A stretch of 64,000 nt of DNA. Source: Gemmatimonadetes bacterium 2013_60CM_65_52. GTDB taxonomy: Bacteria > Gemmatimonadota > Gemmatimonadetes > Gemmatimonadales > Gemmatimonadaceae. How positions within the stretch are numbered: position 1 is the stretch's first letter; each line of letters begins with the position of its first letter. Below are positions 1 to 64,000 of this stretch, in pieces. The notes under the pieces were generated by a model that was given only the letters and a program-made list of their open reading frames with translations, was not told the origin of the DNA and searched no databases. A program made the position numbers and the translations under genes. The DNA lies in NCBI GenBank assembly GCA_002215645.1, contig NGFI01000008.1, positions 186,001 to 250,000 of the forward strand, written 5' to 3'.

Positions 1-1
1 C

Positions 2-349
2 GATCTCGCGTGCCTCGCCGCGCGGCACCCCAAGGTGACCTTCATCCTCGCGCATCTCGGCGGCGGCGGTGACTGGGCACACACGCTTCCCGCCATTCGC
101 GAGACGCCGAACGTTGTCGCCGATCTCTCCGGCAGCGGCGTGGATCGCGGCATGCTGGATCAGGCAGTCGAGATTCTCGGTGCACGCAGGCTGCTGTGGG
201 CATGCGATCTGACCATGGAAACCGGCTTGGCGAAGTTGCGCGCGCTCGACGTCATCGGCCTCGCCGAGGGTGACGTGATGGACGTACGCTGGCGGAACGC
301 GGCCCGCATCTTCGCCACCGGAACCTTTCCACGCTGCGAGCTCGCATGA
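2..349 (+). CDS. Amidohydrolase family protein, C-terminal part (5' end outside the window)
   Basis: The reading frame is open from base 2 and runs to a TGA at 347-349, so only the last ~115 residues are visible. They contain an ILAHLGGGGDW stretch, typical of the histidine-bearing strand of metal-dependent TIM-barrel hydrolases of the amidohydrolase-2 family, and a late LLWACDLTME segment where the family carries its C-terminal Asp. A hydrolase or decarboxylase acting on a small organic substrate is inferred; the substrate cannot be read. The stop overlaps the start of the next gene (ATGA), so the two are probably translationally coupled. Confidence 0.6.
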   Translation, partial: DLACLAARHPKVTFILAHLGGGGDWAHTLPAIRETPNVVADLSGSGVDRGMLDQAVEILGARRLLWACDLTMETGLAKLRALDVIGLAEGDVMDVRWRNAARIFATGTFPRCELA

Positions 350-1128
350 TCGATTGCGCGGCGTGGATCGGTCCGTATCCTTTTCGCGAAGTGCCGCATC
401 CCGATCCGGCGACGCTCGTCCGGGTGCTCGAACGAGAGCGGCTGACCGGCGCGTGGGTCGGACATCTCCCATCGGCGTGGCATCGCGATCCTCGGCCGGG
501 CAATGCCGCGCTCTTCGCAGCGCTCGCGCCATATCCCACCCTGCTTCCAGCCCCGATGATTCGTCCGGACTGGCCCGGCTGGGAGCAGATGCTCGCTGAC
601 GTCGTCGCGAAGGGCGCCGTAGCCATTCGCGCGTATCCGCAGCACTGGGGCATTCAGCCTGGCGACTCACGCATGAACGCGCTGGCACGCGCGTGCGCGA
701 CGTCCGCGAGACCGCTGTTGCTCACCGTCCGCTTCGAGGATCTCCGTCAGCGCTCACCGCTCGACGTGGCTGGCGACCTGAGTGCTGCGCACGTGCGTGC
801 GCTCGCGCGCACCGGAGAGGACGTTTGTATCGTGGTCACAGGCGCGGGACGCGAGCTCATCGAGGAGACGCACTGGGGACTCACGCCAGTGGAGCGAGGC
901 CGCGTCTACTGGGACTTCGCGTGGGTGTGGGGGCCTCCGGAGGAGCACTTCGCGCACCTCCTCCGCACGATGGGCGCGGAGCGATTCGTCTACGGAACGC
1001 ATTGGCCGTTGCGGTTGACGCAGAACTCGCGTGCGAATCTCGATCTGTTGCCAGCCGATCAGCGCGATCCCGGCATTACCGATGCAGGGTCGCTGAGCCC
1101 TCGCTTCGTAAGGGAAATGCCGACTTGA
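346..1128 (+). CDS. Amidohydrolase-like protein (TIM-barrel, degenerate)
   Basis: This 260-residue protein starts at an ATG overlapping the upstream amidohydrolase stop by 4 nt. Its overall pattern resembles amidohydrolase-2 proteins: N-terminal MIDCAAWIG in place of the usual HxH strand, and a late FVYGTHWPLR strand where the family has its final metal/catalytic residues. The classical HxH pair at the N-terminus is missing (D-C instead), so it may have lost a metal or act as a partner of the first protein. Coupling suggests the two work on the same substrate. Function beyond the fold is not known. Confidence 0.5.
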   Translation: MIDCAAWIGPYPFREVPHPDPATLVRVLERERLTGAWVGHLPSAWHRDPRPGNAALFAALAPYPTLLPAPMIRPDWPGWEQMLADVVAKGAVAIRAYPQHWGIQPGDSRMNALARACATSARPLLLTVRFEDLRQRSPLDVAGDLSAAHVRALARTGEDVCIVVTGAGRELIEETHWGLTPVERGRVYWDFAWVWGPPEEHFAHLLRTMGAERFVYGTHWPLRLTQNSRANLDLLPADQRDPGITDAGSLSPRFVREMPT

Positions 1129-1195
1129 TCTTGTCCAATCGCGCTCGGCTTGCGAGCGCAATGCCGTCCAGTCAAATTGCTGGCCAGAAATGGAC

Positions 1196-1215
1196 CTTGT
1201 GAATTCGTTCACAAG
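1196..1215. promoter_or_regulatory. CRP/FNR-type operator palindrome upstream of actA
   Basis: TTGTGAATTCGTTCACAA (1197-1214) is a perfect inverted repeat and contains TGTGA-N6-TCACA (1198-1213), the exact core recognised by CRP-type regulators. Its centre lies about 40 nt before the actA ATG at 1246. If the transcript starts close to the ATG this is the class II activator position; otherwise it could act as an operator. The match to the consensus is seen directly; binding is an inference. Confidence 0.5.
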
Positions 1216-1245
1216 CGCTCCCGGCTCTACCTCGACCCCAACCCG

Positions 1246-1995
1246 ATGACGCAGCAGAGGAAGTGGACCGCCATCCCGGGCCTGCTGGTGCTCGCGATCG
1301 GCGCGGTGGTGCTGTCCGCCTATAGTGGCGCTTCCTCCTCGCAGGGCAGCGCCCCGGATCAGCCCATCGCGTTCCCACACCCGAAGCACGCGGCCTCCGT
1401 CGAAAAGGGCGGACTCGGGCTCAACTGCCTCTACTGCCACAACAACGCGAACCGCTCCGCCGACGTCGGCATGCCCGCCGTGAACACGTGCATGGGATGC
1501 CACCAGTCCGTCATGGGCACCACGGCGGCCGGCAAGGCCGAGATCCAGAAGCTGTGGAAGTACGCGGACGTCGCGAACATGGGAAAGAACGCGCGTCCCG
1601 TCCCGTGGGTCCGCATCCACAAGGTGCCGGAGTACGTGCACTTCCCGCACGTGCGTCACGTGAACGCCGGCGTCACCTGCCAGACGTGCCACGGGCAGGT
1701 GCAGGGCATGCCGAAGGTGTATCAGGCGGCCTCGCTCAACATGGGCTGGTGCGTCAACTGCCATGTGAACGGCTACGATCCCAAGGAAGGCATGAAGGCC
1801 GCGGGCTACGACACGGTCACGCCGGCGCGCTACGCCGGCGGTGTCCCCTATGGCACGGCCGGCTCGGTCGCGGGCATCATGACCGCGCAAGTCTCCGCGA
1901 TCAGCCGCGACACCGAAGCTCGCGTTCATTCCGCCGCAACGCCGTCGTCGGAGCGCCGCCGCGCCCGGTACGACTGCGCCGCCTGTCACTACTAA
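1246..1995 (+). CDS. actA: ACIII subunit ActA, pentaheme cytochrome c
   Basis: The product (249 aa) is the electron-output multiheme subunit of alternative complex III, the bc1-independent quinol:electron-acceptor oxidoreductase. Five CxxCH heme motifs are visible, with first Cys at residues 61 (CLYCH), 82 (CMGCH), 145 (CQTCH), 169 (CVNCH) and 244 (CAACH, at the very C-terminus), matching the five hemes of ActA. A single N-terminal hydrophobic segment (about residues 10-26) would export it and may anchor it. ATG 1246 was chosen over an in-frame TTG at 1150 because it puts the signal segment at the N-terminus. It is the first gene of actABCDEF. Confidence 0.93.
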   Translation: MTQQRKWTAIPGLLVLAIGAVVLSAYSGASSSQGSAPDQPIAFPHPKHAASVEKGGLGLNCLYCHNNANRSADVGMPAVNTCMGCHQSVMGTTAAGKAEIQKLWKYADVANMGKNARPVPWVRIHKVPEYVHFPHVRHVNAGVTCQTCHGQVQGMPKVYQAASLNMGWCVNCHVNGYDPKEGMKAAGYDTVTPARYAGGVPYGTAGSVAGIMTAQVSAISRDTEARVHSAATPSSERRRARYDCAACHY

Positions 1996-2017
1996 AGGGC
2001 TCGAGGAAGAGTCGCAC

Positions 2018-5122
<3,105 letters not shown>

Positions 5123-5135
5123 GGAGACTCGACAC

Positions 5136-6583
<1,448 letters not shown>

Positions 6584-6584
<1 letters not shown>

Positions 6585-7084
6585 TGCAGGGCGTGATTGG
6601 CGCGTTCGTGGAGCTGGACTCGACGGTGCATGCCATCGAGGAGCTCAAGAAGCGGAACTTCCGCGAGATCACCATCTACAGTCCGGCTCCGCGGCACGAG
6701 CTGGAGGAAGCCGTGGCGGCGGGACCGAGCAAGGTGCGCCGGTTCACGCTCATTGGCGGCTTGATGGGGCTCTCGTTCGGGTATTGGATTCCCATCTGGA
6801 TCTCGGATTACTGGCCGCTCGTCGTCGGCGGCAAGCCCGTAGCGAGCTGGGTGCCATACACGATCATCGGCTTCGAGCTCATGGTGCTCATCGGCTCGCT
6901 CTCCACGGTGGCCGGCATGTTTGCGCTGGCGCGAATTCCGCGACTCACGCTGACGGTTGGGTACGATCCGCGATTCAGTCACAGCGATTACGGCGTGTGG
7001 GTGGCCGCTGGACCCGATCGGTCGCTCGAGGCGTCCGACGTCCTCCGTCGCAACGGTGCCGTGGAGGTGCGCAATGAGCGCTGA
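6584..7084 (+). CDS. actD: ACIII subunit ActD (DUF3341)
   Basis: A 166-residue protein of the DUF3341 family, the ActD subunit of alternative complex III. It opens with a soluble ferredoxin-like segment (VIGAFVELDSTVHAIEELKK) followed by two transmembrane segments (about residues 50-70 and 90-115) and a short C-terminal tail. Its job is structural: it packs against ActC and ActF. The start overlaps the actC stop and its end overlaps the start of actE by 11 nt, so translation is tightly coupled. Confidence 0.9.
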
Positions 7085-7832
7085 GCGTGGGGACGCCGCC
7101 CGCTTGCTGGGGCGCATGTTGGTCGCAGTGATGCCGCTCGTTGGTGCATGTTCGTGGTTCACGGACTTCAAGGAGCAGCCCAAGCACGATCCGTGGGAGA
7201 GTGCGGACACCGTCGCCATGCGCGGCAACCCGCAGAGCTCCGTACCGGTGTACGGCACGCTCGTTCCGGGTTACGCGGTCTCGCGCGACAGGCTGCCCGG
7301 CACACTCGACTCGATGGCCGCGCTCCTGAATCCCGTCGCGGCCGACGCACGCTCGCTGCACAACGGGCGGATGTACTACTCCATCAACTGCGCCGTCTGT
7401 CACGGTGACGCGGGCAAGGCGGATGGACCCGTCACGAAGAAGGGCATGTACGTGCCGCCGCTCCTCGGCGCCTCGGCTGAAGGTCGTACAGATGGCTACA
7501 TCTGGGGGATGATGCGCAATGGACGTGGCGGCATGCCCTCGTACAACCGCATCGAGGAAATGGATCGCTGGGACGTGGTGAACTACGTGCGCGGACTTCA
7601 GGGCAAGTATCAGGTGGCCATCGGCCCCGTCGGCCTGCCTGGAGAAACCGGTGACAAGGTGCCCGGCTACACGCAGTCCGGTCCCACGCGTCCCTCGCCG
7701 TACTACCATCACGCCGGTTCTCAAGCCGACGCGACGCGCGGGCTTGCCATTCCGCGCGCCACCGCGGATTCCGCGGCGGCGAGTGCGGTTCCATCTACCA
7801 CCACGACGCCGAAGACTGGAGGCGAGCGGTGA
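7074..7832 (+). CDS. actE: ACIII subunit ActE, monoheme cytochrome c lipoprotein
   Basis: ATG 7074 gives a 252-residue protein with a signal peptide ending in a lipobox-like VGAC (Cys26), so it is probably lipid-anchored. One CAVCH heme motif (residues 106-110) and a downstream GGMPSYN that can supply the axial Met mark a class I cytochrome c. In ACIII, ActE passes electrons from ActA to a soluble carrier or to the oxidase. The C-terminal ~50 residues are low-complexity (rich in Ala, Thr and Ser). The stop overlaps the actF GTG (GTGA). Confidence 0.92.
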   Translation: MSAERGDAARLLGRMLVAVMPLVGACSWFTDFKEQPKHDPWESADTVAMRGNPQSSVPVYGTLVPGYAVSRDRLPGTLDSMAALLNPVAADARSLHNGRMYYSINCAVCHGDAGKADGPVTKKGMYVPPLLGASAEGRTDGYIWGMMRNGRGGMPSYNRIEEMDRWDVVNYVRGLQGKYQVAIGPVGLPGETGDKVPGYTQSGPTRPSPYYHHAGSQADATRGLAIPRATADSAAASAVPSTTTTPKTGGER

Positions 7833-9154
7833 GCATGCATCCCGTTCGGGTCCCCACGCGCGACGAGCTCGTGCGCGTGTACAGCAAGCCGGTACCAGCC
7901 GCACTGACCACCGGTCTGCTCGCGGCGGCGGTGATCGGCTGGATCGGTTTCATCGTCGGCCTCACGGTCGACCCCGATCGCGCGTGGCGCGCCTACCACG
8001 TGTGCTGGCTGTACTTCACCGCGTTGTCGTCCGCGGGCTGCATGTTCGTCGCCGTCCAGCGCATTACGACGGCGCGCTGGTCGCGCGCGGTCATCCGCTT
8101 CATGGAGGGTTACGTCGCGTTCCTTCCGGTCGCGTTCGTGCTGATGCTGCTCACGCTGTTCGCGGGGAAGGGGCACGTCTTTCCGTGGACGCACGAGGTG
8201 CCGCCCGTGGCCGAGAAGGTCACCTGGTACACGCCGGGCTTTCTCATCTCGCGCGACATCGTCGCCTTCGGGCTGATCACCGCACTGTCGCTGTGGTTCA
8301 TCTATCTCTCCGTCCGCCTCGACGTTGGCATTCTTCCAGAGGCCGGGGCGAAGTGGGCGGCCGGCATTCGTGAACGGATGCGCCGCGGCTTCGGCGAGGA
8401 ACGCCGCGAGCTGCACTCGACGCACTCGATTCAGGGCAAGCTCGCCGTCTTCCTCGCGCTCTCGTTCGGCTACGGCTGGACCATCCTGGCATTCGACCAG
8501 TCGATGGGTCTATCGTTGCACTTTCAGAGCACGCTGTACGGCTGGTGGTTCTTCATGGGCGGCTGGCTCTGCTCCCTGACGCTCTTCGCCCAGCTCATTC
8601 TCGCCTGGCGCCGCTTTCTCGGCGCCGAGGAATACATCGGCGAGAACATTTTCCACGACATCGGCAAGCTCTGTTTCGCGTTCACCGCGTTCTGGGGCTA
8701 CCTCACCTTCGGCCAGTACCTCGTGATCTGGTACGGCAACATGGCCGAGGAGACGCACTGGCCGCGCATCCGCCTCATCGCGCCGTGGGTGAACTTCACG
8801 GTGACTGCCGTGTGCGCCGTCTTTCTGGTTCCGTTCTTCGGTCTGCTCTCGCGCGCCGCAAAGGTCTACCGTCCTACGTTGGCGCTCTTCACGGCCGTCA
8901 GTCTGGCTGGGATGTTCCTCGTGCGCTATCTCGAGGTATATCCATCGCTGTACGGCGAGGCCGGGTCGAATCCGTTCGGCTTGTGGGAGCTGGTGCTGCT
9001 GCTCGCGTACGCGGGCACGTGGGGAACATGTTATCTCGCCTTCATGAACGCGTTTCCACGCATGCGCGTCTTCATGTTGACGTCGCCCTATCGGGACGAG
9101 GTGCAGGTGCCGGTTGATGCAGGCACCATGGAGCCGCTTCCGGCCCACGAGTAA
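7829..9154 (+). CDS. actF: ACIII subunit ActF, NrfD-like integral membrane protein
   Basis: A 441-residue polytopic membrane protein related to ActC, the sixth and last ACIII gene here. It begins with GTG overlapping the actE stop. About ten hydrophobic stretches are visible, with long soluble loops and the segment ILAFDQSMGLSLHF that recurs in ActF proteins. In ACIII, ActF is the second NrfD-like subunit and does not contact an iron-sulfur protein. No cytochrome oxidase genes follow; the next gene is on the opposite strand after a shared hairpin. Confidence 0.9.
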   Translation: MSMHPVRVPTRDELVRVYSKPVPAALTTGLLAAAVIGWIGFIVGLTVDPDRAWRAYHVCWLYFTALSSAGCMFVAVQRITTARWSRAVIRFMEGYVAFLPVAFVLMLLTLFAGKGHVFPWTHEVPPVAEKVTWYTPGFLISRDIVAFGLITALSLWFIYLSVRLDVGILPEAGAKWAAGIRERMRRGFGEERRELHSTHSIQGKLAVFLALSFGYGWTILAFDQSMGLSLHFQSTLYGWWFFMGGWLCSLTLFAQLILAWRRFLGAEEYIGENIFHDIGKLCFAFTAFWGYLTFGQYLVIWYGNMAEETHWPRIRLIAPWVNFTVTAVCAVFLVPFFGLLSRAAKVYRPTLALFTAVSLAGMFLVRYLEVYPSLYGEAGSNPFGLWELVLLLAYAGTWGTCYLAFMNAFPRMRVFMLTSPYRDEVQVPVDAGTMEPLPAHE

Positions 9155-9159
9155 TCGCA

Positions 9160-9202
9160 TGACGCCAGGGTCGGATGCTGCGGCATCCGGCCTTTCGCGT
9201 CA
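9160..9202. terminator. Hairpin between convergent actF and thioredoxin gene
   Basis: CGGATGC-tgcg-GCATCCG (9172-9189) is a perfect 7-bp stem, enclosed by an outer GACGC (9161-9165)/GCGTC (9197-9201) pairing. It sits between the actF stop and the convergent thioredoxin stop and could end transcription from both sides. There is only a short T-rich stretch (CCTTTC), so termination strength is uncertain. Confidence 0.45.
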
Positions 9203-9643
9203 GTGTAGCATCTCCCTCAGCTTCGCGAGCGGTATCGCGCCCGACGTGCGTCGAATCTCGCGTCCGCCGCGGAAGACGATCGACGTCGGGATACCGCGGA
9301 TCTGGAAGCGCTGCGCGGTGCGCGGCGCCTGATCCGTATCGAGCTTCGCGATCACGGCGCTGCCCAGGGTTTCCTTCGCGAGCGTGTCGACGGCCGGCGC
9401 CATCATGTGACATGGGCCACACCACTCGGCGTAGAAGTCCACGAGTACGGGCAGCTCCGATTCGGCGATGACGCGGTCGAACGTGGCGTCGTCGAGCAGC
9501 ACGGGGTGATCCAGAGGGATCGTCGTGGAGCAGGCGCCGCATTTCGGCCCGTCGTGCATGCGGTCGGCGCGCACACGGTTCCACGTGCCGCACGTCGCGC
9601 ATCGCAGGGTGATTCTGGGGCTGGTCGTCGCCTGGGTCGCCAT
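9200..9643 (-). CDS. trxC: Thioredoxin 2 (zinc-containing, TrxC type)
   Basis: A 147-residue thioredoxin with an N-terminal zinc-binding extension: CATC (C15, C18) and CGAC (C35, C38). The active site WCGPC is at residues 74-78, in the usual DFYAEWCGPC context, and the cis-Pro segment RGIPTSIVF follows. The N-terminal CxxC...CxxC module is the hallmark of Trx2. It reduces protein disulfides in the cytoplasm using electrons from thioredoxin reductase (encoded at 42676-43659). It is convergent with the ACIII operon. Confidence 0.92.
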   Translation of the reverse strand: MATQATTSPRITLRCATCGTWNRVRADRMHDGPKCGACSTTIPLDHPVLLDDATFDRVIAESELPVLVDFYAEWCGPCHMMAPAVDTLAKETLGSAVIAKLDTDQAPRTAQRFQIRGIPTSIVFRGGREIRRTSGAIPLAKLREMLH

Positions 9644-9690
9644 CGCTTCTCGGTCCCGTCGCGGGTGGTTATCTTCTCCACTGCAAGTTC

Positions 9691-9763
9691 GGGGCGTTAG
9701 CTCAGTTGGGAGAGCGCGTGCTTTGCAAGCACGAGGTCATCGGTTCGATCCCGATACGCTCCA
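9691..9763 (+). tRNA. tRNA-Ala (anticodon TGC)
   Basis: A full 73-nt cloverleaf: acceptor GGGGCGT/ACGCTCC (one G-T pair), D-arm GCTC...GAGC, anticodon stem CGTGC/GCACG around loop TTTGCAA (anticodon TGC), T-arm ATCGG-TTCGATC-CCGAT, discriminator A. The 3' CCA is not encoded. Confidence 0.97.
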
Positions 9764-10066
9764 TTCCGGCCTGCTGGGCCGGTCCCGCAATGTTGCAGAC
9801 GTGTCACAGTACCCGGCGCCGCTTGACCAGAGGCGCCGGACACAGCATCTTGCAAACGTTACCCGAGAAAACAATTAGCAGACTCATGCAGGACATCCTT
9901 CGTTGCCAGCAGCAGCTCAAGACGAACCAGGCCATTCAGGCCAGGGGCGCGCCGTCAGCTGCGTGGTAACGCAATGACAACGAGATGAACTCGGCGCGGC
10001 CCCTCGAAAGAAGGGGCCGCTTTCGCTTTAAGGACCCACGATACCGCCTCGGACTGGAGCAACGAC
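9764..10066 (+). other. Gene-free region with three hairpins and a possible 27-codon ORF
   Basis: This 303-nt stretch holds no convincing protein gene. It contains CCGGCC-tgctg-GGCCGG (9766-9782) directly after the tRNA, a perfect 8-bp stem CCGGCGCC/GGCGCCGG with an 11-nt loop (9813-9839), an AT-richer patch around 9860-9885, a 27-codon ATG ORF (9886-9969) without a visible Shine-Dalgarno, and a terminator-like hairpin at 9996-10029. It could be a tRNA trailer, a small RNA gene, or the leader of the ROK regulator gene. Confidence 0.4.
9996..10029 (+). terminator. Intrinsic terminator-like hairpin before the ROK gene
   Basis: GCGGCCCCT (9996-10004) pairs perfectly with AGGGGCCGC (10012-10020) around a 7-nt loop and is followed by TTTCGCTTT. 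The 9-bp GC-rich stem plus T-rich tail fits a Rho-independent terminator for the tRNA-Ala transcript, or an attenuator ahead of the regulator gene. Confidence 0.65.
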
Positions 10067-11308
10067 ATGCGCAAGATCAACACACGGAACTTCCGGCTCG
10101 CCACACGATCGACCCCTCGCGACGTCAATCGCCGCATCGTGCTCAATCTGATCCGGGAGTACCAGCCGATCTCACGCGCGGAGCTGGCGCGGCGCATGAG
10201 CGTGCGCCGCGGAACGCTCACCCCGCTCGTGCGCGAACTCGTTGATAGTGGCGCGATCTTCGAGAAGGGCACCGCCGCCACGGCGCGCGGACGCCGTCCG
10301 ACCATGCTCTGCGTTCGGACCCGCGGCCGCTTCGTCGTGGCGGCGGACATCCGTTGGGGACAGTCCGCCATCGCGCTCAGCGACGTCGCGGGGCGCATGA
10401 TCGCCCGCGACACGTTCGACACGCCGGCGACGCCGGAGGCGCTCGTGGAGACGCTCGCGGATCACGTCACACGACTGCTGCGCACCCACGCACCGCACGG
10501 CGCCGAAGCGTGTCAGGGGCTCGGCCTCGTCCTGCCGGGCATGGTCGATCGCAAGACGGGGCGTCTGATCTACGCGCCGCGTCTCGGCTGGCGGAACGTG
10601 GACATCCGCTCCGCCGTCGCGGCCAGGGTCGGCATGAAGACGTACATCGAAAGCGCGCCGATCGCGTGCGCGCTCGCGCGACTCTGGCTGGAGCCCGATG
10701 TCACACGCTCGGTCAACAGCTTCGCGTATGTGAGCGTCTCCGAGGGCGTCGGTGTCGGCCTCGCGGTCAACGGCGAGATCCTCCGTGGCGAGCACCACAC
10801 CGCCGGCGAGTTCGGGCACGTGTCGCTCGACAGCTCCGGCCCGGAGTGCGTGTGCGGGCGACGCGGCTGCTGGGAAGCCCTGGCGTGCAACGGCGCCACG
10901 GTGGAGCGCTACGTTGCGGCGGTCACGGGAAATGCCCCGCGTGGCGACATCCGAACGCGCCGCACTCGGCGTCCCGGATTTCCCGGCATCGAAGAAGTGG
11001 TGCGTCGCGCACGAGGTGGTGAGACGGCGGCTGTCCGAGCGCTGGTGGAGACGGGCGAGAACATCGGCCGCGGACTCGCGCTCATCGTGAGCGCGTTCAA
11101 TCCGGGCCGCATCTACATCGGTGGCGAGATCACGGAGGCATGGGAGCTCCTGGAGCGCCCGATCAAGGATGCGATCATGGCCGGCACCATGCCCGGCGGC
11201 GCGACGACGACGCAGGTCGTGCCGGACACGAGTCTGGCGCAGTACCGCCTGCTCGGTGCCGTGGCGCTCGTAACGGCGCCGACCTACATGGCGCTCGCCG
11301 TCGGTTAG
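10067..11308 (+). CDS. ROK-family transcriptional regulator (NagC/XylR-like)
   Basis: A 413-residue ROK repressor. Residues ~15-80 form a winged helix-turn-helix (ISRAELARRMSVRRGTLTPL), then a sugar-kinase-like fold with the ROK zinc signature (GHVSLDSSGPECVCGRRGC; CxCGxxGCxE form) at about residues 250-275. ROK regulators sense a sugar or sugar phosphate and control its uptake or breakdown. No sugar genes are adjacent, but the amino-sugar cluster at 26.7-34.6 kb is a possible target (inference). The stop overlaps the stop of the convergent gene by 2 nt. Confidence 0.85.
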   Translation: MRKINTRNFRLATRSTPRDVNRRIVLNLIREYQPISRAELARRMSVRRGTLTPLVRELVDSGAIFEKGTAATARGRRPTMLCVRTRGRFVVAADIRWGQSAIALSDVAGRMIARDTFDTPATPEALVETLADHVTRLLRTHAPHGAEACQGLGLVLPGMVDRKTGRLIYAPRLGWRNVDIRSAVAARVGMKTYIESAPIACALARLWLEPDVTRSVNSFAYVSVSEGVGVGLAVNGEILRGEHHTAGEFGHVSLDSSGPECVCGRRGCWEALACNGATVERYVAAVTGNAPRGDIRTRRTRRPGFPGIEEVVRRARGGETAAVRALVETGENIGRGLALIVSAFNPGRIYIGGEITEAWELLERPIKDAIMAGTMPGGATTTQVVPDTSLAQYRLLGAVALVTAPTYMALAVG

Positions 11309-11967
11309 TCGGGTTCGGCGCTGTCGAAATACAGCGACAGCGCCGTCAGGAGCGCCGAGTCATAGGCCGCGTGATCCGGCGCGCCAGCTCGATGAAACGT
11401 CGCCCGCAATGCGCCGATGACGTCCTCGACGGGGATGTCGTCGCGCCTGGCCTCCGCGCACAGCCGCTCGATCGCGCGCCGGAGCGGCTCCCGCTGTGAC
11501 GAGCACCCGTTCGCCGCGCTTGCGATTGCGAACATCGTGGCCGATGAAAATGGTTGCGACGCGAGTGGCGCTATGACTTCGGCGCGCGGATGCGGCCGCT
11601 CGATGACGCGGCGAACCGACGAGATTGCGCCGCAGTCGCGCGGGCGCTTTCGCTCCGCGATCGTTCGTGCCTTGGAGAGCCGCGCGTCGTAGCGCACACG
11701 CGCATCCTCCAACGTCTGCGAGTCGCGATATCGCTCCAGCAGCGCGACCTCGTCGTCATAGCGCTCGAGCGTGCGATAGAGCGCGGCGAGGCGGCCGCAC
11801 AACCAGCCGGGCAGTGCATCGTCCCGTCGGGCGCTGGCCTCGAGCGCGTCCTCCAGCAGGCGCGCCGCTGCCTCCGGATCGCCGCCACGGCGCCGCGATT
11901 CGGCTCGCCGCGCCTGATCCGCCGCAGGTCCGGTGAACGAGATGGGAAGTGGCTTGTAACCCGGCAT
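11305..11967 (-). CDS. Hypothetical protein, TPR-like N-terminal half
   Basis: A 220-residue protein of unknown function. The frame stays open far upstream, but ATG 11967 is the last start that avoids the divergent peroxiredoxin gene. Residues ~20-100 look like tetratricopeptide-type helices (PEAAARLLEDALEAS, RLAALYRTLERYDDEVALLE), suggesting protein-protein contacts. The C-terminal half is alpha-helical and Ala/Arg-rich with no motif I recognise. It is transcribed away from the peroxiredoxin and converges on the ROK gene. Confidence 0.5.
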   Translation of the reverse strand: MPGYKPLPISFTGPAADQARRAESRRRGGDPEAAARLLEDALEASARRDDALPGWLCGRLAALYRTLERYDDEVALLERYRDSQTLEDARVRYDARLSKARTIAERKRPRDCGAISSVRRVIERPHPRAEVIAPLASQPFSSATMFAIASAANGCSSQREPLRRAIERLCAEARRDDIPVEDVIGALRATFHRAGAPDHAAYDSALLTALSLYFDSAEPD

Positions 11968-12108
11968 CACTCGACATCGCCAAGCAAATTCCCGACCAAA
12001 CGACCTGGCCTCGATTCGCCATTCCGGATGCCGCGCGGATACTATTCGCCGTCCGCCGTGCTGCGACCCGAACCGGTCGTTCCGTGCGGACCGACCACCC
12101 AGGGATAC

Positions 12109-12573
12109 ATGGCCAACTCCGTCCCCGCCGTCGGCACGCCGGCGCCCGACTTCACGTTGCCTTCGACAATGGGCAGCAACATCTCGCTGTCCGGCCTGCG
12201 CGGAAAGAACGTGCTGCTCGCCTTCTTTCCGCTCGCGTTCACGAGCACCTGCACGAAGGAGCTCTGCGACATCCGTGACGATTGGGATCAGTTCGGCAGC
12301 GCCGACACCGTCGTCATCCCGATCAGCGTCGATTCGACGCCGACACTGAAGGAATTCCGGAACAAGTACGCCATGCGCTCCGACATGTTGTCGGACTTCA
12401 AGCGGGACGTATCGCGCCTCTACGGCGTGTTGCTCGAGGACCGATTCTACTCGAGACGGGCCTACTTCCTGATCGACAAGGAAGGCGTCATCCGGTGGGA
12501 GCACGTCGAGGACAATACGAGCGAACGGCGGTCCAATGCGGAGTTGCTGGAGCAGATCAAAAAGCTCCACTGA
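12109..12573 (+). CDS. Peroxiredoxin (AhpC/TSA family, AhpE/Bcp-like)
   Basis: A 154-residue thiol peroxidase that reduces peroxides in the cytoplasm. The start (ATG 12109, preceded by AGGGA) gives the usual N-terminus VGTPAPDFTLP. The peroxidatic Cys48 sits in PLAFTSTCTKEL, the conserved PxxxTxxC loop; Cys53 five residues later could be a resolving Cys, as in Bcp-type enzymes. Length fits the 150-160 residues of AhpE/Bcp. The reductant is probably a thioredoxin-type protein such as the one at 9200-9643. Confidence 0.88.
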   Translation: MANSVPAVGTPAPDFTLPSTMGSNISLSGLRGKNVLLAFFPLAFTSTCTKELCDIRDDWDQFGSADTVVIPISVDSTPTLKEFRNKYAMRSDMLSDFKRDVSRLYGVLLEDRFYSRRAYFLIDKEGVIRWEHVEDNTSERRSNAELLEQIKKLH

Positions 12574-12737
12574 GGCGTTGCCGGTTCCGGACAGGATGAC
12601 CAATCGCGCGGCCGGTCGTCTACAGTCATCTTGTCTCGTCGGACAATTCGTCCCATGTTTCAGGTTCCTTCCTCGAAGAGCTGAGTCTGGCTAGTTCCTC
12701 TGCTCACGGCTCCGATCCGGCCTCATCGTCCGGCGCA

Positions 12738-14259
12738 GTGCTGACCGGCGACGATCGGCCGCTGCTGCACGCCGTCGCACAGATTGCAGCGGCGCTCGCC
12801 ACGCGCGACGCGCCGGCCGACGTCCTCCCCGGCGTCCTGGAGCGCGTCGCCGACACGGTGAACGCCAGCGGTATTTCGCTATGGCTCGGAGGGGAGGGAG
12901 ACCTCCGCTGCGAGGCGCGCGCGCGAAAGGCGCCGCCCGCTGCGGCGGCGGTACGAGCGCTCCTCCTCAACCCCGCCGTGAGCCAGGACATCGTCACCGT
13001 CCGGCTCGACGCGGGACACCACACCCTGGGCGCGCTCGTCCTGTCGCCAAACGGGTCGCTCACGCCCGATCAGCGCACCTTCCTCTCGACCATCGCGGAC
13101 ATCCTGGCTCCGGTGTTGCGCCAGGCGGCGTACGCGCAGCGGCTCGAGAGCGAGGTCGCTGAGCGAACGAAGCAGATAGACCGCGAGCGGCGGGTGACGG
13201 AGCGGATCATCGATTCGCTGCCCGTCGGCCTCTACGTGATCGATCGCGACTATCGCATCTCGGTGTGGAACCGCAAGCGGGAGACGGGCATGCAGGGCGT
13301 GTCCCGCGAGGAGGCGATCGGACGCACGATCTTCGAGATTCTCCACCGCCAGCCGGCCACGGTGCTGCGGCGCGAGTTTGATGAAGTCTTTGCGACCGGA
13401 CGCCTGCAGACCTTCCAAATGGAGTCCACGGTCACGGGCGAGCTGCGCACCTACCGCATCTCGAAGATTCCGATGCGGCTCGACGACGGCCCCGTCACGC
13501 ACGTCATCACCATCGGCGAGGATCTCACCGACTGGCGCTCCGCCCAGGACCGTTTCGCGCAAGCAGAGAAGCTCGCGGCCATCGGTACGCTGGCGGCGGG
13601 GGTCATGCACGAGATCAACAATCCGCTGGCTACGATCGGGGCCTGCGCGGAAGGACTCGAGCTCGGAGTGCACGCGCTGCCGCAGGAAGTGCTGGACGGC
13701 GTGCGTCTCATTCAGAGCGAGGTCCATCGCTGCAAGGGCATCATCGACTCGCTGCTCGACTTCAGCCGGCCGAAGCCCACGGACAAGACGTTCGTGAACG
13801 TGAACGACGCCATCGAACGCACGCTGTTCGTGCTGAAGCATCACACGCGATTCAAGAAGCTGTCGGTCAACGTGGACCTCGACCGCTCGTTGAGCGCCGT
13901 GGTGTACGCCAACGCCGAGCAGCTCATGCAGGTGTTCATGTCGCTGCTGATCAACGCCATGGACGCGATGAAGGAGCGCGGCACCGTCTCGCTCCGCACG
14001 CGCTGGGGCGACGACGCGCGCACCGTCGTCACCGAGATCGTGGATCAGGGAGAAGGCATCCGTCCCGCCGACATCCCGAAGATCTTCGAGCCCTTCTTCA
14101 CCACCAAGCCGCCGGGACGCGGCACCGGGCTCGGGCTGTCCATCTGCTACGCCATCGTGTCCGAGCACAACGGCCGGATCGAGGTGGACAGCGCCCCGGG
14201 CGAGGGGAGCGTTTTCCGTATCATCCTTCCGCGCGCCGACGACGAAACGGGGCTCGACC

Positions 14260-14267
<8 letters not shown>
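12738..14267 (+). CDS. NtrB-type sensor histidine kinase (PAS, HisKA, HATPase)
   Basis: A 509-residue kinase without clear membrane segments. Residues ~10-135 resemble a GAF-like sensor, ~150-265 a PAS domain (SLPVGLYVIDRDYRISVWN), then HisKA with His291 in GVMHEINNPL and a HATPase domain (DQGEGI, FEPFFTTKPPGRGTGLGL). The HEINNPL/FTTKPPGRGTGLGL pattern is that of NtrB-like kinases. GTG 12738 is the first plausible start. Its end overlaps by 8 nt the response regulator gene, its obvious partner. The signal is unknown; the PAS domain suggests a cytoplasmic cue. Confidence 0.87.
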
Positions 14268-15615
<1,348 letters not shown>

Positions 15616-15621
15616 CGCCGG

Positions 15622-16290
15622 ATGCGGATTCTCGTCATCGAGGACGATCCCACGGTGGGCCAGTACGTGAAACGCGGTCTGGAAGAGCACCGGTGGGACG
15701 TCGATCTCACTCCCGACGGCGAGGAGGGCGAGCGGCGAGCCGGTGCGGGCGCGTATGATCTCGTGGTCCTCGACATGCGTCTTCCGGGAAAGAGCGGGCT
15801 CGACGTGCTGCAGTCCCTGCGCGCGAACGGCTTCGAGCGGCCGGTGCTGGTGCTCACGGCGCAGGACGCGGTGGACGCCAAGGTGACGACGCTGCGCGCC
15901 GGCGCGGACGACTACGTCACCAAGCCGTTCGCGTTCGAGGAGCTGCTGGCGCGCGTGGAGGCGCTGACGCGACGACCGCCTGCCATCGCGGCGCCGACAC
16001 TGCGCGTGGGAGACCTGGAGATCGATCAGGGGCTGCGCGAAGTACGTCGCGCGGGAGAGCGCATCGAGCTGACGCCCAAGGAATACACGGTGCTGGAGTA
16101 TCTGGCGCGCCACGCGGGGCGGGTGATGAGCCGCACGCTCATCACGGAATATGCGTGGGGCTATCACTTCGATCCCGGCACGAACATCGTGGACGTCGTG
16201 ATCAACCACCTGCGCAAGAAGATCGACGCGAAGCACTCGCGGAAGCTCATCAGCACGGTGCGCGGCGTCGGCTACGTCCTGAAGGAATAG
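15622..16290 (+). CDS. OmpR/PhoB-family response regulator (PmrA/QseB-like)
   Basis: A 222-residue response regulator: receiver domain with acidic pocket ED (residues 7-8), phosphorylation Asp51 (VVLDMRLPGKSG) and a VTKPF Lys, then an OmpR-type winged helix (LTPKEYTVLEYLARHAG; DVVINHLRKKID). Its partner kinase starts 9 nt downstream. A perfect YTTAAK-N5-YTTAAK box lies just after the kinase gene (17827-17843), suggesting that it may control the tonB-exbBD genes. Confidence 0.88.
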   Translation: MRILVIEDDPTVGQYVKRGLEEHRWDVDLTPDGEEGERRAGAGAYDLVVLDMRLPGKSGLDVLQSLRANGFERPVLVLTAQDAVDAKVTTLRAGADDYVTKPFAFEELLARVEALTRRPPAIAAPTLRVGDLEIDQGLREVRRAGERIELTPKEYTVLEYLARHAGRVMSRTLITEYAWGYHFDPGTNIVDVVINHLRKKIDAKHSRKLISTVRGVGYVLKE

Positions 16291-16299
16291 GCGCGGCGC

Positions 16300-17820
16300 A
16301 TGGCCACCCTGCGCGCGCGCCTCACGGTGGCCTACGGCGTCGCCCTCGTGGGGAGCGTCGCCGTCTTCTCCGGCGCGCTCTACGTGGCGCGCCGAGCGAG
16401 CAGCATCGACGAGCTCGGCCTCGTGGCATTCGACGAGGGTGATCGCGCGCTCAGGTTTCTCGTCGCCGCCAAGCGGGAAGGAAAGGAGCTCACCGAGGAG
16501 CGGCCGTGCGGCGAAAAGCGGGACAGCCGCTGTGTGTACGCGACGAAGGACATGCGCGATCTGCTCGAGCGCGTTCCCGGGTATTTCCTCGTGTACGACC
16601 GCGACGACCGGCAGATCTACAGCTCCATCGGCATCCGGCAGCTCGCCGAGGAGGATCGCTCGGCGATCGATCAGTCGGCCGTTCGGCTGACCCCTGACGG
16701 TGCGGGCGCGCTCGTCTCCCTGAGTGACACCCTCTTCGGCGGAAGTCTTCTGCTCGGGGCACGGAAGGATCCCGCACTGCTGCCGAACGTCACGCGCGTC
16801 GTGGCGGGCGTGCCGACGCATATCGCGACGCTGAGTCCCGGGATTCTCGTGGGGACGATGGTGCTCATCTTTCCCTTCATCATCCTGGCCTCCATCGGCG
16901 TCGCCTACGTCATTGCCGGGAGCGCCGCGGAGCCCGTCGAGCGTCTCATCAACGAAGTCGAGGCGATCACGGACGGCCGCTCGCTTCACCGGCGGCTTCC
17001 ATCCGACCTCGGCAATGAGGAGCTCTCCCGACTGGGCAGCACGCTGAACGCCATGATCGAGCGCCTCGAGACCTCCTTCGGCGCGCTTCGCCGGTTCACC
17101 GCCGACGCGAGCCACGAGCTCAAGACGCCGCTCACGGTGCTGCGCGCCGACGTCGAGCGGGCCATGCATCCCGCCACCAAGAATACCGAGCGGCTCCAGG
17201 CGCTCGAGGAAGCGCTGCACGAGACCGCGCGTATGTCCGATCTCGTGGACAGCCTGTTGACGCTCGCACGCGCGGACGAGGGGCGCTTCGACCTGCATCG
17301 CGAGCCGGTGGCGCTTGGCCCGCTGGTGCGCGACGTCTACGAGACTGCGGTGATCCTCGGCGAGCATGCCGGGCAGACCGTCACCATGTCGGTGCTCGAG
17401 GAGGCCATGGTGGACGGGGACGCCCGCCGGCTGCGTCAGCTCTTCCTCAATCTCGTGACGAACGCGATCAAGTACACGCCGCGTGGAGGCCGTGTGGAGC
17501 TGTCGCTGAGCCGGCGTGCCGGCGATGAGGTCGCGTTCACCGTTCGCGATTCCGGCATTGGCATCTCTGCCGCCGACCTGCCGTACGTGTTCGACCGATT
17601 CTGGCGCGCCGACCGCGCTCGATCCCGGGGCGGAGAGCGCAGCGGGTTCGGCCTCGGCCTGGCCATCAGCCAATGGATCGCGCAGGCGCACGGCGGGCGC
17701 ATCACCGCGCAGTCGCGACTCGGCCGCGGCTCCGTGTTCACGGTGATCCTGCCTCAGTTGGCTGTCGAAGCGCCGCCTGACCGCGCCCAGGAGCGCGAGC
17801 TGAAAAACATCGGCAACTAA
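16300..17820 (+). CDS. Membrane sensor histidine kinase with HAMP domain
   Basis: A 506-residue kinase paired with the preceding OmpR-type regulator. A transmembrane segment near residues 8-28, a periplasmic domain of ~150 residues that contains two Cys (CGEKRDSRC), and a second membrane segment (~183-205) precede a HAMP linker. HisKA has His272 in DASHELKTPLTVLR, and HATPase motifs are clear (NAIKYTPRGG, DSGIGI, GFGLGLAI). Signal unknown; the periplasmic Cys pair could form a disulfide (inference). Confidence 0.88.
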   Translation: MATLRARLTVAYGVALVGSVAVFSGALYVARRASSIDELGLVAFDEGDRALRFLVAAKREGKELTEERPCGEKRDSRCVYATKDMRDLLERVPGYFLVYDRDDRQIYSSIGIRQLAEEDRSAIDQSAVRLTPDGAGALVSLSDTLFGGSLLLGARKDPALLPNVTRVVAGVPTHIATLSPGILVGTMVLIFPFIILASIGVAYVIAGSAAEPVERLINEVEAITDGRSLHRRLPSDLGNEELSRLGSTLNAMIERLETSFGALRRFTADASHELKTPLTVLRADVERAMHPATKNTERLQALEEALHETARMSDLVDSLLTLARADEGRFDLHREPVALGPLVRDVYETAVILGEHAGQTVTMSVLEEAMVDGDARRLRQLFLNLVTNAIKYTPRGGRVELSLSRRAGDEVAFTVRDSGIGISAADLPYVFDRFWRADRARSRGGERSGFGLGLAISQWIAQAHGGRITAQSRLGRGSVFTVILPQLAVEAPPDRAQERELKNIGN

Positions 17821-17826
17821 CCTCGA

Positions 17827-17843
17827 CTTAAGGAAATCTTAAT
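17827..17843 (+). promoter_or_regulatory. PmrA/QseB-type box ahead of tonB
   Basis: CTTAAGGAAATCTTAAT consists of two CTTAAK half-sites, 11 nt from start to start, matching the known PmrA box form YTTAAK-N5-YTTAAK exactly. It lies between an OmpR-type two-component system and the tonB-exbB-exbD-exbD genes, 93 nt upstream of the tonB ATG. Binding by the neighbouring regulator is inferred. Confidence 0.5.
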
Positions 17844-17935
17844 CCATCCTCGCTTCCCATGCGTTTGTTGCGGGGTAGTTTGGTGCACGTACCCGTGAGA
17901 AGTCTGTCCTTTAGCCACGGAAGGTCTGCGAGGAC

Positions 17936-18655
17936 ATGTTCACTACCCTGCTGGAATCCAAAGCGAAGAAGCAGCGCAGCACGGGCGGACTGATCTTCAG
18001 CGGCATCATGCACGCTGTGCTCGGCACCGCCGCGGTGTATGGAACGCTGCAGGCCAAGAATGCGCTCGAGAAGCCCAAGGCCGAGAAGGTCGAGTTCGTT
18101 GACATGAAGAAGAAGGAGCCGCCTCCGCCGAAGGACGAGCCGAAGCCCATTCCGAAGGAAGTGGTCGTCGCTCCGCCTCCGCCGAAGGGCTTCCAGGTGC
18201 TCACTGCGCCGATCAAGGTGCCCGACGTCCTCCCCGACATCGACCTGAACAAGAAGGTCACTGACGAGGCGGACTTCTCGGGCAAGGGCGTGCAGGGCGG
18301 CACCGCGAAGGGCGTCGTGGGCGGCACCGGGCCGGTGAACACCGACCAACCCTACTTCGAGTTCCAGGTCGAGAAGCAGGTCCAGCAGATCCCGGGCACG
18401 GGCAACCTGCGCTATCCGGACATGCTCCGCTCCGCGAACGTCGAAGGCGAGGTGCTCGCGCAGTTCGTCGTGGACGAGAACGGCCGCTACGAGCCGGGCA
18501 CGTTCAAGGTTCTCAAGTCCAGCCATGAGCTCTTCACCCAGGCCGTGAAGAACGCGCTGCCCAACATGCGCTTCTATCCGGCTGAAGTCGGCGGCAAGAA
18601 GGTGAAGCAGCTCGTCCAGCAACCGTTCACGTTCTCGCTCACCAAGGGCGAATAA
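17936..18655 (+). CDS. tonB: TonB-family energy transducer
   Basis: A 239-residue TonB protein: one N-terminal transmembrane segment (GIMHAVLGTAAVYGTL, ~residues 21-38), a Pro/Lys-rich periplasmic linker (KKKEPPPPKDEPKPIPKE), and a C-terminal TonB domain with NVEGEVLAQFVVDENGRYEPG followed by the MRFYPAEVGGKKV region. It couples proton motive force, through ExbB/ExbD encoded directly downstream, to outer-membrane receptors, which fits a diderm cell. It may be regulated through the PmrA-type box upstream. Confidence 0.88.
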   Translation: MFTTLLESKAKKQRSTGGLIFSGIMHAVLGTAAVYGTLQAKNALEKPKAEKVEFVDMKKKEPPPPKDEPKPIPKEVVVAPPPPKGFQVLTAPIKVPDVLPDIDLNKKVTDEADFSGKGVQGGTAKGVVGGTGPVNTDQPYFEFQVEKQVQQIPGTGNLRYPDMLRSANVEGEVLAQFVVDENGRYEPGTFKVLKSSHELFTQAVKNALPNMRFYPAEVGGKKVKQLVQQPFTFSLTKGE

Positions 18656-18672
18656 CCTCCTCGGAGACCAGT

Positions 18673-19410
18673 ATGAATCTCTCGTTGATGGACATGTGGA
18701 ACAGCATGCAGGCGTTTGCCAAGGGCATCGTCTTCGTCATGCTGATCATGTCGGTATACTCGCTCACCGTGATGGTCTCGAAGTGGTGGTCGCTGCGCAA
18801 GGCGCAGAAGGAGACCGTCAAGTTCGCGCCTGAATTCTCGCAGTTCCTCGAGGAAGACAACCTCACCGAGGCCATCAAGCTTGCGGAGAGCTACAAGCGG
18901 TCGCACGTCGCGCTCGTCCTCGGTGGCGCGCTCGGCGAGGTGAAGCCGCTCATTCAGGACGGCTCGGTCACGGTGTCGGACATCAACTCGGCCGAGCGTG
19001 CGGTCGAGCGCAACATGCTGCTCGAGATCACGAACCTGAAGCGCGGCCTCGCGGTGCTCGCCACGGTCGGCGCCACGGCGCCGTTCGTCGGACTGCTCGG
19101 CACCACGGCCGGCATCATCAATGCCTTCCAAGGCATGGCCAGCTCCGGTTCCGGCGGTCTCGCCGCCATCGGTGGCGGTATCTCCGAGGCGCTCGCCACG
19201 ACGGCGCTCGGTTTGCTCGTCGCGATTCCGGCGGTGTGGGCGTACAACTACTTCCAGACGAAGATCGACAATCTCACCGTCGAGATGACGTACGTCTCGA
19301 AGGAGATGATCGATTATCTCATCAAGGGCGTGTCGGGCGAGTTCGGCCGGTCGCGCTTCACCCGTGAGTTCAACGCATCGTCGGGCAGCAACGCTCCCAT
19401 CTCGACCTGA
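18673..19410 (+). CDS. exbB: ExbB/TolQ-type proton channel protein
   Basis: A 245-residue MotA/TolQ/ExbB family protein with three transmembrane segments: one near residues 17-35 and a pair around 125-150 and 170-195 enclosing the conserved TVGATAPFVGLLGTTAGIIN and ALATTALGLLVAIPAVW motifs. With ExbD it forms the proton-driven motor that energises TonB. It lies 17 nt after tonB and 32 nt before the first exbD. Confidence 0.92.
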   Translation: MNLSLMDMWNSMQAFAKGIVFVMLIMSVYSLTVMVSKWWSLRKAQKETVKFAPEFSQFLEEDNLTEAIKLAESYKRSHVALVLGGALGEVKPLIQDGSVTVSDINSAERAVERNMLLEITNLKRGLAVLATVGATAPFVGLLGTTAGIINAFQGMASSGSGGLAAIGGGISEALATTALGLLVAIPAVWAYNYFQTKIDNLTVEMTYVSKEMIDYLIKGVSGEFGRSRFTREFNASSGSNAPIST

Positions 19411-19442
19411 TCGCGGCCATTCCATTGCGGAGGGATTGAACG

Positions 19443-19913
19443 ATGGCAATGTCCACGAGTAGCGGCGGGGGCGTGAAGGCGGAGCCCAACGTGACGCCGA
19501 TGATCGACGTCATGCTGGTGCTGCTCATCATCTTCATGGTGGTGACGCCCGCGCTGCTGGCTGGCTTCAACGCGGTTCCGCCCCAGGGGCAGAACCTCAA
19601 GGATCACCCGGAAGACGCCGAGAACGATCAAGTGCTCGGCATCGATCGGGACGGGAACTATTACCTGAACAAGAAACCGATCTCGAAGGACGCGATCGCG
19701 GCGGAGATCAAGCGCATCTACGACACGCGCGAGACCGACAAGGTCATGTACTTGAAGGCGGACAAGAGCCTGCAGTACTCCAAGGTCGTGGACGCCACGG
19801 ATCTGGCCGCCAAGAACGGCGTCCGGGTGCTGGGACTCATCGGTGAACAGAAGGCCGGCACGGTGTCCACGGTCGCCGGTGATTCGAAGGCTTCACCAGC
19901 AAAGGGGCCCTGA
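19443..19913 (+). CDS. exbD: ExbD/TolR-family biopolymer transporter 1
   Basis: A 156-residue ExbD/TolR protein: a short cytoplasmic N-terminus with NVTPMIDVMLVLLIIFMVV, a single membrane segment carrying the conserved Asp (in the PMID motif), and a periplasmic domain with KADKSLQYSKVVDATDLAAKNG. It partners ExbB in proton-driven energy transduction. The Ser/Thr/Ala-rich C-terminal tail differs from the second copy. The next gene follows after 2 nt. Confidence 0.92.
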   Translation: MAMSTSSGGGVKAEPNVTPMIDVMLVLLIIFMVVTPALLAGFNAVPPQGQNLKDHPEDAENDQVLGIDRDGNYYLNKKPISKDAIAAEIKRIYDTRETDKVMYLKADKSLQYSKVVDATDLAAKNGVRVLGLIGEQKAGTVSTVAGDSKASPAKGP

Positions 19914-19915
19914 CC

Positions 19916-20341
19916 ATGGCCTTTTCCTCAGGTGGCTCCGGCGGGCTGACGAACGAGATCAACGTCACGCCCATGATCGACGTGCTGCTCGTGCTGCTGA
20001 TCATCTTCATGGCGGCGCTGCCGACCATGCGGAAATCGGTGGACGTCCAGCTCCCCGATCCCACACCGTCGATTGTGCCGGCCAATGCGCAGTCCAATCA
20101 GATCGTGCTCGAGGTCAACGCCGACGGGACGTTCTCGATCAACTCCGAAAAGGTGGACGAGACGAAGCTCGGGTCTCGCCTCAAGGAGATCTACGATCCA
20201 CGCCCGGAAAAGATCATCTTCGTGAAGGGCGAGCCCACGGTGAAGTACGAGCGCGTGGTATACGCCATGGACGTCGCGCGCGGGGCTGGCGTGAAGGTCA
20301 TCGGCGTGCCTCCGAAGGACACACCAGGGTCCGGCAAGTAA
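19916..20341 (+). CDS. exbD: ExbD/TolR-family biopolymer transporter 2
   Basis: A second ExbD/TolR protein (141 aa) with NVTPMIDVLLVLLIIFMAAL including the conserved membrane Asp, and a periplasmic domain ending in VKYERVVYAMDVARGAGVKVIG. Paired exbD genes after exbB are common, and the two may form a heterodimer in one motor (known for the family arrangement; inferred here). Last gene of the tonB-exbB-exbD-exbD unit. Confidence 0.92.
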   Translation: MAFSSGGSGGLTNEINVTPMIDVLLVLLIIFMAALPTMRKSVDVQLPDPTPSIVPANAQSNQIVLEVNADGTFSINSEKVDETKLGSRLKEIYDPRPEKIIFVKGEPTVKYERVVYAMDVARGAGVKVIGVPPKDTPGSGK

Positions 20342-20378
20342 GCGGACGGATCGTCCGGCTTCATTAGTGAGATTTTTG

Positions 20379-20414
20379 TACGGCGGACGAACCTTTCGAG
20401 GGTCGTCCGCCGTA
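20379..20414. repeat. Long inverted repeat between exbD and a second tonB-like gene
   Basis: TACGGCGGACGA-A-CC (20379-20393) pairs with GG-G-TCGTCCGCCGTA (20400-20414), giving 14 pairs with one mismatch and a TTTCGA loop. A run of five T lies before the hairpin rather than after it, so it is not a normal plus-strand terminator. A smaller CGGACG-gat-CGTCCG stem (20343-20357) precedes it. TATAAC (20412-20417) at its end could be a -10 element for the next gene. Confidence 0.45.
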
Positions 20415-20485
20415 TAACATTTGCATGCAGAGAATCGTCTTGAGTGTGCGCGCGATACAGTCGAGGGACCTGATGCACGGGCCGT

Positions 20486-21298
20486 ATGGACCGAGTTGAG
20501 AAGAACGATGAGATGATGCTGCCGGAACGCCCGCGCTATCGGGTGCCCGTCGGCATGCCGCTTCGTGGCGAAGGGCGGCGCGAGGGCGCACTCGTTTCCG
20601 TGCTCGTGCACATCGTGATCATCACGCTTTTGATCATCCCATTGGTGTTCGCGCCGACGGTCATTCAGCGAATGGAGCAGGGCGCCGGCGGAGCAGGGCC
20701 TGCGGGCGGCGGCGGAGGTGCATCGGGCGGGCGGTTGGGCGATCGCGAGACGCTGCGCTTCGTGCGCGTGGTGCGTGAGCCCGTGCCCACTCCAAAGACG
20801 ATTCCTCCCCCGCCGGTGGTGACGCCCACGGTGAAGCCGCCAGTGATTCCACCACCACAGGTGCCACCGCCGCAGTCATCCGTGCCGGCTCCGATGCAGA
20901 CGGTCGCATCGGTGGTGGGTGTGGGCTCCGGGCGTGAGGGTCCGGGCGGAAATGGCCCTGGTACAGGAGGCGGTACGGGGTCGGGCACCGGCCCAGGCCG
21001 CGGATCGGGCACCGGCCCAGGCACCGGTGGCGGGACGCAGGCCAACTATCCGCCAATGCCGATCGAGTTCTTTCTCCCACCCATTCCGCCGCCCGCGAGC
21101 GTGAAGGGCTTTCACTTCGTGGCGGAGTTCGACGTGGATTCCACGGGGCGCGTACTCGACTTTCGGTTTTCCGAGACGCGCGATGGCGATTACAATCGCC
21201 GGCTGGCCAGCGTGCTTCGCGCGATGCGCTTTCGTCCCGGCACGCGCCCCGACGGAACGCCGCTGCGCATGAAGGCCCAGGTCGGCTACGAGTTCTAG
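20486..21298 (+). CDS. TonB-like protein with Gly/Pro-rich linker
   Basis: A 270-residue protein with one N-terminal membrane segment (LVSVLVHIVIITLLIIPLVF, ~residues 36-56), then Gly-rich and Pro-rich low-complexity stretches and a Gly/Thr-rich spacer encoded by a short tandem repeat. The last ~85 residues resemble a TonB/TolA C-terminal domain (FHFVAEFDVDSTGRVLDFRF; RAMRFRPGTRPDG). It is likely a second periplasm-spanning transducer. It has its own upstream region and terminator, so it is probably expressed apart from the exb genes. Confidence 0.72.
   Translation: MDRVEKNDEMMLPERPRYRVPVGMPLRGEGRREGALVSVLVHIVIITLLIIPLVFAPTVIQRMEQGAGGAGPAGGGGGASGGRLGDRETLRFVRVVREPVPTPKTIPPPPVVTPTVKPPVIPPPQVPPPQSSVPAPMQTVASVVGVGSGREGPGGNGPGTGGGTGSGTGPGRGSGTGPGTGGGTQANYPPMPIEFFLPPIPPPASVKGFHFVAEFDVDSTGRVLDFRFSETRDGDYNRRLASVLRAMRFRPGTRPDGTPLRMKAQVGYEF
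20981..21022 (+). repeat. 18-nt direct repeat in the Gly-rich linker
   Basis: TCGGGCACCGGCCCAGGC occurs at 20981-20998 and again at 21005-21022, a 24-nt period that encodes repeated Gly-Thr-Gly-Pro-Gly units. It is a likely source of length variation in the linker. Confidence 0.8.
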
Positions 21299-21360
21299 CC
21301 GCGGCATCTAACTCGCAGCTGGCGTGGTCCGCCGCCCCCCTCTACATTTTGTGGATTCCC

Positions 21361-21407
21361 CCTGAAGGGTCGCCGATGCTCGATCGGTAGACTTCAGGAT
21401 TTTTTTT
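21361..21407 (+). terminator. Rho-independent terminator after the second tonB-like gene
   Basis: CCTGAAG (21361-21367) pairs with CTTCAGG (21392-21398), with an inner CCGAT/ATCGG stem (21373-21377/21383-21387), followed by A and eight T residues (21400-21407). This is a classic intrinsic terminator. Confidence 0.8.
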
Positions 21408-21491
21408 CGTGACCGGCTTCAGGCGCCGCGCCACACGTTGCCCCGGCGGACCCGGCGGGCGGCCGACGCTCCATATCATTTCCAGCGCAAC

Positions 21492-23678
21492 ATGACGCAG
21501 ACGCAGTCCTCGCTGTTGACCGTCGTTATCGGGGCCAGCGGCCTCGCGCTTCTCTTCGCCATCTTCCTTGCCCGGTGGGTGATGGCGCGCAGTCGCGGCA
21601 CGCCGGAAATGCAGAAGATCTCCGATGCCATTCAGCAGGGCGCCGAAGCGTTTCTCGCGCGACAATACAAGACGATTGCGCTACTGTCCGTCGTCGTCGC
21701 GGCGCTGCTTGGCGTCGGCTACGGATTCTTTCGAAACACCACGGCCAACGATCCGGTGCAGGATCCGCGATCGTTCGCGCTCTACGTCACCGTTTCGTTC
21801 CTTCTTGGTGCATTGAGCTCGGGCATCGCGGGCTACGTCGGAATGTGGGTGTCCATCCGCACCAACATCCGCGTCGCCGCCGCGGCAATGAATTCTCTGA
21901 ACGACGCCCTGCAGACGGCACTGCGGGGCGGCGCCGTTTCAGGGATCTTCACCGTCGCGATGAGCCTGCTGGGCGTCGGCGGGTTGTTCGCCGTGGTGTC
22001 CGCCCTCGCGCCGTCCGGAATGGACGCGGCCGAGTGGTCGAAGCACGTGCCCTTCCTCATCGTCGGCTACGGTTTCGGTGCCTCGTTCGTCGCACTCTTC
22101 GCGCAACTTGGCGGCGGCATCTACACGAAGGCGGCGGACGTCGGCGCTGACCTCGTGGGCAAAGTCGAGGCAGGCATTCCCGAAGATGACCCGCGGAATC
22201 CCGCTGTCATCGCCGATCTCGTGGGAGACAACGTCGGCGACTGCGCCGGCCGCGGCGCCGACCTGTTCGAGAGCACGGCCGCCGAAAACATCGGCGCGAT
22301 GATTCTCGGCGTGCTGCTGTACAAGAGCTTCGGCATCAACGGCATTCTCTTTCCGCTGGTGATCATGGCGCTCGGGCTCATCTGCTCGATCGTCGGCGTG
22401 ATGGTCGTGCGGACGCGCGAAGACGCCGATCCCATGAAGGCGCTCAACGCCGGCTATTACGTGACGGCGGCGCTCGTGACGGCAGTATTTTTCTTCGCGA
22501 GCCGGACGCTGCTTCAGGTGGCGGATGCGCCGCAGGCGTGGTGGCATTTCTTCTTCTGCGGGCTCATCGGCATCGGTACGTCCATCGCCTTCGTGTTCAT
22601 CACGCAGTACTACACGGAGTACCGCTATCGCCCGGTGCTCGGGATCGCGGAGGCCAGCCAGACCGGTCCGGCGACCAACATCATCGCGGGAATCGCCGTC
22701 GGCATGGAGTCCACGGTGCTGCCCGTCATCACGATTGGCATCGCGATCGTATCCAGTTACACGCTGGGCCACACCAGCGGGCTCGTGAACGACGCCGGCG
22801 AGTCCATTGGCGGCCTGTTCGGCACCGCGGTCGCGACGATGGGCATGCTCGGGAGCGCCGGTTACATCCTCGCGATGGACGTGTTTGGTCCCATCACGGA
22901 CAACGCCGGCGGCATCGTCGAGATGTCGCGTCAGCCGGAGAGCGTTCGCGAGAAGACCGATCGTCTGGATTCGGTCGGCAATACGACCAAGGCACTGACG
23001 AAGGGCTACGCGATCGGCTCCGCGGCACTCGCCGCGTTCCTCCTTTTTTCCGCGTATCTCGACGAGGTCCGCAACCTCACGGGCCAGACGCTTCACGTGG
23101 ATCTGTCGAAGCCCGTCGTGTTCGTGGCCGGCCTGCTCGGCGCGATGCTGGTCTTCTGGTTCTCCTCGCTGGCAATGACGGCCGTCCGCAGGGCCGCATC
23201 CTCGGTCATCACGGAAGTCCGCCGCCAGTTCAAGGAGCGTCCCGGCATCATGCAGGGGACGGAGGTTCCGGACTATGCGGCGTGCGTGGACATCGTGACC
23301 ATCGGCGCGCTCAAGGCCATGGTGGCGCCAGGCGCGCTCGTGGTGCTGTTCCCGATCATCGTGGGCCTGGTGTTCAAGCGGTTCACCGCGAGCGGTCCGC
23401 TCATCGGTGCCGAATCGGTGGCGGCGTTGCTCATGGTCGGCACCATCGCCGGCATTCTCATGGCGGGCTTCCTGAACAACGGCGGCGGCGCGTGGGACAA
23501 CGCCAAGAAGTACATCGAGACCGGAGCCTATGGCGGCAAGCGTTCCGAGGCGCACAAGGCCGCGGTGGTCGGCGACACGGTTGGCGACCCGTTCAAGGAT
23601 ACGGCTGGCCCGTCGCTGCACGTCCTTGTGAAGCTGCTCAGCACGATCACGCTCGTTCTCGCGCCGCTGTTCATCTAG
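21492..23678 (+). CDS. hppA: Membrane-bound proton-translocating pyrophosphatase, K+-independent type
   Basis: A 728-residue, ~16-TM pyrophosphatase that hydrolyses PPi and pumps protons. The catalytic motifs DVGADLVGKVE, DNVGDCAGRGADLFES and DNAGGIVEM are intact, as is the late GDTVGDPFKDTAGPSLH. In GNTTKALTKGYAIGSA, Lys500 occupies the position that is Ala in K+-dependent enzymes, so this is the K+-independent class. ATG 21492 gives a normal N-terminus with a first TM; an earlier in-frame start at 21438 adds only an Arg-rich stretch. It supplies proton motive force from biosynthetic pyrophosphate. Confidence 0.95.
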   Translation: MTQTQSSLLTVVIGASGLALLFAIFLARWVMARSRGTPEMQKISDAIQQGAEAFLARQYKTIALLSVVVAALLGVGYGFFRNTTANDPVQDPRSFALYVTVSFLLGALSSGIAGYVGMWVSIRTNIRVAAAAMNSLNDALQTALRGGAVSGIFTVAMSLLGVGGLFAVVSALAPSGMDAAEWSKHVPFLIVGYGFGASFVALFAQLGGGIYTKAADVGADLVGKVEAGIPEDDPRNPAVIADLVGDNVGDCAGRGADLFESTAAENIGAMILGVLLYKSFGINGILFPLVIMALGLICSIVGVMVVRTREDADPMKALNAGYYVTAALVTAVFFFASRTLLQVADAPQAWWHFFFCGLIGIGTSIAFVFITQYYTEYRYRPVLGIAEASQTGPATNIIAGIAVGMESTVLPVITIGIAIVSSYTLGHTSGLVNDAGESIGGLFGTAVATMGMLGSAGYILAMDVFGPITDNAGGIVEMSRQPESVREKTDRLDSVGNTTKALTKGYAIGSAALAAFLLFSAYLDEVRNLTGQTLHVDLSKPVVFVAGLLGAMLVFWFSSLAMTAVRRAASSVITEVRRQFKERPGIMQGTEVPDYAACVDIVTIGALKAMVAPGALVVLFPIIVGLVFKRFTASGPLIGAESVAALLMVGTIAGILMAGFLNNGGGAWDNAKKYIETGAYGGKRSEAHKAAVVGDTVGDPFKDTAGPSLHVLVKLLSTITLVLAPLFI

Positions 23679-23702
23679 CGGCCGCCCTCGCACCGCACGG
23701 CG

Positions 23703-25217
23703 ATGACATCGCTCTTCGCGCGTAAGCCGATTGCGGCGCTGGTCGAAGAGACCGACGCGCAGGGTGGGCTGAAGCGTGTGCTAGGTGCCGGTGATCTGAT
23801 CATGCTCGCCATCGGCGCGGTGATCGGCGCTGGAATCTTCGGCGCCATCGGCACCGCGGCGGCGGGCGAGACCGACGCGGCCGGCCACATCGTGCGGAGC
23901 GGTGCCGGTCCGGCGCTCGTCGTGTCCTTCCTCCTGCTCGGCGTGGCGTGTGCGCTGGCCGCGCTCTGCTATGCGGAGCTGGCGTCGATGATTCCGCAGG
24001 CCGGCAGTGCGTATGCCTACTCGTACGCAACGCTCGGCGAGCTCGTGGCGTGGATCATCGGGTGGGACCTGATTCTCGAGTACGCGGTCGGCAACGTGGC
24101 GGTCGCGATCTCGTGGGCCGATTACTTCAAGTCGCTCACGAGCGGCTTCCTGCACCTGCCGGTCTGGCTCACCACGGGCTATCGCACGGCGCTGCTCAGC
24201 TCCGATGCCGGCCTGCACGGGCTCTTGAAATCCGCGCCGCACGTGGCGGGAGTTCCGATTCTCCTGAACGTGCCGGCGTTCGCCATCGTCATGTTCATCA
24301 CCTGGCTCCTGTTGCTCGGCGTGAAGGAGAGCACCAGGGCGAACAACATCATGGTGATGGTAAAGCTCCTCGCGCTGGCCTTGTTCGTCTTCGCTGGAAT
24401 GACGCGCATCGACGCGACGAACTACCACCCGTTCGCGCCGAACGGATTCACCGGCATTCATCACGGCGCCGCGATCGTCTTCTTCGCCTACATCGGCTTC
24501 GACGCCATCTCCACGGCGGCCGAGGAGACGAGAAATCCGCAGCGCAACCTGCCCATCGGGATCCTCGGCGGCCTGGCGATCTGCACGGTCATCTACATGA
24601 TCGTGGGCGCGGTGCTCACGGGGATGGTGAAGTACAACGAGCTCGATCCCAGCCTGCATGCCGATCCATTGACATACGCGCTCCAGAAGACCGGAATGCA
24701 GGGCGCCGGCTGGCTCGTCGCGTTCGGCGCCGTCTTCTCGATGACAGCCGTGCTACTCGTGTTCCAGTATGGGCAACCGCGCATCTTCTTCTCGATGGCG
24801 CGTGACGGGCTGCTTCCTCAGTGGGCGGCGAAGATCCACCGCACGACCCGCGTTCCGTACATCACCACGATCATCACGGGCCTGTTCGTGGCCTTTTGGG
24901 CCCTCATTGGCGATGCCGGCGAGACGTACAACCTCACGAACATCGGCACTCTCTTCGCGTTCGTGCTGGTGTGCGCGGGTGTGCTCGTGCTTCGCTACAC
25001 CGATCCTGAGCGGCCGCGTCCGTTTCGCGTGCCGTTTGTCTGGCCGGTGTGCATCGCCGGCGCATCTCTGTGCATATTCGTCATGTTCGGTCTACCCCTC
25101 GAGACCTGGATTCGGTTCGGCGTCTGGCTGCTGATCGGCCTCGTGCTGTACTTCGCGTACGGCTACAGGCATTCCACGCTGCGGCGCGCCGGCGAGACCG
25201 AATCCTCCCCCCGTTGA
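23703..25217 (+). CDS. APC-family amino acid permease (cationic amino acid transporter-like)
   Basis: A 504-residue permease with ~12 membrane segments. The first TM region shows IMLAIGAVIGAGIFGAIGT, the glycine-rich APC signature, and TM3 has CYAELASMIPQAGSAYAYSY; FFAYIGFDAISTAAEETRNPQ is the classic TM6 segment of the CAT-like subgroup. Cationic or neutral amino acids are likely substrates; the exact one is unknown. It follows hppA by 24 nt and precedes another amino-acid-type transporter by 4 nt, so the two are probably co-transcribed. Confidence 0.87.
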   Translation: MTSLFARKPIAALVEETDAQGGLKRVLGAGDLIMLAIGAVIGAGIFGAIGTAAAGETDAAGHIVRSGAGPALVVSFLLLGVACALAALCYAELASMIPQAGSAYAYSYATLGELVAWIIGWDLILEYAVGNVAVAISWADYFKSLTSGFLHLPVWLTTGYRTALLSSDAGLHGLLKSAPHVAGVPILLNVPAFAIVMFITWLLLLGVKESTRANNIMVMVKLLALALFVFAGMTRIDATNYHPFAPNGFTGIHHGAAIVFFAYIGFDAISTAAEETRNPQRNLPIGILGGLAICTVIYMIVGAVLTGMVKYNELDPSLHADPLTYALQKTGMQGAGWLVAFGAVFSMTAVLLVFQYGQPRIFFSMARDGLLPQWAAKIHRTTRVPYITTIITGLFVAFWALIGDAGETYNLTNIGTLFAFVLVCAGVLVLRYTDPERPRPFRVPFVWPVCIAGASLCIFVMFGLPLETWIRFGVWLLIGLVLYFAYGYRHSTLRRAGETESSPR

Positions 25218-25221
25218 TCCG

Positions 25222-26583
25222 ATGAATGCAGTCATTCCCGCGGCGGCACCGACGCCACCGCGAACCGGCCTGCGTCGCCTGTCCCAGACGCAGTGGATCG
25301 TCGTCGCCATGTTGGCCGGTGTGGCGATCGGCTATCTGTTTCCCGAGCGACCGGCCGGGCAGAAGGGTTTCGAGGCATCCGATCTCCAACTGCTGTCGAA
25401 CATCTTCCTGCGTGCGATCAAGTCGCTGATCGTCCCGCTGCTCGCGTCGACGCTCATCGTGGGCATCGCGGGCCACGGCGACGACATGAAGCGCGTGGGC
25501 AAGCTCGCGTTGCGCTCGATCATCTATTTCGAGATCGTGACGACCGCCGCGCTCGCGGTGGGATTGCTCGCCGTGAATCTCGTGAAGCCGGGCGTGGGCG
25601 TGAACCTCCTCGCCGTGTCCACCGACGCGGGCGAGCAGCTGGCCAAGACGAAGACCACGTTCATCGGGCTCATCGAGCACACGGTGCCGCAAAGCATCTT
25701 CCGGGCGGCGGCGGACAACGAGGTGCTCCAGGTCGTCTTCTATTCGATCATCTTTGCGGTCGCGCTGTCGCAGGTGAAGGGGCCGGCGAAGACGTTCATG
25801 CTCTCGTTCTTCGAGTCGGTGAGCGAGGTCATGTTCAAGTTCGTCGCGATCGTGATGAAGTTTGCGCCCATCGGCATCGGTGCGGCCATCGCGGTCACCG
25901 TCGGACAGAGCGGACTTGGTGTGCTCCGCAACCTCGGCGTCCTGGTGCTCACGCTGTATGGCGCACTCGTCGCGTTCATCCTGTTCGTCCTGCTGCCGAT
26001 CGCGCTCTATTTCCGCGTTCCGCTGCGGCGCTTCTGGAAGGCGACGAAGGAGCCGTGGCTCATCGCATTTACCACCGCGTCGAGCGAAGCCGCGCTGCCG
26101 CTGGCGCTGCAACGCATGGAGCGGCTCGGCGTGCCACGGCGGATCGTGTCGTTCGTGCTACCCACGGGATACTCCTTCAATCTCGACGGCACGACGCTCT
26201 ATCTCGCGTTGGCGTCGGTGTTCGTGGCGCAGGCAGCAGGCATCGACATGCCGGTGTCCGAGCAGATCCTGATGATGCTCACGTTGATGCTGACCAGCAA
26301 AGGCGTGGCGGCGGTTCCACGCGCGGCACTCGTGATCCTCTCGGGTGCGCTGGCGCAGTTCAACCTTCCGCTTCAGGGGGTCGCCGTGATCCTGGGCGTC
26401 GATGCGCTCATGGACATGGCGCGGACGTCGATCAATCTGGTCGGGAACTGCCTCGCAACGGTCGTGATGGCGCGTTGGGAAGGGACGTTCGAGCTGTCGT
26501 CCGACGATACTCCGGTCGCCGACGCACTCGTCGGCATGCCGCTTGTCGTGCCGGCCGTCGCGGCGCCTGAGGAGATCGCTTGA
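25222..26583 (+). CDS. Dicarboxylate/amino acid:cation symporter (DAACS family)
   Basis: A 453-residue symporter of the GltP/DctA family. Diagnostic segments are TASSEAALPLALQRM (the serine-rich re-entrant loop, here less serine-rich), PTGYSFNLDGTTLYLALASV (NxDGT motif) and LMDMARTSINLVGN, where Asp and Arg/Asn bind substrate. It takes up glutamate, aspartate or C4-dicarboxylates with H+ or Na+. It is 4 nt behind the APC permease. An aspartase gene in this window (44881-46308) could use imported aspartate. Confidence 0.9.
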   Translation: MNAVIPAAAPTPPRTGLRRLSQTQWIVVAMLAGVAIGYLFPERPAGQKGFEASDLQLLSNIFLRAIKSLIVPLLASTLIVGIAGHGDDMKRVGKLALRSIIYFEIVTTAALAVGLLAVNLVKPGVGVNLLAVSTDAGEQLAKTKTTFIGLIEHTVPQSIFRAAADNEVLQVVFYSIIFAVALSQVKGPAKTFMLSFFESVSEVMFKFVAIVMKFAPIGIGAAIAVTVGQSGLGVLRNLGVLVLTLYGALVAFILFVLLPIALYFRVPLRRFWKATKEPWLIAFTTASSEAALPLALQRMERLGVPRRIVSFVLPTGYSFNLDGTTLYLALASVFVAQAAGIDMPVSEQILMMLTLMLTSKGVAAVPRAALVILSGALAQFNLPLQGVAVILGVDALMDMARTSINLVGNCLATVVMARWEGTFELSSDDTPVADALVGMPLVVPAVAAPEEIA

Positions 26584-26620
26584 TTTTGCTCGACTAAGGC
26601 GTTCTACCGGATACGTGATT

Positions 26621-26646
26621 GTACCGAGTGCCGAGTACCGGGTACT
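26621..26646. repeat. Short GTACCGAGT-type repeat between convergent genes
   Basis: GTACCGAGTGCCGAGTACCG at 26621-26640 contains tandem CCGAGT units and runs into the near-perfect palindrome AGTACC-g-GGTACT (26634-26646). It lies between the convergent symporter and kinase genes. It could be a dispersed intergenic repeat or a weak bidirectional terminator; no T-tract adjoins it. Confidence 0.4.
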
Positions 26647-26682
26647 GGCCTTAATACCTCTTACTGTCGCGGTGGTCTCGCC

Positions 26683-27618
26683 CTAACTGCCGACGGTTTC
26701 GCCCAGGTAGCGCAGCGCTCCGCGGACCGCGCCGCGTGCCGGATTCACTTCTCCAGCGTGAATCTGGGCGCCGGGCACAGCGCTACGCAGCCGATGCTCC
26801 AGGCGGCGCCGTAAGGTCGATCCCTTCCGCAGCAAGCCGCCCGTAAACGCCGTCGGCGTGGCCGCGCGCTCGTCCCCGAAAAGAGTCCGCGACAGCGTGC
26901 GCAGATGCAGCACCAGCTCTTCGACGGCGAGAGAGACCAACGCGTTGGCGCGCAGGTCGCCCGCGTCGGCAACGCCGGTGACGACCGGCGCGAGAGACGC
27001 GAGTTGTGCCGGCGTCGACTGCGCGGCCCACGCGATGAGCTCGCGCGGCTCATTCACCTGGGCCGCGGTGAGAATTGCGCCGACCAGCGCCGTCTCCGGC
27101 TCGCGTCCATCAGCGGACGCGGTCACGATGCTCAGTGCACGGCGCCCAATCCAGGCGCCGCTTCCTTCGTCTCCGCACACCGGACCCCATCCGCCACAGC
27201 GCGCCGTCTGTCCGGAGGGTCCACGTCCGAATGCCGCCGAGCCCGTACCGCTGATGAGCAGCACACCCGGCCCGTCGCCGAACGCATCATCCAGCGCAAT
27301 CGAATAGTCGGGATGAATCACGACCTCCTCGGCGACGTCGCGCTCGGCGAGCGCCTGCCAGAGCGCCTCGCGCTCCGGGTCGCGCGCCGCGCCGGCGACG
27401 CCGACGCAGAGCACCTTCGGCACCACGTGCGACATCTCGCACGATGCGAGCGCTTCACGAAGGGTGTCCGCGATGACGGTCGCCGACTGCTCCACTTCGC
27501 CGGGGCGCGCGGCGCTGCCCGGTCCCGTGGCGTCGGCGAGCTGCTGTCCACGCTCGTCCGCGATGATGACGTGCGTCTTCGAGCCGCCTCCATCCACACC
27601 TGCAACGATGAAGGTCAT
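26683..27618 (-). CDS. N-acetylglucosamine kinase-like protein (BadF/BadG/BcrA ATPase family)
   Basis: A 311-residue ASKHA-fold kinase. It has the N-terminal phosphate loop GVDGGGSKTHVII, an adenosine-side GTGSAAFG motif and a CGGWGPVCGDEGSGAWIGRRAL segment, as in GlcNAc/glucosamine kinases of the BadF/BadG family. It likely phosphorylates an amino sugar taken up by the symporter encoded directly upstream (ATGA overlap), feeding the NagB-type deaminase. ATG 27618 was chosen because the longer frame lies inside the symporter gene. Confidence 0.8.
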   Translation of the reverse strand: MTFIVAGVDGGGSKTHVIIADERGQQLADATGPGSAARPGEVEQSATVIADTLREALASCEMSHVVPKVLCVGVAGAARDPEREALWQALAERDVAEEVVIHPDYSIALDDAFGDGPGVLLISGTGSAAFGRGPSGQTARCGGWGPVCGDEGSGAWIGRRALSIVTASADGREPETALVGAILTAAQVNEPRELIAWAAQSTPAQLASLAPVVTGVADAGDLRANALVSLAVEELVLHLRTLSRTLFGDERAATPTAFTGGLLRKGSTLRRRLEHRLRSAVPGAQIHAGEVNPARGAVRGALRYLGETVGS

Positions 27619-29153
27619 GCCTGCGCGGGCCGCTCGGGCGGCATGGGATGGGTGAAAGACGACGACATGCCGACGACGAGGGTGAGAGTGGTGCCGATGA
27701 GGACGTACCAGGGCCACGCGATGCTCGCCACTGGCGACAACATCGGCGCGAGCAAAGGATAGGCGGTGGAGATGGGCTTCGCAAAGACGATGAACGCCAT
27801 CACCGTGATGGCGACCGACATCCCCAGGATCGCGTCGCGTTGAATGGCGCGACGCCACAGAATGCCGAGGAAGAATCCGCCGAGCAGCCCGCCGTATGTG
27901 AACGAGGCAATGCCGAGGGCGACGACGACGACTGGTGTCTTCGTGTCCTGAGGGAAGAGCAGGGCACCGAGCGTCAGCACCACGCCCCAACCCAGCGCGA
28001 AGAAGCGTCCCATGCGCAACGTCTGGGGATCGTCGGCTGAACGCCCGGTGAGCGGCAGGTAGATGTCGTGCGTCGTCGCGCCCGCCAACGAATTGATGGC
28101 GCCAGAGTGCGTGCTCATCGTCGCGGCCACGATCGCAGCGACGATCAACCCCACGAGCCCGTTCGGCATGTACTCGAGGATGAACGTCGGAAAGATCTGG
28201 TCCGTCGCAGGGAAAAGCCGCCCGTGATAGAACGCCCAGAGTCCCAGCCCGATCATCAGGAAGAGGAAAAACTGGCAGAACACCACCAGACCCGATCCGA
28301 CGATGGCGCGCTGCGCATCCTTGAGCGATCGCGAGGACATCAGTCGCTGCACGATGAGCTGATCCGTCCCGTGCGACGCCATGGCGAGGAACGCACCGCC
28401 AATGAGTCCCGCGAAAATCGTATGCGGTTTGTCGAAGGTGATGGAGAAGTCGAGCGCGCGCGTCTTGCCGGCCGCGGTGGCCGAGCTCCAGATCTCATGC
28501 CAGCCGCCTGGGACCAGATGCCCAAGCAGGATGATCGCCGCCGTGCCGCCGCTGAGATACACGGTCGCCTGCACGAGCTCCGTCCACACGACGGCCTTCA
28601 TGCCGCCGCGATACGTGTAGATCACCGTCAACGTGCCGAGCAGCAACACGGCGAGCGGCATCACCAGTGCCTTGTTCGTCACCGACGGGCTGATGATGAG
28701 CGCCACCGGAATGGCGGTGGCGAACACGCGCACCGAATCGGCGAGCGCGCGCGTGACCATGAACACGATGGACGTGAAGCGCCGCGTCTCCAGGCCGAAG
28801 CGTTGCTCGAGGAGCGCGTACGCCGTGACCAGATTGCCCTCGAAATAGCGCGGCAGGAGAACCGTCGCGACGACGATCCTTCCAATTATGTAGCCCGCCA
28901 CGACCTGGAGAAATCCGAGGTCGCCCGTTCCCACGCGCGCGCCATACGAGAGCCCCGGCGTGCTGATGAACGTCAGCGCGCTCGTCTCGCTCGCCACGAT
29001 GGAGAACATCACCGCCCACCATGGAATCGCGCGGTCCGCCACGAAGTAGTCCTTCGCGTCGCGCTGCCGGCGCCCGACCCACAGCCCCAGCGTCGTCGTG
29101 CCCGCCAGATACACCACGAGCACCACGGCGTCGAGCACGGTGAATCGCGTCAC
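27615..29153 (-). CDS. Sodium:solute symporter (SSS family), amino-sugar cluster
   Basis: A 512-residue SSS-family transporter with ~13 membrane segments. It shows the family's early FTVLDAVVLVVYLAGTTTLG TM1, VMFSIVASETSALTFISTPG in TM2, and MSTHSGAINSLAGATTHDIY, the conserved later motif. Position between a GlcNAc-kinase-like gene and a NagB/PIG-L gene suggests an amino sugar or muropeptide-derived substrate (inference). GTG start; the downstream kinase overlaps it by 4 nt. Confidence 0.85.
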   Translation of the reverse strand: MTRFTVLDAVVLVVYLAGTTTLGLWVGRRQRDAKDYFVADRAIPWWAVMFSIVASETSALTFISTPGLSYGARVGTGDLGFLQVVAGYIIGRIVVATVLLPRYFEGNLVTAYALLEQRFGLETRRFTSIVFMVTRALADSVRVFATAIPVALIISPSVTNKALVMPLAVLLLGTLTVIYTYRGGMKAVVWTELVQATVYLSGGTAAIILLGHLVPGGWHEIWSSATAAGKTRALDFSITFDKPHTIFAGLIGGAFLAMASHGTDQLIVQRLMSSRSLKDAQRAIVGSGLVVFCQFFLFLMIGLGLWAFYHGRLFPATDQIFPTFILEYMPNGLVGLIVAAIVAATMSTHSGAINSLAGATTHDIYLPLTGRSADDPQTLRMGRFFALGWGVVLTLGALLFPQDTKTPVVVVALGIASFTYGGLLGGFFLGILWRRAIQRDAILGMSVAITVMAFIVFAKPISTAYPLLAPMLSPVASIAWPWYVLIGTTLTLVVGMSSSFTHPMPPERPAQA

Positions 29154-29161
29154 GTGCGCTC

Positions 29162-31096
29162 CTAGCCGATCACGTAGGCTTCCATCGCGAAGTACTCCGC
29201 GAGGCCCAGGCGGTCGAGAATCTCCGCGGTGTCCTTGTTGCGCGCGTCAACACGCTGCCAGAACTCCCGGTCGTCCTGTCCGGGAAACGGCGCCGAGTCC
29301 TTCTGGGACTGATGCTTGAAGATTGCCTGGATCTTGAGTCGCAGCTCTTCCTGCGACATCGGAACCAGCCACGTGGCCTCGGTGACGTTCCACTCCTGCC
29401 ACGCACCGCGATACAGCCAGACCTCGGGGCGCGGAATCGAGATCTCCTCGAGCGCGCTGTCGATCGCTTCCTTGCACATCCGGTGCGTGCCATGCGGATC
29501 CGAGAGATCTCCAGCGACGAAGATGATCTCCGGGCGGACCTCCTCCAGGAGCGCGCGCACGATGGCGACGTCGGCCGGACCGACCGGATCCTTGCGCACC
29601 TTGCCGGTCTGATAGAACGGCAGGTTCAGAAAGCGGGCGTTCTCTCGCGAGAGCCCCATGACCTCGAGTCCCGCGACGGCCTCGCTCTCTCGGATGACGC
29701 GCTTGATGTCCGCGACTTCAGGAATGTCCACGTCGCCCGGCTGCTTGCGCGCCAGGAACTCGAGCACCTGTCCGGCCAGCGTGTCCACGGCGCGGCGCCC
29801 CAGCCCCTGATCGCGCTCGAGCCGCTGGATGAAATCCACGTAGCGGCGGACGTCGTGGTCGAAGACGGCAATGTTGCCGCTCGTCATGTAGGCGACGAGC
29901 ATCTCGTTCTCGTTCTCGACGAACTTGCGGAGGATGCCGCCCATCGAGATGACGTCGTCGTCCGGATGCGGCGAGAAGCAGATCGTCCGCTTGCCGCGAG
30001 GCAACTTGCTCTTGCCGCGGATCTTCGCGCCCAGTGCGTTGAAGACTTCCCCGTTGAGCGCGCCCGGTGAGCCCGATCGCGCCACGAGCGATGACATGCC
30101 GTGCTCCGCGTAATCGCGCTGCGTCAGCTTGAGCAACGCGCGATTGGTTTGCTGCGAGAGCCACACCACCGCGCGCACCTTGAGCTCCTCCGTCCACTCC
30201 ACTTCGTCCAGCAGCCACGGCGTGGCGATGCGCGTGAGCTCCGCGCCGGCGGCGCGATCCACGTAGAACGTGCACTTCGGGTGGCGCTGGAGGAACGTCG
30301 CGGCAATCTCGAGGTTGATGTCGCCCTCCACCGCGCGCTTGATGATGCGCGCCTTGTGCTCGCCAGTTGCGAGCAGGGCGATCTCGCGCGCGTCCAGAAT
30401 CGTCGCGACACCCATCGTCACGGCTTCACGCGGCACGAACTCCTCGCCGAAGAAATCGGCGGCCGCATCGCGGCGTGTCACCGCATCGAGGTGCACCAGC
30501 CGCGTACGGCTCTCGGCGCCGGAGCCGGGCTCGTTGAATCCGATGTGCCCCGTCTTGCCGATGCCGAGAATCTGAAAGTCGATTCCGCCCGCCCGCTCGA
30601 TTGCGGCCTCGTACCGGATGCACTCGTCATCGACCTGCTCGCGCGGAACGTCGCCGCGCGGGATGTGCACGTTCTCGGGCCGGATGTCCACGTGCGAGAA
30701 CAGATTCTCCCACATGAACCGGTGATACGAATGGATGCTGTCCGCCGGCATCGGGTAGTACTCGTCCAGATTGAACGTCACCACGTTGGCGAAGCTCAGT
30801 CCCTCCTCACGATGCATGCGGATGAGCTCGCGATAGACGCCGATGGGCGTCGAGCCGGTGGCGAGGCCAAGAACCGCAGTGCCTCCCGCGGCGCGCCTCT
30901 CCTCGATGAGCGTAGCGATACGCTTCGCGACGAGGCGCGCAATGTCCTCGTGCGCCTCCACGACCAGCGTCTCGATGCGCTCCAGCGAGGTCGCGTGGCC
31001 GGACGAGACATGCGAAAGCCCGCGAATCGCCGTGCGTTCGCGGGCCCCATATCCGGCACCGACGTCCTCGTGGGCGCCAGCAACCGGCTGCGTCAT
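29162..31096 (-). CDS. nagB: Glucosamine-6-phosphate deaminase fused to PIG-L/LmbE deacetylase domain
   Basis: A 644-residue fusion. Residues ~35-330 are NagB-like: LGLATGSTPIGVYREL (phosphate loop), FNLDEYYP (Asp111) and GIGKTGHIGFNEPG (His184, Glu189). Asp141 of E. coli NagB is replaced by Thr182. From ~residue 370 a PIG-L/LmbE domain begins with FSPHPDDDVISMGG (metal-binding HPDD at 377-380) and carries a later DPHGTHRMC. Thus deamination of GlcN6P and an N-deacetylase-type activity share one chain. ATG 31096 avoids overlap with the upstream IscA-type gene. Similar fusions are known in Bacteroidetes. Confidence 0.85.
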   Translation of the reverse strand: MTQPVAGAHEDVGAGYGARERTAIRGLSHVSSGHATSLERIETLVVEAHEDIARLVAKRIATLIEERRAAGGTAVLGLATGSTPIGVYRELIRMHREEGLSFANVVTFNLDEYYPMPADSIHSYHRFMWENLFSHVDIRPENVHIPRGDVPREQVDDECIRYEAAIERAGGIDFQILGIGKTGHIGFNEPGSGAESRTRLVHLDAVTRRDAAADFFGEEFVPREAVTMGVATILDAREIALLATGEHKARIIKRAVEGDINLEIAATFLQRHPKCTFYVDRAAGAELTRIATPWLLDEVEWTEELKVRAVVWLSQQTNRALLKLTQRDYAEHGMSSLVARSGSPGALNGEVFNALGAKIRGKSKLPRGKRTICFSPHPDDDVISMGGILRKFVENENEMLVAYMTSGNIAVFDHDVRRYVDFIQRLERDQGLGRRAVDTLAGQVLEFLARKQPGDVDIPEVADIKRVIRESEAVAGLEVMGLSRENARFLNLPFYQTGKVRKDPVGPADVAIVRALLEEVRPEIIFVAGDLSDPHGTHRMCKEAIDSALEEISIPRPEVWLYRGAWQEWNVTEATWLVPMSQEELRLKIQAIFKHQSQKDSAPFPGQDDREFWQRVDARNKDTAEILDRLGLAEYFAMEAYVIG

Positions 31097-31109
31097 ACGC
31101 GTTCCGACG

Positions 31110-31466
31110 TTACGCCGAGAAGGAGCTGCCGCAGCCGCAGCCGCCCGTTGCGTTCGGATTCTTGAAGGTGAAGCCGGAGCCCTGCATCGACGAGGTATAA
31201 TCGATGATGACGCCGCTGATGTACTGCGCCGAGAAGGGGTCCACGAACACTCTGTAGCCTTCCTGCTCGACGACGAGGTCGTCCTCGGCCGCGGCATCCT
31301 CGATGAGCAACCCGTACTTGAAGCCGCTGCAGCCGCCCGGCTGGACGCTCACACGAAGCCCACCGATGGCGGGGTCCACGCCTTCCTGGGCCATGAACTT
31401 CTTGACCTCGACGCCCGCCACGGGCGTGAGGGTCATGAGAACTTCCGGGGTATTGGTGGTGCTCAC
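31110..31466 (-). CDS. erpA: Iron-sulfur cluster assembly/insertion protein (IscA/ErpA/HesB family)
   Basis: A 118-residue A-type carrier with the three conserved cysteines: Cys46 in GGCSGFKYG and the C-terminal GCGCGSSF (Cys110, Cys112). It accepts and delivers Fe-S clusters. GTG 31466 is the start, because AGGAGG (31476-31471 on this strand) lies four bases upstream; an earlier in-frame GTG has no such site. It lies in the amino-sugar cluster, 13 nt before nagB, an unusual place. The ActB and Rrf2-type proteins in this window would need such a carrier. Confidence 0.9.
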   Translation of the reverse strand: MSTTNTPEVLMTLTPVAGVEVKKFMAQEGVDPAIGGLRVSVQPGGCSGFKYGLLIEDAAAEDDLVVEQEGYRVFVDPFSAQYISGVIIDYTSSMQGSGFTFKNPNATGGCGCGSSFSA

Positions 31467-31470
31467 TGGT

Positions 31471-31476
31471 CCTCCT
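31471..31476 (-). promoter_or_regulatory. Strong Shine-Dalgarno fixing the ErpA start
   Basis: On the minus strand AGGAGG is followed by ACCA and then GTG (31466), deciding the start codon of the A-type carrier gene. Confidence 0.75.
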
Positions 31477-31563
31477 GAGGTTCTAGCAGGCACAAGGGCC
31501 TGCGACGATCAGTCTTCAAATATATACCCTTCGGGGCAGATTCGTTCAAGAAATCCGAGGGGT

Positions 31564-33417
31564 TCAATCCGCCGCCATCGCCGCCGCGGGCGCGGGCCGC
31601 CCTCCCTCAGAACCCTCCGAGCGGAACGAGCGGGCGATCCACGCAAAGGCGAATGCTGCGATCGCCAGAAGGACAAACCCAGGGATCAGCTCGCCAAAGA
31701 TGATCTTCCCGATACCGAACAGGCTGCCGTAGACCGCCACGATACCCGCCACCCAGTTCGTCCACGCGAGGGCGCCACCGGGAATCGGCTCGCGGCCGTA
31801 TCCGAGCCGCTCGGACACATGCCGCCAGCCTGGTCCGCCCGGACGAACGCGTTCGTAGAATGACGCGAGCTTGCTGTCCGGCTCAGGCTTCGTCAGGAAC
31901 GTCACCGACAGCCATACGACGGTACTCACCGCGACGGTGATCAGCATCGTCCACGCGTCCGTGCGGAGATCGCCCTCAGGGAACCGGCCCACGAGGGCCG
32001 AACTGGCGAGAACCGAGACGACGAACGACGCCACCATGGCGCTGATCTCGCTCCACGCATTCACACGCCACCAATACCAGCGCAGAATGAGCACGAGCCC
32101 CGTGCCGGCGCCGAGATTCAGCAGGAACTTCCAGGCGCCTTCCACGGTCTGGAGGTGCATGGTCACGAACACGGAGGCGAGGAAGAGTCCTACCGTCGTC
32201 CAGCGCGACACGGTGACGTAGTGGCGCTCCGACGCGGCCGGTTTCAGGAACCGCTTGTAGAAGTCGTTCACGAGATACGACGCGCCCCAGTTCAACTGCG
32301 TCCCGACCGTGGACATGTACGCCGCCGCGAAACCGGCCATCATGAATCCACGCCACGGCGTCGGCAGCAGGTCGACGAAGGCCTGCACGTACGCGGCCTC
32401 CTTGTCGTGCGTGGGGCCAACGCCGTTGGGATAGAGGATCACCGTCGCGAGACCGGTGATGATCCACGGCCAGGGACGAATGGCGTAGTGCGCGACATTG
32501 AAGAACAACGTCGCGAGCACGCCGTCGCGCTCCGTCTTGCTGGAGAAGATGCGCTGCGCCACGTACCCGCCGCCGCCCGGCTCCGCTCCCGGATACCATG
32601 CTGCCCACCACTGCACCGAGAGGAACACGACGAGCGCGGTGAGCGGCATCCACGCGTATGTCGTGAGGCCGTTCGGCGTGACACTCACCGGCAAGACGGA
32701 AATCGCGGCGTCGGCACTGCCGAAGTGCGTCGCGAGTCCCGCCTTGAGCGGACCGATCCCTCCGACCGCCCGGACAGCGTACACCGCGAGAATGATCACG
32801 GCCGTCATCTTGATGACGAATTGCACGAGGTCGGTCCACAACACCGCCCACATGCCGGCGCCCGCCGAATACGCCACGGTGATGACGAAGCAGATCCCGA
32901 CGGCGAGCACTTCGCCGGACACGGTGAGCCCGAGCACATTCACGTCGTGCAGGCCGAGCGAGATCGTGAGGATCTTGATCATCGCGCGGGTCACCCATCC
33001 GAGGATGATCAGATTGATCGGAATCGCCAGGTAGAGCGCGCGGAATCCACGCAACGCCGCCGCCGGCGCGCCGCTGTATCGCAGCTCGGCGAATTCGACG
33101 TCCGTCATCACGCCGGCGCGCCGCCAGAGCCGCGCGAAGAAGAACACCGTGAGCATGCCGCTCATGAGAAAATTCCACCAGAGCCAGTTTCCCGCCACGC
33201 CGTTCTTCGCGACGAGTCCCGTGACCACGAGCGGCGTGTCGGCCGCGAAGGTCGTCGCCACCATGCTCGCGCCGGCGAGCCACCAGCTCACGTTGCGGCC
33301 CGACAGGAAATACTGCTCGATGCTCTCGCCCCCCTTCTTCGTGAAGAGGAGACCGATGCCCATCGAGAGCGCGAAGTAGGCGATGACGATGGCCCAGTCG
33401 ATCGCGGTGAGATTCAT
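31564..33417 (-). CDS. Sodium:solute symporter (SSS family), large form
   Basis: A 617-residue SSS transporter with ~14 membrane segments. It shows the early WAIVIAYFALSMGIGLLF, FLSGRNVSWWLAGASMVATT (TM2 region with the sodium-site pattern) and AAYMSTVGTQLNWGASYLVN. The C-terminal extension, beyond the canonical 13 TMs, includes another hydrophobic stretch near the end. ATG 33417 overlaps the stop of the serine hydrolase gene (ATGA). The substrate is probably a sugar or peptide-type nutrient, judging from neighbours only. Confidence 0.83.
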   Translation of the reverse strand: MNLTAIDWAIVIAYFALSMGIGLLFTKKGGESIEQYFLSGRNVSWWLAGASMVATTFAADTPLVVTGLVAKNGVAGNWLWWNFLMSGMLTVFFFARLWRRAGVMTDVEFAELRYSGAPAAALRGFRALYLAIPINLIILGWVTRAMIKILTISLGLHDVNVLGLTVSGEVLAVGICFVITVAYSAGAGMWAVLWTDLVQFVIKMTAVIILAVYAVRAVGGIGPLKAGLATHFGSADAAISVLPVSVTPNGLTTYAWMPLTALVVFLSVQWWAAWYPGAEPGGGGYVAQRIFSSKTERDGVLATLFFNVAHYAIRPWPWIITGLATVILYPNGVGPTHDKEAAYVQAFVDLLPTPWRGFMMAGFAAAYMSTVGTQLNWGASYLVNDFYKRFLKPAASERHYVTVSRWTTVGLFLASVFVTMHLQTVEGAWKFLLNLGAGTGLVLILRWYWWRVNAWSEISAMVASFVVSVLASSALVGRFPEGDLRTDAWTMLITVAVSTVVWLSVTFLTKPEPDSKLASFYERVRPGGPGWRHVSERLGYGREPIPGGALAWTNWVAGIVAVYGSLFGIGKIIFGELIPGFVLLAIAAFAFAWIARSFRSEGSEGGRPAPAAAMAAD

Positions 33418-34613
33418 GGCCGCCCGGGTTGCGGGGTGGGAGAAGACGTTGCGGCGTCGATGCCGCGGACGACGTCGGGAAACAGAGCGCGCATGGCTGC
33501 GTCGGCAACCGCGATGCGCACGGGACCGATCCTGCTGTGCTCGCGCGTGGGATTCACGCGGTTCGTGAGCAGTACGACGGCGAGATCGTGCTGCGGGGCG
33601 ATCCAGATGGACGTCCCGGTAAAACCCGTATGGCCGAACGCGGGACGCTTGAAGTAATGTCCTGCTGAGCTGTTCTCGCTCGGCGTATCCCATCCCAGCG
33701 CCCGGCTCGAGAACGTGGAGTCCACGACGGTCGTGAACAACGTGATGGTGGACGATTTCGCGAGACGGCGCCCGTCGAGCGAGCCGCCGTTGAGATACGT
33801 GCGCGCGAGCCGTTCCACGTCGTGCGCCGTGCTGAACAGCCCGGCGTGCGCCGATACGCCGCCCAGCGCGTACGCATTTTCATCGTGTACTTCACCGACG
33901 AGCAGCCGGTTGCGCCATGGATCGCGCTCGGTCGGCGCGATGCGCCCGCGGAGCTCTGGTGGCGGCCGGAACCGAGTGTCCCGCATGCCGAGCGGACGGA
34001 AGACATGCCGCGCGAGATATCGATCGAGCGATTCACCGCTGACGCGCTCGACGATCTTGCCGAGCAGGATTGCACCGATGTCGCTGTACACCATGCGGAC
34101 GCCGGGCAGCGTGTCGAGCGGCGTGGCAAAGAACAGCGCGAGCGTGGAATCGGGGGACACGTTGTTCTTGAAGTACTGCTTGAACGCGGGCAATCCGCTC
34201 TGATGTGTGATCAGGTGGCGAACCGTGACTCGCTCCTTGTTCGCGCCGGTCCACTCGGGAAGGTAGCGCTGCACGGGAGCGTCGAGATCCACGCGCCCTT
34301 GCTCCACGAGCTGCATCATCGCGGACGTCATGCCGATCACTTTCGTCAGCGACGCCATGTCCCACATGGTGTTGACGTCGGCGCGCGGAGACGGCGACCA
34401 ATCGAGATGTCCCGATGCGACCGCCACGAGCGGACCACGATGTGTGCTGACGATTGCCACGGCGCCGGGGAATGCGCTGTCTCGCACCGCGGCATCGAGG
34501 ATGGATTGGAGCTGCGCGGCCAACGAGTCGCGCGCCGCGCGGCTCGGCGCGTGTTGCGCCGGGAGCGCAAGGATCGGCAGAAATTGGAGAAGGAGGCGGT
34601 GGCGGCGCAGCAT
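33414..34613 (-). CDS. Secreted serine hydrolase, class C beta-lactamase/PBP-like
   Basis: A 399-residue protein with a signal peptide (MLRRHRLLLQFLPILALPA). The class C beta-lactamase fold is shown by SLTK (Ser88, Lys91), VYSDIG (Tyr-Ser-Asp in place of YxN) and HTGFTGT as the KTG-like third motif. Such proteins are esterases, D-amino-acid-acting peptidases or muropeptide-associated enzymes; related domains are often linked to N-acetylglucosaminidases. Its place at the head of an amino-sugar salvage cluster supports a role on cell-wall-derived material (inference). True beta-lactamase activity is unlikely to be its main role. Confidence 0.8.
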   Translation of the reverse strand: MLRRHRLLLQFLPILALPAQHAPSRAARDSLAAQLQSILDAAVRDSAFPGAVAIVSTHRGPLVAVASGHLDWSPSPRADVNTMWDMASLTKVIGMTSAMMQLVEQGRVDLDAPVQRYLPEWTGANKERVTVRHLITHQSGLPAFKQYFKNNVSPDSTLALFFATPLDTLPGVRMVYSDIGAILLGKIVERVSGESLDRYLARHVFRPLGMRDTRFRPPPELRGRIAPTERDPWRNRLLVGEVHDENAYALGGVSAHAGLFSTAHDVERLARTYLNGGSLDGRRLAKSSTITLFTTVVDSTFSSRALGWDTPSENSSAGHYFKRPAFGHTGFTGTSIWIAPQHDLAVVLLTNRVNPTREHSRIGPVRIAVADAAMRALFPDVVRGIDAATSSPTPQPGRP

Positions 34614-34788
34614 GATGTGGGTGCGAGCGGGTTTCGCGTGCGATGATGTGCCGATCGTTTCGCGGGGCCGCAAGGTAGCGGCGCACGGAAACAGCGGATA
34701 ATCTGGAGCAGGGTCTGCCGCCTGTGCATGTGTCTTGCACTCGGCGCGCTCGACAGGAGCACACCGCACACCAACGAGGAGCCGTACG

Positions 34789-35130
34789 ATGAGAGCTTCC
34801 CACAGGGCCGCGCTGTTCGCGCTTGCGCTGGCTGGCGCCGCGTGTGGGCCGCGGCAGGCCGAGGTCCGCACGGCGCCGTCGGCCACCGGCGAGCAGTCCG
34901 TCCAGGTGACGAACAATCTGAGTCAGGCCGTGAACGTATACGTGACGCCGAGCGGCGGGTCCGAGCTGTTCCTCCGGCAGGTGCCCGCGAACACCGTCGA
35001 GAAGGTGCCGGTGCAGGGTGTCGCGAGCGGAACCTCGGTGACGTTCAAGGCCGTGACGGTGGACGGATCTCGCACGTATCAGAGCAGGGCGGTGACGCTC
35101 ACCGGGCTGTATGTCTGGCCGGTCCCATAG
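34789..35130 (+). CDS. Small putative lipoprotein
   Basis: A 113-residue protein of unknown function. ATG 34789 has a GAGGAG Shine-Dalgarno 7 nt upstream and gives a lipoprotein signal ending in LAGAAC (Cys19). The mature part is a compact beta-rich domain (SVQVTNNLSQAVNVYVTPSG; ELFLRQVPANTVEKVPVQG), like an immunoglobulin-type fold. It is divergent from the serine hydrolase gene across a 175-nt gap. An older in-frame start at 34735 would put a charged stretch before the signal and is rejected. Confidence 0.65.
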   Translation: MRASHRAALFALALAGAACGPRQAEVRTAPSATGEQSVQVTNNLSQAVNVYVTPSGGSELFLRQVPANTVEKVPVQGVASGTSVTFKAVTVDGSRTYQSRAVTLTGLYVWPVP

Positions 35131-35197
35131 CGCATTTTGGACGTGGCCGTGGCGATATCGTCCCGTTGCTCCACATTGTGACGTTGAATAGCTTTAC

Positions 35198-35221
35198 GGG
35201 CCGGAGCGACCACTCCGGTCC
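35198..35221. terminator. Hairpin between the lipoprotein and PIP-synthase genes
   Basis: CCGGAG-cgacca-CTCCGG (35201-35218) extends to nine pairs with one G-T. No T-tract follows, so it is a weak terminator at best, or a leader structure of the next gene. Confidence 0.35.
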
Positions 35222-35293
35222 GTCTGCTGTTTCGCCATCTGTTTCCGCTGCGCGACTGCTCGGCTGCGGGACCTCCGTGCGCTCCGGAGCCGC

Positions 35294-35998
35294 ATGAAGC
35301 TTCTGCCCGACTGGGTCACAACTGGCTATCTGCGTCTCATCGACCCAGCGGCAAATTGGCTGGTGAAGAAGCAGGTGCACCCGAACTCGATCACCGTGTT
35401 CGGTACGTTGTGCACGGTGGCGGGCGGCATTCTGTACGCGGCGGGCCACATTCGCACTGGTGGCTGGGTCCTGTCGCTCACCGCGCTCTTCGACGTGCTC
35501 GACGGCACGGTTGCGCGGCGCTCCAACCGCAGCTCGACGTTCGGCGCGTTTCTCGATTCGACGCTCGACCGGCTGGCTGACGGGTTCGTGTTGGGCGGCC
35601 TGGCGGTGTTCTACGCCAGCAGCCGGTTGCACGGCAGCATTCCGCTCATGATCACGGCCCTGCTCGGGCTCATGGGCGCATTTCTCACCTCGTACACGCG
35701 TGCACGCGCCGAGTCGCTGGGACTCGATGCGAAGGTGGGGCTGCTCCAGCGTCCCGAGCGCGTCGTGCTCATGGCCGCGCCGCAGGCGTTGTTCGGCCTC
35801 GTGTTCGACGGGTGGGCGCTCGCCATCATCGTTGTCATTCTGACCGTTACGGCCTGGATCACCGTGATTCAGCGCGTGGACTACGTCTACAGGGCGACCA
35901 CGCGTGCGGATGAAGCCGAAGCGCGTACGGAGACCGAGGCACGGCCCCGGTTCTTCGCGCGGCGTCGGACACCACGGCCTCTGCTCAAAGGAGAATAG
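35294..35998 (+). CDS. CDP-alcohol phosphatidyltransferase (phosphatidylinositol-phosphate synthase-like)
   Basis: A 234-residue integral membrane enzyme with the complete family motif DxxDGxxARx8GxxxDxxxD: Asp67, Asp70, Gly71, Ala74-Arg75, Gly84, Asp88 and Asp92. It joins a CDP-lipid to an alcohol. The next gene makes inositol 3-phosphate, so the product is probably phosphatidylinositol phosphate (known pairing in actinobacteria; inference here). About six membrane segments are visible; the C-terminal ~40 residues are charged. SD and spacing are ordinary; the inositol synthase GTG follows 3 nt after the stop. Confidence 0.85.
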   Translation: MKLLPDWVTTGYLRLIDPAANWLVKKQVHPNSITVFGTLCTVAGGILYAAGHIRTGGWVLSLTALFDVLDGTVARRSNRSSTFGAFLDSTLDRLADGFVLGGLAVFYASSRLHGSIPLMITALLGLMGAFLTSYTRARAESLGLDAKVGLLQRPERVVLMAAPQALFGLVFDGWALAIIVVILTVTAWITVIQRVDYVYRATTRADEAEARTETEARPRFFARRRTPRPLLKGE

Positions 35999-36001
35999 TT
36001 C

Positions 36002-37333
36002 GTGCAAGGTTCCGCCTCAGTCGCACGCAAGACCCCGCGCCCGGCCTCCGGGCGACTCGGCATTCTTACGCCGGGCTTGGGCGCAGTCGCCACGACGTTC
36101 ATGGCCGGTGTGGAGAGCATCCGCCGTGGCTCGACACAACCCATCGGCTCACTCACGCAGCTCGCGACCATCCGCCTTGGAAAGCGGACGGAAAATCGCG
36201 CGCCGCTCATCAAGGACTTCGTCCCGCTCGCGGATCTCAACGACATCGTGTTCGGTGCGTGGGATCCCATCCCGGACGATGCCTACACCGCCGCAAAAAA
36301 GGCGGGCGTCCTCGAGGAACGGCATCTCGAGCCGATCGCCGCGTTTCTCCAGGCCATCAAGCCCATGCCGGCGGTGTTCGAGAACAAGTACGTCACGCGC
36401 ATTCACGGCACCAACGTCAAGAAGGGCAAGACCAAGCGTGATCTCGCCGAACAGCTGCGCCAGGACCTGCGCGAGTTCAAGGCGAAGAACAAGTGCGACC
36501 GGCTCGTCGTCGTCTGGTGCGCGTCCACCGAGATCTTCATCAAGCCCGGCCCGCAGCATGCCACGCTGGAGCAGTTCGAGAAGGCGATGGACAACAATGA
36601 CGACGCCATCGCGCCGTCGATGCTCTACGCGTACGCGGCCATCATGGAGGGCGTCCCCTTCTGCAACGGCGCGCCGAATCTGTCCGTGGACATTCCCGCG
36701 CTCGTCCAGCTCGCGAACGACAAGGGCGTCCCCATCTCCGGGAAGGACTTCAAGACGGGACAGACGTGGATGAAGACCGTCATCGCGCCGGGCATCAAGG
36801 CGCGCATGCTCGGCCTCGCCGGCTGGTACTCCACGAACATCCTCGGCAACCGCGATGGCGAAGTGCTCGACGATCCCGCCTCGTTCAAGACGAAGGAAGA
36901 GTCGAAGCTGTCGGTGTTGCACAACATCCTCCAGCCCGAGAAATATCCCGGGCTGTATGAGGGTTTCTCGCACGTGGTGCGCATCAACTACTACCCGCCG
37001 CGTGGCGACAACAAGGAAGGATGGGACAACATCGACATCGTCGGGTGGATGGGATACCCGATGCAGATCAAGGTGAACTTCCTGTGCCGCGATTCGATTC
37101 TCGCGGCGCCGCTCGTCCTCGACCTCGCGCTCTTCAGCGACTTCGCGCATCGCGCAGGCATGAAGGGCATCCAGGAGTGGCTCTCCTTCTACTACAAGAG
37201 CCCCATGGCGGCTCCCGGTCTCCAGCCGGAGCACGATCTCTTCATCCAGCAGACGAAGCTCAAGAACACGCTTCGTCACCTCATGGGCGAAGAGCAGATC
37301 ACGCACCTCGGACTGGAGTATTACCAGTCGTGA
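36002..37333 (+). CDS. ino1: Inositol-3-phosphate synthase (myo-inositol-1-phosphate synthase)
   Basis: A 443-residue NAD-dependent enzyme that cyclises glucose 6-phosphate to inositol 3-phosphate. It shows the dinucleotide loop ILTPGLGAVATTFMAGVE, the KNKCDRLVVVWCASTE strand and GKDFKTGQTWMKTVIAPG, the family's catalytic lysine region. It begins with GTG preceded by AAAGGAG. Coupled to a phosphatidyltransferase, it implies synthesis of inositol phospholipids. The stop overlaps the start of the next gene by four nt (GTGA). Confidence 0.92.
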   Translation: MQGSASVARKTPRPASGRLGILTPGLGAVATTFMAGVESIRRGSTQPIGSLTQLATIRLGKRTENRAPLIKDFVPLADLNDIVFGAWDPIPDDAYTAAKKAGVLEERHLEPIAAFLQAIKPMPAVFENKYVTRIHGTNVKKGKTKRDLAEQLRQDLREFKAKNKCDRLVVVWCASTEIFIKPGPQHATLEQFEKAMDNNDDAIAPSMLYAYAAIMEGVPFCNGAPNLSVDIPALVQLANDKGVPISGKDFKTGQTWMKTVIAPGIKARMLGLAGWYSTNILGNRDGEVLDDPASFKTKEESKLSVLHNILQPEKYPGLYEGFSHVVRINYYPPRGDNKEGWDNIDIVGWMGYPMQIKVNFLCRDSILAAPLVLDLALFSDFAHRAGMKGIQEWLSFYYKSPMAAPGLQPEHDLFIQQTKLKNTLRHLMGEEQITHLGLEYYQS

Positions 37334-37767
37334 CGCCTGCGACGGCCGCACGAGCCGGCATCACGGGCGCGTTCGTCATCGTGCTCGTCGGCGCCGTCTC
37401 GTGCGGTCCGCCGCGCAAGCCCGAACTGCGCCAGGGCTCGCCGAGCTATTCCTTCACGATCACCTCCGATCCGGTTCCTCCGCACGCGCGCGAGGACATC
37501 ATCTACACGATCACGGTGAAGGACAGAAAGACGGGGCAGCCCATCGAGACCGGAGAAGGGCGCATCTTCGCAAATACGCGTGAGATGGCGCGCACCTACG
37601 ACGGCTTCGTCAAGGCGCCGCAGGTCGGTGCCTACTCGGCCAAGCTCAATTTCGTCACCGCCGGCCAGTGGGCCGTCGGCATTCAGTTCCACAGCGACTC
37701 CACCAAGCCGCTCGAGAAGACGGAGTGGATGCAGGACGTCCTTCCCGATCGCAGCAAGATCCCGTAA
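37330..37767 (+). CDS. Putative lipoprotein with FixH/YtkA-like domain
   Basis: GTG 37330 overlaps the inositol synthase stop and gives 145 residues with a signal peptide and a lipobox-like AVSC (Cys25). The mature part has the look of YtkA/FixH-type beta-sandwich domains: YSFTITSDPVPPHAREDIIY, then YTITVKDRKTGQPIE, and a VGAYSAKLNFVTAGQWAVGIQ ending. Such domains often sit on lipoproteins linked to metal handling or oxidase assembly. Its exact role is unknown. Confidence 0.6.
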   Translation: MTPATAARAGITGAFVIVLVGAVSCGPPRKPELRQGSPSYSFTITSDPVPPHAREDIIYTITVKDRKTGQPIETGEGRIFANTREMARTYDGFVKAPQVGAYSAKLNFVTAGQWAVGIQFHSDSTKPLEKTEWMQDVLPDRSKIP

Positions 37768-38060
37768 TGCGTCATTTCTATCGCAGCCATGGCACGCCCG
37801 CCGAGGTGCTCGTCGTCGCCGACCGCTTCTTTGCGGAGCTCGGTCTCACGCAGGCCGCCACAACCGCCCGCACGCGCCAGCTCACCGGCTCGCTCGGTGC
37901 GCTCAAGCTTTCCGTTCGGGCCGAAGGTGGACATTACACCTTCGTCGAGGCCGTCACTGACCAGATCGGAGAAAGTCGCCTCGATCGGAACGTGAAACGG
38001 TTTTTCGTCCTCCTGCACCGCGCAGACGACCCTTCGCACGCGCTCGAAGCCGCGTACTGA
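37767..38060 (+). CDS. Small unknown protein (97 aa)
   Basis: ATG 37767 overlaps the preceding stop (TAATG). The 97-residue product has no signal or membrane segment; its sequence (HGTPAEVLVVADRFFAELGL; KLSVRAEGGHYTFVEAVTD) suggests a small alpha/beta fold. No family is recognised. It is coupled to both neighbours by overlapping start/stop codons, so it is very likely expressed. Confidence 0.55.
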   Translation: MRHFYRSHGTPAEVLVVADRFFAELGLTQAATTARTRQLTGSLGALKLSVRAEGGHYTFVEAVTDQIGESRLDRNVKRFFVLLHRADDPSHALEAAY

Positions 38061-38374
38061 TGGGACCCGCCGTGCCGGGCGATGCGACGGATGACGGAGT
38101 CTGGCCTTATCTTGGTGTGGGATGTGTCAGCGCGATCGCCGGCCTGGCGGCGGGCGGGATGATCGCGGTGCTCATCTCGAAGATCGTCGGCAGCGTGGGG
38201 GGCTGCGCGCCCGACGCCGACACGGGCGCCCCATGCAACTGGAGCACCTATTGGACCTGGGGCGCGCGCGCCGGCGTGGTCCTGTTTCCCGCGGTCGTGC
38301 TATGGCGGATGCGGCGGTCGCGCCGGCGTTCGCGAAACTCCGAAGTGAGAGGAACTGGCAGTGGCACGCGTTGA
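38060..38374 (+). CDS. Small membrane protein (104 aa)
   Basis: A 104-residue protein starting at a TGATG overlap. Two hydrophobic segments are visible (YLGVGCVSAIAGLAAGGMIA near residue 15-35 and GARAGVVLFPAVVLW near 73-90), separated by a loop with two cysteines (GGCAPDADTGAPCNW), followed by an Arg-rich tail. Function unknown. Its 3' end overlaps the GTG of the lipoyl E2 gene by 14 nt. Confidence 0.55.
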   Translation: MGPAVPGDATDDGVWPYLGVGCVSAIAGLAAGGMIAVLISKIVGSVGGCAPDADTGAPCNWSTYWTWGARAGVVLFPAVVLWRMRRSRRRSRNSEVRGTGSGTR

Positions 38375-39704
38375 CGTCATCATGCCCCAGATGGGTGAAT
38401 CCATCGCTGAGGGGACGCTTTCGAAGTGGCTGAAGAAGGTCGGCGACGCGGTCAAGCGCGATGAGCCGATCTTCGAGATCAGCACCGACAAGGTGGACGC
38501 GGAGATTCCGGCGCCCGCGGCGGGTGTCCTCGCGGAAGTCCTGGTGACCGAAGGGCAGACGGTCGCGGTGCAGACAATCGTGGCGAGGATCGAGACGGAG
38601 CAGGGTGCGTCGATCACGCCTGCGGCGGCGACGACTGCTCCTTCGGCTGCGGCAGCGCCGGCATCCGCCGCGGGGGCCCCCCCCAGTTCACAATCTGTGT
38701 CGGCGCCCGCCCCCACGCGTCACCCTGCGGCTGCAGCCGCAAGCGTTCCAGCGCCTCCTGCCGGCAACGGCCTCCAGGATCGCCTTCGCACCAAATCCTC
38801 TCCGCTCGTACGCAAGATTGCCGCGGAGCACGGCATCGAGCTCGCCGCCATGACCGGCTCCGGCATCCACGGCCGCGTCACCAGGCGCGACATCCAGGAG
38901 TACATCGACTCGGGTGCCGCGGCGCAGGCGTCCACGCGGCCGTCCATGCACGCACCCGGTGGCGTTACACCGCACGGTCCCACGCCCGAGCCGTGGCCCG
39001 GCGACCGCGTCGAACCGATGTCGAAGATTCGCGCCCTCACCAGCGAGCACATGGTGGCGTCGCGCCATACCAACGCGCACGTCACGTCGGTCTTCGAGAT
39101 CGATCTCACGCGCATTGCGCGCATTCGCCGCACGCAGCGCGCGGCGTTCGAAGCGCAGACCGGGCAGAAGCTCACCTTCCTGCCGTTCATCATAAAAGCG
39201 GCCATTGATTCGCTGAAGAAGTTCCCGGTGCTCAACGCCGCCGTGGCCGGCAGCAGCATCATCTATCGCAAGCAGTACAACATCGGCATCGCGGTCGCGC
39301 TCGACTGGGGGCTCATCGTTCCCGTCATCAGAGGCGCGGACGACCTCTCACTGTCGGGGCTGACGCGGTCGCTGAACGACCTCGCGGATCGCGCCCGCAC
39401 CAAGCGCCTGAAGCCCGAAGAAGTCCAGCACGCGACGTTCACCATCACGAACCCCGGCGTGTTCGGCTCCATCATGGGAACGCCCATCATTCCGCTTGGG
39501 ACGTCTGCCATTCTGGGACTCGGGGCCATCGAGAAGCGGCCGAAGGTGCTCGAGGGCGCCGACGGCGAGGACGTCATCGCCATTCGGACCTGCGCATTCT
39601 TCTCGCTGTCGTTCGATCACCGCATCGTCGACGGTTCGGACGCGGACAGATTCCTCGCGTCGCTCAAACAGTCGCTCGAGTCGTATCCGGACGGTACGCT
39701 CTGA
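38361..39704 (+). CDS. 2-oxo acid dehydrogenase E2 (dihydrolipoamide acyltransferase)
   Basis: A 447-residue E2 protein: lipoyl domain (Lys44 in EISTDKVDAEIP), an Ala/Pro-rich linker, a peripheral-subunit-binding domain (VRKIAAEHGIELAAMTGSG, ~residues 148-185), and a CoA-acyltransferase domain ending with SLSFDHRIVDGSDADRFL. It transfers acyl groups in a 2-oxo acid dehydrogenase complex; E1 and E3 are not in this window. The lipoyl domain can also donate electrons to AhpD-type peroxidases in mycobacteria, and an AhpD-like gene lies 4.6 kb downstream. The GTG start overlaps the preceding gene. Confidence 0.88.
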   Translation: MARVDVIMPQMGESIAEGTLSKWLKKVGDAVKRDEPIFEISTDKVDAEIPAPAAGVLAEVLVTEGQTVAVQTIVARIETEQGASITPAAATTAPSAAAAPASAAGAPPSSQSVSAPAPTRHPAAAAASVPAPPAGNGLQDRLRTKSSPLVRKIAAEHGIELAAMTGSGIHGRVTRRDIQEYIDSGAAAQASTRPSMHAPGGVTPHGPTPEPWPGDRVEPMSKIRALTSEHMVASRHTNAHVTSVFEIDLTRIARIRRTQRAAFEAQTGQKLTFLPFIIKAAIDSLKKFPVLNAAVAGSSIIYRKQYNIGIAVALDWGLIVPVIRGADDLSLSGLTRSLNDLADRARTKRLKPEEVQHATFTITNPGVFGSIMGTPIIPLGTSAILGLGAIEKRPKVLEGADGEDVIAIRTCAFFSLSFDHRIVDGSDADRFLASLKQSLESYPDGTL

Positions 39705-39964
39705 TGCCGCGCAGTCTCACGATTCAACGAACGCTCGTCACACCGCCGGACCGCGGTAAATTCGCTGAGCGGCTCCTGCGAAAGCGTGACTATTACGCAC
39801 AGGCGGGCTGCCGCTATTGGGTGTTCGAGGAGACCGGCCTGCCGGGCGCGTTTCTCGAGTTCTGCGAGGCGCCCGACGCGGCGACGCTCGCGCGCGCACA
39901 CGCGTCGGCGCCGGAGCGGGTGCTCGATCCCGCCCGCATCTATCACGAAGTGGAGCTTCCCTGA
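39704..39964 (+). CDS. Small unknown protein (86 aa)
   Basis: Starts at an ATG overlapping the E2 stop (TGATG). The 86-residue product (SLTIQRTLVTPPDRGKFAER; YWVFEETGLPGAFLEFCEA) looks like a small ferredoxin-like alpha/beta domain of the antibiotic-monooxygenase or NIPSNAP kind, but no diagnostic residue is present. Function unknown; coupling to E2 suggests a related role. Confidence 0.55.
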   Translation: MPRSLTIQRTLVTPPDRGKFAERLLRKRDYYAQAGCRYWVFEETGLPGAFLEFCEAPDAATLARAHASAPERVLDPARIYHEVELP

Positions 39965-39965
39965 C

Positions 39966-40232
39966 ATGCCGACACGCACCATCAGCCTCGACGGTCGCGC
40001 ATGGCGCGTGATTCCCTCGGGCCGCGTCACGCAGTACGATCGCGATGAATTCGGATTGCTCTTCATCACGGGCACCGGCGACACACGCGAAGTGCGCGCG
40101 ACGCGCTACTCCCCACAGGGGACCCGGTCGCGCGAACAAGCGCTCGCCGAGATGACCGACAGTGATCTCGCGTCGCTGTTCGCACAGAGCCAGCCGAGCG
40201 AGATGTCTCCCGAGGCCGGCTACACGCCGTGA
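39966..40232 (+). CDS. Small unknown protein (88 aa)
   Basis: ATG 39966 gives 88 residues with a beta-rich N-terminal part (RTISLDGRAWRVIPSGRVTQ; GLLFITGTGDTREVRATRYS) and a charged, flexible tail. No family recognised. It lies 1 nt after the preceding gene and overlaps the PHP gene by 4 nt (GTGA), within the same co-oriented block. Confidence 0.55.
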   Translation: MPTRTISLDGRAWRVIPSGRVTQYDRDEFGLLFITGTGDTREVRATRYSPQGTRSREQALAEMTDSDLASLFAQSQPSEMSPEAGYTP

Positions 40233-41080
40233 TCGCACCCGCGGCGGCGTTCGTGGACCTGCACATGCATTCCACGGCGTCCGACGGTTCCCGCACTCCG
40301 ACGGATGTCGTGCGGACGGCCGTAGCGACCGGCCTCGCCGCAATCGCGCTCACCGATCACGACACCGTTGCCGGACTGGCCGAAGCGCACGCTGCCGCAT
40401 CCGGCACCGGTGTGCGTCTGGTGAACGGCGTGGAGTTGAGCGCCACGGAAAAGGACACGGAGACGCACGTGCTTGGCCTGCATCTTCAGGATCCGCACGT
40501 GCTCGACCTGGCGCTGGGCGAGCTGCGGGAGATGCGCCGCCGCCGCGCCATGAAGATCGTGGAACGGCTGCAGGCCATTGGCGTGAAGATCACGTTCGAC
40601 GACGTGCTCGCGCAGGCCGGCGAAGGCGCGGTCGGAAGGCCGCATGTGGCGCGTGCGCTGGTCGGGGATGGATGGGCCGTGGACATCCGCGACGCATTCG
40701 ATCGCTACCTCGGCGCGGGTCGTCCCGCGTACGTGGCAAAGGAGCCCCTGGCGATGGCCGATGCGATTCGAATGATTCATTCGGCGGGCGGGCTCGCGAT
40801 TCTCGCGCATCCGGCTGGCGGCGGCACGCGGGAGCGTTTGACGGCACTCGTCGCGGTCGGACTGGATGGTGTTGAAGTGCGTCATCCGAGCCACTCGCCC
40901 GCCGACGTCAACCGGCTACGGCTGCTCGCCGATCAACTCGGTCTCGTGCCGAGCGGAGGATCCGACTGGCATGGACTGTCCGAAGGAGGACGCACGATCG
41001 GCATGATGCAGGTTCCGGCCGACTGGCTCGAGCGCCAGGATGCGCGGCTCACCGCGCGGGGACGCGCACCGGCCGCGTAG
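40229..41080 (+). CDS. PHP-domain phosphoesterase (YciV/TrpH-like)
   Basis: A 283-residue PHP protein. Metal-binding motifs in order: DLHMHSTASDG, ALTDHDTVAGL, an EL-containing strand (NGVELSATEKDTETHVLGL), ILAHPAGG and GSDWHG near the end. The family includes RNase AM (5'-3' exonuclease/3',5'-nucleotide phosphatase). Cytoplasmic. GTG start overlaps the previous stop; the SDR gene follows after 4 nt. Confidence 0.87.
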   Translation: MIAPAAAFVDLHMHSTASDGSRTPTDVVRTAVATGLAAIALTDHDTVAGLAEAHAAASGTGVRLVNGVELSATEKDTETHVLGLHLQDPHVLDLALGELREMRRRRAMKIVERLQAIGVKITFDDVLAQAGEGAVGRPHVARALVGDGWAVDIRDAFDRYLGAGRPAYVAKEPLAMADAIRMIHSAGGLAILAHPAGGGTRERLTALVAVGLDGVEVRHPSHSPADVNRLRLLADQLGLVPSGGSDWHGLSEGGRTIGMMQVPADWLERQDARLTARGRAPAA

Positions 41081-41084
41081 CGAC

Positions 41085-41819
41085 ATGACCGCGCTCGCGG
41101 GCCGCGTCGCACTGGTGACCGGCGCGGGCCGGCGCGTCGGCCGCGCCATTGCCCTGGCACTCGGTGCGCAGGGCATGCGCGTCGTCGTGCATTACAACGC
41201 GTCGGCCGAAGGAGCGCGCGAGACCGCGCGTCTCATCGTCCAATCCGGCGCTCAGGCGAGCACGGTCCAGGCGGATCTCGCCGACGTGTCCGCGTGTGAA
41301 CGGCTCGTGGACGACACCGTTCGCGAGCAGCGCGAGCTGTTTCTCCTCGTAAACTCCGCGGCGATCATGATGCGCACGCCGATCGGCTCCGTCAGCCGGC
41401 GCGATTGGGACGAGATGTACGCGATCAACGTGCGTGCGCCATTTTTCATCGCGCAGCGCGCCGCCCCTGCGCTCCGCGAAGTGCGTGGCAACGTGGTGAA
41501 CATCGCCGATCTGGCGGCCTTCGAATCGTGGACGACCTACGTGCCCCACGGGATGACGAAGGCGGCGCTCGTGCAGATGACGCGCTCGCTGGCACACGCG
41601 CTCGCGCCGGAGGTGCGTGTCAATGCTGTCGCACCGGGCACGGTGTTGTTGCCGGAGGGGTTCGATCCGGCGCAGGCGGACCATCTGCGGCGCACGACGC
41701 CACTGGGCCGCCTGGGATCGCCGGAAGACGTGGCGCAGGCCGTGGTGTATCTCGCCACGGCGGATTATGTGACGGGCGAAGTCATTCGTGTCGACGGCGG
41801 CCGGCACATCAGGACCTGA
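41085..41819 (+). CDS. Short-chain dehydrogenase/reductase, pteridine-reductase-like, catalytic Tyr replaced by His
   Basis: A 244-residue SDR: cofactor motif TGAGRRVGR (the GxxxRxG form of pteridine reductases), HYNAS for NADPH phosphate binding, and a C-terminal VRVNAVAPGTVLLP. In the active site the usual YxxxK reads HGMTK: Lys159 is present but His155 stands where the catalytic Tyr belongs (in Leishmania PTR1 the aligned segment is YTIYTMAK). Asp142 matches the PTR1 Asp. It may use a changed mechanism or be non-reductive. The next gene's GTG overlaps its end by 32 nt. Confidence 0.82.
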   Translation: MTALAGRVALVTGAGRRVGRAIALALGAQGMRVVVHYNASAEGARETARLIVQSGAQASTVQADLADVSACERLVDDTVREQRELFLLVNSAAIMMRTPIGSVSRRDWDEMYAINVRAPFFIAQRAAPALREVRGNVVNIADLAAFESWTTYVPHGMTKAALVQMTRSLAHALAPEVRVNAVAPGTVLLPEGFDPAQADHLRRTTPLGRLGSPEDVAQAVVYLATADYVTGEVIRVDGGRHIRT

Positions 41820-42585
41820 CAGCGCCTCGCGGCGCACGCGCGATCCGCTGGCCTTCCAAACGATTACGGTGGTAGGCGGCGGCTGTTACGGCAGCTACTA
41901 CGTGCGGCAGCTTGCCCGTGCCCATCGTGCCGGAGCGGCGACGTGGTCCGAACTTGTCGTCGTGGACCACGACCCGGCGTGTCGCGCAGTCTCGCTGGCG
42001 GACGAAGAGCGTGTTCCAGGTCTGCGCTGCGTGATCAGGACATGGGCGAGCTACTTCGACGACATGTTGTCGGGCGCCGCGGATACCGGACGCGACGTCG
42101 CAGGTGACGCCATTGTCCCGTCGCCGCTCATGCCGCACCTCATGGCCGAGTGGATCGTCGCGCGTGCACGGCGCCGCTGGCCGCACCGGCGCGTCGCGGT
42201 CGAGCCACTTCTCTCACCTCCGGACGTGCCGTGGCAGCGCGCTGGCGAGGATGGAACGCATTACGTCAGCTTCGCCACGTGGATGTGCCCGATCAATTGC
42301 ATCGAGCCGGCCCGCTGTCCGGAGACCCGAGGACCACGGGACTGGAGCCTTCCGCCGGCGCTTGCGCGTTACGCCGAGCGGGAGCGAGAGGCTGGACGTC
42401 CCGTGGAACATCCGCTCGTGTTTCACTGCTCGCACCGCACGTACGGCGTGGGCATGATCGATGTAGGAGACGTCATTGCCGCTGATGTAGCAGTGGAGCG
42501 CGGCGCACGTGCGCGGCCGGCCGCGTTTCTGCTCGGGACCGCGTCCCACTGCCACGGCGCCGTGCAGCGCCTGGTGATCGATTGA
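41788..42585 (+). CDS. Unknown Rossmann-like protein with a Cys cluster
   Basis: A 265-residue protein starting at GTG 41788, inside the SDR gene's 3' end. After a ~25-residue lead it has ITVVGGGCYGSYYVRQLARA, a glycine-rich dinucleotide-type loop followed by an acidic strand (ELVVVDHDPACRAVS). The middle holds a Cys cluster (CPINCIEPARCPETRG) which could bind a metal or Fe-S cluster; later FHCSHRTYGVGMIDVGDV and GTASHCHGAV add Cys and His. No family is recognised. It may be a redox or metal-dependent NAD-linked protein (inference). Confidence 0.55.
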   Translation: MSTAAGTSGPDSASRRTRDPLAFQTITVVGGGCYGSYYVRQLARAHRAGAATWSELVVVDHDPACRAVSLADEERVPGLRCVIRTWASYFDDMLSGAADTGRDVAGDAIVPSPLMPHLMAEWIVARARRRWPHRRVAVEPLLSPPDVPWQRAGEDGTHYVSFATWMCPINCIEPARCPETRGPRDWSLPPALARYAEREREAGRPVEHPLVFHCSHRTYGVGMIDVGDVIAADVAVERGARARPAAFLLGTASHCHGAVQRLVID

Positions 42586-42675
42586 GAATTGGAACGGAAG
42601 GTTCCCCCGCGGACTTCTCAAGGTGAGATTTCCATTGTCGGCGCGCTGAGGCGCCGCATCGCTCGAGGACGGAAC

Positions 42676-43659
42676 GTGGTCACGAGGAATTCCTACGACG
42701 TCATCATCGTCGGTGCAGGACCGGCCGGGATGTGCGCCGCGCTGTATACAGGTCGTTCGATGCTCCGCACCGTGGTGCTGGAGCGCGGCACGCCGGGCGG
42801 CGAGCTCCTGAACACCGAAAAGCTCGACGACTGGATCGGCGAGAAGTCGATCCTCGGCTGGGAGCTTGCGCGCAAGTTCGAGGAGCACGCACGTGAGTTC
42901 GGCGCCGAGTTCGTCACCGCCAACGTCAGCCGCGTCACCCGGCTCGATGACGGAACGTTCGAGGCTGTCACCGACACCGGCGAAGTGTACTCGGCGCCCG
43001 CCGTCATCCTCACCGCGGGCGGCACGCCGGTGAAGCTCGGCATTCCCGGTGAGCTGGCCTTTGCGGGTCGAGGCGTCTCGTACTGCGCCATCTGCGACGG
43101 CGCCTTCTTCCGCGAGCAGGTGATCGCCGTGGTTGGTGGCGGCGACGCGGCGGTCGAGGAGGCGGACTTCCTCACCCGGTACGCCAGCAAGGTGTACGTC
43201 ATTCATCGCCGCGAGGCATTCCGCGCATCGCGGATCCTGCAAGAGCGCCTGTTCGCCAACCCGAAGATCGAAGTCATCTGGAATGCCGTGGCCGAGGAAA
43301 TTACCGGCGACTCGACGGGCTTGATGAACGCCATCCGCCTGCGCGACGTCGTGACCGAGGACGTCCGCATGCTCGACGCAACGGGATGCTTCGTCTTCAT
43401 CGGCTTTCGTCCGAACACCGGCGTCATCGACGGGCACTTCGATCACGACGAGATGGGCTACATCCGCACGGATGCCACCATGCAGACCTCGATTCCCGGG
43501 CTGTTTGCGGCCGGCGATCTGCGCTCGCAGCTCACGCGGCAGGTGACGACCGCCGTGGGTGACGCCACCACAGCCGCTATCGCCGTCGAGAAGTATCTGA
43601 AGGCCCGCACCGAGGGCGGCGTCGTCGTGCCGCAGGGAATGGGCGGCTACGCCGTATGA
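42676..43659 (+). CDS. trxB: Thioredoxin reductase
   Basis: A 327-residue FAD/NAD(P)H enzyme. GTG 42676 has GAGGA 7 nt upstream and puts the FAD loop IVGAGPAGMCAAL at residue 11; an earlier TTG frame adds an unrelated stretch. The redox-active pair is CAIC (Cys137, Cys140) in SYCAICDGAFF, followed by the NADPH loop VVGGGDAAVEEADFL and the C-terminal GLFAAGDLRS. It reduces thioredoxins such as Trx2 at 9200-9643. It is coupled to the MBL gene (ATGA overlap) and lies just upstream of the selenoprotein candidate. Confidence 0.92.
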   Translation: MVTRNSYDVIIVGAGPAGMCAALYTGRSMLRTVVLERGTPGGELLNTEKLDDWIGEKSILGWELARKFEEHAREFGAEFVTANVSRVTRLDDGTFEAVTDTGEVYSAPAVILTAGGTPVKLGIPGELAFAGRGVSYCAICDGAFFREQVIAVVGGGDAAVEEADFLTRYASKVYVIHRREAFRASRILQERLFANPKIEVIWNAVAEEITGDSTGLMNAIRLRDVVTEDVRMLDATGCFVFIGFRPNTGVIDGHFDHDEMGYIRTDATMQTSIPGLFAAGDLRSQLTRQVTTAVGDATTAAIAVEKYLKARTEGGVVVPQGMGGYAV

Positions 43660-44300
43660 AGATCGAGCATCGCACCGTCAGCGTATTCGAGGAGAACTGC
43701 TACCTCGTCGTGGACGAGGCGACGCGGCATGCGGTGCTCATCGATCCAGGCGACGAGGGTGGACGAATCGTGCGCATGGTGCGCGAGTCCGGAGCCACGC
43801 TCGACGCCATCTGGCTGACGCACGCGCACATCGATCACATCGGCGCGATCAATGATGTGCACGCTGAATACGACGTTCCGGTTCGCCTGCACCCATCCGA
43901 CCTGCCGTTCTACGAACAACTCTCCGCGCGTGCCGCTCAGATGTACGGGCTGCCGTGGGACCAGCCGGCCGCCGCGACGGAGCCTCTCACCGAAGGCGAC
44001 GTGCTGTCGTGCGGCGCTCTCGACTTCACCGTGATGCACGTGCCAGGACACGCGCCCGGGCACGTGGCATTTGTTGGGCAGGGAGTAACGCTGTCCGGCG
44101 ATCTGCTCTTTGCCGGCAGCATAGGTCGAACGGATCTGCCGCTTTCGGATCCACGGGCCATGGATCAGTCACTCGCGCGCTTCGCCGCGCTTCCTGAGGG
44201 CACAGTGATCTATCCGGGCCACGGTCCGACAACCACGATCGAGCGCGAGTTGGCGACGAATCCGTTCCTGTCGGGTCGCGCGCGAACACTGAAGCGTTGA
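43656..44300 (+). CDS. MBL-fold metallohydrolase (glyoxalase II-like)
   Basis: A 214-residue metallo-beta-lactamase-fold hydrolase with HxHxDH (THAHIDHIG; His56, His58, Asp60, His61), then VMHVPGHAPGH and DLLFAGSIGR, and a late YPGHGPTTT. It resembles YcbL/glyoxalase II-type thioester hydrolases that bind two metals. Cytoplasmic. Overlaps trxB by four nt, and the AhpD-like gene begins 1 nt after its stop, placing it in a redox-oriented group. Confidence 0.88.
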   Translation: MKIEHRTVSVFEENCYLVVDEATRHAVLIDPGDEGGRIVRMVRESGATLDAIWLTHAHIDHIGAINDVHAEYDVPVRLHPSDLPFYEQLSARAAQMYGLPWDQPAAATEPLTEGDVLSCGALDFTVMHVPGHAPGHVAFVGQGVTLSGDLLFAGSIGRTDLPLSDPRAMDQSLARFAALPEGTVIYPGHGPTTTIERELATNPFLSGRARTLKR

Positions 44301-44301
44301 C

Positions 44302-44835
44302 ATGAGCGACGAAGCGAGACTTCCACGGCTGGGTCCGAGTGAGGCACCCGAAGAGGTGCGCCCCACGTTCGACGCGTTTATTGCCGAGCGCGGCAAAGTG
44401 CCGAACCTGTTTCGCGTTGCGGCGCACGCTCCGCTCATTGCCGCGCGTCTGGCGGCGCTCAACAAGGTCGTGATGGGACCCGGCGAGGTGCCCGTCATTC
44501 TGAAAGAGCTGTTGAGCACCCGGGTGTCGCACATCAACCTGTGCGATTATTGACTGGCCTCCCATACCGCCTTGGCAAGGCGGCAGGGTGCAACGGAGGA
44601 GCAGCTCGATGCGGTGGCGCGCGGCCAGTACGCCGTGTTCGACGAGCCGTGGCGCGCCGCATTCGCGTACGCCGACGCGATGACGCCGACACCGGGCATC
44701 GTGGGTGCGCCAGTGTTCGACACGCTGGCGTCACACTGGAATGCCACGCAGATCATCGAGATTACGGCCGTGATCTCGATGTACAACTTCTTCAACCGCT
44801 TCGCGCACGCGCTGGACGTCCCGATCACGCGATGA
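44302..44835 (+). CDS. AhpD-like selenoprotein candidate (in-frame TGA at 44551-44553 read as Sec84)
   Basis: One continuous frame of 177 residues with a single internal TGA at codon 84. Upstream it reads ELLSTRVSHINLCDY, downstream LASHTALARRQGATEEQ; together these give CDY-U-LASH, the CxxCxxxH motif of AhpD/carboxymuconolactone-decarboxylase proteins with Sec as the second Cys. Glu69, Cys81, Sec84 and His88 have the same spacing as Glu118, Cys130, Cys133 and His137 of Mycobacterium AhpD, the proton-relay and redox residues. A hairpin with SECIS geometry follows. Likely a thiol/selenol peroxidase or oxidoreductase. A nonsense mutation or read error is the alternative. It begins 1 nt after the MBL stop. 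Confidence 0.8.
44561..44588 (+). promoter_or_regulatory. Bacterial SECIS-like hairpin downstream of the in-frame TGA
   Basis: CCGCCTT (44567-44573) pairs perfectly with AAGGCGG (44577-44583) around the 3-nt loop GGC; CCC (44561-44563) and GGG (44586-44588) can extend it. The apical loop starts 20 nt after the TGA and its first base is G. These fit the known bacterial SECIS pattern (loop of 3-14 nt, G in its first two positions, 16-37 nt from UGA). The stem partly explains the use of TTG and AGG codons. Confidence 0.65.
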
Positions 44836-44880
44836 TTCCGCGGCGCGTCTGACTCAAAGCCTCTCCCCACGTCTACCTCA

Positions 44881-46308
44881 ATGTCCACCGCGACTCGCAC
44901 GGAAAAGGATCCACTCGGCACCAGGGATGTACCGGCCGAGGCCCTGTACGGCGTCCAGACAGTCCGCGCGAAGGAAAACTTCCCGATTAGCGGATTTGCG
45001 CCTCTGTGGCCGTTCGTCATGGCGCAGGTGTGGATCAAGAAGGCCGCCGCGCTCACGCACAAGGAGACCGGACGTCTCGACCCGAAGCTCGCCGACGCCA
45101 TCGTGAAGGCCGCGGACGAGGTGCTGGCGGGAAAACACAACGATCAGTTCATCGTCGATCCGTATCAGGCCGGCGCGGGCACGTCGCACAACATGAACGT
45201 GAACGAGGTGCTCGCCAATCGCGCCAACGAGTTGCTCGGCGGCGCACGCGGGACGTACACGCCGGTGCATCCGAACGATCACGTGAACATGGCGCAGAGC
45301 ACCAACGACACGATTCCTACCAACATCCGGCTCGCGTCGCTGTCACAACTCGATGCGCTCGTGTCCGCGTTCGAGGGACTGCGCGATGCGCTGGGGGTCA
45401 AAGGGAAGGAGTTCGATCACATCGTGAAGGCGGGCCGCACGCACTTGCAGGACGCCATGCCCATTCGTCTCGGGCAGGAGTTCACGGCGTACGCCGGCTC
45501 ACTTGATCGAGGGACTCGACGCGTGCGCGAAGCGGCCGACTATCTGCGCGATCTCGGCATCGGTGGAAGCGCGGTCGGCACGGGCGTCACCGTCGAGAAG
45601 GAGTATCCGCCGCTGATGAACAAGCACCTCTCCGCGATCAGCGGGCTCTCGCTCCGCATCGGCGCGGATCGCATTCAGTTGATGCAGAGCATGGGCGACG
45701 TCGCGGCGTTCAGCGCCGCGCTGCGCGTGCTCGCCATCGACCTCAGCAAGATTGCCAGCGACCTGCGCCTCATGGTGATGGGCCCGCGCACCGGCATCGA
45801 CGAGATCACGCTGCCGGCCGTGCAACCCGGTTCGTCCATCATGCCGGGCAAGATCAATCCGTCCATTCCGGAGATGGTGAATCAGGTCTGCTTTCAGGTC
45901 ATGGGACTCGATACCACCGTCGCCATTGCCGCGGAGCACGGGCAGCTCGAGCTCAATGTGATGATGCCCGTCATCGCGTTCAACGTGCTCCTCTCCATGC
46001 GCATTCTCACGAACACCGCCAGGGTCTTCGCGGAGAAATGCGTCTCCGGCATCCAGGCGAACGAGGACATGTGCGCCTACTGGGTGGAACGGTCCGCCGC
46101 GCTCGCCACCGCGCTCATGCCGCACATCGGCTACACGCGGGCGGCCGAGATCAGCAAGCAGTCGGTCAAGGAGGGCGTGCTGGTGCGCGACCTGGTCAGG
46201 CGCGACGGACTTCTGCCCGCCGACGAGATTGACGAGGTGCTCGATCTGCGCAAAATGACCGAGATCGGCGTGCCCGGCGGCGCCCATGGCATGGTGGCGG
46301 GTGGCTGA
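44881..46308 (+). CDS. aspA: Aspartate ammonia-lyase (aspartase)
   Basis: A 475-residue member of the fumarase/aspartase superfamily. Signature GSSIMPGKINP (~residue 317) carries the catalytic serine loop. DPYQAGAGTSHNMNVNEVLAN and GQLELNVMMPVI fit aspartase better than class II fumarase, whose equivalent reads QTGSGTQTNMN. It deaminates aspartate to fumarate and ammonia. Length fits (~470). It may use aspartate imported by the DAACS-type symporter at 25222-26583. A fumarase role cannot be fully ruled out. Confidence 0.85.
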   Translation: MSTATRTEKDPLGTRDVPAEALYGVQTVRAKENFPISGFAPLWPFVMAQVWIKKAAALTHKETGRLDPKLADAIVKAADEVLAGKHNDQFIVDPYQAGAGTSHNMNVNEVLANRANELLGGARGTYTPVHPNDHVNMAQSTNDTIPTNIRLASLSQLDALVSAFEGLRDALGVKGKEFDHIVKAGRTHLQDAMPIRLGQEFTAYAGSLDRGTRRVREAADYLRDLGIGGSAVGTGVTVEKEYPPLMNKHLSAISGLSLRIGADRIQLMQSMGDVAAFSAALRVLAIDLSKIASDLRLMVMGPRTGIDEITLPAVQPGSSIMPGKINPSIPEMVNQVCFQVMGLDTTVAIAAEHGQLELNVMMPVIAFNVLLSMRILTNTARVFAEKCVSGIQANEDMCAYWVERSAALATALMPHIGYTRAAEISKQSVKEGVLVRDLVRRDGLLPADEIDEVLDLRKMTEIGVPGGAHGMVAGG

Positions 46309-46354
46309 GCGCCGAATTGGCCCAAATCGGTTCGCGGCAGTAGATTAGCTGATA

Positions 46355-46846
46355 GTGCGCATCACCACTCAGGCGGAATACGGACTCATCTGTGCCCTGC
46401 ATCTGGCACGCCGGCTGGCCGAAGGGCCGGTAACCGGCCGCGAGATTGCCGCGCGTGAGCGGCTGCCCGGGGACTATGTCGAGCAGATCATGCTGAAGCT
46501 GCGCCGCGCCGGCATCGTGAGCAGCACGCGCGGCGCGCACGGCGGCTATCATCTTGCGCGCGTGCCTCAGGAAATCACGGTGCGCGACGTCATTGCCGCG
46601 TCGGAGAATTTCACCTTCGACGTGCACTGTGTCTCGCATCCGGTGGAAGCGGAACGCTGTGCGGAGTCGCACGACTGCAGCATCCGTCCGGTTTGGGTGC
46701 TCCTGCAACAGCGCATCGACGAAGTGCTTGCCAGCGTCCGCCTGAGTGATCTCCTGTTGCAGGAGCGCGAGGTGCGTGAGCGCGTCGGGCTGCGTGAGCC
46801 CGCCGCGGTGTCCACCGGACGCCTCGCACTTCCCGTTCTCAGCTGA
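46355..46846 (+). CDS. Rrf2-family transcriptional regulator with three cysteines
   Basis: A 163-residue Rrf2 protein: N-terminal winged helix (TTQAEYGLICALHLAR; LPGDYVEQIMLKLRRAGIV; GAHGGYHLAR) and three Cys at 92, 102 and 108 (C-x9-C-x5-C), close to the IscR/NsrR arrangement that holds an Fe-S cluster. It probably senses redox state, iron-sulfur supply or NO and controls nearby genes. GTG start only 8 nt after a TAGATT element, so the message could be leaderless. Confidence 0.88.
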   Translation: MRITTQAEYGLICALHLARRLAEGPVTGREIAARERLPGDYVEQIMLKLRRAGIVSSTRGAHGGYHLARVPQEITVRDVIAASENFTFDVHCVSHPVEAERCAESHDCSIRPVWVLLQQRIDEVLASVRLSDLLLQEREVRERVGLREPAAVSTGRLALPVLS

Positions 46847-46859
46847 CGTCCGGGCGCGC

Positions 46860-47411
46860 GTGCGCCTCTTCCGCTCCTTTCGCGACGATCGCGCGCTGCT
46901 TCGCCGGAGCGCGACGTATGCCTCCATGCTCATGGAGGATCCCGCGCCCGCCGACGTCGATTGGCTCGCGACCGACGCCACGCGCGGAGATCTCGATCAC
47001 GCCCAGTGGGAGCTTCGGTACCTGAAACGCTCGCTCGGCGTGCTCGTTGCGCAGCGCGATGCACTGGACGACCGCACGCCGTCCGAGGTGCTTCGTGCGC
47101 TGCTGCACCGGATGCAGAAGGACCGCAACGTGGACGAGGAGCTTCACGACCTCGCCGAACGGCAATTCAATGCGCGCCTCAGTGCGTACCGCGACGCCTT
47201 TCTTTCGCGTGGCAGCGGCACCGCGACGCTGAGAGTCGCACAGAATCTCCTGGCGTTCTCCGGGGGTCCGATCCGCGCCGATGACCCAGCGGTGCAGCGC
47301 GCCGCGGAGCTGGTCGCGGAGTATCTCGCGGCGTCGAACGCCGCTCTGCAAACGGTGTTCGGCAAGGCGCAGCTTCCCGAGGACGTCGCGCCCAGCCGCG
47401 TCGCCCGCTGA
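46860..47411 (+). CDS. Unknown helical protein (183 aa)
   Basis: A mostly helical protein with no recognised domain, starting at GTG 46860, 13 nt after the Rrf2 gene. Sequence such as HAQWELRYLKRSLGVLVAQR and ELHDLAERQFNARLSAYRDA suggests an alpha-helical bundle with possible coiled coil. No signal, membrane segment or Cys. It is probably co-transcribed with the Rrf2 regulator. Confidence 0.55.
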   Translation: MRLFRSFRDDRALLRRSATYASMLMEDPAPADVDWLATDATRGDLDHAQWELRYLKRSLGVLVAQRDALDDRTPSEVLRALLHRMQKDRNVDEELHDLAERQFNARLSAYRDAFLSRGSGTATLRVAQNLLAFSGGPIRADDPAVQRAAELVAEYLAASNAALQTVFGKAQLPEDVAPSRVAR

Positions 47412-47461
47412 TCAGTCATGCGGATGCCCATCAGCACGCCTGATGCACAGAGGAGGCCTTC

Positions 47462-47824
47462 GTGAGCGCGAAACAGTCGTTGACGTCGATTGGCCAGCTA
47501 GTACCCGAACTGCCCGTCACTGACGTTGAGCGCGCGCAGAAGCACTATCGGGATGCACTCGGCTTCGAGATTGGCTGGCTCTATCCGGGCAAAGAGATCG
47601 GGGCCGTGTCGCGCAGGAACGTGGCGATATTCTTTCGGAAGAAAACTCCGCCGTTCGAGGCTGCGGTTCATTGGGTGTTTGCCGAAGATCTCGACGCGAC
47701 GTACGACGAGTTGAAGTCGGCGGGAGCGAACATCGTTGAGCCCCTGGAAACGAAGCCCTGGGGGTTGAGGCAATTCACCGTCGAAGACCTCGACGGAAAC
47801 CGCTTCTACTTCCACCACGACTAG
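47462..47824 (+). CDS. VOC-family (glyoxalase/bleomycin-resistance-like) protein
   Basis: A 120-residue single-module VOC protein: PELPVTDVERAQKHYRDALGFEIGW opens the beta-alpha-beta fold and GLRQFTVEDLDGNRFYFHHD closes it, supplying metal-ligand type residues (Glu/His). GTG start with AGGAGG 6 nt upstream. Substrate unknown; proteins of this kind act on or bind small ligands. Confidence 0.82.
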   Translation: MSAKQSLTSIGQLVPELPVTDVERAQKHYRDALGFEIGWLYPGKEIGAVSRRNVAIFFRKKTPPFEAAVHWVFAEDLDATYDELKSAGANIVEPLETKPWGLRQFTVEDLDGNRFYFHHD

Positions 47825-47847
47825 CGAAGCGCCGGTGCCACGCGACA

Positions 47848-47878
47848 AACGGCCGGGACGTGTAACGTCCCGGCCGTT
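47848..47878. terminator. 13-bp hairpin between the VOC gene and tRNA-Leu
   Basis: AACGGCCGGGACG (47848-47860), loop TGTAA, CGTCCCGGCCGTT (47866-47878) form a perfect stem between a plus-strand gene and a minus-strand tRNA. On the minus strand it is followed by TGTCG after the TT at its base, so it probably terminates both; neither side has a long T-tract. Confidence 0.6.
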
Positions 47879-47889
47879 CGCGTAACTCA

Positions 47890-47973
47890 TGCTCGAGGGG
47901 GGACTTGAACCCCCACGCCGGTGAAGGCACAGGCTTCTGAGACCTGCGTGTCTACCAGTTCCACCACCCGAGC
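47890..47973 (-). tRNA. tRNA-Leu (anticodon CAG)
   Basis: An 84-nt cloverleaf on the minus strand: acceptor GCTCGGG/CTCGAGC (one G-T), D-arm with AACTGGTAGAC, anticodon stem CAGGT/GCCTG around loop CTCAGAA (anticodon CAG), a long type II variable arm, and T-arm GGGGG-TTCAAGT-CCCCC; discriminator A. CCA is not encoded. Despite the long variable arm it is Leu, not tRNA-Sec, because the anticodon is CAG. Confidence 0.95.
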
Positions 47974-48113
47974 GCGCCGCGCCTGCGTCCATCGCGGGCA
48001 GACATGCAACCTAATTGCGCCGGACGAATCAAGTCAACGCGCGCGCTGCCGCGCGCCCGCGCGCACTCTTATGTTGCAGAACCGGCGCGCCTGCGCGCGG
48101 TTCCCGTTCCGCC

Positions 48114-48584
48114 ATGCCGAAGCCCGACGAAAGCCCCGACATCGTTCCGATCGCCAAGAATCGGCGTGCACGGTACGACTACAGCATTCTCGACACGTTC
48201 GAGGCGGGTCTCGTGCTGACTGGCAGCGAGGTCAAGTCGCTCCGGGACGGGAAGGCCAACCTCTCGGATGCCTACGGCACCGTGCGCGATGGCGAGATCT
48301 ACATCCTCAATCTCCATATCTCGCCGTACGAGCGTGCCAGCTACAACAATCACGAGCCCACGCGCACGCGCAAGCTCCTGTTGCACAAGCGGGAGATCGA
48401 GCGTCTCATAGGAGCCATCGAGCGACAGGGGCTGACGCTGGTTCCGCTCGAACTGTACTTCAAACGCGGGATTGCCAAGGTGGTGCTGGCACTCGGCAAG
48501 GGGAAAAAGCTGCACGACAAGCGCGAATCGGAGCGGACGCGCGACGCGGATCGGGAGATCGCGCGCGCGGTGCGGACGCGATGA
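48114..48584 (+). CDS. smpB: SsrA-binding protein SmpB
   Basis: A 156-residue SmpB: KNRRARYDYSILDTFEAGLVLTGSEVKSLR is the conserved core, followed by NLHISPYERASYNNHEPTRTRKLLLHKREI and the basic C-terminal tail (GKGKKLHDKRESERTRDADREI). It binds tmRNA and rescues stalled ribosomes. ATG 48114 fits the normal length of ~155; the tmRNA gene itself is not visible here. Its stop overlaps the amidase ATG. Confidence 0.96.
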   Translation: MPKPDESPDIVPIAKNRRARYDYSILDTFEAGLVLTGSEVKSLRDGKANLSDAYGTVRDGEIYILNLHISPYERASYNNHEPTRTRKLLLHKREIERLIGAIERQGLTLVPLELYFKRGIAKVVLALGKGKKLHDKRESERTRDADREIARAVRTR

Positions 48585-49822
48585 TCATCGCACTCGTTGC
48601 GGCGTTCCAGCTCGCCGCCAGCGCAGCGCCTCTCGAATCGCTCACGGTCAGGGACGCGAGCCGCTCCGCCGTGGTGGCCCTCGTTCCGTCGGACGGCGGC
48701 TCGCTCCTGCGGGCGGACCAGCTTCGTCCCATCGTTCCCGTCATTGTGTCGCACGTCACCGGCTCACGATGGATGCTCATCGTGGGCGGGCAGTCCATAG
48801 AGATCGAGGAAGGGACGCGCTTTGCCAAGGCCGGCGGGCAGACCTATCAGCTCGCAACCGCGCCTCAGGTTCGAAAGCAGGCGCTGTACGTCCCACTGCA
48901 ACTGATCGCGGAAATCTTGCCGCGCGTCGCCGGCAACCTCGCCTGGGATCCGGCGCGGTTCGAGCTGCGCGCATTCTCCACACCGGACAAGTATGCTCGC
49001 GTCTCGGATTCGAATGCACGAAAGCAAGCCACGCCGGTGCTCGCGCAGACTGTCGCTCCAGGCCCGCTTCGGACGCGCCGACTGGTGGTCGTGGACGCGG
49101 GTCATGGCGGCCCCGACGGCGGCATGCACGGTCCGCTCGGCTTCGGCCCCGACGTGCGCGAGAAGGACGTCACGCTGGCGGTCGCCAAGCGAGTGGGCGC
49201 GGCATTGAACGAGCGCGGCATCGACGTCACGTACACGCGCACCACCGACACGCTGATCGCGCTGTCCGACCGGGGGCGCATCGCCAACGAGGCGCGCGCG
49301 GACCTCTTCGTCAGCATCCACGTGAATGCGGCGAATCCCGGCTGGAAGGACCCTGGCGGCGCGCGCGGATTCGAGACCTACTTCCTGTCCGAGGCCAAGA
49401 CGGAAGACGCGCGGCGCGTGGAACGGATGGAAAACGAAGTGGTGAAGTTCGAGTCCAGTCAGGCGGCGCGCGCCGGCGATCCCCTGAGCTTCATTCTCAA
49501 CGACATGGCGCAGAACGAGCACCTCCGCGAGTCCAACGAGCTGGCGGAACTCATTCAGCGCCGCATGGGGGTGGTGCATCCTGGTCCCAACCGCGGCGTG
49601 AAACAGGCCGGGTTTCGCGTGCTCGTCACGGCCTTCATGCCGGCCGTGCTCGTCGAGATCGGCTTCGGGACGAATCCGGGCGAAGCGGCGTACATGACCA
49701 GTCCTGCGCGGATGAATGAACTGTCGGGCGCCATCGCCGACGGCGTATTGGAATACCTGCGACGGTACGAGCGGCGCGTTTCGTCCACCGGCAGCGCGGC
49801 CGGAGGCCAAGGACAGCGGTGA
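48581..49822 (+). CDS. N-acetylmuramoyl-L-alanine amidase (Amidase_3)
   Basis: A 413-residue protein with a short signal-like N-terminus (MIIALVAAFQLAASA), an N-terminal ~150-residue domain of copper-amine-oxidase-like kind (SRWMLIVGGQSIEIEEGTRF), and a C-terminal Amidase_3 domain with VVVDAGHGGPDGG (His), REKDVTLAVAKRV (Glu), FVSIHVNAANP (His) and a final VLVEIGFGTNPGEA. It is a zinc amidase that cuts the peptide from muramic acid in peptidoglycan. Start ATG overlaps the smpB stop. Confidence 0.88.
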   Translation: MIIALVAAFQLAASAAPLESLTVRDASRSAVVALVPSDGGSLLRADQLRPIVPVIVSHVTGSRWMLIVGGQSIEIEEGTRFAKAGGQTYQLATAPQVRKQALYVPLQLIAEILPRVAGNLAWDPARFELRAFSTPDKYARVSDSNARKQATPVLAQTVAPGPLRTRRLVVVDAGHGGPDGGMHGPLGFGPDVREKDVTLAVAKRVGAALNERGIDVTYTRTTDTLIALSDRGRIANEARADLFVSIHVNAANPGWKDPGGARGFETYFLSEAKTEDARRVERMENEVVKFESSQAARAGDPLSFILNDMAQNEHLRESNELAELIQRRMGVVHPGPNRGVKQAGFRVLVTAFMPAVLVEIGFGTNPGEAAYMTSPARMNELSGAIADGVLEYLRRYERRVSSTGSAAGGQGQR

Positions 49823-50772
49823 GCACGCACCGCGGAACGCTCGCGGTGCGGGTGGCCGGTCTCGATTTCCAGAATCCCGTCGTCCTCGCGGCAGGCACGG
49901 CGGCCTACGGACGCGATCTCGCCGGCGTGGTCGACCTCGAGGCGCTGGGAGGGCTCGTCACCAAGGCCGTGAGCCCGGAGCCGAGGGCCGGCGCGCCATC
50001 GCCGCGTGTGGCGGAGTTCGATGGCGGAATGATCAACGCGGTCGGCCTTGCGAACCCGGGCGTCTCCGCCGTGCGGCGGGAACATCTCCCCTGGCTCGCC
50101 TCGGCGATTCCGGGCGTCCGCAAGATCGCCAACATCGTGGGCTTCGCGACCGAGGAATTCGCGGAGGTCGTGGCGGAGCTCGATGCGGCGGTCGCCGCCG
50201 AGTCGCCCGGCAGCCTCGATGCGTATGAGCTGAACGTGAGTTGTCCGAACGTGAAGGCCGGCGGAATGGAGTTCGGTGCCGACATGAGCTCGCTCGCCGA
50301 GGTGGTGCGGCGTGCGCGTGTCTCGACCCGCCGGCCGCTCTTCGTGAAGCTCTCTCCCATGTTGCCGGACATTGCGCAGAGTGCGGCAGTGGCGGCCGAC
50401 GCGGGCGCGGACGCGATCACGCTCGTGAATACGATTCCGGGATTGGTCATCGACGTCGAGCGTCGCCGTCCTGTACTCGGCTTCGGGACGGGCGGGGTGA
50501 GCGGAACGGCCCTTCGTCCCGTGGGCGTTCTGGCGACATGGAAAGTCCGACGCGCCGTGACTCTGCCCATTCTGGGCGTCGGAGGCGTCTCTTCCGCCGA
50601 GGATGCCTTGCAGTACATCCTCGCTGGCGCGTCGCTCGTGGGCGTCGGGACGGCCATGCTCCGCGATCCGCGCGCCCCGGAGCGCATCGTCCGTGAGCTG
50701 ACTCACTGGTGCGACACCCATGGCGTTCGCGACGTGACCGAGCTCGTCGGAACTCTGGAGTTTGACCGATGA
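49819..50772 (+). CDS. pyrD: Dihydroorotate dehydrogenase, class 1B-like
   Basis: A 317-residue FMN enzyme of pyrimidine biosynthesis. It shows NPVVLAAGTAAYG (FMN loop), GLANPG, the catalytic Cys in YELNVSCPNVKAGG, LFVKLSPML, and the late GVGGVSSAEDALQYILAGA phosphate/FMN site. Cys rather than Ser at the active site marks class 1. No pyrK electron-transfer subunit is adjacent, so its oxidant partner is uncertain. The GTG start overlaps the amidase stop, and pyrF overlaps its end. Confidence 0.93.
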   Translation: MSTHRGTLAVRVAGLDFQNPVVLAAGTAAYGRDLAGVVDLEALGGLVTKAVSPEPRAGAPSPRVAEFDGGMINAVGLANPGVSAVRREHLPWLASAIPGVRKIANIVGFATEEFAEVVAELDAAVAAESPGSLDAYELNVSCPNVKAGGMEFGADMSSLAEVVRRARVSTRRPLFVKLSPMLPDIAQSAAVAADAGADAITLVNTIPGLVIDVERRRPVLGFGTGGVSGTALRPVGVLATWKVRRAVTLPILGVGGVSSAEDALQYILAGASLVGVGTAMLRDPRAPERIVRELTHWCDTHGVRDVTELVGTLEFDR

Positions 50773-51461
50773 CCGTGCAGACCGTTCCCATCGTGGCGCT
50801 CGACGTCCCCACGTCGGCCAATGCGTTGAGCATCGCGCGCACGCTCGGCGACGCATGCCGTTTTTACAAGGTGGGAAACGAGCTGTTCACGGCGGAGGGG
50901 CCGGCCATCGTGCGCGAGCTGCGCTCCATAGGGGCCGACGTCTTTCTCGACCTCAAGTATCACGACATCCCGAATACGGTTGCCGGCGCCGTGCGAAGCG
51001 CCGTCGCGCTCGGCGTGCGGCTGTTGACGGTCCATGCGAGCGGTGGCGTCGACATGCTCGCGGCCGCACAGCGCGCGGCTGACGGACGCTGCGATCTATT
51101 GGCGGTGACCGTGCTGACGTCGCTGGACGCCGACGGGCTCGGCGCGGCCTGGGGACGCGAGCCTCCCGACGTGGAGAAGGAGGTTCTGCGGCTGGCTGGT
51201 CTGGCGGAGCGGGCCGGAGTGCATGGGATCGTCTGTGCGGGAACGGAGGCGGCGGCGGTGCGGGGCGCGTTCGGAGAGACGCTTTCGATCCTGGTCCCGG
51301 GCATTCGACTGGCTGACGGGCCGGCGCACGATCAGCGGCGAGTGATGACGCCAGCGGACGCTCGGCGCGCGGGGGCCGGCTACGTCGTGGTGGGGCGGGC
51401 GGTGACCGCCGCTCCCGATCCGCTCGCGGCGTTCGAGCGCGTGGTACGGGAGCTGGGCTGA
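50769..51461 (+). CDS. pyrF: Orotidine-5'-phosphate decarboxylase
   Basis: A 230-residue TIM-barrel enzyme for the last step of UMP synthesis. FLDLKYHDIPNTVAGA is the DxKxxD catalytic block; VTVLTSLD and ILVPGIRLA complete the barrel; the end has GAGYVVVGRAVT. Overlaps pyrD by 4 nt. carB lies 5.4 kb downstream on the same strand, so pyrimidine genes are partly grouped here. Confidence 0.95.
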   Translation: MTVQTVPIVALDVPTSANALSIARTLGDACRFYKVGNELFTAEGPAIVRELRSIGADVFLDLKYHDIPNTVAGAVRSAVALGVRLLTVHASGGVDMLAAAQRAADGRCDLLAVTVLTSLDADGLGAAWGREPPDVEKEVLRLAGLAERAGVHGIVCAGTEAAAVRGAFGETLSILVPGIRLADGPAHDQRRVMTPADARRAGAGYVVVGRAVTAAPDPLAAFERVVRELG

Positions 51462-51481
51462 AATCGGTGTATGTGTTGGGG

Positions 51482-51510
51482 TTGCCTTACGTTAGCTGCC
51501 CCATTATCGT
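51482..51510 (+). promoter_or_regulatory. Possible sigma70-type promoter for the rpmJ-rpmB operon
   Basis: TTGCCT (51482-51487) and TATCGT (51505-51510) are separated by 17 nt, the standard -35/-10 spacing, in the 97-nt gap before rpmJ. Both hexamers are only partial matches, so the call is tentative. Confidence 0.3.
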
Positions 51511-51558
51511 ACGTGTCTTGGCCGAAAAAATCCCACGTTTTGCATTGATGGTGTTTTT

Positions 51559-51675
51559 GTGAAAGTCCGAAGCAGCGTCAAGCCGATTTGTGAGCACTGC
51601 AAGGTTGTGAAGCGCAACGGCGTGACTCGCATCATCTGCAAGCGCAATCCCAAGCACAAGCAGCGTCAGGGCTGA
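51559..51675 (+). CDS. rpmJ: 50S ribosomal protein L36
   Basis: A 38-residue protein starting at GTG 51559, with the complete L36 pattern [14 protein letters not shown]...[15 protein letters not shown]. Zinc ligands Cys11, Cys14, Cys27 and His33 are all present (C+ form). It heads the ribosomal cluster, followed by rpsM after 6 nt, as in many bacteria. Confidence 0.96.
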
Positions 51676-51681
51676 TAGCGA

Positions 51682-52059
51682 ATGGCTCGTATTGCCGGCA
51701 TCGATCTCCCGCGAGACAAGAAGGTTGAGATCGGACTGACCTATATCTTCGGAATCGGGCGAGCGTCCGCTCTGGAGATCATGAAGACGGCGGGCATCGA
51801 CGCGTCATTGCGCGTGCGCGACCTGACGGACGCCGACGTGAACCATTTGCGTCAGGCGATCGAGAAGGATTATCGCGTGGAGGGTGCGCTGCGGACGGAG
51901 GTCTCGATGAACATCAAGCGATTGATGGACATCGGGTCGTATCGTGGCACGCGTCATCGCCGCGGTCTGCCGGTGCGTGGCCAGCGGACGCATACCAATG
52001 CGCGCACGAAGAAGGGGCCACGCCGCGCGATTGCCGGCAAGAAAAAGGTAACCAAGTAA
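51682..52059 (+). CDS. rpsM: 30S ribosomal protein S13
   Basis: A 125-residue S13: [20 protein letters not shown] start, the [20 protein letters not shown] core and the [20 protein letters not shown] basic tail that contacts tRNA and rRNA. rpsK follows after 4 nt. Confidence 0.98.
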
Positions 52060-52063
52060 CCGT

Positions 52064-52441
52064 ATGGCGATAGGAAAGAAGACCAAGCGCGTGGTCGAGG
52101 CCGAGGGTGTGGCGCACGTCAACGCGACTTTCAACAATACGACCATCACCATCTGCGATCCGCGCGGCAACGCCATCGCGTGGGGGTCGAGTGGCAAGGC
52201 TGGCTTCAAGGGCTCGAAGAAGAGCACGCCGTTCGCGGCGACCGTCGCGGCGGAGCAGGCGGCTCGCGAGGCGTTGACGGCCGGTGTGAAGCGGGTGCAC
52301 GTGCGCGTGCAGGGCCCTGGCAGTGGCCGCGAGTCGGCCATTCAGGCGCTCGCCGCGGCGGGGCTCCAGGTGAAGTCGATCAAGGACGTGACGCCGATTC
52401 CGCACAACGGTTGCCGTCCCCCGAAGCGTCGGAGAGTCTGA
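52064..52441 (+). CDS. rpsK: 30S ribosomal protein S11
   Basis: A 125-residue S11 with [21 protein letters not shown] near the N-terminus, [20 protein letters not shown] in the middle and the C-terminal [15 protein letters not shown]. Part of the 30S platform; rpsD follows after 2 nt. Confidence 0.98.
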
Positions 52442-52443
52442 GC

Positions 52444-53079
52444 ATGGGTCGCTATACGGGTCCGAGCTGCCGCCAATGCCGGCGCGAGGGGACCAAGCTG
52501 TTCCTCAAGGGCACCAAGTGCTTCACCGAGAAGTGTCCGGTCGAGCGTCGTCCGTATGCGCCGGGCCAGCATGGCCAGGCCACGGCGCGCCGCCGCAAGG
52601 CGTCGGAGTACTCGAAGCAGTTGCGTGAGAAGCAGAAGATCAAGCGCATCTACGGCGTGAGCGAGAAGCAGTTCCGCAACACGTTCGAGAAGGTGGCGTC
52701 GCAGCCGGGCATCGCGGGGCACAACCTGCTGGCCGCGCTCGAAACGCGATTGGACAACGTGGTGTATCGCATGGGCTTCGCGTCGAGCCGCAAGGCGGCC
52801 CGCCAGCTCATCCGGCATCGCCATGTGGAAGTGAACCAGAAGAGCGTCGACATCCCGAGCTTCCACGTGCAGCCGGGCCAGGAAGTCCGCATGCGGGTGA
52901 AGTCGCGCGAGCAGGTGTCGGTCATCGTCGCGATGGAGCAGTCGTCGCGCGGCGCGCCGCTCTCGTGGATCGCGGTGGACAAGGAGACGTTCAGCGGCCG
53001 CGTGCTCGAGCGCCCCGCGCGCACGAGCATTCCGATCGCGGCGCAAGAGCAGTTGGTGGTGGAGCTTTACAGCAAGTAG
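52444..53079 (+). CDS. rpsD: 30S ribosomal protein S4
   Basis: A 211-residue S4. The N-terminus has four Cys (9, 12, 26, 31; SCRQC...CFTEKC) that bind zinc in the C+ form, then the S4 RNA-binding domain (NVVYRMGFASSRKAARQLIRH; VEVNQKSVDIPSF). ATG 52444 matches the usual MGRYTGP start. A 170-nt gap with repeats separates it from rpoA. Confidence 0.98.
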   Translation: MGRYTGPSCRQCRREGTKLFLKGTKCFTEKCPVERRPYAPGQHGQATARRRKASEYSKQLREKQKIKRIYGVSEKQFRNTFEKVASQPGIAGHNLLAALETRLDNVVYRMGFASSRKAARQLIRHRHVEVNQKSVDIPSFHVQPGQEVRMRVKSREQVSVIVAMEQSSRGAPLSWIAVDKETFSGRVLERPARTSIPIAAQEQLVVELYSK

Positions 53080-53128
53080 GTCGGTAGGTCAGCAGGTCGG
53101 TAACGACGTTCGAGGTCTTCCGACCTAC
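53076..53128. repeat. GTAGGTCGG-type repeats and inverted repeat between rpsD and rpoA
   Basis: Copies of AGGTCGG/AGGTCAG lie at about 53078-53100, and GTAGGTCGG (53076-53084) is exactly complementary to CCGACCTAC (53120-53128). They sit inside an otherwise conserved ribosomal cluster. A foldable mobile repeat, or a weak terminator/attenuator separating rpsD from rpoA, is possible. The rest of the 170-nt gap shows a loose GCCCAAAC...GTTTGGGG pairing. Confidence 0.5.
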
Positions 53129-53249
53129 CCACTTACCAGATAGCTGGTCGGGGCCCAAACCCCTCTACGAGTCTGCCGCGCGTTTGGGGCGGGGCAGAGC
53201 GTTTCCGGCACGTCGCACGCCGGAATGACCCGAACACCCGTACCGAATC

Positions 53250-54323
53250 ATGGCTTCTACGATCGATCTCCGTGGTCTCGTCCGTCCGCAGCTGGTCGAA
53301 GCGACCAAGCGCGAGGACAACCCTAACGTCGCCGAATTCCGCCTCCAGCCGCTGGAGCGGGGCTTCGGTCACACGCTCGGCAATGCGATGCGTCGCATGC
53401 TGCTGTCGTCGCTCCGCGGCGCGGCGGTGTGGGGTGTCCGCATCGACGGCGTCGTGCACGAGCACCAGACCATTCCGGGCGTCGTCGAAGACGTCCACCA
53501 GATCATTGGCAACCTCAAGACGCTCACGCTGACGCTCGCGGACGACGTCGAGAACGCCGTGCTGCACATCAAGCGCGATGGCGCCGGTGCGGTCACCGCC
53601 GGAGACGTCGTGCCGGTGTCCGGCGTGCGGGTCGTCAACACGTCGCACCACATCCTGACCCTTCAGGATGACCGCGATCTCAACATCGAGCTGTACGTCA
53701 ACAAGGGACGCGGCTACGTGGAGGCCGACCAGCATCCCCTGGATCGCGGCCTGCCGGTGGACCTCGTTCGCATCGACTCCATCTACAATCCGGTGCGGCG
53801 CGCGAATTTCTCCGTGGCGGAGACGCGTGTCGGACAGCGCACGGACTACGATCGACTCACGCTGACGGTGGAGACGAACGGCACCATCTCGCCCGAGGAA
53901 GCCGTCAGCTATGCGGCGGCACTCGCTCAGACGCACTTCCAGTACTTCGTGGAGTTCGGCTCGCACAGCTCCGCGCCGCTCGGCGCCGGCGCCGGTGAGG
54001 GCGCGGGCACCGATGGCGCGCGGCTCCAGGGCTTGCTCAAGACGCCCATCGACGACCTCGAGCTCAGCGTGCGCTCGGTCAACTCGCTCAAGAACTCCAA
54101 CATCCGGAGCCTGGGTGACCTCGTTCGCCAGACCGAGAGCCAGATCCTGCAAGTCAAGAATTTCGGAAAGAAGTCGCTTCAGGAGATCGCCGATCTGCTC
54201 GAGCGTGAAGGCCTGAACTTCGGGATGCGGTTCGAGGAGAATGGCGAAGGCGTGCGCGTGCTCGACTGGGGCACGCCGCCGAGCCAGGCTGCCGCCGCCG
54301 CGCCCGACGACGAAGAGGAGTAG
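53250..54323 (+). CDS. rpoA: DNA-directed RNA polymerase subunit alpha
   Basis: A 357-residue alpha subunit. The N-terminal domain has PLERGFGHTLGNAMRRMLLSSL; the C-terminal domain (~residues 265-320) has IDDLELSVRSVNSLKNSNI and NFGKKSLQEIADLLEREGL. A Gly/Ala-rich linker (GAGAGEGAGTDG) and a ~35-residue acidic tail are longer than usual. The C-terminal domain contacts activators and UP elements. rplQ follows after 6 nt. Confidence 0.98.
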   Translation: MASTIDLRGLVRPQLVEATKREDNPNVAEFRLQPLERGFGHTLGNAMRRMLLSSLRGAAVWGVRIDGVVHEHQTIPGVVEDVHQIIGNLKTLTLTLADDVENAVLHIKRDGAGAVTAGDVVPVSGVRVVNTSHHILTLQDDRDLNIELYVNKGRGYVEADQHPLDRGLPVDLVRIDSIYNPVRRANFSVAETRVGQRTDYDRLTLTVETNGTISPEEAVSYAAALAQTHFQYFVEFGSHSSAPLGAGAGEGAGTDGARLQGLLKTPIDDLELSVRSVNSLKNSNIRSLGDLVRQTESQILQVKNFGKKSLQEIADLLEREGLNFGMRFEENGEGVRVLDWGTPPSQAAAAAPDDEEE

Positions 54324-54329
54324 GCACCG

Positions 54330-54689
54330 ATGCGTCACCGGAAGGCAGGACGGCAGCTTCGCCGCACGAGTGAGCAGAAGCTCTCGCTGATGCGGAACCT
54401 CGCCACGTCGCTCATCGAGAGTGAATCGATCGAGACGACCGAGGCGAAGGCCAAGGAGCTGCGGCCGTTCATCGAGAAGCTCGTCACCAAGGCACGCGAG
54501 GGCACGCTGCACGCGCGCCGGCTGGCGGGCCGCCACATTCAGAAGCGCGCGGCGGCGGACAAGCTCTTCCAGGAGCTCGGACCGCGGTTTGCCAAGCGGA
54601 ACGGCGGCTACACGCGCATCCTGAAGACCGGCTTCCGCAAGGGCGATGGCGCCGACATGGCGCGCATCGAATTCGTCGGGGAGAAGTAA
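54330..54689 (+). CDS. rplQ: 50S ribosomal protein L17
   Basis: A 119-residue L17: MRHRKAGRQLRRTSEQKLSL start, SLIESESIETTEAKAKELRP, and GGYTRILKTGFRKGDGADMA near the end. Located next to rpoA, as usual. Confidence 0.98.
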   Translation: MRHRKAGRQLRRTSEQKLSLMRNLATSLIESESIETTEAKAKELRPFIEKLVTKAREGTLHARRLAGRHIQKRAAADKLFQELGPRFAKRNGGYTRILKTGFRKGDGADMARIEFVGEK

Positions 54690-54692
54690 GCC

Positions 54693-60146
<5,454 letters not shown>

Positions 60147-60150
<4 letters not shown>

Positions 60151-60749
60151 GCGTTCACCCCGAGGCGACGGTGCATCCCTCCGCGTTCGTCGACGACGGC
60201 GCGATGATCGGTGCAGGTACACGTATCTGGCATTTCTGCCATGTGCTCGGCAGCGCGGTCATCGGCGAGCACTGCTCGCTCGGACAGAATGTCGTCGTGA
60301 TGAACGGGGTGCGCATCGGACGCAACGTGAAGGTGCAGAACAACGTGTCCATCTACGAGGGCGTGGAGATCGAGGACGACGTGTTCTGCGGTCCATCCAT
60401 GGTCTTCACCAACGTGCTCACGCCGCGGAGCCACGTGTCGCGGAAGGGGGAATATCGTCGCACGCTCGTGAAGCGCGGCTCCTCCATCGGGGCGAATGCC
60501 ACCATCGTCAGCGGCGTCACCCTCGGTGAGTATTCCTTCGTCGGCGCGGGCGCCGTGGTGAGCACTGACGTCGCGCCGTTTGCGCTCGTCGTGGGTGTGC
60601 CGGCGCGGCGCGTCGGGTGGATGTGCCAGTGCGGCGAGCGCCTGCCCGACAGCGGTACGGGGCAGTGCGCCGTGTGCGGATCCATCTACGAGTCGCGCGA
60701 CGGCGTGGTTCGTCAAATGAGCGGGCCGAACATGCAGACCACACCATGA
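60147..60749 (+). CDS. Left-handed-beta-helix acetyltransferase (WbpD-like) with C-terminal zinc ribbon
   Basis: A 200-residue acyltransferase made of hexapeptide repeats ([60 protein letters not shown]). It resembles UDP-2-acetamido-3-amino-glucuronate N-acetyltransferase WbpD/WlbB. The last ~40 residues form a zinc-ribbon-like tail (CQCGERL...CAVCG), common in this group. It overlaps carB by four nt and the oxidoreductase by 4 nt. Acetylates a 3-amino sugar nucleotide (inferred from neighbours). Confidence 0.85.
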
Positions 60750-61807
60750 GCGCTTCCGTGCCACCCATCACGGGCCGCATTCGTGTCGCGCTCGTAGGCT
60801 GCGGCCGCATCAGCCGCAATCACTTCGAGGCCATCGCAAAGATCGACGGGCTGCAGCTCGTCTCGGTCGCCGACAGCGATCTGGGCCGCGCACAGGCTGC
60901 TGGCGCCGAGTTTGGCGTGCCGGCGTTCGCGTCGGTCGAGGAGATGTTGGAGGCGGTCCCGAGTCATCTCATGACCGTCTGTACGCCGTCGGGGCTGCAT
61001 CCTCAGCACGGAATCATCGCAGCGAAGGCCGGACGCCACGTCCTCACGGAAAAGCCAATGGCGATTTCGCTCGAGGCGGCGGATGAGCTCGTCCACGCCT
61101 GCGACGCCGCCGGCGTGCATCTCTTCGTGGTGAAGCAGAATCGGCTCAACCCGCCCGTGCAACTGCTGAAGCGCGCCATCGACAAGGGGCGGTTCGGCCG
61201 CATCCACATGGCCAACACCACGGTGCGGTGGACGCGGCCGCAGGAGTACTATGACGCCGAGCCGTGGCGTGGAACCTGGGAGTTCGACGGTGGCGCGATC
61301 ATGAATCAGGCAAGCCATTACGTGGATCTCATGCAGTGGCTCGTGGGACCGGTCGAGAGCGTGATGGCCAAGACGGCGACGCAGGCTCGGCGCATCGAGG
61401 CCGAGGATTCCGGCGTGGCGGTCCTGAAGTTTCGGTCGGGAGCGCTCGGCGTCATCGAGGTGAGCGTGCTCACGTATCCGCGCAACCTCGAGGGCTCCAT
61501 CACCATTCTCGGCGAGAAGGGCTCCGTGAAGATCGGCGGCACGGCCGTCAATCGCGTGGAGCACTGGCAGTTCGAGACGTACGACGACGACGACAAGCTC
61601 ATCGACGCCGCAAATACGAACCCACCAACCGTGTACGGATTCGGTCACGAGGCGTACTACCGAAACCTGCTGCCCGTGCTGCATGGGGTTGCGCGTCCCG
61701 ACACCGATGGGCGCGCCGGCCGCAAATCCCTGGAATTGATCCTCGGCATCTACGAGTCGGCCAAGACGGGATGCGAGGTGCCGATCCCGCTCCGCACGAG
61801 ACTATAA
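60746..61807 (+). CDS. Gfo/Idh/MocA oxidoreductase (WbpB-like)
   Basis: A 353-residue NAD-dependent oxidoreductase: RVALVGCGRISRNHFEAIAK dinucleotide loop, TEKPMAISLEAADELV (the EKP motif), and GGAIMNQASHYVDLMQWLVG, the conserved active-site helix. In the WbpB-WbpE-WbpD pathway it oxidises C3 of a UDP-GlcNAc-uronate. The neighbouring aminotransferase and acetyltransferase genes support that role. Confidence 0.85.
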   Translation: MSASVPPITGRIRVALVGCGRISRNHFEAIAKIDGLQLVSVADSDLGRAQAAGAEFGVPAFASVEEMLEAVPSHLMTVCTPSGLHPQHGIIAAKAGRHVLTEKPMAISLEAADELVHACDAAGVHLFVVKQNRLNPPVQLLKRAIDKGRFGRIHMANTTVRWTRPQEYYDAEPWRGTWEFDGGAIMNQASHYVDLMQWLVGPVESVMAKTATQARRIEAEDSGVAVLKFRSGALGVIEVSVLTYPRNLEGSITILGEKGSVKIGGTAVNRVEHWQFETYDDDDKLIDAANTNPPTVYGFGHEAYYRNLLPVLHGVARPDTDGRAGRKSLELILGIYESAKTGCEVPIPLRTRL

Positions 61808-61816
61808 TTCGCTTCC

Positions 61817-62941
61817 ATGCCTGTCCCGCTGCTCGACCTCAAGGCGCAGTATGCCACCATCCGCGACGACGTCGTCGCGGCGATGATGAAAGTGGTGGAC
61901 GCCCAGACCTTCATCCTCGGCGACGCGGTCGTCACGCTCGAGCGCGACATCGCGGCGCTGTCGCACGCGAAGCACGCCATCGGGTGTGCCAACGGAACGG
62001 ATGCATTGTTGCTCGCGATGCGCGCGCTCGACATCGGCCGCGGCGACGAAGTCATCACGACGCCGTTCACGTTTTTCGCGACGGCGGGTACCGTGCACAA
62101 CCTCGGTGCGACGCCCGTGTTCGTCGACATCGAGCCGGACACCTACAACATTCGGCCGGATGCAGCGGCAGCAGCGCGTACGTCGAAGACCAGGGCCGTG
62201 ATCCCGGTGGATCTGTTCGGGCAGATGGCCGCTGTGGAGCGTATCGCGCTCGCGCTGCCGGGACTGCCGGTCATCGAGGACGCAGCACAATCCATCGGCG
62301 CGCGGCGATCCATTGACGGCGAAGCGCGCATGGCCGGTGAAGTCCCGACCATCGGCACGTTCAGCTTCTTTCCCTCGAAGAATCTCGGCGGGTATGGCGA
62401 TGGCGGCATGATCGTCACGCAGGACGACCGCATCGCGGAGCGTTTGCGGCGGCTGCGCGTGCATGGTGGGTCGCGGCAGTATTACCACGACGAAGTCGGA
62501 TACAACAGCCGACTGGATGCGCTGCAAGCCGCGGTGCTCTCGGCCAAGCTTCCGCATCTCGCAGCGTGGAGCGCGGGGCGACGGCGGAACGCGGCGCATT
62601 ATGACGCCGCCTTTGCCGACCTCGCCGCGACGGGTGTCGTGACGACGCCGTACGTCGCCCCCGAGAACGAGTCCATCTTCAATCAGTACACGCTGCGCAT
62701 TGCGAGCGGTAAGCGCGACGCGCTCCAGGCGCACCTCAAGGCGCATGGCATCGGCACGGCGATCTACTATCCGCTTCCACTCCATCTGCAGCCGTGCTTC
62801 GCATATCTCGGCTACAAGAAGGGTCAGTGTCCCGAGAGCGAGCGCGCGGCGCAGGAAGTTCTCTCCCTGCCGATCTACCCCGAGCTGACGCGCCAGCAGC
62901 TCGACGAGGTGGTGGCCGGCGTCACGTCGTTCTTTCACTGA
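61817..62941 (+). CDS. DegT/DnrJ/EryC1/StrS aminotransferase (WbpE-like)
   Basis: A 374-residue PLP-dependent sugar aminotransferase. [16 protein letters not shown] opens the fold; [19 protein letters not shown] binds the phosphate; [11 protein letters not shown] holds the PLP-contacting Asp; [16 protein letters not shown] carries the Schiff-base lysine. It aminates a 3-keto sugar nucleotide, fitting between the WbpB-like and WbpD-like enzymes. Nine nt after the oxidoreductase. Confidence 0.9.
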
Positions 62942-62945
62942 TCTC

Positions 62946-64000
62946 GTGAACATCACCGTCGTCGGCTCCGGGTACGTGGGTCTCGTCGTGGGCGCGTGCC
63001 TCGCTGAAACGGGGAATGCCGTCCTCTGCGCCGATCTCGACGAGACCAAGATCGAGGGCCTCCGGAACAACGTCCTCCCCATCTACGAGCCCGGCCTCGA
63101 CGATTACGTCGAACGGAATCAGCGGCAGGGACGCCTCACGTTCTCGACGGACATTGGGCAGAGCATCGCATCGGCGGACGTCGTCTTCATCGCGGTCGGC
63201 ACGCCACCCGATGAGGATGGTTCGGCGGACCTGCGCCACGTGCTCGACGTCGCGGAGCAGATCGGCCGGCACATGCAGCGCGAGCTGGTGGTGGTGACGA
63301 AGTCCACGGTGCCCGTCGGCACCGCGGCGAGGGTGACGGAGGCCGTGGCGCGCAACGCGAAGTTTCCCTTCCACGTGTGCTCCAATCCGGAGTTTCTCAA
63401 GGAGGGCGCGGCGATCGACGACTTCATGAAGCCGGATCGCGTGGTGCTGGGCGTGGACAGCGACTTCGCGCGCAGCGTGATGGCGGAGCTGTACGCGCCG
63501 TTCGTCCGCACCGGGAAACCCATCCTCTTCATGGACGTGCCGTCGGCGGAAATGACGAAGTACGCAGCCAACGCGATGCTCGCCACACGCATCTCCTTCA
63601 TGAACGAGATCGCGAATCTGTGTGAGTCCGTCGGTGCCGACGTCGATCAGGTTCGGCGAGGGATCGGTTCGGACACGCGCATCGGCGCGGCGTTCCTGTT
63701 TCCGGGTCCGGGTTATGGCGGGTCGTGCTTCCCCAAGGACGTCAAAGCGCTCGTGCGCACGGCTAAGTCGAAGCATGTGGCGCTGCGAGTGCTCGACGCT
63801 GTGGAATCCGCGAACGAGGCCCAGAAAGAGCGGCTCTTCGAGAAGCTGGACCGAAGTCTTGGTGGTGTGAAGGGCAAGCGCATCGCGGTGTGGGGGCTGG
63901 CGTTCAAGCCGAATACCGATGACATGCGCGAGGCGCCTTCACTCGTGCTCATCGACCAGTTGCTCTCGGCGGGCGCAACGGTCGCGGCGCACGATCCGGT
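62946..64000 (+). CDS. ugd: UDP-glucose 6-dehydrogenase, C-terminus beyond the window
   Basis: GTG 62946 opens a frame that is still open at base 64000 (351 residues seen). [20 protein letters not shown] is the NAD loop; [50 protein letters not shown] and [16 protein letters not shown] with the catalytic Cys261 follow. These fit the UDP-glucose rather than the UDP-GlcNAc (WbpA) subgroup. It makes UDP-glucuronate by a two-step oxidation. It follows the aminotransferase by 4 nt. Confidence 0.92.

Follow-up and report, generated by a model that had tools for sequence, protein, structure and literature searches.

The stretch at 44302–44835 raises the question of whether a TGA in the middle of a reading frame ends the gene or encodes selenocysteine (Sec). 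Within the window, by which we mean the whole 64,000-nucleotide stretch of DNA analysed, calling open reading frames with the standard code gives two genes here, one of 83 amino acids (44302–44553) and one of 87 starting from a TTG at 44572, reproducing the two false genes of 83 and about 87 residues that a preliminary description had predicted. When the TGA is read as a residue, translation gives a single frame of 177 codons from an ATG at 44302 to a terminal TGA at 44833–44835, in which the sole in-frame TGA is residue 84. This bears out the coordinates and the CDY-U-LASH motif first proposed, and also the remark that the gene is otherwise undamaged, as the window copy has no other lesion.

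44302–44835, forward strand: predicted gene of an AhpD-like selenoprotein (177 residues, U84), CMD/AhpD fold by Pfam (translation, Pfam, AlphaFold2, Foldseek)
44551–44553, forward strand: in-frame TGA, putative Sec84 in CDYU, at the place of the second CxxC cysteine (orthologue alignment)

An AhpD-like frame across an in-frame TGA

Homology runs through the TGA rather than up to it. The Pfam CMD model (PF02627) matches residues 44–125 (1.1e-18, 67.4 bits against a gathering threshold of 23), and the match to TIGR01926 crosses the TGA as well. With the CMD match extending across the TGA, and with 34 sequences from the phylum carrying TGA at this codon, the observation lies far beyond chance. 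The preliminary description had equated the spacing of Glu69, Cys81, Sec84 and His88 with that of residues 118, 130, 133 and 137 of Mycobacterium AhpD, and in the TIGR00777 alignment the correspondence is exact: the matched segments are of equal length (59–105 and 108–154), so 69/81/84/88 fall on 118/130/133/137. Glu118, Cys130, Cys133 and His137 are listed as the proton relay of M. tuberculosis AhpD, an enzyme with another helix order (PMC3141380). Both M. tuberculosis AhpD and P. aeruginosa PA0269 have the identical spacing of Glu-Cys-(His/Tyr)-Cys-His, but with Cys where the present protein would have Sec. Across 28 homologues, with Sec counted as Cys, there is no variation at Glu69, Cys81, position 84 or His88. 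Elsewhere on the window's forward strand, a scan of codon usage picked out no TGA flanked on both sides by 40 codons of coding-like open frame. From the sequence evidence assembled here, we regard it as almost certain that this is an intact AhpD-like selenoprotein gene whose UGA at codon 84 is decoded as Sec.

Selenocysteine machinery and codon 84 in relatives

The source assembly (4.2 Mb, 97% complete), which among named genomes stands closest to bins of Gemmatimonadaceae, contains selA (542 bits), selB (324 bits), selD (367 bits) and one tRNA-Sec gene, selC (69.6 bits, UCA anticodon), directly behind selD. The preliminary description had named selA, selB, selC and selD as the genes to look for, and all four are there. 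A second selenoprotein gene of this genome is selD, whose frame carries a TGA (CAG-U-AAKLGP) at the place where Sec is usual; it lies at L021:2781–3830 (G000 C13, about 706780–707830), directly upstream of selC.

The other comparison proposed at the outset, an alignment with homologues, shows either TGA or Cys at codon 84: among 42 Gemmatimonadota orthologues, 34 have TGA and eight have TGC. Our family sample of 179 genomes (orthologue cut-off E <= 1e-20) yielded an orthologue in 18, ten with TGA and eight with TGC, and tRNA-Sec was present in 10/10 of the TGA genomes versus 1/8 of the Cys genomes (Fisher p 0.00025). In a phylum sample of 395 genomes, TGA forms turn up, at 36–50% identity, in other families and among class-level relatives as well, and 22 of 24 further TGA genomes have a tRNA-Sec. 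None was detected in the remaining two TGA-bearing genomes, G408 (86% complete) and G298 (87% complete, one contig). At both loci (L088 and L095, respectively) the hairpin described below is intact beside the TGA; an incomplete assembly or a divergent tRNA-Sec are both options there. One genome with a tRNA-Sec (G112, L043) has an orthologue that is nevertheless a Cys form without the hairpin, a change from Sec to Cys without loss of the Sec system. Only one orthologue, L093 (G394 C236), shows another stop: it is a TGA form with an extra in-frame TAG in the C-terminal half, possibly a decaying copy or an error. In the protein tree three groups of Cys forms (g4+g5, g24 and g27) are nested among the Sec forms, which suggests about three changes from Sec to Cys in this clade; an exact count is unsure because g24 and g27 are long-branched and the root is set by just two distant rows. 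A plasmid search for homologues returned only sequences with <35% identity among the matches listed.

Substitution rates point to constraint along the whole frame. Before and after the TGA alike, dN is much lower than dS (dN/dS of about 0.09–0.21 before and 0.21–0.47 after), and by this measure both sides are under purifying selection. The somewhat higher ratio after the TGA is due in part to the hairpin, which lowers dS there (0.10–0.22 in the 12 codons past the TGA versus 0.44–1.3 in the two gene halves).

A covarying hairpin downstream of the TGA

If Sec is inserted at codon 84, one might expect a SECIS element close behind it, and a candidate is present, together with a possible extension at its base.

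44567–44583, forward strand: SECIS-like hairpin CCGCCUU-GGC-AAGGCGG, 7 bp, loop GGC at 44574–44576 (MFE, covariation)
44561–44588, forward strand: possible SECIS lower stem, weaker, 44561–44563 with 44586–44588 (RNAalifold)

The hairpin begins 13 nt past the UGA, at base 17 if the U of UGA is base 1. The bacterial SECIS model has a loop of 3–9 nt, a stem of 4–16 bp, G as the first or second loop base and a spacing of 16–37 nt (PMC13188914); an MFE of at most -7.5 served as a further criterion. The hairpin falls within this model, with a 3-nt loop, a 7-bp stem, G at loop position 1, 20 nt from UGA to loop and, for the minimal hairpin, an MFE of -9.5 kcal/mol (z -2.4). The MFE of a 55-nt stretch alone is not significant (z -1.2), so the argument needs covariation and the minimal hairpin. 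Each of the seven pairs is kept in 33–34 of the 34 TGA sequences, with compensatory types at five pairs. Across 26 distinct TGA sequences, 99.5% of cells are paired versus 91.7% in shuffles (0/500 shuffles as high), and 24 cells carry double changes, at three pairs, versus 8.1 in shuffles. In one class-level sequence the stem is largely rewritten (CGCAGCU-GGC-AGCUGCG), fully paired around the same GGC loop. The three pairs of the possible lower stem form in 32, 24 and 29 of the 34 sequences, and none of them shows a compensatory change. The hairpin is lost in Cys forms, where 0/8 are paired at four of the seven positions. Some of its codons are rare in the window's genes, among them TTG (7% of Leu) and AGG (5% of Arg). 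They are close to fixed among the TGA sequences, apart from covarying swaps between AGG and AGA, and in the Cys forms they have mostly given way to others. An Rfam scan of the window found no RNA besides two tRNAs.

We infer that Sec is actually inserted at UGA 84. SelB with Sec-tRNA(Sec) would decode the codon, the downstream hairpin would position SelB, and the charged tRNA would be supplied via SelA and SelD. That Sec replaces a redox Cys had been put forward as the simplest reading, and the sel genes, the TGA and Cys homologues and the covarying hairpin, on which the preliminary description is silent, lend it strong support.

Several other readings would also account for a TGA at this position. 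A recent nonsense mutation could have truncated an AhpD-like gene, leaving a pseudogene, and under standard annotation the stop is indeed premature. But 34 orthologues, some with identities of only about 36–40%, share the TGA, the half downstream of it is conserved and under purifying selection, and there is no second lesion in the window copy, L093 being the only place where another stop occurs. Conservation of the TGA across the phylum refutes the pseudogene reading, to which we assign an extremely low probability. The TGA could also be an error of sequencing or assembly at 44551, where the true codon would be TGC or TGT and a single-base slip would be enough to make TGA. Such a slip would not produce the same TGA in independent assemblies of many species, or a covarying hairpin behind it that is without counterpart in the Cys forms; since the TGA recurs in independently assembled genomes of other species, we exclude an error, whose probability is negligible.

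It might also be that the UGA is read through, but not as Sec, either by nonspecific readthrough or by a reassigned code that inserts Trp, Gly or Cys, and a readable UGA alone is silent on the inserted residue. We consider this very unlikely, as the gene itself terminates with TGA, residue 84 aligns with the catalytic Cys and not with Trp or Gly, and a full Sec system is present and co-occurs with the TGA, with a hairpin that fits the SECIS model. Finally, UGA-Sec codons always compete with termination, and this general competition would allow a scheme in which translation mostly stops at the UGA and the hairpin adjusts the output of an 83-residue N-terminal piece to the selenium supply. Such a piece would stop short of Sec84 and His88 and contain only half of the fold, and selection on the C-terminal half indicates that the full-length product matters, so we give regulated truncation scarcely any credence and continue with decoding of UGA 84 as Sec.

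Fold, family and gene neighbourhood

Modelled by AlphaFold2 with Cys in place of Sec, the product is predicted to be a single continuous helical AhpD domain (pLDDT 96.2, pTM 0.91), with AhpD of D. radiodurans (6k40, TM 0.85) as its best Foldseek match. The structures 6k40, 2oyo, 2prr and 6ohi (Bmp8) share the overall fold of the model (TM 0.83–0.87, 22–31% identity). To our knowledge all four are Cys enzymes, in contrast to the Sec proposed here. Bmp8 is a debrominase, and because its AhpD-type fold reportedly also supports reductive dehalogenation, the fold does not reveal the substrate. In such an all-helical domain, Cys81-x-x-Sec84 together with Glu69, Tyr83 and His88 would form the known AhpD proton-relay site with Sec for the second Cys, and the enzyme would most likely be a thiol-dependent peroxidase or a disulfide/selenenylsulfide reductase.

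Profile models place the protein near several families. It passes the TIGR00778 AhpD core model (56.3 bits, cut-off 27.8) with the Glu/Cys/Cys/His catalytic set present, and scores below the cut-off of every whole-protein NCBIfam model that it matches. TIGR01926, peroxidase-related enzyme, matches over nearly the full length (71.5 bits, cut-off 81.8), which makes the protein a near relative and not a member. NF053654, YciW-related (seleno)protein and likewise named as a Sec/Cys family, matches over the full length (64.8 bits, cut-off 310, E 8e-18), and the protein is not a member of that equivalog. NF041238, AhpD-related CFYUT (seleno)protein, shares the AhpD core with CxxU but is twice as long (357 positions) and scores 36 bits against 175 over residues 69–175 only; classical AhpD (TIGR00777) gives 23.2 bits against 191.95. 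The known AhpD-like selenoproteins (COG2128/YciW/TIGR01926) belong to the same profile family, with Sec second in CxxC and a SECIS immediately downstream. The remark that selenoprotein members had been reported in this thiol-redox family holds: 27 AhpD-like CxxU sequences were described from the Sargasso Sea in 2005 (PMC1088965) and 299 and 70 AhpD-like sequences, including 'AhpD-like 1', from GOS (PMC2398784), and the table of a 2026 review places them under TIGR01926 and PF02627 (PMC13188914). Because this family is published, the find is less surprising than first judged. The clades known earlier come from marine metagenomes, whereas the present one comes from Gemmatimonadota. In the literature searched, whose coverage leaves out most subscription journals, we found no report of AhpD-like selenoproteins in Gemmatimonadota, nor any of selenoproteins of this phylum. 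Judged by sequence, ahpD(Sec) of Gemmatimonadota is thus a new clade of a kind known since 2005.

The gene sits among others on the same strand.

42589–43659, forward strand: thioredoxin-disulfide reductase trxB, CAIC active site (TIGR01292, 349 bits, cut-off 343)
43656–44300, forward strand: MBL-fold hydrolase, glyoxalase II-like (TIGR03413, 3.1e-32, below its cut-off; synteny)
44881–46308, forward strand: aspartase/fumarase superfamily enzyme (NF008909, 619 bits, cut-off 510; synteny)
46355–46846, forward strand: Rrf2-family regulator after the lyase gene (TIGR00738, 110 bits, cut-off 73)

The trxB and MBL frames overlap by 4 bases, the MBL stop is followed by one base and then the ahpD-like ATG, and the aspartase/fumarase-type lyase begins 45 bases past the ahpD-like stop. 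The order trxB, MBL hydrolase, ahpD(Sec), aspartase is found in most family relatives and partly in other families of the order, and the Rrf2-family regulator is retained near the gene in L002, L003, L039 and L042. The cluster is not universal, since the ahpD-like gene of the distant family f9 has none of the window's neighbours within 3 kb. The Cys-form genus g4 has an insertion of ~0.9 kb before the lyase of the cluster. In the window, a 265-residue ORF at 41788–42585, in the interval from an SDR-like gene to trxB, has no NCBIfam match. Scans for promoters and terminators around the cluster stayed at chance level.

By gene order and family resemblance, a thioredoxin-linked peroxidase or reductase appears the likeliest function, and gene order alone suggests the thioredoxin system of the neighbouring trxB as its reductant. 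We speculate that the Sec clade is old, that its product is the catalytic end of a trxB-MBL-ahpD(Sec)-aspartase operon acting as a redox/detoxification module on an undescribed substrate, and that about three lineages replaced Sec with Cys, mostly where tRNA-Sec was lost; as a whole this picture is tentative and we hold it to be doubtful.

A selenoprotein clade that spans the phylum, with a covarying SECIS, is thereby documented in Gemmatimonadota, and its Sec and Cys forms make up a clean natural series, paralleled by whether the tRNA is there or not. The same locus is also a caution for annotation, as treating TGA always as a stop splits such genes or labels them pseudogenes. The predicted AhpD-type selenoenzyme lies in a recognisable gene cluster, where its electron donor and its substrate can be put to the test.
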